Assembly (NCBI GenBank): GCA_017619935.1
Contig: JAFZRJ010000002.1
Coordinates: forward strand, 1-35,433
Source of the DNA: Muribaculaceae bacterium
GTDB lineage: Bacteria > Bacteroidota > Bacteroidia > Bacteroidales > Muribaculaceae
Reading direction: 5' to 3'
DNA: 35,433 nucleotides
Below are positions 1-35,433 of this stretch, one piece after another. The notes under the pieces are model-generated. The model worked only from the letters and a program-made list of their open reading frames with translations, was not told where the DNA came from and did not search any database. Made by a program: the position numbers and the translations under genes. Every line of letters starts with the position of its first letter. The first letter of the stretch is position 1.

Positions 1-1
1 C

Positions 2-1750
2 CAGGCCGACAAGTACAACGTGCCTCGCATCGCCTACGTCAACAAGATGGACCGCTCGGGTGCCAACTTCCTTGAAGTTGCCCGCCAGATGCACGACATC
101 CTGGGTGCAAATCCTTGCCCCATCGAGCTGCCCATTGGAGCCGAGGACACCTTCGCCGGCGTGATCGACCTGATCGCCATGAAGGCCCTGTACTGGCATG
201 ACGAGACGATGGGTGCCGAATATGAAGCCGACGAGATTCCCGCCGAGTTGCTCCCTGAAGCCCAAGAGTATCGCGACAAGATGCTTGAAATGATCGCCGA
301 ATATGACGACGACCTGATGGCAAAATATTTCGATGACCCAACCACCATCACCGAGGCCGAAATCAAGCGCGCGTTGCGCAAGGCCACGCTGGCGATGGAG
401 ATTGTGCCCATGTTGTGCGGCAGTTCCTTCAAGAATAAGGGTGTCCAGCCCCTGCTCGACGCCGTGTGCGCCTACTTGCCCAGTCCGCTTGATGCCGACG
501 AGGTGACCGGTCACTCAATGACCGACCCCGACAAGGTGGTGCGCCGCAAGCCCGAGAGCAGTGAGCCCATGTGCGCCCTCGTATTTAAGATTGCCACCGA
601 CCCATTCGTGGGCCGTCTGGTGTTCTTCCGCGTGTATTCCGGGCAGATTGATGCCGGTTCCTACGTATTCAACAGCCGCTCGGGCAAGAAAGAGCGCATC
701 TCGCGCCTGTTCCAGATGCACAGCAACCATCAGAACCCCATGGAGACGATAGGTTGTGGTGATATCGGTGCTGGCGTAGGTTTCAAGGATGTGCGCACGG
801 GCGACACGTTGTGCGTGGAAAACGCTCCTATCGTGCTGGAAGCTATGGATTTCCCCGACCCCGTGCTGGGTATCGCTGTTGAGCCTAAGACGCAGAACGA
901 TCTCGATCGTCTGGGTGTGGGCCTGCAGAAACTGGCCGAGGAAGACCCCACTTTCCAAGTGGAGACCAACGAAGAGACGGGTCAAACCATCATTCGTGGT
1001 ATGGGTGAGCTTCACCTCGACATCATCATCGACCGTCTGCGTCGTGAGTTCAAGGTGGAATGCAACCAGGGACGTCCGCAAGTGACCTACAAGGAGAGCA
1101 TCAGTCAGGCTGTGGAGGTGCGTGAGGTGTTCAAGAAGCAGACTGGTGGTCGCGGCAAGTTTGCCGACATCATCTGCCGTGTGGAACCTGTGGATGCCGA
1201 TTTCGAAGGAACGTTGCAATTTATCGATGAGGTAAAGGGCGGCAACATTCCCAAGGAATACATTCCTTCGATAGAGAAAGGCTTCAAGAACGCCATGCGT
1301 AGTGGTGTTCTCGCAGGTTTCCCCGTTGAACAGCTCAAGGTGACTGTCATCGACGGTTCCTATCACCCTGTGGACAGCGACCAACTCTCGTTTGAGCTTT
1401 GCGCCATGCAGGCCTTCCGCAGTGCCTGCATGAAGGCCAAGCCGGTGCTGCTCGAGCCCATCATGAAGGTTGAGGTGGTGACTCCTGAGGAGAACCTCGG
1501 CGACGTGATAGGCGACCTGAACAAGCGCCGTGGCCAAGTGGAGGGTATGGAAACCAGCCGCAGCGGCGCCCGCATCGTTAAGGCCAACGCACCGCTGGCC
1601 GAGATGTTCGGTTATGTGACAGCACTTCGCACCATCACGTCGGGCCGCGCCACGAGCACCATGACGTTCTCCCACTATTCTGAGGTGACCACGGCCATAG
1701 CCGAAAAGGTGCTCTCGGAATTCCAGGGTCGCATAGAGTTATTGAAATAA
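2..1750 (+). CDS. fusA: Elongation factor G (3' part; start lies outside window)
   Basis: Translational GTPase that drives ribosomal translocation and, with RRF, ribosome recycling. The reading frame is already open at the left edge. The visible protein begins just before the G4 motif NKMD, so the P-loop and switch regions are outside the window. What remains covers the end of the G domain, domain II ([21 protein letters not shown]), domain III ([14 protein letters not shown]), and domains IV and V. It stops 21 bases before rpsJ, as expected for the fusA-rpsJ linkage of Bacteroidota, with no tuf gene between. Identification is certain from these conserved blocks; only the N-terminus is missing. 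Confidence 0.98.
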
Positions 1751-1771
1751 ATATCTTACATTAAAACAAAT

Positions 1772-2077
1772 ATGAGCCAAAAAATTAGAATCAAACTGAA
1801 ATCTTACGACCACAATCTCGTCGACAAGTCGGCCGAGAAAATCGTGAGAACCGTGAAGTCGACAGGCGCTGTGGTGAGCGGTCCAATTCCTCTGCCCACG
1901 CACAAGCGCATCTTCACCGTGAACCGTTCCACTTTCGTTAACAAGAAGTCTCGTGAGCAGTTCCAGCTTTCGTCTTACAAGCGACTGATAGACATCTACA
2001 GTTCGACAGCCAAGACGGTGGACGCTCTGATGAAGCTTGAATTGCCCAGCGGCGTTGAAGTAGAGATCAAGGTGTAA
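1772..2077 (+). CDS. rpsJ: 30S ribosomal protein S10 (uS10)
   Basis: Small-subunit head protein, also the NusE partner of NusB in antitermination. It is 101 residues, the normal length, beginning [20 protein letters not shown] and containing the [18 protein letters not shown] loop. It is the first gene of the S10 cluster and starts 21 bases after fusA. No Shine-Dalgarno sequence is visible; the upstream region is A/T-rich (attaaaacaaat), typical for this phylum. No separate promoter is evident in the short gap, so read-through from fusA is likely. Confidence 0.99.
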
Positions 2078-2145
2078 TAAGAGTGTAGAGTTCACACCAG
2101 AGAAATTAAATCACATTATTCAAACATTATTAATTGTAAAGAGAA

Positions 2146-2763
2146 ATGCCAGGATTAATTGGAAAGAAAATCGGAATGACATCCGTGTTCAGTGCCGACG
2201 GTAAGAATGTGCCGTGCACTGTTATCGAAGCAGGTCCTTGTGTTGTCACTCAAGTTAAGACTGTCGAGACCGACGGTTACGAGGCTTTGCAGATTGGCTT
2301 CCAGGAGAAGAAAGCCAAGCACACCACCAAGCCCGAGGCCGGTCACTTCAAGAAAGCCGGAGTGAACCCACAAAGATACTTGGCCGAGTTCAAATCTTTT
2401 GAAGAAGAACATAAGGCAGGTGAGACTCTCACCGTGGAATTGTTTGCCGAGAACGACTTTGTCGACGTGGTGGGCAAGACCAAGGGTAAAGGTTTCCAAG
2501 GTGTTGTGAAGCGTCACGGTTTCGGTGGCGTGGGCCAGCGCACTCACGGTCAGGACGACCGTCTGCGTGCTCCCGGTTCTATCGGTGCTTGCTCTTACCC
2601 CGCAAAGGTGTTCAAGGGCATGCGCATGGCAGGCCAGATGGGCAACAAGCGCTGCACTGTACAAAATCTTCAAGTTATTAAGGTATTGCCTGAGAACAAC
2701 CTTCTCGTAGTGAAGGGATCGGTGCCAGGCAGCAAAGGTTCAATCGTTTTAATTGAGAAATAA
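2146..2763 (+). CDS. rplC: 50S ribosomal protein L3 (uL3)
   Basis: Large-subunit protein whose central loop reaches towards the peptidyl transferase centre. It is 205 residues. It opens with [14 protein letters not shown] and carries the diagnostic block [16 protein letters not shown] followed by [16 protein letters not shown]. In the SIGxxxxxPxKVFKG segment this protein has ACSYPA in place of the E. coli QNQTPG, so the glutamine that PrmB methylates in E. coli is absent. The stop codon shares its last base with the start of rplD (TAATG), suggesting translational coupling. Confidence 0.99.
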
Positions 2764-3389
2764 TGAAACTCGCAGTATATAACATCAAGGGTGAGGACAC
2801 GGGCAAGACCGTTGACCTCAATGATGAGATCTTTGCCATCGCTGAGCCCAGCGAGCACGCAGTGTATCTCAATGTGAAGCAGTTCCTGGCCAATCGTCGT
2901 CAGGGCACTCACAAGGCAAAGGAAAGAAGTGAGGTTTCGGGTTCGACCAAGAAGCTCGGTCGCCAGAAGGGCGGCGGTGGCGCACGTCACGGTGACATCA
3001 ACTCACCGCTGTTGAATGGTGGTGGCCGCGTGTTCGGTCCTCGTCCCCGCAACTACAGCTTCAAGTTGAACAAGAAGATGAAATCACTGGCCCGTCGTTC
3101 TGCATTGACGTTCAAGGCTCAAAACAACCAGATTATGGTGGTTGAGGACTTTGAATTTGCAGCCCCCAAGACTAAAGATTTCGTAAATATTACTAAAAAT
3201 CTCAAAATCGACGGGAAGAAAATCCTACTGGTTTTGTCAGGTCATAACAAAAATGTATTTTTGTCGGCTCGAAATTTGCCGAACACATACGTAATCACTG
3301 CTAGCGATATCAACACTTATCGAGTTCTTGATAACAAGATGATGGTTGTTACCGAAAGCAGCGTTGATGTGCTCAATAATTTAAAATAA
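2763..3389 (+). CDS. rplD: 50S ribosomal protein L4 (uL4)
   Basis: Early-assembly large-subunit protein lining the exit tunnel; in E. coli it also represses the S10 operon. It is 208 residues. The extended loop around residues 45-95 is recognisable ([19 protein letters not shown], then [17 protein letters not shown]), followed by the Rossmann-like globular half. Its ATG overlaps the rplC stop by one base. Whether it regulates this operon cannot be judged, because the leader of the first gene lies upstream of fusA and outside the window. Confidence 0.99.
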
Positions 3390-3394
3390 GGAGG
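3388..3394 (+). promoter_or_regulatory. Full Shine-Dalgarno sequence of rplW
   Basis: AAGGAGG lies 9 bases before the rplW ATG and overlaps the rplD stop codon. Most genes in this window have no such sequence, as is usual in Bacteroidota, so this site stands out and supports the chosen start at 3404. Confidence 0.8.
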
Positions 3395-3403
3395 AACTGA
3401 ATT

Positions 3404-3691
3404 ATGATTAATATTATTCCCATCGTATCGGAGAAGGCCAACGCTATCAGCGAGGGCGGCAATCGTTATTCGTTTAAGGTTTCTCCCGAAGCCAACAAGT
3501 TCCAGATCAAGGACGCCGTCGAGAAGATGTACGGCGTGAAAGTGACTGGTGTGAGCACCATGAACTATGACGGCAAGAAAAAGCAGCGCTACTCCAAGTC
3601 GGGTGTTATCCGCGGCAAGGTGGCAGCGTTCAAGAAAGCTGTCGTAACGATAGCCGAAGGTGAAACTATTGATTTCTATAGCAATCTTTAA
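3404..3691 (+). CDS. rplW: 50S ribosomal protein L23 (uL23)
   Basis: Large-subunit protein at the tunnel exit, docking site for signal recognition particle and trigger factor. It is 95 residues, a normal bacterial length, with the family pattern IVSEKANAISEGGNRYSFKV, then ANKFQIKDAVEKMYGVKVTGVSTMNY. It starts 14 bases after rplD and has one of the few perfect Shine-Dalgarno sequences in the window. It is followed 9 bases later by rplB. Confidence 0.98.
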   Translation: MINIIPIVSEKANAISEGGNRYSFKVSPEANKFQIKDAVEKMYGVKVTGVSTMNYDGKKKQRYSKSGVIRGKVAAFKKAVVTIAEGETIDFYSNL

Positions 3692-3700
3692 TAAATAACA

Positions 3701-4525
3701 ATGGCAGTAAGAAAATTGAAGCCCACAACACCGGGGCAAAGACACAAGATTATTGGTACCTTTGAGGAAATCACTGCTCGCGTACCAGAAAAGTCTCTTA
3801 CGGTCGGTAAGCGTAGCACAGGCGGACGCAACAATGAGGGTCACCTCACGATGCGTTATCGCGGTGGCGGCCATCGCCGCAAATATCGCTTCATCGATTT
3901 CAAGAGAAATCATGACGGTGTACCTGCACGTGTGAAGTCGATTGAGTACGATCCTAACCGTTCGGCTCGCATCGCCCTGCTTTACTACGTGGATGGTTAT
4001 AAGACTTACATCGTTGCTCCCAACGGCCTCGAGGTCGGCGCAACGCTGTTAAGTGGTGAGAACGTGGCCCCTGAATTGGGAAACGCGCTTCCACTGAGTA
4101 ACATTCCTGTTGGTACTTTAATTCACAACATCGAGTTGCGTCCTGGACAGGGAGCTGCTTTGGCCCGCAGTGCCGGCACTTTCGCCCAGTTGACATCCCG
4201 TGAGGGAACTTACGCAATCATCAAATTACCTTCGGGTGAGACTCGCAAGATCCTCGCTGCTTGCCGTGCAACGGTGGGTGTCGTGGGTAACAGCGACCAC
4301 GCTCTGGAACAGAGTGGTAAGGCCGGTCGCAGCCGCTGGCTGGGCCGTCGTCCTCACAACCGTGGTGTAGTTATGAACCCCGTTGATCACCCCATGGGTG
4401 GTGGCGAAGGCCGTCAGAGCGGTGGACATCCCCGTTCGCGCACTGGCCTCTATGCAAAGGGCTTGAAGACCCGCGCTCCCAAGAAGCAGTCTTCGAAGTA
4501 CATCATTGAAAGAAGAAAGAAGTAA
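3701..4525 (+). CDS. rplB: 50S ribosomal protein L2 (uL2)
   Basis: One of the most conserved large-subunit proteins, needed for subunit association and peptidyl transferase activity. It is 274 residues. It starts [16 protein letters not shown], contains [26 protein letters not shown] and ends with the basic tail [14 protein letters not shown]. The histidine known as H229 in E. coli is present at about residue 230 within [13 protein letters not shown]. Spacing to both neighbours is short, as expected for co-transcription. Confidence 0.99.
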
Positions 4526-4544
4526 TTTGATTAAATTGTAAATT

Positions 4545-4811
4545 ATGAGTCGTTCATTAAAAAAAGGCCCTTTTATCAGTGTGAAGCTCGACAAGAAGGT
4601 GGCCGCCATGAATGAGAGTGGCAAGAAGTCGGTGATCAAGACTTGGTCGCGCGCTTCGATGATTTCGCCCGACTTCGTGGGTCACACCTTTGCGGTGCAC
4701 AATGGTAACAAGTTCATCCCCGTTTATGTTACGGAGAACATGGTAGGTCACAAGCTTGGCGAGTTCGCTCCCACACGCACCTTCCGTGGTCACAGCGGTA
4801 ACAATAAGTAA
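4545..4811 (+). CDS. rpsS: 30S ribosomal protein S19 (uS19)
   Basis: Small-subunit head protein that forms a complex with S13 near the A site. It is 88 residues and begins [19 protein letters not shown]. The C-terminal block [17 protein letters not shown] is diagnostic. It sits in its usual place between rplB and rplV. No Shine-Dalgarno sequence is visible. Confidence 0.98.
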
Positions 4812-4858
4812 TGGGCCCGGGATCATTTCATTCATCGATAAAAAAGAATTAGAATACA

Positions 4859-5263
4859 ATGGGTAAAAGAAAAAGAGAATCTGCAAACTTGAAGAAGGAG
4901 GCTCGCAAGGAAGTGAGCTTCGCAAAGTTGCGCAACATACCCAGCTCACCTCGCAAGATGCGCCTCGTGGCCGACATGGTTCGTGGCGTGGAGGTGTTCA
5001 AAGCTCTGGGTCTGCTCCATTTCTCCAACAAGGCGGCTGCTGCCGACGTGGAGAAGCTGCTCAAGTCGGCTATTTCTAACTGGGAACAGAAGAATGCCAA
5101 GAAGGCTGAGAGCGGCCAGCTCTACATCAAGACCATCACCGTTGACTGCGCACCTATGCTCAAGCGCCTCCGTCCTGCACCCCAGGGCCGTGCTTATCGC
5201 ATCCGCAAGCGCTCCAACCACGTGACGCTGTATGTTGACACTATTAACACTAAAGACGCTTAA
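4859..5263 (+). CDS. rplV: 50S ribosomal protein L22 (uL22)
   Basis: Large-subunit protein whose long beta-hairpin lines the exit tunnel and contributes to macrolide response. It is 134 residues. The core pattern [20 protein letters not shown] and the hairpin segment [19 protein letters not shown] are clear. An N-terminal basic extension ([18 protein letters not shown]) precedes the core, making it longer than the 110-residue E. coli protein. It is separated from rpsC by only 5 bases. Confidence 0.98.
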
Positions 5264-5268
5264 GAGAT

Positions 5269-6003
5269 ATGGGACAGAAAGTAAATCCAATCAGTAATCG
5301 TTTAGGTATCGTCCGTGGCTGGGAATCGAACTGGTACGGCGGTAGTAATTATGGAGATACACTGCTCGAGGACAGCAAAATCCGCAAGTATCTCAACGTG
5401 CGTCTGGCTAAGGCTAGCGTGTCTCGCATCGTCATCGAGCGCACGCTCAAGCTGGTGACCATCACCATCTGCACCGCTCGCCCCGGTATCATCATCGGCA
5501 AGGGTGGCCAGGATGTTGACAAACTGAAAGAAGAGTTGAAGAAGCTCACCGACAAGGATGTTCAAATCAACATCTACGAGGTGAAGCGTCCCGAACTGGA
5601 TGCCCAGATTGTGGCTACCAACATCGCTCGTCAAATCGAAGGTAAGATTGCTTACCGTCGCGCTGCCAAGATGGCGATTGCCTCGACCATGCGCATGGGC
5701 GCTGAGGGTATCAAGGTTCAGGTCAACGGTCGTCTGAATGGTGCCGAAATGGCCCGCTCCGAGATGTTTAAGGAAGGCCGCACTCCGCTGCACACACTGC
5801 GCGCCGACATTGACTACGCACTCGTTCCCGCCTTGACCAAGGTCGGTCTGATCGGTGTTAAGGTCTGGATCTGCCGTGGCGAGGTCTATGGCAAGAAGGA
5901 CTTGTCGCCCAACTTCACCAACCAGGGTGGCAACCGTGGCGAGCGTGGCAATCGTGGTGGCGAACGCCGCGGTGGCTTCCGCAACAAGAAGAACAATCGT
6001 TAA
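5269..6003 (+). CDS. rpsC: 30S ribosomal protein S3 (uS3)
   Basis: Small-subunit head protein at the mRNA entry channel, part of the ribosomal helicase. It is 244 residues. It starts [20 protein letters not shown] and has a KH domain with the GxxG loop in [17 protein letters not shown]. The last 30 residues form a Gly/Arg/Asn-rich tail (repeated RGG and GNRG units), an extension that would be flexible and RNA-binding. Position after rplV and before rplP is canonical. Confidence 0.99.
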
Positions 6004-6025
6004 ACACTAAGAATTTAACAAAGAA

Positions 6026-6457
6026 ATGTTACAACCTAAGAGATTAAGATATAGAAGACCGTCCGACGGACATCCTCGCCAGTACAGCAAGCGCGGCAAT
6101 CAGCTCGCCTTTGGCTCGTTCGGCATCAAGACTCTCGAGTCGAAATGGATCACCGCCCGTCAGATTGAGGCTGCCCGTGTGGCAGTGACGCGCTACATGC
6201 AGCGTGAAGGTCAAGTGTGGTTGCGCATCTTCCCCGATAAGCCTTACACCCGCAAGCCGGCCGACGTGCGTATGGGTAAAGGTAAGGGTGATGTCGCTGG
6301 TTATGTCGCTCCCGTTCATCCCGGACGCATCCTGCTCGAGGTAGACGGTGTGAGTTATGAAATCGCCAAGGAAGCCCTCCGTCTGGCTGCCCAGAAGCTT
6401 CCCGTCATCACAAAGTTTGTGGTGCGCCGCGACTATGATCCTACTCAGAATGTGTAA
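6026..6457 (+). CDS. rplP: 50S ribosomal protein L16 (uL16)
   Basis: Late-assembly large-subunit protein that helps position tRNA in the A site. It is 143 residues, beginning [16 protein letters not shown], with the conserved [21 protein letters not shown] block. It ends with [10 protein letters not shown]. It precedes rpmC by 21 bases. No Shine-Dalgarno sequence is visible. Confidence 0.98.
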
Positions 6458-6478
6458 TTTTTTAACTGAAAGATTATC

Positions 6479-6676
6479 ATGAAGAAAGAGAAAATCAAAG
6501 AGCTGACCGACAAGGAATTGCTCGATCGTTTGTATGCCGCCGAGAAAGAGTATCAGCAGGAGAAGATCCAGCATGCCATCTCGCCGCTCGATAATCCCGC
6601 AAAGATTACGCATGACCGTAAGCTCATTGCACGCATTAAGACTGAGATTCGTGCTCGTGAATTGAACATCAAATAA
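6479..6676 (+). CDS. rpmC: 50S ribosomal protein L29 (uL29)
   Basis: Small two-helix protein at the tunnel exit beside L23. It is 65 residues, normal for the family, with the pattern [21 protein letters not shown] and the C-terminal [15 protein letters not shown]. It is followed 14 bases later by rpsQ, the canonical order. Confidence 0.96.
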
Positions 6677-6690
6677 TCCCAAGCGACACT

Positions 6691-6948
6691 ATGGAAGAAA
6701 GAAATTTAAGAAAAGAGAGAATTGGGGTTGTTTCCAGCAACAAGGGTGACAAGACCATCACTGTGACCGTAAAGTGGAAGGAGAAACACCCAATCTATGG
6801 TAAATTCGTGAACAAGACGAAGAAGTACCATGCTCATGATGAGAAGAACGAGTGCAACGTGGGCGACACCGTGCGCCTGATGGAGACTCGTCCGTTGAGC
6901 AAGACCAAGAGATGGAGATTAGTAGAAATCATCGAAAAAGCGAAGTAA
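6691..6948 (+). CDS. rpsQ: 30S ribosomal protein S17 (uS17)
   Basis: Primary 16S rRNA-binding protein of the small-subunit body with an OB fold. It is 85 residues. It shows [20 protein letters not shown], then [20 protein letters not shown] and the C-terminal [18 protein letters not shown]. It lies between rpmC and rplN as usual. Confidence 0.98.
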
Positions 6949-6957
6949 TTAAGAATT

Positions 6958-7323
6958 ATGATACAGACTGAAAGTAGATTGACAGTAGCCGACAACAGCG
7001 GCGCACGTGAGGTGCTCTGCATCCGTGTGCTGGGTGGAACAGGCCGTCGCTATGCCTCGGTGGGTGACGTGATTGTGGTCACCGTGAAGAACGCTATTCC
7101 AGCGTCTGAGGTGAAGAAGGGCACCGTTTCCCGTGCCGTGGTCGTTCGCACTAAGAAAGAGATCCGTCGTGCCGACGGCTCTTACATCCGTTTTGACGAC
7201 AATGCATGCGTGTTGCTCAACAACGCCGGCGAGTTGCGCGGAACGCGTATCTTTGGCCCCGTTGCCCGTGAGTTGCGTGCCACCAACATGAAGATCGTGT
7301 CCTTGGCACCCGAGGTACTTTAA
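6958..7323 (+). CDS. rplN: 50S ribosomal protein L14 (uL14)
   Basis: Large-subunit protein at the subunit interface, contacting S12 and helix h44 and the docking site of RsfS. It is 121 residues, the standard length, beginning [20 protein letters not shown] and including the [20 protein letters not shown] block. It starts 9 bases after rpsQ. Confidence 0.99.
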
Positions 7324-7354
7324 TCACTAACAAGCATTAATTTAATTGACAGTA

Positions 7355-7678
7355 ATGGCTAAGTTACACATCAAGAAAGGCGATACAGTGTATGTTCTCG
7401 CTGGCGACGACAAGGGTAAAACTGGTCGTGTGCTGAGTGTGGACCAGAAGAAAGGTCGTGCCATCGTAGAAGGCATCAACATCGTGTCCAAGAGCACCAA
7501 GCCCAGCGCTCAGAACCCACAAGGTGGTATCGTGAAGAAAGAAGCCCCCATCCACATGAGTAACCTGAATGTGGTGGACCCCAAGTCAAAGGACAAGCCC
7601 ACCCGCATTGGCTACAAGAGAGATGAGAAGGGCAAAAAAGTACGTTATTCTAAAAAATCAGGAGAGGAGATTAAGTAA
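7355..7678 (+). CDS. rplX: 50S ribosomal protein L24 (uL24)
   Basis: Assembly-initiator protein of the large subunit with a KOW domain. I chose the ATG at 7355 ([20 protein letters not shown]), giving 107 residues, rather than the in-frame TTG at 7346, because homologues begin at this point. The KOW motif is within the first 35 residues. The stop overlaps the rplE start by one base (TAATG), so the two are probably translationally coupled. Confidence 0.97.
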
Positions 7679-8217
7679 TGACAACGCTCAAGAAACAATA
7701 TGACGAGGTGATTGCTCCAGCACTGATGAAGCAGTTCAACTACACCACTCCGATGCAGATTCCCCGCTTGACCAAGATTGTTCTCAACGAAGGTCTTGGC
7801 GATGCCACTCAGGACAAGAAGATCATCGAGACTGCCATCAACGAGCTGACCACCATCACCGGCCAGAAAGCAGTTCAGACACTTTCGAAGAAGGATATTT
7901 CTAACTTCAAGGTGCGTAAGAAAATGCCTATCGGTGCCCGTGTGACCCTGCGTCGTGACCGCATGTATGAGTTCATGGAACGCTTCATCCGCATCGCTCT
8001 GCCCCGTATCCGCGACTTCAAGGGTATCAATGGCAAGCTCGACGGACGCGGCAACTACACCGTGGGTGTGTCGGAGCAAATCATTTTCCCCGAAATCAAC
8101 ATCGACAGCGTGAGCAAGATGACCGGTATGAACATCACGTTCGTGACCACCGCCCGCACCGATGAAGAGGGATATGCACTGCTCAAGGCATTCGGACTTC
8201 CGTTTAACAACAAATAA
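7678..8217 (+). CDS. rplE: 50S ribosomal protein L5 (uL5)
   Basis: Large-subunit protein that organises 5S rRNA in the central protuberance. It is 179 residues. Conserved stretches include [38 protein letters not shown] and [18 protein letters not shown]. The start shares a base with the rplX stop, and a partial Shine-Dalgarno (AGGAG, 7665-7669) lies within the end of rplX. Confidence 0.99.
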
Positions 8218-8235
8218 ATTTAAGTTGACAACACT

Positions 8236-8505
8236 ATGGCAAAAGAATCGATGAAGGCCCGTCAGGCCAAGAGATTGAAACTGGTTGCTAAGTATGCCGC
8301 CAAGCGCGCCGCGCTCAAGAAGGCCGGTGACTATGAGGCACTTCAGGCTCTGCCCAAGAATGCTTCTCCGGTGCGTCTGCACAACCGTTGCAAGATCTCG
8401 GGACGCCCCAAGGGTTACATGCGTCAGTTCGGTATCAGCCGCATCGACTTCCGCGAGATGGCTTCTAATGGTCTGATTCCCGGTGTGAAGAAAGCAAGCT
8501 GGTAA
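8236..8505 (+). CDS. rpsN: 30S ribosomal protein S14 (uS14), zinc-free form
   Basis: Late-assembly protein of the small-subunit head. It is 89 residues, the long form, with [20 protein letters not shown] near the C-terminus and the ending GVKKASW. The short zinc-binding type has two CxxC pairs; only one cysteine is present here, so this is the C-minus form. It is followed by an unusually large gap of 104 bases before rpsH. Confidence 0.98.
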
Positions 8506-8609
8506 ACCACGCATCACGAGAAAAAACAATAAATTTTTTAGTATTAAATATTGTTCGGGTCACGCACCGTGTCGCGTGTATTCCGGATCAATTTAAAACA
8601 ACAAACAAA
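8506..8609 (+). promoter_or_regulatory. Gap before rpsH with a hairpin; possible leader
   Basis: This is the second-largest gap in the ribosomal cluster. It has an A/T-rich first half and a GC-rich hairpin in the second half: CACGC (8561-8565) pairs with GCGTG (8574-8578), with further pairing of flanking GG and CC possible. No clear TAnnTTTG promoter is seen. In E. coli the S8 protein regulates the spc operon by binding mRNA, so a role in S8 feedback is possible, but this is inference only. Confidence 0.35.
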
Positions 8610-9008
8610 ATGACAGATCCAATTGCAGATTATCTGACCAGATTGAGGAATGCGATCAAGGCACAACACCGTGTCGTTGAAATCCCTTCTTCGAAGCTCA
8701 AGAAAGAGATTACCAAGATTCTCTTTGACCAGGGCTACATTCTGAACTACAAGTTCATTGAGAATGACACGCCCTCGGGCGCTATCAAAATCGCGCTCAA
8801 GTATGATCCCGTCGACCACGTGAACGCCATCAAGTGCCTCACTCGCGTGTCGCGTCCGGGTCTCCGTCAGTACACTGGCTACAAAGACATGCCCCGTGTG
8901 CTCAATGGTTTAGGTATCGCCATTATCTCCACGTCTAAGGGCGTGATGACCAACAAGCAGGCCAAGGCCGAGAAGGTTGGTGGCGAAGTATTGTGTTACG
9001 TTTATTAA
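8610..9008 (+). CDS. rpsH: 30S ribosomal protein S8 (uS8)
   Basis: Primary 16S rRNA-binding protein of the small-subunit platform and, in E. coli, the translational repressor of the spc operon. It is 132 residues. It begins MTDPIADYLTRLRNAIKAQH and ends with the conserved block GLGIAIISTSKGVMTNKQAK followed by GGEVLCYVY. It is preceded by a 104-base gap with a hairpin and followed 15 bases later by rplF. Confidence 0.99.
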   Translation: MTDPIADYLTRLRNAIKAQHRVVEIPSSKLKKEITKILFDQGYILNYKFIENDTPSGAIKIALKYDPVDHVNAIKCLTRVSRPGLRQYTGYKDMPRVLNGLGIAIISTSKGVMTNKQAKAEKVGGEVLCYVY

Positions 9009-9009
9009 T

Positions 9010-9015
9010 AGGAGG
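9010..9015 (+). promoter_or_regulatory. Full Shine-Dalgarno sequence of rplF
   Basis: AGGAGG is located 8 bases before the rplF ATG. It is one of three perfect Shine-Dalgarno sequences in the ribosomal cluster and fixes the start at 9024. Confidence 0.8.
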
Positions 9016-9023
9016 GTAAGATT

Positions 9024-9578
9024 ATGTCAAGAATAGGTAAATTGCCAATTGAGTTACCCAAAGGCGTAACAGTTGAGATGAAAGACAACGTCCTGACCGT
9101 CAAGGGTCCTAAGGGCGAACTTAAGCAAGCCGTTAATCCCAACATCAAGGTTGAGATTGAAGATGGCCACATCGTGGTGAGCCGTCCGAACGACGAGCGT
9201 GATTCACGCGCACAGCACGGTCTGTACCGCGCGTTGATCAACAATATGGTGACAGGTGTGAGCACCGGTTTCAAGAAAGAGCTTGAAATCGTGGGTGTCG
9301 GTTACAAGGCCGAGTCCAAGGGTCAAGTGCTCGAGCTCGCCCTGGGTTATTCGCATGCCATCTACATGGTGATGCCTCCCGAGGTGAAGATCGAAGCCAA
9401 GACCGAGCGCAACAAGAACCCGCTCATCACGCTCGAATCTTGCGACAAGCAGCTCCTTGGCCAAATTTGCGCCAAGATTCGCTCGTTCCGCAAGCCAGAG
9501 CCTTATAAAGGCAAGGGTGTTAAATTTGTCGGCGAGATTATTCGTCGTAAGTCTGGTAAAACGGCTGCAGCCAAATAA
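9024..9578 (+). CDS. rplF: 50S ribosomal protein L6 (uL6)
   Basis: Large-subunit protein near the factor-binding site, made of two related domains. It is 184 residues. It starts MSRIGKLPIELPKGVTVEMK and includes HGLYRALINNMVTGVSTGFK and the C-terminal signature KPEPYKGKGVKFVGEIIRRK. It has a strong Shine-Dalgarno sequence and is followed 13 bases later by rplR. Confidence 0.99.
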   Translation: MSRIGKLPIELPKGVTVEMKDNVLTVKGPKGELKQAVNPNIKVEIEDGHIVVSRPNDERDSRAQHGLYRALINNMVTGVSTGFKKELEIVGVGYKAESKGQVLELALGYSHAIYMVMPPEVKIEAKTERNKNPLITLESCDKQLLGQICAKIRSFRKPEPYKGKGVKFVGEIIRRKSGKTAAAK

Positions 9579-9591
9579 TTAAGTAAATATC

Positions 9592-9933
9592 ATGGTATCT
9601 AAGTTAGAAAGACGAAATAAGATTAAAGCACGCATCCGTGGTCGCATCAGCGGCACAGCCGAGCGTCCTCGTCTGTGTGTCTTTAGAAGTAACAAGCAGA
9701 TTTATGCCCAGGTCATCGACGACCTCGCCGGCAATACGCTGGTCTCGGCCTCTTCGAAGGGTATCGAGCAGGGCACGAAGTGTGAAATCGCTGCCAAGGT
9801 TGGCGAGTTGATAGCCAAGAAGGCTCAGGAAGCCGGCATCAGCACAGTGGTGTTTGACCGTAATGGTTTCCTGTTCCATGGTAGAGTTAAATCATTGGCC
9901 GACGGCGCTCGCAAAGGCGGACTTAAATTTTAA
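9592..9933 (+). CDS. rplR: 50S ribosomal protein L18 (uL18)
   Basis: 5S rRNA-binding protein of the central protuberance. It is 113 residues. Family features are [37 protein letters not shown] and the ending [13 protein letters not shown]. Only 5 bases separate it from rpsE. Confidence 0.98.
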
Positions 9934-9938
9934 ACATC

Positions 9939-10457
9939 ATGGTAAAGAAGAATAATAGAGTAAAGACGACAAGCGATATTGAACTGAAAGATCGTCTGGT
10001 GGCCATTAACCGTACCACCAAGGTGACCAAGGGTGGTCGCACATTCACTTTCGCCGCTATCGTGGTGGTGGGTGATGGAAATGGTATCATCGGTTATGGT
10101 CTGGGTAAGGCAAATGAGGTTACCGCCGCTATCGCCAAGGGCGTTGAGATGGCCAAGAAGAACCTCATCAAGGTTCCCGTGTACAAGGGCACCATTCCCC
10201 ACGAGCAGACCGCAAAGTACGGTGGCAGCCGCGTGATCATGATGCCGGCAACCCCCGGTACCGGTGTGAAGGCTGGTGGTGCTATGCGTGCAGTGTTTGA
10301 GAGTATCGGTGTTACCGATGTGATTTGTAAGTCCAAGGGTTCTTCCAACCCCCACAACCTTGTCAAGGCCACCATTAAGGCCCTTGATGAGATGCGTGAC
10401 CCCCTGACGGTGGCTCACTATCGTGGCATCAGCGTGGATAAAGTGTTTAACGGTTAA
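9939..10457 (+). CDS. rpsE: 30S ribosomal protein S5 (uS5)
   Basis: Small-subunit protein at the mRNA entry and important for decoding accuracy; spectinomycin-resistance changes map to its loop. It is 172 residues. The N-terminal double-stranded-RNA-binding-like domain shows [20 protein letters not shown] and [19 protein letters not shown]. The C-terminal domain has [20 protein letters not shown]. It is flanked by rplR and rpmD in the standard order. Confidence 0.99.
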
Positions 10458-10471
10458 TGCAATAAAGTACT

Positions 10472-10657
10472 ATGGCTAAGATTCAAATCAAACAAGTGAA
10501 GAGTCGCATCAATCGTCCGGCACGCCAAAAGCGCACGCTCGACGCGCTTGGACTGCGCAAGATGAATCAAGTGGTTGAGAAGGAAGTTACTCCTTCAATC
10601 ATGGGAATGGTTAACACTGTTCGTCATCTGGTAGAAGTGACCGAGGTGGCTGAATAA
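10472..10657 (+). CDS. rpmD: 50S ribosomal protein L30 (uL30)
   Basis: Small large-subunit protein, 61 residues, with the pattern IKQVKSRINRPARQKRTLDA followed by LGLRKMNQVVEKEVTPSIMG. This length is normal for the bacterial form. It lies between rpsE and rplO as usual. Confidence 0.97.
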   Translation: MAKIQIKQVKSRINRPARQKRTLDALGLRKMNQVVEKEVTPSIMGMVNTVRHLVEVTEVAE

Positions 10658-10677
10658 TTAAAAAAAATACAAAGAAT

Positions 10678-11124
10678 ATGGAATTACATAACTTACAACC
10701 CGCTGTTGGTTCAAACAAGAAGAAACGTCGCATCGGTCGTGGTCCCGGTTCGGGCAAGGGCGGTACGTCAACTCGTGGTCACAAGGGTGCTAAGTCACGC
10801 TCGGGCTACAAGCAGAAAGTTGGTTTCGAAGGCGGTCAGATGCCGTTGCAACGTCGTCTGCCCAAGTTCGGTTTCAAGAACTTCAACCGTGTAGAGTACA
10901 AGGCTATCAACATCAAGACGCTGGAAGAACTCGCACAGAAGGCCAACTTGGAGAAGATTACCATCGCCGACCTGATGCAGGCAGGCATGGTGCGCAAGTC
11001 TCAGCTTGTGAAGATCCTTGGTGTCGGTACGTTGAGCCGTAAGCTTGACGTGGAGGCTAACGCCTTCTCGAAGAAAGCCGAGGAAATCATCACAGCAGCC
11101 GGTGGTTCAATTGCTAAAGTTTAA
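10678..11124 (+). CDS. rplO: 50S ribosomal protein L15 (uL15)
   Basis: Late-assembly large-subunit protein with a long extended N-terminus buried in 23S rRNA. It is 148 residues. The N-terminal region contains KRRIGRGPGSGKGGTSTRG and GGQMPLQRRLPKFGFKN. It ends 5 bases before secY, suggesting tight coupling of ribosome and translocon production. Confidence 0.99.
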   Translation: MELHNLQPAVGSNKKKRRIGRGPGSGKGGTSTRGHKGAKSRSGYKQKVGFEGGQMPLQRRLPKFGFKNFNRVEYKAINIKTLEELAQKANLEKITIADLMQAGMVRKSQLVKILGVGTLSRKLDVEANAFSKKAEEIITAAGGSIAKV

Positions 11125-11129
11125 TTCAG

Positions 11130-12467
11130 ATGAAACTTATTCAAACAATCAAAAACATCTGGAAGATTGAGGAGTTACGCCGCCGTCTGACTATCACATT
11201 CCTGTTCGTGCTCGTGTATCGACTGGGATGTTTTGTGGTGCTTCCCGGTATCAGCCCCCAAGACCTGGAGGCGATGCGTAATTTCACCAACAGTGGTCTG
11301 ATGCAGCTGCTCGACATGTTCTCGGGTGGTGCGTTCTCTCAGGCTTCAATCTTCGCATTGGGTATCATGCCCTACATCACCGCGTCGATTGTCATCCAAC
11401 TCATGGGCATGGTAGTGCCCCAGTTCCAGAAGATGTCGCGCGAGGGTGAGAGCGGCCGCATGAAACTCAATCAGTACACTCGTTACCTCACAGTGCTCAT
11501 CCTGCTCGTTCAGGCTCCCGCCTATCTGGTGAACCTGCAATATCAGGTCAATGCAGCTGGTGGTCATGCACACATCGGAGGTTTCATGATGATATTCTTG
11601 TCCATCGTTCTTACCGCAGGTGCCATGTTCATCATGTGGCTGGGTGAGAAAATCACCGACAAGGGTATTGGTAACGGTATTTCGATCATCATCTTGGTGG
11701 GTATTATCGCCCGTTTCCCTGGCGCCATCATGCAAGAGTTCACCAGCCGTCTGAACACGTCTCAAGGTGGTCTCGTGATGTTCCTGGTGGAAATCGTGAT
11801 TCTGTTTGCTGTCACCGCAGGCGCTGTGATGCTGGTGCAAGGCACACGCAAGGTGCCCGTGCAGTATGCTAAGCGCATTGTGGGCAACAAGCAGTATGGC
11901 GGTGCCCGTCAGTACATCCCTCTGAAGGTCAATGCAGCCAATGTGATGCCTATCATCTTCGCTCAGGCGTTGATGTTCATCCCCATCACGCTCGCCGGAT
12001 TCGGCGCCCGTGGTTCTGAGGGTGGTTTCTGGAGTGGCTTCGCCGCCACGTTCAGCGACATGAACGGCTTCTGGTACAATGCGGTGTATTTCCTGATGAT
12101 TCTCGCGTTCACCTATTTCTACACTGCCATCACCGTGCGTCCTAACGACATGGCCGAGCAGATGAAGAAGAACAGCGGATTCATCCCCGGCGTTAAGCCC
12201 GGCAAGAAGACCGCCGAGTATCTCGATTCGATTATGTCACGCATCACCTTGCCCGGTTCTATTTTCCTGGGCATCGTGGCCATTTTGCCTGCATTCGCTC
12301 GTTTCTTCGGTGTGAACCAGCAGTTCGCCCAATTCTTTGGTGGCACGTCGTTGCTCATCATCGTGGGTGTGGTGCTCGACACGCTGCAGCAAATTGAAAC
12401 CCACCTCATGATGCACCACTATGACGGTCTCATGAAGTCGGGCAAGCTCAAAGGACGTAGCAAGTAA
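11130..12467 (+). CDS. secY: Protein translocase subunit SecY
   Basis: Central channel of the SecYEG translocon in the inner membrane. It is 445 residues with about ten hydrophobic segments. The first follows the N-terminal RRRLTITFLFVLVYRLGCFV. The plug region is at LQLLDMFSGGAFSQASIFALG-like sequence near residues 55-75, and PYITASIVIQLMGMVVPQF follows. The cytoplasmic loop GNGISIIILVGIIARFPGAI and the C-terminal tail MMHHYDGLMKSGKLKGRSK are typical. It lies in the usual place after rplO; adk, which follows secY in many other bacteria, is not here. Confidence 0.99.
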   Translation: MKLIQTIKNIWKIEELRRRLTITFLFVLVYRLGCFVVLPGISPQDLEAMRNFTNSGLMQLLDMFSGGAFSQASIFALGIMPYITASIVIQLMGMVVPQFQKMSREGESGRMKLNQYTRYLTVLILLVQAPAYLVNLQYQVNAAGGHAHIGGFMMIFLSIVLTAGAMFIMWLGEKITDKGIGNGISIIILVGIIARFPGAIMQEFTSRLNTSQGGLVMFLVEIVILFAVTAGAVMLVQGTRKVPVQYAKRIVGNKQYGGARQYIPLKVNAANVMPIIFAQALMFIPITLAGFGARGSEGGFWSGFAATFSDMNGFWYNAVYFLMILAFTYFYTAITVRPNDMAEQMKKNSGFIPGVKPGKKTAEYLDSIMSRITLPGSIFLGIVAILPAFARFFGVNQQFAQFFGGTSLLIIVGVVLDTLQQIETHLMMHHYDGLMKSGKLKGRSK

Positions 12468-12478
12468 AATTCATTTAC

Positions 12479-12485
12479 AAGGAGG
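12479..12485 (+). promoter_or_regulatory. Full Shine-Dalgarno sequence of map
   Basis: AAGGAGG lies 9 bases before the map ATG. It supports the start at 12495 and is one of only three perfect Shine-Dalgarno sequences in the cluster. Confidence 0.8.
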
Positions 12486-12494
12486 AGTTGTTAA

Positions 12495-13280
12495 ATGATT
12501 TATCTGAAGACAGACGAAGAGATAGAACAGCTGCGTGAAGCAAACCTTGTGGTGGCACGTACGCTGGCCGAAGTGGCCAAGCACGTGGCACCCGGGGTGA
12601 CCACGCAGAAGCTCAATCAGGTCGCCGACGACTACATTCGCTCGCAAGATTGTGTCCCCGGCTTCCTCGGGCTCTATGGCTTCCCTGCTTCGGTATGCAT
12701 CTCGGTCAATGAGAACGTGGTTCATGGTATCCCGTCGAATTATGCACTGGAGGAAGGCGACATTGTGTCGGTCGACTGCGGTGCGGTGACCAAAGCCGGA
12801 TTCAACGGTGACTCGACCTACACCTTCTGTGTGGGCGAGGTGAGCGACGAGGTGAAAGCCCTGTTGCGCACGACCAAGGAATCGCTCTATGTGGGCATCG
12901 AGAAAGCAGTGCCAGGAAACCGTATCGGTGACATTGGCAACGCTATCCAGCTCTACTGTGAGAAACGTGGTTACAGCGTGGTTCGCGAGTTGTGCGGACA
13001 TGGTGTGGGCCACAAACTCCACGAGGACCCTGAGGTGCCTAATTACGGCCGTCGCGGCACAGGCGCGCTCATCCGCAATGGAATGTGCATCGCCATCGAG
13101 CCCATGATCAACATGGGCAGCAAGAACATCGTCACCGAGCGTGACGGATGGACTTGCCGCACCCGCGACCGCAAGCCCAGTGCACACTTCGAACACTCAA
13201 TAGCCATTCATCATGGCAAGCCCGACATCTTGTCATCGTTCGACTATATAGCCGACGTGCTGGGTGACCGATTCATTTAA
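12495..13280 (+). CDS. map: Methionine aminopeptidase, type I
   Basis: Removes the N-terminal methionine from nascent proteins in the cytosol. It is 261 residues, the type Ia length with no zinc-finger extension. All five metal ligands are visible: D94 (SVDCG), D106 (FNGDSTYTF), H169 ([13 protein letters not shown]), E202 (CIAIEPMI) and E233 (HFEHSIAIH). The substrate-loop block [14 protein letters not shown] is also present. Located between secY and infA, where it is co-transcribed with the ribosomal genes. Confidence 0.98.
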
Positions 13281-13305
13281 CCGACACTTTCTTAAAAGAT
13301 ATTTT

Positions 13306-13524
13306 ATGGCAAAACAAACAGCAATCGAACTTGACGGAACCATCATGGAGGCATTGTCCAATGCCATGTTCCGTGTAGAGCTTGAAAATGGTCATCAAAT
13401 TATCGCTCACATCAGCGGTAAGATGCGCATGCATTACATTAAAATTCTGCCTGGCGACAAGGTGCGCGTGGAGATGTCTCCCTACGACCTGAGCAAAGGC
13501 CGAATCTCATTCCGATATAAATAA
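13306..13524 (+). CDS. infA: Translation initiation factor IF-1
   Basis: OB-fold factor that occupies the A site of the 30S subunit during initiation. The start at 13306 ([20 protein letters not shown]) gives 72 residues, exactly the family length; an in-frame ATG at 13264 would overlap map and add non-conserved residues. The block [20 protein letters not shown] and the ending GRISFRYK are diagnostic. Confidence 0.98.
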
Positions 13525-13559
13525 AACCTGCTGGTTTACTAGCACAATATTTTCAAATT

Positions 13560-13676
13560 ATGAAAGTAAGAGCATCTATCAAAAAGCGTTCGGCCGACTG
13601 CAAGATTGTGCGTCGCAAAGGTCGCTTGTATGTGATTAATAAAAAGAACCCTAAGTTTAAAATGCGTCAGGGTTGA
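13560..13676 (+). CDS. rpmJ: 50S ribosomal protein L36 (bL36), zinc-free form
   Basis: Smallest large-subunit protein, 38 residues, starting [20 protein letters not shown] and ending KFKMRQG. The classical form carries a C-C-C-H zinc ribbon; only one cysteine (C14) remains here, so this is a form that does not bind zinc in the usual way. Position between infA and rpsM is canonical. Its stop codon overlaps the -33 element of the rpsM promoter. Confidence 0.96.
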
Positions 13677-13703
13677 TAATCCAATTTTTTTTAAGTAATT
13701 TTG
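13672..13703 (+). promoter_or_regulatory. Bacteroidota-type promoter upstream of rpsM
   Basis: A -33 element GTTG (13672-13675) and a -7 element TAATTTTG (13696-13703) are separated by 20 bases, matching the phylum consensus TTTG-N19-20-TAnnTTTG. Transcription would start about 13708, some 17 bases before the rpsM ATG. It would give rpsM-rpsK-rpsD-rpoA-rplQ an independent supply of mRNA. Confidence 0.65.
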
Positions 13704-13724
13704 CAAAAAATTTAAGTAAAGAAT

Positions 13725-14105
13725 ATGGCAATTCGTATTGTGGGTGTTGATTTACCCCAAAATAAACGCGGCGTTATCGCTCTGACCTACATCTTTGGCA
13801 TCGGTCGCAGCTCAGCCGCAAAGATTCTTGAGAAAGCCGGTGTCAGCGAAGACACTAAGGTTAAAGATTGGACCGATAGCGAGGCAGCCAAGGTTCGTGA
13901 GGTGATTTCCAACGACTATAAGGTGGAAGGTGACCTGCGCACCGAGGTGCAGATGAACATCAAGCGATTGATGGACATCGGTTGCTATCGTGGCATTCGC
14001 CATCGTAACGGCCTGCCCGTGCGCGGACAGAGCACGAAGAACAACGCGCGCACTCGCAAGGGTCGCAAGAAAACAGTTGCAAACAAGAAGAAAGCTACTA
14101 AATAA
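13725..14105 (+). CDS. rpsM: 30S ribosomal protein S13 (uS13)
   Basis: Small-subunit head protein that contacts the P-site tRNA and forms intersubunit bridges. It is 126 residues. It begins [20 protein letters not shown] and has the helix-turn-helix segment [19 protein letters not shown]. The tail [20 protein letters not shown] is diagnostic, with a Lys-rich end. A dedicated promoter lies just upstream, and rpsK follows 9 bases later. Confidence 0.99.
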
Positions 14106-14114
14106 AATTAAAGT

Positions 14115-14504
14115 ATGGCAAAGAAGACAGTCGCAGCAAAGAAGAGAGTTGTTAAGGTTGACGGCGTAGGACAACTTCATGTCCACTCCTCATTCAACAA
14201 CATCATTGTGTGCCTTGCCAACGGCGAGGGACAAGTAATTTCATGGTCTTCGGCAGGTAAGATGGGTTTCCGTGGCAGTAAGAAGAACACTCCTTACGCC
14301 GCTCAGATGGCCGCCCAAGACTGTGCAAAGGTTGCCTATGACCTTGGTTTGCGCAAGGTGAAGGCTTATGTGAAGGGTCCTGGAAACGGACGCGAGTCAG
14401 CAATCCGCACCATCCATGGCGCAGGCATCGCAGTTACCGAGATTATCGACGTGACTCCACTGCCCCACAATGGATGTCGTCCCCCCAAGAGAAGAAGAGT
14501 ATAA
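14115..14504 (+). CDS. rpsK: 30S ribosomal protein S11 (uS11)
   Basis: Small-subunit platform protein next to the E site. It is 129 residues. After a basic N-terminus it shows [40 protein letters not shown] and the C-terminal signature [18 protein letters not shown]. It is followed by the largest gap of the cluster (149 bases) before rpsD. Confidence 0.99.
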
Positions 14505-14653
14505 TTTTGGGTTTTCTATTCAACACAATTCGTTATTAAATTTTTCAACGAGTCTCTTATAGTGAATAGATTGCATTTATTTAACAACCTCTCTGCAATC
14601 GCGGCTGCACTATAGTGATTCTAAACATCACACAACTTTAATTATTAGAAACA
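14505..14653 (+). promoter_or_regulatory. Structured leader before rpsD; possible S4 control element
   Basis: The 149-base gap contains several self-complementary blocks. CTATTCA (14516-14522) pairs with TGAATAG (14563-14569). GATTGCA (14569-14575) pairs with TGCAATC (14594-14600). CACTATAGTG (14608-14617) is a perfect 10-base palindrome, and TATAGTGA occurs twice (14558-14565 and 14611-14618), which would allow alternative pairings. No TAnnTTTG promoter is seen. S4 is a known autoregulator in E. coli and Bacillus, so an S4-binding leader is a reasonable inference, but no known S4 motif was recognised. Confidence 0.45.
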
Positions 14654-15262
14654 ATGGCTAGATATATTGGTCCAAAATCTAAGATTGCACGCAAGTTGGG
14701 AGAGCCCATCTATGGCGAAGACAAGGTTCTTGCAAAGAAGAACTATCCTCCTGGCCAGCATGGCAACAACAGAAGAAGAAAACAGTCGGAGTATGGCTTG
14801 CAGTTGCTGGAGAAGCAAAAAGCAAAATACACCTACGGTGTGCTGGAGCGTCAGTTCCGCAACATGTTTGAGAAGGCCTCTTCAATGAAGGGTGTGACCG
14901 GTGAAGTGCTGTTGCAACTTCTCGAGCAACGCCTCGACAACATGGTCTATCGTCTGGGTATCGCCCCCACTCGCGCCGCTGCCCGTCAGCTGGTTCTGCA
15001 CCGTCACATCTCTGTCGACGGTAAGGTGGTGAACATCCCCTCTTACAAGGTGGAGCCCGGCCAGGTGGTCACCGTGCGTGAGAAATCAAAATCGCTTGAG
15101 GTGATTCAAGACGCACTTGCTGGTTTCAATCACAGCAAGTATCCTTGGATTGAATGGGATGAGACCGTCAAGGGCGGCAAATTGTTGCACCTGCCCCAGC
15201 GCGAAGACATTCCTGAGAATATCAAGGAACAATTGATCGTCGAGTTGTATTCTAAACAGTAA
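14654..15262 (+). CDS. rpsD: 30S ribosomal protein S4 (uS4), zinc-free form
   Basis: Primary 16S rRNA-binding protein that nucleates the small-subunit body; in several bacteria it represses its own mRNA. It is 202 residues. It begins [20 protein letters not shown] and carries the S4 domain [20 protein letters not shown] and [20 protein letters not shown]. No cysteines are found at the N-terminus, so the zinc site is absent. A structured leader precedes it and rpoA follows 11 bases later. Confidence 0.99.
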
Positions 15263-15273
15263 AATCACAGTCC

Positions 15274-16266
15274 ATGGCTATTTTAGCATTTCAGAAACCC
15301 GACAAAGTGTTGATGTTGGAAGCCGACAACACTTTTGGCAAATTCGAGTTCCGCCCCTTGGAGCCCGGTTATGCCGTAACCATTGGCAATGCGCTTCGCC
15401 GCATCCTGCTCAGTGGTCTCGAAGGCTATGCAATTTGCAACATACGCATCGACGGTGTCCAGCATGAGTTCGCAACTATTCCGGGCGTGAAGGAAGACGT
15501 GGCAAACGTTATCCTCAAGCTCAAACAGGTGCGTCTCAAACGCATCGTGGAGGATACCGATACTGAGAAGGCGGTTGTCAAGGTTTCGGGCCAGGATGTG
15601 TTTAAGGCCGGTGATATTGGCAAGGTCCTCAGTGGCTTCGAGGTACTCAACCCCGAACTGGTGATTTGCCATATCGACCCGTCTGCTAGTTTCCAGATTG
15701 AGCTTTCCATCAACAAGGGTCGCGGTTATGTTCCCGCCGACGAGAACAAGAATCCCAACGATCCCATCGACGTCATTGCTATTGACTCGATTTACACGCC
15801 CATCGTGAACGTGATGATTGCTCGTGAGGACTACCGCGTGGAGCAAAAGACCGACTACGAGAAACTCGTGCTTGAAATTACCACCGATGGCTCAATTCAT
15901 CCCAAGGAGGCGCTGAAGGAAGCTGCTAAGATTCTTATCCAGCACTTTATGCTCTTCTCCGATGAGAAGATTGCCATCGACATCAACGAGAATGAGGGTA
16001 ACGAAGAGTTTGACGAGGAAGTTCTGCACATGCGTCAACTGCTCAAGGGCAAGCTCATCGACATGGACTTGTCGGTGCGTGCGCTTAACTGCTTGAAGTC
16101 GGCCGAGGTTGAGACCCTCGGTGAGCTGGTGGTGTTCAACAAGACCGACCTGCTCAAGTTCCGCAACTTCGGTAAGAAGTCACTCAGCGAGCTTGAAGAA
16201 CTTCTCTCTGGCCTTGGCCTGTCATTTGGAATGGATATTTCGAAATATAAATTAGATAAAGAATAA
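15274..16266 (+). CDS. rpoA: DNA-directed RNA polymerase subunit alpha
   Basis: Alpha subunit, whose dimer scaffolds RNA polymerase assembly. It is 330 residues. The N-terminal domain (about 1-235) includes [20 protein letters not shown] and [11 protein letters not shown]-like sequence at residues 185-196. The C-terminal domain (about 255-330) has [16 protein letters not shown]-like sequence and [20 protein letters not shown], so the DNA- and activator-binding part is intact. It precedes rplQ by 6 bases. Confidence 0.99.
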
Positions 16267-16272
16267 TTTACA

Positions 16273-16767
16273 ATGAGACATAATAAGAAATTTAATCACC
16301 TGAGCCGTAAGTCTGCACATCGCAGTGCCATGCTTTCAAACATGACATCGTCGCTCATTCTCCACAAGAGAATCGTGACCACTTTGGCCAAGGCCAAGGC
16401 TCTGCGCGTTTATGCCGAGCCCATCATCAACCGTGCTAAGGACGACAGCACCGCCTCTCGTCGCATGGTGTTCAATTACTTGCAGAACAAGGAAGCTGTG
16501 AAGGAGTTGTTCCAGAATGTTGCGCAGAAGATTGCCGACCGTCCCGGTGGCTACACCCGCATCTTGAAGCTGGGTAATCGCTTGGGCGACAACGCCAAGA
16601 CTTGTTTCATCGAGCTTGTTGACTACAACGAGGCAATGCTCGTTGCTAAGGAACAAGAGGGCGCTGCCAAGAAGAAAACCACTCGTCGCAGCCGTCGTTC
16701 GACCAAGAAGGCCGAGGCTCCTGCAGCCGAGACGCCTGCAACCGAAGCTCCTGCAGCTGAAGAGTAA
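16273..16767 (+). CDS. rplQ: 50S ribosomal protein L17 (bL17) with C-terminal extension
   Basis: Large-subunit protein near the tunnel exit. It is 164 residues. The core (residues 1-120) has [40 protein letters not shown] and [20 protein letters not shown]. The remaining 40 residues form a Lys/Arg block followed by an Ala/Pro/Glu-rich tail (repeats of APAAE and APATE). The tail makes it about 35 residues longer than the E. coli protein. It is the last gene of the alpha cluster. Confidence 0.98.
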
Positions 16768-16788
16768 AAAATCGAATTGCATATCAAT

Positions 16789-16819
16789 AAAAGAGCCACG
16801 CTTTAAGTGTGGCTCTTTT
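16789..16819. terminator. Bidirectional intrinsic terminator between rplQ and rnz
   Basis: AAAAGAGCCAC (16789-16799) pairs perfectly with GTGGCTCTTTT (16809-16819), and the inner bases can extend the stem. The stem begins with A's and ends with T's, so each strand reads a GC-rich hairpin followed by a T-run. It ends the ribosomal transcript on + and the convergent rnz transcript on -. Confidence 0.88.
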
Positions 16820-16848
16820 GTTGTATGTATATCTGGGTCAAATCGTTA

Positions 16849-17793
16849 TTAATGATAGGCAGATGGTCTCGTTAGGTCGGTGTTAAGGTCGATGTGAAGC
16901 TGTTCGTTGGCGAGGATGGTGGACGGGAAGACCTCACGCGCTTCGTTGAGGAGCACGGTTTCGTCGGCATATCGGCTGGAGAAATGCCCAATGATAAGGT
17001 TTTTGACACCAGCATCACGAGCGATAATGGCGGCCTCGTGTGCCGTGCTGTGATAGCGATGGTGGGCCTGAGGCTGACATTCGTTGCCGTAGGTGGCCTC
17101 ATGGTAGAGCCAGTCGACACCTTCGACCGCGGCAGCAACACGGTCGCTGGGCGTGGTGTCGCTGCAATAGGCATAACTGCGAGCACGGTCGGCCGGTGTG
17201 GTGAGTGTGTCGTTGGGTATCACCAATCCTTCAGGTGTGACGTAATCCAAACCTTTTCGCAGTGAGTTGATGGCGGCTCGTGGCACGTTGTGAAGTTGTA
17301 AGGCTTCGGGATTGATGTGCCGGAGTTTGGGCTTTTCATCGATGCGGAAACCCACGCAAGGGATGCGGTGTCGCAATGGGAACGACGTGATGGTGACACT
17401 GTCGTTCTCAAATACCGTTTCATGCGTGTTCCCAATGATGTGGAACTGCAAATCGAATGGCCTTTCACGGCAGAAGTAATCCATCCAACTGGCAAACAGC
17501 TGCGCTCCGTCGGCAAAGGTGTGGACAGTGACTGTGCCCGTTTTTCCCAGCAACGCCAAGGTTGACAACAACCCCGGCAACCCGAAGCAGTGGTCGCCAT
17601 GCAAATGACTGATGAAGATGTGGTTCAAGCGTGAAAACTTGAGCCTGCTGCGCCTGATTTCAAGTTGCGCCCCTTCACCGCAGTCAAGCATGAACAGGTT
17701 GTCACGCACGTTGACCACTTGACACGACGGCAGATGCCTCAGCGTGCTGGTGGCAGAACCGCAGCCCAATATGTTCAAATCAAATCTTGTCAT
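16849..17793 (-). CDS. rnz: Ribonuclease Z (tRNA 3' endonuclease)
   Basis: Zinc-dependent metallo-beta-lactamase-fold endonuclease that cuts tRNA precursors after the discriminator base. It is 314 residues. The main zinc motif is HLHGDH at residues 63-68. Other family blocks are ILGCGSATSTLRHLPSCQ at the N-terminus, LDCGEGAQ, the flexible-arm region in the middle, YHEATY, HSTAHEAA and IIGHFSSRY. It is convergent with rplQ and divergent from acpP. The -7 promoter element ends only 7 bases before the ATG, so the mRNA may be nearly leaderless. Confidence 0.96.
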   Translation of the reverse strand: MTRFDLNILGCGSATSTLRHLPSCQVVNVRDNLFMLDCGEGAQLEIRRSRLKFSRLNHIFISHLHGDHCFGLPGLLSTLALLGKTGTVTVHTFADGAQLFASWMDYFCRERPFDLQFHIIGNTHETVFENDSVTITSFPLRHRIPCVGFRIDEKPKLRHINPEALQLHNVPRAAINSLRKGLDYVTPEGLVIPNDTLTTPADRARSYAYCSDTTPSDRVAAAVEGVDWLYHEATYGNECQPQAHHRYHSTAHEAAIIARDAGVKNLIIGHFSSRYADETVLLNEAREVFPSTILANEQLHIDLNTDLTRPSAYH

Positions 17794-17800
17794 GGCAATG

Positions 17801-17832
17801 CAAAATTACTACAATCAGCGCTGGAAATGAAA
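17801..17832 (-). promoter_or_regulatory. Promoter of rnz
   Basis: Read on the - strand, TTTC (17832-17829) and TAATTTTG (17808-17801) are separated by 20 bases, one mismatch from the phylum consensus. The predicted transcription start, about 3-6 bases past the -7 element, falls within a few bases of the rnz ATG at 17793. Confidence 0.6.
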
Positions 17833-17976
17833 ATAGTTACATCATTTAACAAAACGATGTTGCGAAAAATATAAAAAAATATTTAAAATCCCCCTCGGCA
17901 GTGCCCGTATGTTCTAAAAAAGACCAATGGGGCAAAAAATGTAGAATTATTTCTTTATTATCTCAAAATTAATCGC

Positions 17977-17984
17977 TTATTTTG
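17977..17984 (+). promoter_or_regulatory. Possible -7 element for acpP
   Basis: TTATTTTG differs by one base from TAnnTTTG and lies 53 bases before the acpP ATG. No good -33 element is found 20 bases upstream. The rest of the 243-base gap between rnz and acpP is A/T-rich, with a C-run and a G-run (around 17888 and 17928) that could pair. This is a tentative call. Confidence 0.35.
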
Positions 17985-18036
17985 CACCCTGATTCAAAAA
18001 AGGAAATTCGTATTTAACAATTAAAATTAGATGATT

Positions 18037-18273
18037 ATGTCTGAAATTGCTGAAAAAGTGAAATCGATTATCGTTGACAAGCTGGGCGTAAGTGAAGCTG
18101 AAGTTACTCCCGAAGCAACGTTTGCACAGGATCTGGGTGCTGATTCTCTCGACACCGTAGAGCTCATTATGGAACTTGAGCGTGAATTCGACGTGAAGAT
18201 TCCCGAGTCTCAGTCTGATTCGATTCAAACTGTTGGCGATGCCATCAAGTTCATTGAGGACGCAAAGGCTTAA
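18037..18273 (+). CDS. acpP: Acyl carrier protein
   Basis: Carries the growing acyl chain on a phosphopantetheine arm during fatty acid synthesis. The start at 18037 ([20 protein letters not shown]) gives 78 residues, the usual size; the ATG two codons upstream (18031) is an alternative. The attachment serine is S37 in the [14 protein letters not shown] motif. The protein is strongly acidic, as expected. It heads the conserved acpP-fabF-rnc cluster. Confidence 0.98.
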
Positions 18274-18285
18274 ACTTATTTCTTG

Positions 18286-18349
18286 ACTCACCCTTCGCAG
18301 GATTGTTGTGCCCAAAGCCCAAACACCTGCGGAGGATGAGTTTTATTTT
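18286..18349 (+). terminator. Large hairpin with T-rich tail between acpP and fabF
   Basis: ACTCACCCTTCGCAGG (18286-18301) pairs with CCTGCGGAGGATGAGT (18326-18341) over 16 positions with only G-T wobbles, followed by TTTATTTT. This looks like an intrinsic terminator inside an operon and would let acpP mRNA be much more abundant than fabF-rnc mRNA. Confidence 0.7.
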
Positions 18350-18382
18350 ACGACTTTTACTCCCCTCTAATAAAGAGATATT

Positions 18383-19666
18383 ATGGAATTTAAGAGAGTT
18401 GTGGTAACCGGCTTGGGAGCCATCACTCCTCTGGGTAACGACGTTGAAACCACGTGGAACAACGCCGTTGCTGGTGTGAGTGGCGCAGGCCCCATTACCC
18501 GTTTTAATACAGAGCTGTTCAAGACGCAATTTGCATGCGAGGTGAAAAACTTTGACATGTCGATGTGCTTGCTGAATCCCGACGACCGCGCCGAAATGAA
18601 GGAGGTGAGGCGTATGGATTTGTACACACAATATGCGTTGGCTTCGGCCAAGCAAGCCATCACCGACAGCCATCTGACCGACGAAGGCATTGTGCGCGAT
18701 GAAATCGGTGTGATTTTCGCATCGGGCATCGGTGGCTTGCACACCTTCGAAGTGGATGCCGGCAACTATGCCAAGCACGAAGAAGATGGCCCTCGTTTCA
18801 ACCCGTTTTTCATCCCCACGATGATTGCCGACATCGCTGCAGGCCACATCTCTATGAAATATGGTTTCCGTGGACCAAACTTCGGTATCGTAGCGGCATG
18901 CGCTACCTCGACCAACGCCATGATCGACGCTTTCAACTATGTGCGCTTGGGCAAGGCTAGAGCCATCGTTACAGGAGGTGCCGAAGCACCCATTTTCCCG
19001 ACTGGCGTGGGCGGTTTCAACTCGATGCGTGCCATCTCGACCCGCAACGATGAGCCCACGACGGCTTCGCGCCCATTCAGCGCGTCTCGCGATGGCTTTG
19101 TGATGGGCGAGGGTGCCGTGTGCCTCATCTTTGAGGAACTGGAACATGCCTTGGCTCGCGGTGCCAAAATTTATGGCGAGGTGATAGGTGGAGGCTTGAG
19201 TGCTGACGCTTACCACATCACCGCCACTCATCCCGAAGGCCTCGGTGCCAAGCTCGTGATGGAGCGTGCCCTGGCCGATGCCGGCATCAAGCCCGAAGAG
19301 GTAGACTATGTGAACGTGCACGGCACGTCGACTCCCGTGGGCGACCCCAGCGAGGCTAAGGCTATCAAAGCCGTATTCGGCGACCACGCATACAAGATGA
19401 ACATCAGCTCCACCAAGTCAATGACCGGCCATATGCTGGGTGCGACTGGAGCCATGGAGGCTTTGTTCTGTCTGCTTGCTTGCCAAAACGGTATTGTGCC
19501 TCCCACCATCAATCATGCCCCCGGTGACGAGGATGATACCATCGATTATAAAATGAACTTCACGTTCAACAAGGCCCAGAAGCGCGAGGTGAACATTGCT
19601 TTGTCCAACACCTTCGGCTTCGGTGGCCACAACGCCAGCATTATAGTCAAGAAATACAAGGGATAA
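18383..19666 (+). CDS. fabF: 3-oxoacyl-[acyl-carrier-protein] synthase II
   Basis: Condensing enzyme that elongates acyl-ACP with malonyl-ACP. It is 427 residues with a thiolase fold. The catalytic triad is visible: C173 in VAACATSTNAM, H313 in VNVHGTSTPVGD and H350 in SMTGHMLGATGAMEA. The N-terminus RVVVTGLGAITPLGNDVETT and the ending NTFGFGGHNASIIVKK are typical of FabF rather than FabH. It follows acpP by 109 bases that contain a terminator-like hairpin and precedes rnc by 13 bases. Confidence 0.98.
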   Translation: MEFKRVVVTGLGAITPLGNDVETTWNNAVAGVSGAGPITRFNTELFKTQFACEVKNFDMSMCLLNPDDRAEMKEVRRMDLYTQYALASAKQAITDSHLTDEGIVRDEIGVIFASGIGGLHTFEVDAGNYAKHEEDGPRFNPFFIPTMIADIAAGHISMKYGFRGPNFGIVAACATSTNAMIDAFNYVRLGKARAIVTGGAEAPIFPTGVGGFNSMRAISTRNDEPTTASRPFSASRDGFVMGEGAVCLIFEELEHALARGAKIYGEVIGGGLSADAYHITATHPEGLGAKLVMERALADAGIKPEEVDYVNVHGTSTPVGDPSEAKAIKAVFGDHAYKMNISSTKSMTGHMLGATGAMEALFCLLACQNGIVPPTINHAPGDEDDTIDYKMNFTFNKAQKREVNIALSNTFGFGGHNASIIVKKYKG

Positions 19667-19679
19667 TACCAAGCGACAT

Positions 19680-20456
19680 ATGGTGTTGTCCAATGTCATA
19701 TCACTCGTAAGGCTCCTTTTTGTAAAGGATAAGGAGCTTTACGTTTTTATTCATGGCATAACTGGTTTCTATCCTAGCAACATCGAATTGTACAAACTGG
19801 CCATGGTGCACCGCAGCAGCCCGGTGAAACTGGCCGATGGCCACTGGGCCAACAATGAACGCCTGGAATTTTTGGGCGACGCTGTGCTCGACACTGTTGT
19901 GGCCGATTACCTTTACAGCATTTTCCCCGACAAGCGCGAAGGCTTTCTCACCAGCACGCGGGCCAAGATTGTGCAACGCGAGAGTTTGAACCGCATCGGC
20001 ACTCTGCTGCGCATCGATGCCCATGTGCGCGCATCTTCGCATTCCACATCACACAATAGTTACATCTGTGGCAATGCCGTCGAAGCCCTCGTGGGTGCCA
20101 TCTACCTGGACCAAGGCTACAAGCGTGTGCGGCGTTTTATTATCGACCGCATTGTGAAGCAGCATTTTGACTTGGACAGTCTTGTCCACAACGAATCCAA
20201 TTTCAAGTCACGCTTGATTGAGTGGACACAAAAATATCGTGTCGCCATTGATTATGAGCTCGTCGATACCATGAACGATGAGTCGGGAAATCCCATCTTC
20301 AAGACGGCCGTGATGCTGGGCGGTATCTTTGCCGGTGACGGCACCGGTTACAGCAAAAAAGAGTCGCATCAGGCCGCCAGCAAACAAGTGCTTGATAAAC
20401 TTGACAACGACCCCGTGTTCAAGCAACAGGTCCTTTCAACCGTGGAAACAGTTTAG
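19680..20456 (+). CDS. rnc: Ribonuclease III
   Basis: Double-strand-specific endonuclease that processes rRNA precursors and regulatory RNAs. It is 258 residues. The RNase III domain contains the signature NERLEFLGDAVLDTVVADYL, with E63 and D67 as metal ligands. The second catalytic segment reads GNAVEALVGAIYLDQG: E135 is present but the position that is Asp in E. coli (D114) is Asn here (N132). A double-stranded-RNA-binding domain follows from about residue 180 (FKSRLIEWTQK to the end). The first 25 residues are an extension before the usual start of the domain. Confidence 0.96.
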   Translation: MVLSNVISLVRLLFVKDKELYVFIHGITGFYPSNIELYKLAMVHRSSPVKLADGHWANNERLEFLGDAVLDTVVADYLYSIFPDKREGFLTSTRAKIVQRESLNRIGTLLRIDAHVRASSHSTSHNSYICGNAVEALVGAIYLDQGYKRVRRFIIDRIVKQHFDLDSLVHNESNFKSRLIEWTQKYRVAIDYELVDTMNDESGNPIFKTAVMLGGIFAGDGTGYSKKESHQAASKQVLDKLDNDPVFKQQVLSTVETV

Positions 20457-20510
20457 GCTAAATCGTTTAGTCATTGGTCCTACACCCCAATTGAAATAGA
20501 CTAGAAAAGA

Positions 20511-21359
20511 ATGAAGTATTTTATTGTAGATGCTTTTACCGACAAACCATTTGGGGGTAATCCGGCCGGGATTGTGTTTCTTGAAAAAGACGGTGTTTTC
20601 CCATGTGATGAGAGGATGCGCCTAATAGCGTCTGAATTTCAGTTTTCGGAGACGGCATTCGTACAACGAAACGGCCCGCTCGAATTCACTGTGCGCTATT
20701 TCACTCCATGTGGCGAGGTGAATCTGTGTGGCCATGCTACGATAGCTATCTTTGGGTTGTTGTGGCAAAAAGGTATTGTTTCCGATAATGCGACTTGTCG
20801 TCTTCACACATTGGCAGGTGACCTAGAGGTGGTGACTGGCGAGACGGTAATGATGCAGATGGCGGAACCTCGTATACTGAAAGCACACGTCGATGTTAAG
20901 CAGCTGCACCACATTATGGCTGGAAATGGAGTCAAGGAATGGCCTGCTATGCCGATAGAAATTGTCTCTACGGGTTTGCCCGACATCATGATGCCTGTCG
21001 TTTCGGTTGAGGCATTGAACCGCCTCCAACCCGATATGGATGCCCTGGCTGAAATGAGTCGCCAGCTGTCGGTGATTGGCGTTCACGCTTTTGCTCTCAG
21101 TGATGATGGCTATACAGCCCACGTACGCAATTTTGCTCCACTCTATGGCATCAGGGAGGAGTCGGCGACTGGTACTGCCAATGCCGCCTTGACCTATTAC
21201 TTGCTTCACTACGGCATTATCGCCGACAATGCTTCGTGCCGTTTCATTCAAGGTGAGGTCATGGGACGGCCATCAGTTGTGGCTACACGAATCCTGAATG
21301 GTGTCATTTACGTTGGAGGCAAAATCTGTGTTATAGCTCAAGGCACACTTCTTGTGTAG
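20511..21359 (+). CDS. PhzF-family isomerase-like protein
   Basis: Member of the PhzF/YddE family, two-domain proteins related in fold to diaminopimelate epimerase; most members have no assigned substrate. It is 282 residues, the usual size. Key blocks are VDAFTDKPFGGNPAGIVFLE at the N-terminus, FQFSETAFV with the catalytic glutamate at E47, VNLCGHATIA, and REESATGTANAAL in the second half. It starts 54 bases after rnc with no clear promoter. There is no phenazine pathway nearby, so a housekeeping or detoxifying isomerase role is likelier (inference). Confidence 0.9.
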   Translation: MKYFIVDAFTDKPFGGNPAGIVFLEKDGVFPCDERMRLIASEFQFSETAFVQRNGPLEFTVRYFTPCGEVNLCGHATIAIFGLLWQKGIVSDNATCRLHTLAGDLEVVTGETVMMQMAEPRILKAHVDVKQLHHIMAGNGVKEWPAMPIEIVSTGLPDIMMPVVSVEALNRLQPDMDALAEMSRQLSVIGVHAFALSDDGYTAHVRNFAPLYGIREESATGTANAALTYYLLHYGIIADNASCRFIQGEVMGRPSVVATRILNGVIYVGGKICVIAQGTLLV

Positions 21360-21397
21360 TCAGCGCGTGCTGGAATGAAATAATTTGATTCGTTTAT

Positions 21398-21429
21398 TTT
21401 GCTGGAAGGCAGGATTTTTTATACCTTTG
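21398..21429 (+). promoter_or_regulatory. Consensus Bacteroidota promoter of the reverse transcriptase gene
   Basis: TTTG (21398-21401) and TACCTTTG (21422-21429) are 20 bases apart, a perfect match to both elements of the phylum consensus. Transcription should begin near 21433, giving a leader of about 15 bases before the ATG at 21450. Confidence 0.8.
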
Positions 21430-21449
21430 TGTTCTATTCAGTCAATGGC

Positions 21450-22721
21450 ATGAGTTGCTGCGATGAAATAACGAAACGTTTTTTTGAACACAAGCGCTGG
21501 GAAAAAGCGTTGGATGTTGGCGTGGACAAAGGCATCAGCAAAGCGATGTTGCGTGATATGGCGAAGCCTGAGGTTCGCATCTCGTTGTATCGGGCCATCA
21601 TTCAAGGGGGATATACAATCTCGCCTCCTCGCACGGCATTGATTCCCAAAGACTCATGCGGAAACTATCGCATGGTTTATATCAATCAACCGGCCGACCG
21701 TGTCATATTGAGTATTGCCAATGACTTGTTGTTTGACCTCACCCCCGACATGATACATCCGTCATGTAAGTCTTATATCTCCGGTATCGGCTGCGGGAAA
21801 GTGGTGCAAGAAGTGTCGCGTCGCATCACGGGTATGCCCTCTACAACAGGTGTGGTGGGATGGAAAAGCGACCTGTCGAAATACTTTGACTCGGTGGCTA
21901 TCGAACACATAGACCGAGCCTTTGACGTTGTAGAGCATCGCTATGGCAAGTCGGCTCTCATCGACATGATTCGCAACTATTACCACGACGATACTTATAT
22001 GGACGAGCATGGAGAGGAGGCCCACAAGTACATGTCGCTGCGACAGGGTTGCGCCGTGTCGTCGTGGCTGGCCGACGTGTTGCTGCATGATATAGATGAG
22101 CGACTGTCGGGTTTGCAGGGCTACTACGTTCGTTATTGCGACGATATGCTTTACGTTGGACCTGATTATGAGCAAGCCATGCAAGTGCTCATTGCCGACC
22201 TTGACAAGATGGGGCTGCGCCTCAACCCCAAAAAGATTGAGATGTTGTCGCCCGAGCGATGGTTTAGTTTTTTGGGTTATTCTATCAAGGGCCAAATGAT
22301 TTCGTTGTCATCGAGCAGGGTGAAGAAGTTCCAGCAGAGCATTGACCTCGTTACATTGAAATCAAGGAGTATGGCTCATGCCATTACCCGTGTGAACAGA
22401 TTTCTCTACAAAGGTAACGGGGAGTTCAGTTGGAGCACGCTGGTGCTGCCTGTCATGAACGTAGCACAAGACCTGGACACGCTCAACGCCTATGTGATGG
22501 ATGCCATCCGTGCCTCCAAAACGGGTAAGCGGCGCATAGGTGGGCTGGGCTATGACCGTGCGGGCAACGATGGCTGCATCGTGCGGGGTAGAGGCCGGCA
22601 CGTCTGTGCCAACCGGGCTAAAACGCCCCAAGTTCTGGAGCGATACCGTTCGCTCACCTGTATGCGTAAAGCGATGAAGACGTCACGGGCGGCGTACGAC
22701 ACCATTGTGAGACAGATGTAA
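21450..22721 (+). CDS. Stand-alone reverse transcriptase with YCDD active site
   Basis: RNA-directed DNA polymerase of bacterial type. The frame is open from 21399, but the promoter at 21398-21429 places the start at 21450 (MSCCDEITKRF), giving 423 residues. The fingers and palm blocks are complete. RT1-2 read PRTALIPKDSCGNYRMVY, then PADRVILSIANDLLF. Motif A is DLSKYFDSVAIEHID with D141. The motif-4 equivalent is LRQGCAVSSWLADVLL (197-212), where group II intron enzymes have QGSPLSP. Motif C is YCDD (229-232), then MGLRLNPKKIEML and WFSFLGYSIKG. A thumb-like region is followed by a basic Gly/Arg-rich tail (about 350-423). No intron maturase, endonuclease, Cas1 or protease domain is present. 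Function unknown; two unrecognised genes follow. Confidence 0.9.
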   Translation: MSCCDEITKRFFEHKRWEKALDVGVDKGISKAMLRDMAKPEVRISLYRAIIQGGYTISPPRTALIPKDSCGNYRMVYINQPADRVILSIANDLLFDLTPDMIHPSCKSYISGIGCGKVVQEVSRRITGMPSTTGVVGWKSDLSKYFDSVAIEHIDRAFDVVEHRYGKSALIDMIRNYYHDDTYMDEHGEEAHKYMSLRQGCAVSSWLADVLLHDIDERLSGLQGYYVRYCDDMLYVGPDYEQAMQVLIADLDKMGLRLNPKKIEMLSPERWFSFLGYSIKGQMISLSSSRVKKFQQSIDLVTLKSRSMAHAITRVNRFLYKGNGEFSWSTLVLPVMNVAQDLDTLNAYVMDAIRASKTGKRRIGGLGYDRAGNDGCIVRGRGRHVCANRAKTPQVLERYRSLTCMRKAMKTSRAAYDTIVRQM

Positions 22722-22771
22722 AATGATTAAAACCGCGCACACGGCAATATGGGATGTGAAGAGTGCATTCA

Positions 22772-22793
22772 TTCACCAAACAAGTTTGGTGAA
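22772..22793. repeat. 22-base palindrome between the reverse transcriptase and downstream genes
   Basis: TTCACCAAAC (22772-22781) and GTTTGGTGAA (22784-22793) are perfect inverted copies around a 2-base centre. There is no T-run, so it is more like an operator or RNA hairpin than a terminator. A further GTGAA at 22756-22760 could compete for pairing with the left arm. It lies 17 bases before the ATG at 22811. Confidence 0.7.
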
Positions 22794-22810
22794 ATCAAAC
22801 CATTAAAGAC

Positions 22811-23347
22811 ATGTGCCAAACTCTGGGCATCCCATTTTTTGTGATGAATATCATTTCATTCATGGGAATGAAAGAAAACGACATATTTACCAGCACCCTT
22901 GATGCGGTGAAAAATGGCGCAGAGGTTACCGTATCACTCACCGACCACAGCTTGGCAGTCGATGGCAAGGTGCTCATTGACCATGGACGTTGGGAAGGCG
23001 AGCTGGGCGTTGCTGTCACCGGAGAAGCCTCGGCGCTGACGATGATTGAGGACGCTTATGCCTCATACGAGAGCAGCGTGCCTGAGTATGCCGGCAACGA
23101 CCATAGCCGTTGGTTTTATGCCCGCAGCGAGGATGAACTGAGCGACAAGGAACTGGTCATGGGTCAAGACCGCCCTTTGGCGCGATGCCGCTTGGAACTG
23201 CTGGTGCTGTCGTTCATACTGAACCGTTCGCTGACGCGTTGCGGGCCCAGTATGCGAGGCAAATGGTTCTGGCAGAGTGACAAGTACCCACGACTGGTGA
23301 TTTTGACAGAGTGGCTGATGGATGATAGTAATAAATCAAATATATAA
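22811..23347 (+). CDS. Unrecognised protein downstream of the reverse transcriptase
   Basis: I do not recognise this 178-residue protein. From the ATG at 22811 the first 20 residues are hydrophobic and poorly like the rest; in-frame ATGs at 22844, 22862 and 22868 are alternatives, and a start at MKENDIFTSTLDAVKNGAEV (22868) would give a purely soluble protein. The middle is acidic (EDELSDKELVMGQD), followed by a helix ARCRLELLVLSFILNRSL and the Trp/Lys-rich segment MRGKWFWQSDKYPRLVI. There is no signal for export with certainty and no catalytic motif I can name. It lies 89 bases after the reverse transcriptase and 18 before the next gene, so the three may be co-transcribed. Confidence 0.75.
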   Translation: MCQTLGIPFFVMNIISFMGMKENDIFTSTLDAVKNGAEVTVSLTDHSLAVDGKVLIDHGRWEGELGVAVTGEASALTMIEDAYASYESSVPEYAGNDHSRWFYARSEDELSDKELVMGQDRPLARCRLELLVLSFILNRSLTRCGPSMRGKWFWQSDKYPRLVILTEWLMDDSNKSNI

Positions 23348-23365
23348 ACTTTAAAAATTAGTATT

Positions 23366-24145
23366 ATGGCTTTAGAAAGTATTCTGAAAAGTATCTTTTC
23401 AAAATTGATGGGAAACAAGCCGACTTCGGCCGGCGAGATGATTAAAGATGTCATCAACGAAGTGATTAATCCCGACCAGCCTCAGCAGCCGTCGGCACAG
23501 GCTCAACAACCCCGTTACGATGAGGTGGAGCAAAGCATCGCTCAGGATGGCTATGTGTGGCAAAGCAGGCTGTGGCGTCGCCATGTGATGGCGCAGATGT
23601 TCCGTTTGCTGCATGGCAAGCACGACCTGCCCATGAGCGAGGAGAACTACGACAAGTGCGTGGGTCGTCGCAGGGTTGGTTATTCGTGGCGGATGCTGAT
23701 TGACGAACTATATGCTCAGTCAAGACTGTGGCTTGACGACAAGGAGCAATTTGCTGAGCGTAACCGTTGGTTCAACAAGGCGGTGGTTGAAGATATGGCT
23801 CGCCAACTCAACAGTGCCGATGGTACGGAACTGTTGCGTAGACTCCAGAAGGTTGAAACACCCGAGCAACTGTTTAAATCCATCAGGAATGTTGACTGGG
23901 ACAGGGGCATGAAGAGCGAGGCCTGGAAAAACGCCTATAAGGGTGCCGGTGCCTACTTCACCATGAAGAACCTCATTTTGTTCCACAACTGCAACGTACA
24001 TTTGGAAACAGGCGAAGTGCTTGACCGCGACGCATCGTTCAAGTATTTGACCGACTTGAACAACAACCCGCTGACTACCGGCCACGACCTGTTTGCCGTG
24101 ATGATGAAACTCATCAACGACAACAACTTTGACTGGCGCCACTGA
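23366..24145 (+). CDS. Unrecognised protein with Gln/Pro linker
   Basis: I do not recognise this 259-residue protein. Visible parts are an N-terminal amphipathic helix (MALESILKSIFSKLMG), a second helix (AGEMIKDVINEVI), a Gln/Pro/Ala-rich linker at about residues 38-50, and a large Trp/Arg-rich soluble domain (SRLWRRHVMAQMFRLLHGKH, RRRVGYSWRMLIDELY, then a Leu/Asn-rich end). There are no membrane spans or signal peptide. It follows the preceding unknown gene by 18 bases and is convergent with the hydrolase gene on the - strand. No nuclease, helicase or toxin motif was seen. Confidence 0.78.
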   Translation: MALESILKSIFSKLMGNKPTSAGEMIKDVINEVINPDQPQQPSAQAQQPRYDEVEQSIAQDGYVWQSRLWRRHVMAQMFRLLHGKHDLPMSEENYDKCVGRRRVGYSWRMLIDELYAQSRLWLDDKEQFAERNRWFNKAVVEDMARQLNSADGTELLRRLQKVETPEQLFKSIRNVDWDRGMKSEAWKNAYKGAGAYFTMKNLILFHNCNVHLETGEVLDRDASFKYLTDLNNNPLTTGHDLFAVMMKLINDNNFDWRH

Positions 24146-24177
24146 TGTGGCCTGAATAATTGAGCCTCCTCTTGCCC

Positions 24178-25104
24178 TTATAATGACCAGCGAAGCTTGG
24201 CGATAATGGGGTAGTGGTCACTTGGGGTGTGGTGACGGTATTTGGTCACCTTCACCTCGGCGGGCCCATTGTGTTGGTTACTGGATGCCTCGTCATTGAC
24301 GGGTGTCCAGTAACCATTTGTTAGTACGGCATACTTATCGACAACAAACTGCGATGTGACGAAAATGTGGTCGATGCGGCTCTCGGTTTTGGCATTGGGG
24401 TCAAAATCAATGAAAGTACCATTCTCGGCGAAGCGTAGTCGCGCGTTGGTATAGCAGTCGCGTAGCAGTCCGCTATGACTGAAAATGGTGTAAATTTCAT
24501 CGTTCTGATCCACGTTGAAGTCGCCAGTGAGCACCGAGGGCGCCTCTTGTGCAATAGAGCGGATTCGACTCATGACCAGTTTGGCCCCTTCGCGTCGCGC
24601 CGTCACGCCTATGTGATCCATGTGCAAGTTGAAATGGTAGAAGGTGAAGTCAGTGCCACGCACCTTGAATTTGCCCCACGAGCATACACGCCGGCATGCG
24701 GCATCCCAGCCGAAGCTTACTTGTTCGGGCGTCTCGCTGAGCCAGAAAGTGCCTTCGTCCAGCAGTTCCAGACGGTCTTTCTTGTAGAAGATGCAGGAAT
24801 ATTCCCCTTCCTTGTCGCCGTCGTCACGTCCACGACCGGTAAAGCCGTAGCCGTCGAGTTGTGCCAGCATGTCTATCAGTTGCTTGTGGGTCACCTCCTG
24901 CGCTCCGAAAGCGTCGGGGGCTTCAAAGTTCATCTGGTCACACATTACCTTGCAGCGCGTGTCCCATATTTCGCCCTTTTCCTCATCGCTGGTTACATAG
25001 AGGCGGATGTTGTAGGAGCCAATCGTCAGTTCTTGCTGTTGTGCCCATGTCGCTGTCGTGAGGGCGACCAGCAGCAGTGCAAATAGTGCAGTTCGTTTCA
25101 TCAT
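24178..25104 (-). CDS. Exported endonuclease/exonuclease/phosphatase-family hydrolase
   Basis: Metal-dependent hydrolase of the DNase I/sphingomyelinase fold. It is 308 residues with a signal peptide at 1-21 (MMKRTALFALLLVALTTATWA), so it is probably periplasmic. Family motifs appear in order: LTIGSYNIRL, DAFGAQEVTH with the metal-binding Glu, FYHFNLHMDHIG, SVLTGDFNVDQ, SRIDHIFVTS and the terminal HTPSDHYPIIAKL with the catalytic His. Substrate could be nucleic acid, phospholipid or a phosphorylated sugar; nothing nearby decides. It is transcribed on its own from a promoter about 25 bases upstream. Confidence 0.92.
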   Translation of the reverse strand: MMKRTALFALLLVALTTATWAQQQELTIGSYNIRLYVTSDEEKGEIWDTRCKVMCDQMNFEAPDAFGAQEVTHKQLIDMLAQLDGYGFTGRGRDDGDKEGEYSCIFYKKDRLELLDEGTFWLSETPEQVSFGWDAACRRVCSWGKFKVRGTDFTFYHFNLHMDHIGVTARREGAKLVMSRIRSIAQEAPSVLTGDFNVDQNDEIYTIFSHSGLLRDCYTNARLRFAENGTFIDFDPNAKTESRIDHIFVTSQFVVDKYAVLTNGYWTPVNDEASSNQHNGPAEVKVTKYRHHTPSDHYPIIAKLRWSL

Positions 25105-25127
25105 TTAGTCTGTTAGAATCATTATCG

Positions 25128-25135
25128 CAAAAGTA
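25128..25135 (-). promoter_or_regulatory. -7 element of the exported hydrolase gene
   Basis: On the - strand TACTTTTG matches TAnnTTTG exactly and lies 23 bases before the ATG at 25104. No good -33 element is found at the expected distance. Confidence 0.5.
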
Positions 25136-25367
25136 CAAATAATTTTTTAGATAATGTGTAATGAGCCTGATTTTGATGGTTGACGCATGGTGGTGTTCAC
25201 TTTTTTGTCGGAATCGATAGGAGAGTAGGGTATTGGTTGGTCGGTATTTTTCGGTCGATGGTCGTGTGTGAGGCGGTTTTGGTCGAGAAAAGCGGCTTGA
25301 AAGGGTAAAAATCATTAAACGGGCTCACTTTTTGTAGGTCTAAAAGACAAACAAACGAGAAATTTAT

Positions 25368-25375
25368 TATTTTTG
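25368..25375 (+). promoter_or_regulatory. -7 element of the Ser/Thr-rich exported protein gene
   Basis: TATTTTTG matches TAnnTTTG and is 25 bases before the ATG at 25401. No TTTG is found 19-21 bases upstream; the nearest (25331) is too far, so the -33 element is weak. Confidence 0.5.
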
Positions 25376-25400
25376 TGACACCATTTAATATCGAAGCGTT

Positions 25401-26741
25401 ATGAAGACTACAAGAAACATGATGATGAGCTTCATGCTCGCGGGAAGCATGATCCTGGGTGCTTCCTTCGCCTCGGCACAAAGTATGTCGGGTCGTCAAA
25501 GACCAACAACCAGTAACAGTAGAACAACGTCGGTGACCAGTTCATCGTCGAGTGACAATAAACGCAGTGCAGCCGCTCAGAGCAACGTGCGCACAGCTAC
25601 CGAGAAGCCGAGTAGCCAGGCCGCCGCATCGTCGGAGCGCCAGGTGAACACTAACCGCAACACGAGCACCACATCACGCTCAAGTGTGGGCAGTGCATCG
25701 ACTCAGACTCAGCGAGGCAGTACCGTGACCGCCCGTCCCAGCACAGGCACAACCACCACATCTCGTCCTAGTACTGTGACGGCACGTCCGGCAACCACCA
25801 CTCCTTCGGCTACGAACTCAAGCTCGGGCACGATCAACAACACTCGTCCCAGCACCGGTTCAGCATCCACCGCTCGTTCATCGTCGGGTGCCTCAGTGAC
25901 CACAGCACGTTCTGCCTCTGGCAGCGCAATGGCCGACACCCGCTCCATCACGGAGACTACAGTGCGTCCCGAATCTGAAAAGGTTTCGACCGGTAATGAT
26001 GATGTGGTAAAAGGAAGTGTACGCAACAGCCGTCCTAGCACTGGTGGAAAGGTCGATAATGGGAAGGTGGATAATGGAAAGAGGCCCGGTGGCAGTGACA
26101 GGCCCAATGGAAATGGCGGAAACGGCAATCTCAGCGATCGTGGAGGCAAGCGCCCTAGTGGCAACGGAACCCGTCCACCTGTGGCAAATCCTAACAACAA
26201 TCCTTATCGCCACGATTTCCGCAACAACTACGATAGAGGAAACTGGAGTCGCCCACTGCCTCCTCCCACCCGTCCCTATCGTCCTGCTCCCATCCGCTAT
26301 ACTCGCCCTGTGATCCCCGCTCACTATCGCCCCTATGCTGGAGCACCTGTGATCGATCGCATCCTGGGAATCAGTTTTGGCTCGCTCTTTGACATCTCGC
26401 TCAACTATCTGTACACGAACAACTACTATATCGATGGCTATGACAGCGATGTGATTTACCTGCGCGATGTGCGTATGTTGAACCTCCTCTGGCCCGATGT
26501 GATGCTCTGCTACGATAGTTACGGACGTCTGGCTAATGCACAGTTCATCATCTCTACTGGCTATGCCGACCGGAGCCGCTACAACCGCCTCTATCACGAC
26601 TTGTGCGCAGTCTATGGCCCACCCATCAGCGTGGATGTAAACGGTGCAACTTGGTTCGGAGGCAACACCACTGGCTACGTCACTTTGACCGCAGCCATGA
26701 ACGGAGCAAGATTCTACACAACCCTCTACGTGGGTTACTAG
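25401..26741 (+). CDS. Exported Ser/Thr-rich low-complexity protein with C-terminal domain
   Basis: I cannot assign a function. The 446-residue protein begins with a signal peptide (about residues 1-27, ending ASFASAQ). Residues 28-210 are almost only Ser, Thr, Ala, Arg and Pro, with degenerate repeats of the RPSTG/ARPS type. Residues 210-260 are Gly/Asn/Lys-rich with a KVDNG tandem repeat, and residues 275-315 are Pro/Arg/Tyr-rich. The last 125 residues look folded (GISFGSLFDISLNYLY, then DSDVIYLRDVRMLNLLWPDV), rich in Tyr and beta-prone. A flexible surface or periplasmic stalk carrying a small domain is plausible (inference). No T9SS sorting domain or lipobox is visible. Confidence 0.85.
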   Translation: MKTTRNMMMSFMLAGSMILGASFASAQSMSGRQRPTTSNSRTTSVTSSSSSDNKRSAAAQSNVRTATEKPSSQAAASSERQVNTNRNTSTTSRSSVGSASTQTQRGSTVTARPSTGTTTTSRPSTVTARPATTTPSATNSSSGTINNTRPSTGSASTARSSSGASVTTARSASGSAMADTRSITETTVRPESEKVSTGNDDVVKGSVRNSRPSTGGKVDNGKVDNGKRPGGSDRPNGNGGNGNLSDRGGKRPSGNGTRPPVANPNNNPYRHDFRNNYDRGNWSRPLPPPTRPYRPAPIRYTRPVIPAHYRPYAGAPVIDRILGISFGSLFDISLNYLYTNNYYIDGYDSDVIYLRDVRMLNLLWPDVMLCYDSYGRLANAQFIISTGYADRSRYNRLYHDLCAVYGPPISVDVNGATWFGGNTTGYVTLTAAMNGARFYTTLYVGY

Positions 26742-26770
26742 AACACGACATATTGAAACTCTAAACACTG

Positions 26771-26809
26771 CTGGCGCACGACCCTCAAGGCCGTGCGCCA
26801 GATTTTTTT
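26771..26809 (+). terminator. Intrinsic terminator after the Ser/Thr-rich protein gene
   Basis: CTGGCGCACG (26771-26780) pairs perfectly with CGTGCGCCAG (26792-26801), with an 11-base loop and a following run of seven T's (26803-26809). The T-run is on the + side only. Confidence 0.9.
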
Positions 26810-26853
26810 GTGTGGTCGCATGGGTCGCTATTGACGGCGACCCTTGCTGTCGG

Positions 26854-29769
26854 TTAGTAGCCGAAGATTTCGTCTATGGTCAAGCGGTGTATTGGAGCAA
26901 TCTTTTTCAGAGCGTCCATGTCGAGTTCGCTCTCATTGCCGAGAATGCCGTAATGGTAAGGTTTGCCCGCCATGGTTTGCTGTTCAAATTCTACCAAGTC
27001 GTTCAAGGTGATGCTTGGCAGCATGTCATAAATCTTTTGGTTCAAGTCATAGTCCAGTCCGCGCCGTTTGGCCGACAAGTAGTTATAGATGACGTTCATG
27101 CGCGTTGTGCGGTTAGAGGCGATTTTCTTCATGAGCGCGTCTTTGGCCAACTGGAATGCTGCCTGCGACTGTGGGATAGTGTCGATGATATGGTTGAATT
27201 CACGCACACAGTCCATCATCTTGTCGTTTTGGGTGATGATGTAGGTAAAGGCATATTCCGGGTGGTTTTTGAGGCTGGGCTGGCTATAGCGTGCGGCGGC
27301 CGAGTAGGCGAGTCCGCGTGCTTCGCGCAGTTCCTGGAACACGATGCTGTTCATGCTGCCACCATAGTACTCGTTGAACAAACTGATGGTAGCCGCATGG
27401 TCGGGTTCCCACTGTCGGTTCTCGTTGGTGTACTGCACCATGTAGATGTTCTTGGCATCGTAGGGGGCGATGTAGATTTCGGGGGTGGGAGTGATTTTCT
27501 CCATGTAAGCGTTCCCCTTGGGCACGTCGGCGAGTTGCTTGGCCACCTTGTGGTTTTTGCCAATGTGTGTAGCCAATTCTTTCTCGGTGAGAGGCCCGAA
27601 GTAAATCACACTATGTTTCATCTTGTTCAGTCCCTTGACCAGATTCAGGAGCGTGGCGGGGTCGGTGTCGCGCAGTTGCTGGTTGCTCATGATGTTGGTA
27701 TAGGAATTATCAGGGCCGTAGAGACTGTAGGCCATCAGACGGCTGAAGCACTCATCCTGGCTGGTCTTGGCATCGGCACGCGACTTGATGATGGCCTCCA
27801 CCATGCTGTTGTAGGCTTTTTGGTCCACTTGTGCGTTCTCGAGCAAGTCGTTGAGGAGCGCCATGGCTTCAGGCATATTTTCGGACAGTCCCGACAGTGA
27901 GATGGTGAGCACATCATCGCTCACGTTGAACGAGTAATTGCAAGCCAGTTTGTACATGCGCTGCTTGAACTGTTGGCACGTCAATTTCTTGGTGCCCAAA
28001 TAGTCGAGGTAATCCAGAGCGGTATGGTAGCGATTGTCGGCGGTTGAACCGAATTCATAGCGATAGACCAGCCCGAACAGGTCGTCTAGCGTGTTTTGCT
28101 TGTAAATCAACGGCAGTTTGCCTGCGGTCTCACTCTGGGTGAGGTCGGTCTTGTAGTTGATAAATTGTGGCTCGATGGGCTGCACTTCTTCGGCCAGAAT
28201 GTTGCGCACGAAATCGCTCTGCATGTCACGGTTGGTGGGGATGGGGGTGATTTCGGGCTTGTCAATTTTCTTCAACGAGGTATCTTCGCCCAGACGTTTG
28301 TAAACACACACGTAATCATCGTTCAGGTGTCGCTTGGCGAAATCAACGATTTGCTGCTTGGTCATGTGGCTCATGCGGTCGAGTTTGCTCACTTCCACGC
28401 CCCATTCGCGGCCGTTGATGAAAGCGCCGACCAGTTGCGAGGTGCGTGAGTGGTTGTTGTCGAGCGACATGAGATAGCGCAGTTTGGTGTTATTCACCAC
28501 GCTCACGAGCAAGTCGTCGTCAAAGTCGCCTCGGCGCAACTTGTCCACTTCGCCGAGCATGAGATCACGCACTTGTTCCAGCGATTGCCCTTCATTGGGA
28601 TAACCCATGGCCGTGAGCAGCGAGTAGTCGGTCATGTTGTCGGGATAGGCGCCACTGTCAAGCAACTTGTGAGGCTGGTTGAGGTTCAGGTCCATCAGAC
28701 CGGCTTTGCCGTTGCTCAGCATGTCGGCAATGATGGCGATGGTGTCGTTCTGGAATGTTGCGGCGCCGTTGAAACGCCAAGCCAGTGAGACAAATTCAGT
28801 CTCCTGCCCCACGACAGTCGTGTCGATGGGTGCTGTGATAGCAGGCAGCGGGGCAAACTCGGGTCGGGTGAGGTTCTCGTTGGGTTGCCAGTCGCCGAAG
28901 TACTTGTCGATGGTGGCAATCACCGCATCGGGATCAAAGTCACCCGCCATGCAGATGGCCACGTTGTTGGGGCAATAGTAATTGTTGTAATACTGTTTGA
29001 TATTGACGATTGACGGGTTCTTCAGGTGCTCCTGTGTGCCTATAGTGGTCTGTGTTCCATAGGGGTGTGAGGGGAAAACCTTGGCATACAAGGCTTCTTC
29101 GGCCTTCCACGCGTCGTTGGCCATAGAGATGTTTTTCTCTTCATAGACGGCTTCAAGCTCGGTGTGGAAACCACGAATGACCATGTTGCGGAAGCGGTCG
29201 GCCTGCACACGTGCCCAACGATCCACCTCGTTGGCGGGAATGTCTTCGGTATAGCAGGTGACATCTGTGCTGGTGTAGGCGTTAGTGCCTTGTGCTCCGA
29301 TGCCTGCCATGAGTTTGTCGTACTCGTTAGGGATGTTGTATTTGGCAGCCAGTTGCGAGATGCTGTCTATTTCATGATAGAGCACGCGACGGCGTTCAGG
29401 GTCGGTAACGAGCCTGTACTGCTCGTAACGAGCCTCGATGGTGTCGAGCAGCGGCGCTTCGGCTTGCACATCGCTGGTGCCGAACGACTTGGTGCCTTTG
29501 AACATGAGGTGCTCCAGATAGTGGGCCAGACCGGTGGTTTCGGCTGGGTCGTTGCGCGACCCTGTGCGCACAGCGATGTGCGCGGTGATGCGGGGCGACT
29601 GTTTGTTGACACTCAAAAACACTTGCAGACCGTTACGCAATGTGTAACACTGCGTTTTCATGGGGTCTCCAGCATAAATCTTAGGTGATGGCAACTGAGC
29701 GTATGCCAGCACGTTAGCCAAGGTCATCAAAGCGACCACTAGGGCCATTTTCAGATGTTTCATATTCAT
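26854..29769 (-). CDS. Exported M16-family zinc metalloprotease
   Basis: Two-lobed pitrilysin/insulinase-type peptidase. I chose the start at 29769 (MNMKHLKMALVVALMTLANV), giving 971 residues with a signal peptide of about 24 residues (cleavage near AYA-Q). An upstream in-frame start would overlap the preceding gene. The inverted zinc motif HxxEH is H83-Y-L-E86-H87, and the third ligand is in the ELEAVYEE segment (about residues 204-211). The typical GTNAYTSTDVTCYTEDIPAN block follows the motif. The second, inactive half contains the partner motif RGLAYSAAARYSQ. It is the last gene of a - strand operon, 23 bases after the helicase gene; it probably degrades peptides in the periplasm. Confidence 0.93.
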   Translation of the reverse strand: MNMKHLKMALVVALMTLANVLAYAQLPSPKIYAGDPMKTQCYTLRNGLQVFLSVNKQSPRITAHIAVRTGSRNDPAETTGLAHYLEHLMFKGTKSFGTSDVQAEAPLLDTIEARYEQYRLVTDPERRRVLYHEIDSISQLAAKYNIPNEYDKLMAGIGAQGTNAYTSTDVTCYTEDIPANEVDRWARVQADRFRNMVIRGFHTELEAVYEEKNISMANDAWKAEEALYAKVFPSHPYGTQTTIGTQEHLKNPSIVNIKQYYNNYYCPNNVAICMAGDFDPDAVIATIDKYFGDWQPNENLTRPEFAPLPAITAPIDTTVVGQETEFVSLAWRFNGAATFQNDTIAIIADMLSNGKAGLMDLNLNQPHKLLDSGAYPDNMTDYSLLTAMGYPNEGQSLEQVRDLMLGEVDKLRRGDFDDDLLVSVVNNTKLRYLMSLDNNHSRTSQLVGAFINGREWGVEVSKLDRMSHMTKQQIVDFAKRHLNDDYVCVYKRLGEDTSLKKIDKPEITPIPTNRDMQSDFVRNILAEEVQPIEPQFINYKTDLTQSETAGKLPLIYKQNTLDDLFGLVYRYEFGSTADNRYHTALDYLDYLGTKKLTCQQFKQRMYKLACNYSFNVSDDVLTISLSGLSENMPEAMALLNDLLENAQVDQKAYNSMVEAIIKSRADAKTSQDECFSRLMAYSLYGPDNSYTNIMSNQQLRDTDPATLLNLVKGLNKMKHSVIYFGPLTEKELATHIGKNHKVAKQLADVPKGNAYMEKITPTPEIYIAPYDAKNIYMVQYTNENRQWEPDHAATISLFNEYYGGSMNSIVFQELREARGLAYSAAARYSQPSLKNHPEYAFTYIITQNDKMMDCVREFNHIIDTIPQSQAAFQLAKDALMKKIASNRTTRMNVIYNYLSAKRRGLDYDLNQKIYDMLPSITLNDLVEFEQQTMAGKPYHYGILGNESELDMDALKKIAPIHRLTIDEIFGY

Positions 29770-29792
29770 TTTGTTGTTGGTTATAATGATGA

Positions 29793-32700
29793 TTAATTGT
29801 TCACGGGTGTGACACTGCATGGTTCGCCGGAATTGATGTACAACAAGTATCCTTCGACTCGTTCATGTCCCAGTTGGCGCATGCGTGTCATGTAGTCTTT
29901 CACTTGTGAAATGTCTTTGTTGCGGGGCTTTCCCGTCTTGTAGTCAATAATGATGATGGTGCCGTCGGGGCGACGCACTATTCGGTCGGGACGTTTCGTC
30001 ATGTTGTCGTCGAATCCCTCCAAGTTGCGTTCGGAGTAAACCACGTTGTCTTCGGCCCACCACGATGCTGTTTCGGGTTGAGTAAACAGTTGTTCAAGCA
30101 ATTGTTGGGCGTCTTGGAAACTCCAAGGGCTTCCGGGCTGACCGATGATGCCACGGTATTGCGCTTGGCGCAGGGCTTTAGGAGCGTCGGACGGATACTT
30201 GATTCGGCTGAGCAAATCGTGCATGCGTCGGCCTTCGCTGATGCTGGCGGTGACTTCACGAGGCAGTTTCACGTGCACCACGTTGGGAGAGGGCGACACA
30301 TGGTACGGCGGCATGTCGATGGCGACGGGAGTGTCGTCTTTCTTGTTGCTCTTCTGCTCTTTTTCTTTCTTTTTCCTTTTTTCCTCGTCATTCTTGTGTT
30401 CGGTGCGAGGAGAGCCCAGTTGTAACCAACCTTTTTGGTCCTTGACTATTTCAGGAACGGCAGGTGCCAATCGTCCCACTAGTTGTCCGGCATTTTCATT
30501 GGCTGGTGACTTGGTGGGGTCGTAGTTATAAGCGAAAATATGCAGTTCTTCTTTAGGACGGGTAAACGCCACGTAGGTTTTGTTCAGGTTGTCAATGAGG
30601 GTGTTGGATTGTTGCTGAACGACAAATTTACCGAAACCTCCGTCGGTGAAGTTCTCCAATTTTTTCTTGCGCATAGGCAGCAGTGGCGGCACGATATCAT
30701 CGTCATATTCGGCATCGGACACATGATCGAACAGATGGGCTCCACAGCCATCCTCAAGCCAGAAATCTTTGGGCATCCAATAAATGTGCTCCTGGGAGTT
30801 GGTCGCCATTTCCCATTTGACGAAGGGCAGAATCACACAGTCAAATTCCAGACCTTTGGACTTGTGGATGGTCATTACTGTGATGGAATTGCCCGTCGAG
30901 GTGGCCGCAACGGTCAAGCTGTCTTTGTGTTGGTCCCAGTATCGCAGGAACTCACGCACGGTACCGCCAGGCGATGAAGTGATGAACTGATTGGCGCACG
31001 ACTGTAATTCAAGCAAGAATGCCGTGTCTTCCTTCGACGAGTCATCCATAATGCAATTCAAGACATGCTCGATGATGGTGTTGAGTGTCAGAGCGTTGGT
31101 GCCTGTTGGGGGCAGCAGCCTCTTGAGCTCGTCGGCATATTTGTCCATGAGTTCTTCCAGTGGCACTTCTTTCTCGCTAGGAAGTTCCTTAAATGTCTCG
31201 TCCAGGATATCCCCAGTAATTTGTGCGTCGGCGGTTTTGGCTTTGGCGAGTTTGGCGATGAACTTGCTGAGGGCTTGGTTGAGCCGTTGGTTACTGAGCC
31301 GTTTTTTGTTGGCAAAACTCTTGATGGACTCCTTCAGTTGCTCCTCATTTTCGTCTTCAAGTTCTTCTTGATTGTGGTACTGTACCAAGTCGATGAAACG
31401 TAGAATACTGATGACCCGTCGCACCGTGGGGGCGCTTTTGAGCAACATCGATTCATCGCTCATCACATTGATTTGCTTGTCGGCAGGGGATTGGTGGTTG
31501 TGCTCCAGCAAACGTGCAACAATGTCGGCACCTTCGGCTTTTGTATTGACCAGAATGCCGATGTGCCGCCAGTCGTACCGTTGGCGCAGTTCCAGCAGAT
31601 AGTCGGGGAGCATGTCCAGCACTTGCTGCGCTTCCTTCAGAATCACACCGGCTGTGTCGTTTGTAATGACCCGCACCAGTCCTTTGGGTTCGGTGATATA
31701 CTTTTTTTGTTGGAAATCAGTGAGTTTGCCAGTGGGCATATAGGTGCGGCGCACGATGTCGGCCACGGCATCGGAATTGCCAGCCGGTGCATAGTGGTTA
31801 ACGATAAGTTCAAACAACGCGTTGTTGAAATCAACTACGGCGGGAGCGCTACGATAGTTGGTGGGCAACGTGTCTTGGAACATCGGCTGATCGCTGAAGT
31901 CGAGGTCGATGGCATCACGGAACAAAGACGGGTCGGCATTGCGGAAACGGTAAATCGACTGCTTGGAGTCGCCAATAATCATGTTGAAGTTGTCAATGCC
32001 ATTCGAAAGGCTATTTTCGAGCAACGGCAAGAAATTGTCATATTGTTTCCGGCTGGTGTCTTGGAATTCATCAATCATGTAATGATTAATCCAAGTGCCC
32101 GTGCGCTCATAGATGAAGGGTATGATAGTGTCGTTCTTCTTCTCTTTAGTCTCATCTTCCTTGTCCCGTGGGCTTCCTATCAGCCTGTATATAAGTTCGT
32201 TGGTGTCGGCAATGAGAATAGTGTTGGTGTCCTTGCGGTATTCTTCAAGTTTATCGTCGATGGCACCCAACAGTCCGAGCAACCCCACGTCATTAATCAT
32301 GGAATCCAATAATTGCCAGCGGTCGTAGTCGGCGGTCAATTCATTGCACAGCGTGGTTATTTCGGCTAATGCGTCATCACTGGGAACGAACTTGCCGGTG
32401 AACTGCTTGAGCAACTTTTCTTTGGTGGGTTGCCGGCAAGCATCGTTAAGTTCCTTTCCGCTAGCCATGGCTCCAGCGTATAGATAATCCAACAAGAACC
32501 ATCTTTTGTGCAGGTTTGTGACGGGAATGTTATGGCGCTGCATGATATCGGACATCCTGTTGGTATAGAGAGTGCTGTAGCGGGTCTTGTAGTGGTTACG
32601 GCCTTTGATAAGCAATTTCACAAACAGTTGAATTTTCGACAGGTCGGTCACGACGTTCCCCTCTTCATCCTTCTTGCTCAGATATGTGCGAATGCTCTTC

Positions 32701-33410
32701 AAGTGATTACGGAACAACTCGCTGTTGATGTTTTCAGCAAAATCGGTGAGCGCTTTCCCGGCAAAGAAATTCCAGTCGGACGACTGCAGCATGTTGATGC
32801 GAATGAAGTCCATGACCCACTCTTCGATGGCTGTAGTGTTTTTTTTGCCCGTGCGCTCGTGGTCACGTCCCAGTGCCATCAAGAAATTACGCACTGCAAT
32901 TTTGGTGGCGTAGTCCTGGTCGATTTGCACCTCATAGTTATAGTCGTGGTCCAGTTCTCGGGCAAAGTTGCGCAGGATGGACTGGAAGAAAGAGTCAATC
33001 GTGCTCACCATGAACGTGGAATAGTTGAGCAGGATGGAGTTCAAGGCTTCTTGGGCGGCTTGTTGCAGCCCGTTGAACGCGTCGGGTTCACATCGATCGG
33101 CGAAGTAACTGTAATAATCCGACCCGGTGATGTCTCGTGCTAGTTGGTACAACTCCTTGACGATGCGCCGTTTCATCTCGTCGGTGGCCTTATTGGTGAA
33201 GGTGATGGCGAGGATGTGCTTGTGGTAGTCGGGTCTGTGGCGCAATACCATCTTGCCGTTTTCGCTGGGTTGCAGCAGCAGTTGTTCGATGTAGAGTTTG
33301 GCCAGGGTGTAGGTCTTTCCCGAGCCGGCCGACGCTTTAATGACCATCAGGCCATTTTGTGGTTGATTGTTGGCGTTCATAGCATTGTTTTCATGGTGTG
33401 AATTTATCAT
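29793..33410 (-). CDS. AddA-like UvrD-family helicase with C-terminal PD-(D/E)XK nuclease
   Basis: Large superfamily 1 helicase-nuclease, 1205 residues, of the type that processes DNA double-strand ends for recombination. The Walker A motif is KASAGSGKTYTLA (GSGKT at 29-33). Walker B is IDEFQDTS with D447-E448. Further helicase motifs are IGDSKQSIYRFRNADPSLF, VMTIHKSKGLEFDCVILP and YVAFTRPKEELHIF. The C-terminus has a RecB-type nuclease: D1142 in RPDRIV and D1156-Y-K1158 in IIIIDYKTGKP. A charged Lys/Glu linker (about residues 1000-1030) precedes the nuclease. It starts 9 bases after the SUI1-type gene. The usual AddB/RexB-type partner is not beside it. Confidence 0.93.
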   Translation of the reverse strand: MINSHHENNAMNANNQPQNGLMVIKASAGSGKTYTLAKLYIEQLLLQPSENGKMVLRHRPDYHKHILAITFTNKATDEMKRRIVKELYQLARDITGSDYYSYFADRCEPDAFNGLQQAAQEALNSILLNYSTFMVSTIDSFFQSILRNFARELDHDYNYEVQIDQDYATKIAVRNFLMALGRDHERTGKKNTTAIEEWVMDFIRINMLQSSDWNFFAGKALTDFAENINSELFRNHLKSIRTYLSKKDEEGNVVTDLSKIQLFVKLLIKGRNHYKTRYSTLYTNRMSDIMQRHNIPVTNLHKRWFLLDYLYAGAMASGKELNDACRQPTKEKLLKQFTGKFVPSDDALAEITTLCNELTADYDRWQLLDSMINDVGLLGLLGAIDDKLEEYRKDTNTILIADTNELIYRLIGSPRDKEDETKEKKNDTIIPFIYERTGTWINHYMIDEFQDTSRKQYDNFLPLLENSLSNGIDNFNMIIGDSKQSIYRFRNADPSLFRDAIDLDFSDQPMFQDTLPTNYRSAPAVVDFNNALFELIVNHYAPAGNSDAVADIVRRTYMPTGKLTDFQQKKYITEPKGLVRVITNDTAGVILKEAQQVLDMLPDYLLELRQRYDWRHIGILVNTKAEGADIVARLLEHNHQSPADKQINVMSDESMLLKSAPTVRRVISILRFIDLVQYHNQEELEDENEEQLKESIKSFANKKRLSNQRLNQALSKFIAKLAKAKTADAQITGDILDETFKELPSEKEVPLEELMDKYADELKRLLPPTGTNALTLNTIIEHVLNCIMDDSSKEDTAFLLELQSCANQFITSSPGGTVREFLRYWDQHKDSLTVAATSTGNSITVMTIHKSKGLEFDCVILPFVKWEMATNSQEHIYWMPKDFWLEDGCGAHLFDHVSDAEYDDDIVPPLLPMRKKKLENFTDGGFGKFVVQQQSNTLIDNLNKTYVAFTRPKEELHIFAYNYDPTKSPANENAGQLVGRLAPAVPEIVKDQKGWLQLGSPRTEHKNDEEKRKKKEKEQKSNKKDDTPVAIDMPPYHVSPSPNVVHVKLPREVTASISEGRRMHDLLSRIKYPSDAPKALRQAQYRGIIGQPGSPWSFQDAQQLLEQLFTQPETASWWAEDNVVYSERNLEGFDDNMTKRPDRIVRRPDGTIIIIDYKTGKPRNKDISQVKDYMTRMRQLGHERVEGYLLYINSGEPCSVTPVNN

Positions 33411-33419
33411 ATCGTTAGG

Positions 33420-33764
33420 TTATTTGACTTTAAAGCCCAGTGACAGCAAATGTTGTTTTACGGTTTCACGTTGGTCGCCTTGCAGGAGAATCTCTCCGCC
33501 TCGGGCCGATCCACCTACACCACACAACTGCTTGAGTTGGCGCGCCAATTTTTTGAGCGCGTCGTCATCGCACAAGAAGTCGGTGATGATGGTCGCTTGC
33601 TTTCCGTTGCGCCCTTTCTTTTCGAGCACGATATGCACCACTTGATGCCCTTGCTGAGCGATGGCATCCCCCTTGTCGGGCTCATTGTTTTCTTGTTGTG
33701 CTGTAGTCGTTGCAGGGACCTCCATGCCGAAAGCGGCCCCCAATTTGTCTCTCCAATCTTCCAT
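33420..33764 (-). CDS. SUI1/YciH-type translation factor homologue
   Basis: Bacterial relative of eukaryotic initiation factor eIF1 (E. coli YciH). The start at 33764 (MEDWRDKLGAAFGMEVPATT) gives 114 residues and follows a good promoter; the frame remains open further upstream across the ferredoxin gene, but that part is not coding. The SUI1 domain is residues 40-114 with VVHIVLEKKGRNGKQATIIT, LKKLARQLKQLCGVGGSARG and the ending LLSLGFKVK. A basic loop (KKGRNGK) and the GVGGSARGGEI turn are diagnostic. It heads a three-gene operon with the AddA-like helicase and the M16 peptidase. Confidence 0.93.
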   Translation of the reverse strand: MEDWRDKLGAAFGMEVPATTTAQQENNEPDKGDAIAQQGHQVVHIVLEKKGRNGKQATIITDFLCDDDALKKLARQLKQLCGVGGSARGGEILLQGDQRETVKQHLLSLGFKVK

Positions 33765-33782
33765 AAAAGTGGTTTTTCGGTG

Positions 33783-33814
33783 TAAAATTAGGAAAAAATG
33801 ATGGATTTGGCAAA
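33783..33814 (-). promoter_or_regulatory. Promoter of the SUI1-helicase-M16 operon
   Basis: On the - strand TTTG (33814-33811) and TAATTTTA (33790-33783) are 20 bases apart; only the last base of the -7 element differs from the consensus TAnnTTTG. It lies 19 bases before the ATG at 33764. Confidence 0.65.
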
Positions 33815-33854
33815 GTTTTTGCAATATGGATGAGAAATTAAGCGAAAAAATAGT

Positions 33855-33883
33855 GCCTATTTCAAAAAATAGGCGTAATTTTG
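33855..33883 (+). promoter_or_regulatory. Ferredoxin promoter with embedded inverted repeat
   Basis: The -7 element TAATTTTG is at 33876-33883; the -33 position reads AGTG, a weak match. Between them lies the inverted repeat GCCTATTT (33855-33862) and AAATAGGC (33867-33874) with a 4-base centre. A repressor bound there would block the promoter, so it is a candidate operator. Confidence 0.55.
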
Positions 33884-33932
33884 CCAAACGTTTTACAACA
33901 CATTTTTTATCAACTTTTATTTTTACAAGATT

Positions 33933-34103
33933 ATGGCATACGTAATTTCTGACAGCTGCATCGCATGCGGTACTTGCATGTCGGTTTGCCCCACGGGCGC
34001 AATCTCTGAAGGTGACATCTACAAGATCGATCCCGATACTTGCATCGACTGCGGTACTTGCGCCGATTCTTGCCCCAACGAAGCAATTGCTCCTGGTGCA
34101 TAA
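33933..34103 (+). CDS. 2[4Fe-4S] ferredoxin
   Basis: Small electron carrier of 56 residues, starting MAYVISDSCIACGTCMSVCP. Two complete cluster-binding motifs CxxCxxCxxxCP are present: C9, C12, C15, C19 and C37, C40, C43, C47. The two halves are related by internal duplication. This is the clostridial-type ferredoxin common in anaerobes, likely partner of pyruvate:ferredoxin oxidoreductase or hydrogenase (known role of the family). It stands alone, with its own promoter and terminator. Confidence 0.96.
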   Translation: MAYVISDSCIACGTCMSVCPTGAISEGDIYKIDPDTCIDCGTCADSCPNEAIAPGA

Positions 34104-34131
34104 TCTCGCAGTGTAATTATTATCCGTAAAC

Positions 34132-34175
34132 AGGAGCCACGTCAGCGTTTTGCTGAACATGGCTCCTTGTTTTTT
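34132..34175 (+). terminator. Intrinsic terminator after the ferredoxin gene
   Basis: AGGAGCC (34132-34138) pairs with GGCTCCT (34161-34167), with inner pairing of TCAGC and GCTGA around a GTTTT loop, followed by TGTTTTTT. Confidence 0.88.
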
Positions 34176-34279
34176 GTTATTCCCCACATTTCTGCTTCGT
34201 GAGGAGTGAGATTTTGCAAATTGTTGCTTATATTTTGTGAAAGGTGCTGCGGTGGAAGTCGCAGGGCGGATTCCAGTTT
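34176..34279. other. Short non-coding stretch between ferredoxin terminator and the insertion sequence
   Basis: No gene or promoter was recognised here. TCCAGTTTGAA (34272-34282) is inverted as TTCAAACTGGA inside the element (34328-34338), crossing the proposed left end. Confidence 0.4.
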
Positions 34280-34294
34280 GAAGTGCGAAAATAG

Positions 34295-35239
34295 TCATAA
34301 TCTTCGATAAAAGGCTGATTTTGGTGATTCAAACTGGAGTTTTTTTCTTGGCCTTCGGTTGATCTTGAACTGCACCTTCTGAATCTCACTGTCGGACACT
34401 TGGTTGAAGTCCAGTCCTTTAGGCAGGTATTGCCGTATGAGTCCGTTGGCGTTTTCAATGGCGCCTTTCTCCCAAGAGCTGTACGGGTGCGCAAAGAACA
34501 CCTGCGTGTCCAGCCACTTCTCCATGTACTTGAAATCCGCGAACTCGCTTCCGTTGTCTGTTGTGATGGTAAGCACGTTGTCCTTGTAGGGCAGCAGCTG
34601 CGAGACGACCGTGCGCGCCAACGCCTTGGCGTTCTTGCCCTTGTCCAGCCGCTTGACGATCAGGAAATTGGTGCTCCTCTCCGTAAGGGTCAACAGGACA
34701 CTTTTGCCCTCATGCCCTAAAACGCAGTCCATCTCCCAGTCTCCGAAGCGACTGCCGTCAGCCATTTCGGGCCTGAGGTCGATCATCTTCCTGTCCCTGA
34801 TGGCCGTGTAGCGCCGCGGCACCTGTCTGCGCACGTGCCTGAGGGCGTGTCGGCAGTGCTTCCAAAGCGTTCCGCCCAGGCTCCGGTCGAAACGGATGTA
34901 GGAGTATATGGTCTCCACGCTCACGCAACTCTCTCCGTTCCGCTCCAGATAGCCCTTGATCTGTTCCGGCGACCACTGCTCGTCCACGAGCAGGGTGAAA
35001 ATCCGTTTGCGCATGTCAAGCGTGAAAGTGCGGATGGCGCGCATGCGGTGCTTGCGTTCGTCGCACTTCTGTTGCGCCAGCTTGTGATGGTACCTGTGGA
35101 CACCCCTGTTGCGGGAAATCTCACGGTAAATGGTGCTTTGATGCACTTTTAATGTCTCTGCAATCATTTTTTTGCTCATCCCGTTTTGGAGTGACACTTC
35201 AATGAAGTACCTTTGCTCCGAGGTTAGTTGATTATACAT
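34295..35239 (-). CDS. IS30-family transposase
   Basis: DDE recombinase that moves its own element by cut-and-paste via a circle. The start at 35239 (MYNQLTSEQRYFIEVSLQNG) gives 314 residues; an ATG four codons upstream (35251) is the alternative. An N-terminal helix-turn-helix (MIAETLKVHQSTIYREISRN) is the IS30 signature. The catalytic residues lie in FGDWEMDCVLGHEGKS, TITTDNGSEFADF and KGAIENANGLIRQYLPKG. The ending INRRPRKKLQFESPKSAF is typical. The gene appears intact, so the element may be active. Confidence 0.94.
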   Translation of the reverse strand: MYNQLTSEQRYFIEVSLQNGMSKKMIAETLKVHQSTIYREISRNRGVHRYHHKLAQQKCDERKHRMRAIRTFTLDMRKRIFTLLVDEQWSPEQIKGYLERNGESCVSVETIYSYIRFDRSLGGTLWKHCRHALRHVRRQVPRRYTAIRDRKMIDLRPEMADGSRFGDWEMDCVLGHEGKSVLLTLTERSTNFLIVKRLDKGKNAKALARTVVSQLLPYKDNVLTITTDNGSEFADFKYMEKWLDTQVFFAHPYSSWEKGAIENANGLIRQYLPKGLDFNQVSDSEIQKVQFKINRRPRKKLQFESPKSAFYRRL

Positions 35240-35266
35240 AGGCAAACACAAATTAATTGATCTCGC

Positions 35267-35292
35267 GGGGAGGCTGCAACCTCCCCATTTTT
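35267..35292 (+). other. GC-rich hairpin upstream of the transposase gene
   Basis: GGGGAGG (35267-35273) pairs with CCTCCCC (35280-35286) and is followed by ATTTTT on the + strand. It may shield the transposase from outside transcription or act as a terminator for a + strand transcript. A second GC-rich block (GGGGCTCCGCCCC near 35334) follows. Confidence 0.5.
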
Positions 35293-35433
35293 GCCGTGAA
35301 TATACTCATTTTCGACCGAAATCCGCTCGTCGGGGCTCCGCCCCTTGCCGCTTGGCGCTCCCCGGTGCGTTTTTCATGTATTGCGCTAACGCTCCAACAG
35401 GAGAACCTTTCGCACTTCTTATTTGAACTTCCA

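What the first reader, a model, noticed from the sequence alone, without database searches (positions are those of the whole stretch)
21450..22721. Stand-alone reverse transcriptase with no known partner RNA or domain
The enzyme has all palm motifs and should be catalytically competent (D141 in motif A, YCDD motif C). It nonetheless lacks intron maturase, endonuclease, Cas1 or retron context. The motif-4 block QGCAVSSWLAD differs from the QGSPLSP of group II introns and from retrons, and there is a basic Gly/Arg-rich tail. The gene is expressed from a consensus promoter and shows no flanking mobile-element ends, which suggests a retained cellular function. It is my best candidate for an undescribed system.
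Basis: partly seen in the sequence, partly recalled or inferred. Interest (0 to 1): 0.75.

Follow-up and report, generated by a model that had tools for sequence, protein, structure and literature searches.

The report
Reverse transcriptase with pseudoknot RNA array
The supposedly lone reverse transcriptase is one part of a compact antiphage-type gene cassette that also holds two small proteins and a pseudoknotted RNA, and in related loci, mostly viral, that RNA is often repeated head-to-tail with a different hairpin each time.

Summary
The reverse transcriptase (RT) is real and intact (21450-22721) but not stand-alone. It is a UG27-type defence-associated RT (PADLOC RT_UG27, 3e-189), followed by PADLOC's RT-associated families RTas346 and RTas337. 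In 122 related loci, 80 of them viral contigs, RTas346 is found in 115 and RTas337 in 114; in 13 the RT is fused to RTas346.

The missed partner RNA lies after the RT: one roughly 110-nt unit at 22733-22841. Relatives carry tandem, diverged units about 170 nt apart that fill the gap to RTas346 (inferred 1 to about 8-10 units). Each has a small hairpin whose loop pairs with a strand after UAAAG (a pseudoknot), an enclosing helix and a variable hairpin; partner-swap and covariation tests support this. Among 297 family genomes the RNA model matched six, all with the RT. Rfam has no such family.

By analogy with DRT2, DRT3, DRT9 and DRT10, the RNAs most likely bind the RT and template cDNA that acts with the two proteins in phage conflict; this is inferred. 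The RT family is known. I found no report of the RNA array, but the key 2022 survey was not readable.

The parts
21422..21429 (+). TACCTTTG, Bacteroidota-type promoter box (TAnnTTTG, consensus recalled) 28 nt before the RT start codon
   Evidence: a box within 200 nt upstream in 6 of 7 clade members, 0.07 expected per 200 nt.
21450..22721 (+). UG27 reverse transcriptase, 423 aa
   Evidence: RVT_1 2.4e-19; PADLOC RT_UG27 3.4e-189 over 5-423; next best RT_UG26 5.7e-37, RT_UG17 1.5e-31.
22733..22841 (+). Pseudoknotted RNA unit (P1 hairpin, P2, P3, pseudoknot, then a T-run)
   Evidence: model R1 47.1 bits, E = 1e-5, but the window unit is one of the 35 the model was built from; 12 of 27 predicted pairs have a compensatory change among 6 sequences; fold z = -2.9.
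22733..22744 (+). P1 mini-hairpin CCG-CGCACA-CGG; loop GCACA (22737-22741) is the 5' pseudoknot strand
22749..22757 (+). 5' strand of enclosing helix P2, pairs with 22827-22835
   Evidence: in 86 units P2 has mean duplex energy -16.7 against -8.4 kcal/mol with swapped partners.
22772..22793 (+). P3 variable inner hairpin TTCACCAAAC-AA-GTTTGGTGAA
   Evidence: compensatory changes in 7 of 8 P3 pairs in the clade; for coordinates.
22794..22808 (+). Conserved segment AUCRA-N5-UAAAG
   Evidence: columns 168, 178, 179, 181 and 182 the same in all 35 aligned units.
22812..22816 (+). 3' pseudoknot strand UGUGC, pairs with the P1 loop GCACA
   Evidence: 89 of 189 dereplicated cores find their partner at this spacing, mean 21.6 (max 28) with swapped partners.
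22868..23347 (+). RTas346-family protein, about 159 aa (ORF as listed starts at 22811)
   Evidence: RTas346 3e-33; AlphaFold2 mean pLDDT 91.8, no PDB fold match with E <= 0.001. Start inferred from relatives' N-termini.
23366..24145 (+). RTas337-family protein, 259 aa; lacks the N-terminal CPxCG stretch of many phage relatives
   Evidence: RTas337 3.4e-50; AlphaFold2 mean pLDDT 84.8, no PDB fold match with E <= 0.001; for N-termini.

Best explanation
This is a compact chromosomal member of the UG27 class of defence-associated reverse transcriptase systems: RT, then a pseudoknotted RNA unit, then two small partner proteins. Shown by sequence: the cassette, the RNA structure, the tandem arrays in relatives, and the linkage of the RNA to this RT family. 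Inferred: the RNA is bound by the RT and a segment of each unit is copied into cDNA, as in DRT2, DRT3a, DRT9 and DRT10; the cDNA, with RTas346 and RTas337, then acts in phage-host or phage-phage conflict. RTas346 probably works in contact with the RT, since the two are one protein in 13 loci. The window's clade looks like a phage-derived cassette kept on host chromosomes and reduced to one or two short RNA units.
For: Family and partners: RT_UG27, RTas346, RTas337; the same three in phage relative L058; RT and RTas346 in one protein in L031. RTas346 in 115 and RTas337 in 114 of 122 loci. RNA: strict descriptor 242 hits against 4.2 in Markov shuffles, 203 of them in the 106 loci it was not designed on; loop/strand partners 89 of 189 against 21.6 swapped; covariance model 238 matches at E <= 1 in 88 loci (35 built the model), 237 in the RT's sense, 70 of 88 loci; first unit within 15 nt of the RT stop in 55 of 70. 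Linkage: RNA in 6 of 297 family genomes, all six with the RT. Nearest other DRT profiles are UG26, UG17 (= DRT10) and DRT9; the Class 2 UG systems investigated so far use a cis-encoded ncRNA template (PMC13174585, passages; PMC12632851). That UG27 is Class 2 is inferred from profile kinship.
Against: No RNA expression, cDNA or defence data. A DRT10-style A-B-A' pattern beside the core was not enriched (63 of 88 against 58.1 in controls). 12 of 88 loci gave no unit by any of three methods; three of these end at or just after the RT. 100 of 189 motif cores found no loop partner under strict rules, and 38 of 86 P2 helices were not beyond the 5% tail of swapped pairs. The two Oscillospiraceae RTs (L144, L145) show neither accessory nor RNA. 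The two partners are not SLATT proteins by Pfam.
Confidence: 0.6

Rival explanations
1. Retron-like array: each unit is a small msr-msd-like element, and the variable P3 hairpin of each unit is copied, so one RT makes a set of different hairpin DNAs.
For: P3 is conserved in shape rather than sequence (86 of 86 units z < -2; compensatory changes), as recalled for retron msd regions; P2 resembles recalled retron a1/a2 repeats; units differ within one array.
Against: RT scores far below retron models (PADLOC Ec107-like 34 bits against 627 for UG27; NCBIfam St85 32.6 bits against a 235 cut-off). The retron branching motif was not searched for systematically.
Confidence: 0.2
2. The RNA array is not a template: the units regulate a toxic partner protein, like the tandem pseudoknot antitoxin RNAs of type III toxin-antitoxin systems.
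For: Tandem pseudoknots directly before a small protein gene is the type III layout as recalled.
Against: Units are about 170 nt and strongly diverged; the array usually starts right after the RT stop and the RNA model matched only RT-bearing genomes; RTas346 gives no ToxN-like match in Pfam or by fold.
Confidence: 0.1
3. The systems serve phages (offence or superinfection control) rather than host defence; the chromosomal copy is a capture or remnant. This concerns the role and can hold together with the best explanation.
For: At least 100 viral contigs encode the RT, 80 kept by the cap, and the window's clade lies among mostly viral rows.
Against: Does not by itself explain an intact RT, maintained RNA pairing and both proteins in the chromosomal clade.
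Confidence: 0.25

Closest known systems
UG27 reverse transcriptases with RTas346 and RTas337 (PADLOC-DB; named, as recalled, after the UG/Abi survey of Mestre et al. 2022, which could not be read)
   Same: RT matches the UG27 profile end to end and both following genes match the associated families.
   Different: I found no RNA described for UG27. The window's clade has one or two short RNA units and an RTas337 without the N-terminal CPxCG stretch.
DRT10 (UG17), PMC12632851
   Same: Related RT by profile (third best); cis-encoded structured RNA.
   Different: DRT10 has one 137-nt RNA upstream of a SLATT gene and an A-B-A' template; here diverged pseudoknot units, inferred up to about 8-10, lie mostly right downstream of the RT, with other partner proteins and no enriched A-B-A' pattern.
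DRT9 and DRT2
   Same: Class 2 UG RTs with a cis ncRNA (passages).
   Different: Poly-uridine or looped template; weaker RT matches (Drt9 5.7e-21, Drt2 4.8e-12); no array known to me.
Type III toxin-antitoxin RNA repeats (recalled)
   Same: Tandem pseudoknot units next to a protein gene.
   Different: Those repeats are short and near identical, with no RT (recalled).

Membership tests
UG27 DRT (PADLOC) | RT matches RT_UG27 far above other RT models | tested here: met
   627 bits, next 125 bits.
UG27 DRT (PADLOC) | RTas346 and RTas337 beside the RT | tested here: met
   found in 115 and 114 of 122 loci.
UG27 DRT (PADLOC) | Antiphage activity | not testable with these tools
   Needs phage assays.
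Class 2 UG systems | Conserved structured RNA encoded in cis with the RT | tested here: met
   not found in 12 of 88 loci.
Class 2 UG systems | RNA templates tandem-repeat cDNA | not testable with these tools
   Needs RIP-seq and cDNA sequencing.
DRT10 (UG17) | RT best match UG17 | tested here: not met
   UG17 107.7 bits against UG27 627.
DRT10 (UG17) | A-B-A' template pattern next to a stem-loop | tested here: inconclusive
   63 of 88 against 58.1 in controls, tested only in the segment after P3.
DRT10 (UG17) | SLATT protein partner | tested here: not met
   The two adjacent proteins have no Pfam match at E <= 1; among relatives no Pfam family reaches more than 3 of 51 or 1 of 47 members. Genes further off were not tested for SLATT.
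Group II intron | Intron RNA beside the RT and maturase-level score | tested here: not met
   No intron at Rfam gathering score in the window; NCBIfam group II RT 87.9 bits against a 300 cut-off.
Retron | RT of retron type | tested here: not met
Diversity-generating retroelement | Template/variable repeat pair near the RT | tested here: not met
   one weak 33-nt repeat family in 19000-26000.
CRISPR-associated RT | cas genes or repeat array near the RT | tested here: inconclusive
   CRISPR-RT models score weakly; no repeat array in 19000-26000; no cas scan of the window was run.
Type III toxin-antitoxin | Toxin of the ToxN/AbiQ type | tested here: not met
   No such match in Pfam scans of the two proteins and relatives or in the PDB fold searches.

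The most novel reading that the evidence does not exclude
One RT served by an array of different RNAs: each unit offers its own variable hairpin or segment as template, so a single enzyme writes a set of distinct DNAs, a multi-template immune or anti-immune weapon carried largely by viruses (apparently of Bacteroidales) and captured in reduced form by a host lineage.
Probability: 0.3. Interest if true: 0.92.

Novelty: new variant of a known kind. Interest (0 to 1): 0.76.

Why it matters
For the Class 2 UG systems worked out so far, finding the RNA was the key step. Here the RNA of a class for which I found no mechanism in print is located, its pseudoknot is supported by covariation, and it comes as an array of different units rather than one. 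That makes the class directly testable (which units are bound and copied, and into what) and asks why one RT would need several diverged RNAs. The compact one-unit chromosomal version is a convenient minimal system for the bench.

Tried and rejected
Stand-alone RT: rejected. Intron, DGR and retron identity: rejected. One chromosomal place: not supported. Of six clade members compared, only L015 shares an adjacent flanking gene with the window (82% identity); L017 and L112 share two neighbouring genes, on opposite sides of the cassette (flank families of five members). Empty-site test: failed, because among 30 phzF loci with about 1.5 kb flanks only the window's own has rnc and fabF beside phzF; the longer regions were fetched but not analysed. 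DRT10-like A-B-A' pattern: not enriched. Terminator after the last unit: a T-run of 5 or more precedes RTas346 in 19 of 62 loci, against 5 of 61 before RTas337 and 1 of 61 before the RT, so enriched but not general. Folds of the partner proteins: confident models, no PDB match with E <= 0.001; a hit to an RNA ligase family in 1 of 47 RTas346 members (E = 0.0007) is treated as chance. Captured foreign sequence in P3: one array (L058) searched in the phage collection hit one record, which is another UG27 array; other arrays were not tried. A weak second hit in the window's genome (22.8 bits with R1, 23.5 with R2) was judged by eye not to be a unit. The first genome and viral scans with the single RT found nothing; the alignment query did.

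Rows dropped: one search kept 80 of 100 relatives. Of the 58 loci, L110, L111, L113-L115, L117, L129, L130, L136, L140 and L141 were left out as copies of genome loci already held, L135, L146 and L149 as fragments, L150-L167 as other RTs. One search was given 88 of the 122 loci, near-duplicates left out. Two of 88 units were dropped before the P2/P3 test.

Full report
What is there. The gene at 21450-22721 encodes an intact 423-aa reverse transcriptase. D141, D231 and D232 are the same in 70 representatives (under 90% identity) of 120 relatives. PADLOC places it in RT_UG27 at 3.4e-189 (627 bits); the next profiles, UG26 and UG17, score 125 and 108 bits. The next two genes match RTas346 (3e-33) and RTas337 (3.4e-50), families that PADLOC lists under DRT. 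So the RT is not stand-alone.

How widespread. With the window's own genome counted, 13 of 397 genomes of the family and 3 of 393 of the order have it at E <= 1e-30. Two phage records have it, no plasmid at 1e-20. At least 100 viral contigs encode a relative, 80 kept by the cap, and 58 genome-contig loci, 18 of them other RTs. I analysed 122 UG27 loci: 80 viral, 26 genome contigs, 16 others. RTas346 was found in 115 and RTas337 in 114. L018, L039, L099 and L127 lack both on contigs that end within about 160 bases of the RT stop; two Oscillospiraceae loci (L144, L145) lack both at this sensitivity. In 13 loci the RT and RTas346 are one open reading frame; the L031 protein matches RT_UG27 over 1-425 and RTas346 over 426-527. 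The fused RTs form one group in the tree (11 rows, 100/100).

The RNA. Where RTas346 is a separate downstream gene (100 loci), the gap after the RT is 500-1650 nt in 88 and under 300 nt in 9. In L021, L022 and L024 it holds no sense ORF of 70 aa; some other gaps do hold one, for example 328 aa in L020 and 165 aa in L027, whose conservation I did not test. The gaps are filled by head-to-tail units. Each has a 3-bp hairpin (P1) with a 6-nt loop, an enclosing helix (P2), a variable hairpin (P3) flanked by UUYA and AUCRA, the motif UAAAG, three bases, and a 5-nt strand that pairs with the P1 loop. To avoid circularity I collected cores by sequence motif alone (520; 189 after dereplication) and asked whether the strand after UAAAG finds a complementary P1 loop upstream. 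At a 3-nt spacing 89 of 189 do, against a mean of 21.6 and a maximum of 28 with strands swapped between units. At the seven other spacings the counts are 2-18 against swapped means of 4.2-7.5. In 35 aligned units P1 and the pseudoknot have 118 cells changed on both sides, against 35.8 in shuffles; these units were chosen for pairing, so their 100% pairing is not evidence. P2 strands pair better with their own partner (mean -16.7 kcal/mol, 86 units) than with swapped ones (-8.4), 48 of 86 beyond the 5% tail, and all 86 P3 segments fold with z below -2 against base shuffles. In the window's own clade 12 of 27 predicted pairs have a compensatory change among six sequences.

Array architecture. 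The covariance model R1 found 238 matches at E <= 1 in 88 loci (1.09 Mb), 237 in the RT's sense: 208 between RT and RTas346, 20 downstream of RTas337, 6 between RT and RTas337 where RTas346 is fused or not found, 3 elsewhere. The 35 units behind the model match by construction. 70 of 88 loci had a match; the second model (E <= 0.1) and the descriptor raise this to 76. Of the 12 others, three end at or within 184 nt of the RT stop. Of 167 spacings between successive matches, 87 are 148-215 nt and 47 are 301-379 nt, as if one unit had been missed; 33 are longer. The first unit starts within 15 nt of the RT stop in 55 of 70 loci. For 62 loci with a separate RTas346, filling missed places by length gives 1 to 8 units in 59; L062 gets about 10, L096 a doubtful 17 (its gap is 2965 nt and mostly unmatched), and L017 none because the script set its RTas346 start inside the unit. 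Some first and last units look alike across loci by eye, so they may be lasting, distinct elements rather than fresh copies; this was not tested.

Linkage and novelty. In 297 genomes of the family R1 matched 6 at E <= 0.01, all with the RT. G017, which carries the RT, was in that sample and was missed; G133 is in the equal-sized sample and was probably missed too. Rfam gave nothing for the RNA: one unrelated gathering-level match in the window, and one sub-threshold snoRNA match outside the array in three phage loci. Literature searches gave no paper on this system by title or abstract. One search, for RTas337 and RTas346, was swamped by an unrelated acronym (20 of 1,156 papers listed) and decides nothing. 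The survey of Mestre et al. 2022 is not held, so prior mention of the RNA cannot be excluded; I recall it as reporting one UG system in human gut viruses, which may be this one. Passages of PMC8008677 on gut phages concern DGRs only.

Context of the window copy. Flanking genes are chromosomal: acyl carrier protein, FabF, RNase III and PhzF on one side, an endonuclease/exonuclease/phosphatase and an M16 peptidase on the other. Its seven-row clade (100/100) lies among mostly viral rows under midpoint rooting, but the fork above it is weakly resolved (85/87). Other members lie beside an OPT transporter (L015), an MgsA-type ATPase (L016), a DinB-type polymerase (L017), a C1 peptidase-like gene (L017, L112), or a TonB receptor on one side and a polyvalent-protein gene of mobile-element type on the other (L019). 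I infer capture from phage-type systems and reduction to one or two short RNA units and an RTas337 without its CPxCG start.

Mechanism. Class 2 UG systems investigated so far use a cis RNA as template (PMC13174585, passages; PMC12632851, passages, section 5 parts 1-2 and section 10; PMC12483538, passages; review PMC13213688, first of two parts, which tables DRT1-9 only). The same is the best guess here: the RT binds the units and copies part of each, and RTas346 and RTas337 act with the product. The template is not identified; an A-B-A' pattern after P3 was not enriched. A possible C-terminal priming residue is Y416 (Tyr in 66 of 70, Phe in 4), untested. Whether the product is a repeat, a hairpin DNA or something else is open.

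Noticed in passing
window 14569-14607: S4-Bacteroidia ribosomal protein leader RNA, above the Rfam gathering score.
   Followed up: no
L030, L031, L032, L034, L036, L046, L047, L049, L050, L057, L061, L118, L125: RT and RTas346 form one open reading frame; in several of these the RNA units lie before or after RTas337.
   Followed up: partly
L032:4733-5082, L036:9293-9870, L118:5748-6282, L121:10426-10589, L142:3784-4300: RNA units downstream of RTas337; L118, L121 and L142 also have units before it, so some systems have two arrays.
   Followed up: partly
L144 and L145 (Oscillospiraceae): UG27 RTs (42% identity to the window) in Bacillota with no detectable RTas346, RTas337 or RNA unit.
   Followed up: no
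L037 and L143: Rearranged loci: the best matches of both accessory genes (L037) or of RTas337 (L143) lie upstream of the RT.
   Followed up: no
L028:8001-9257 (PQ571274.1, phage BS-TP1): The UG27 RT is annotated as 'tail protein' in the deposited record, and the roughly 1.35-kb RNA array after it carries no feature.
   Followed up: yes
L017, about 100 nt after the RT stop: A second TAnnTTTG box just before the RNA unit, so the RNA may have its own promoter there.
   Followed up: no
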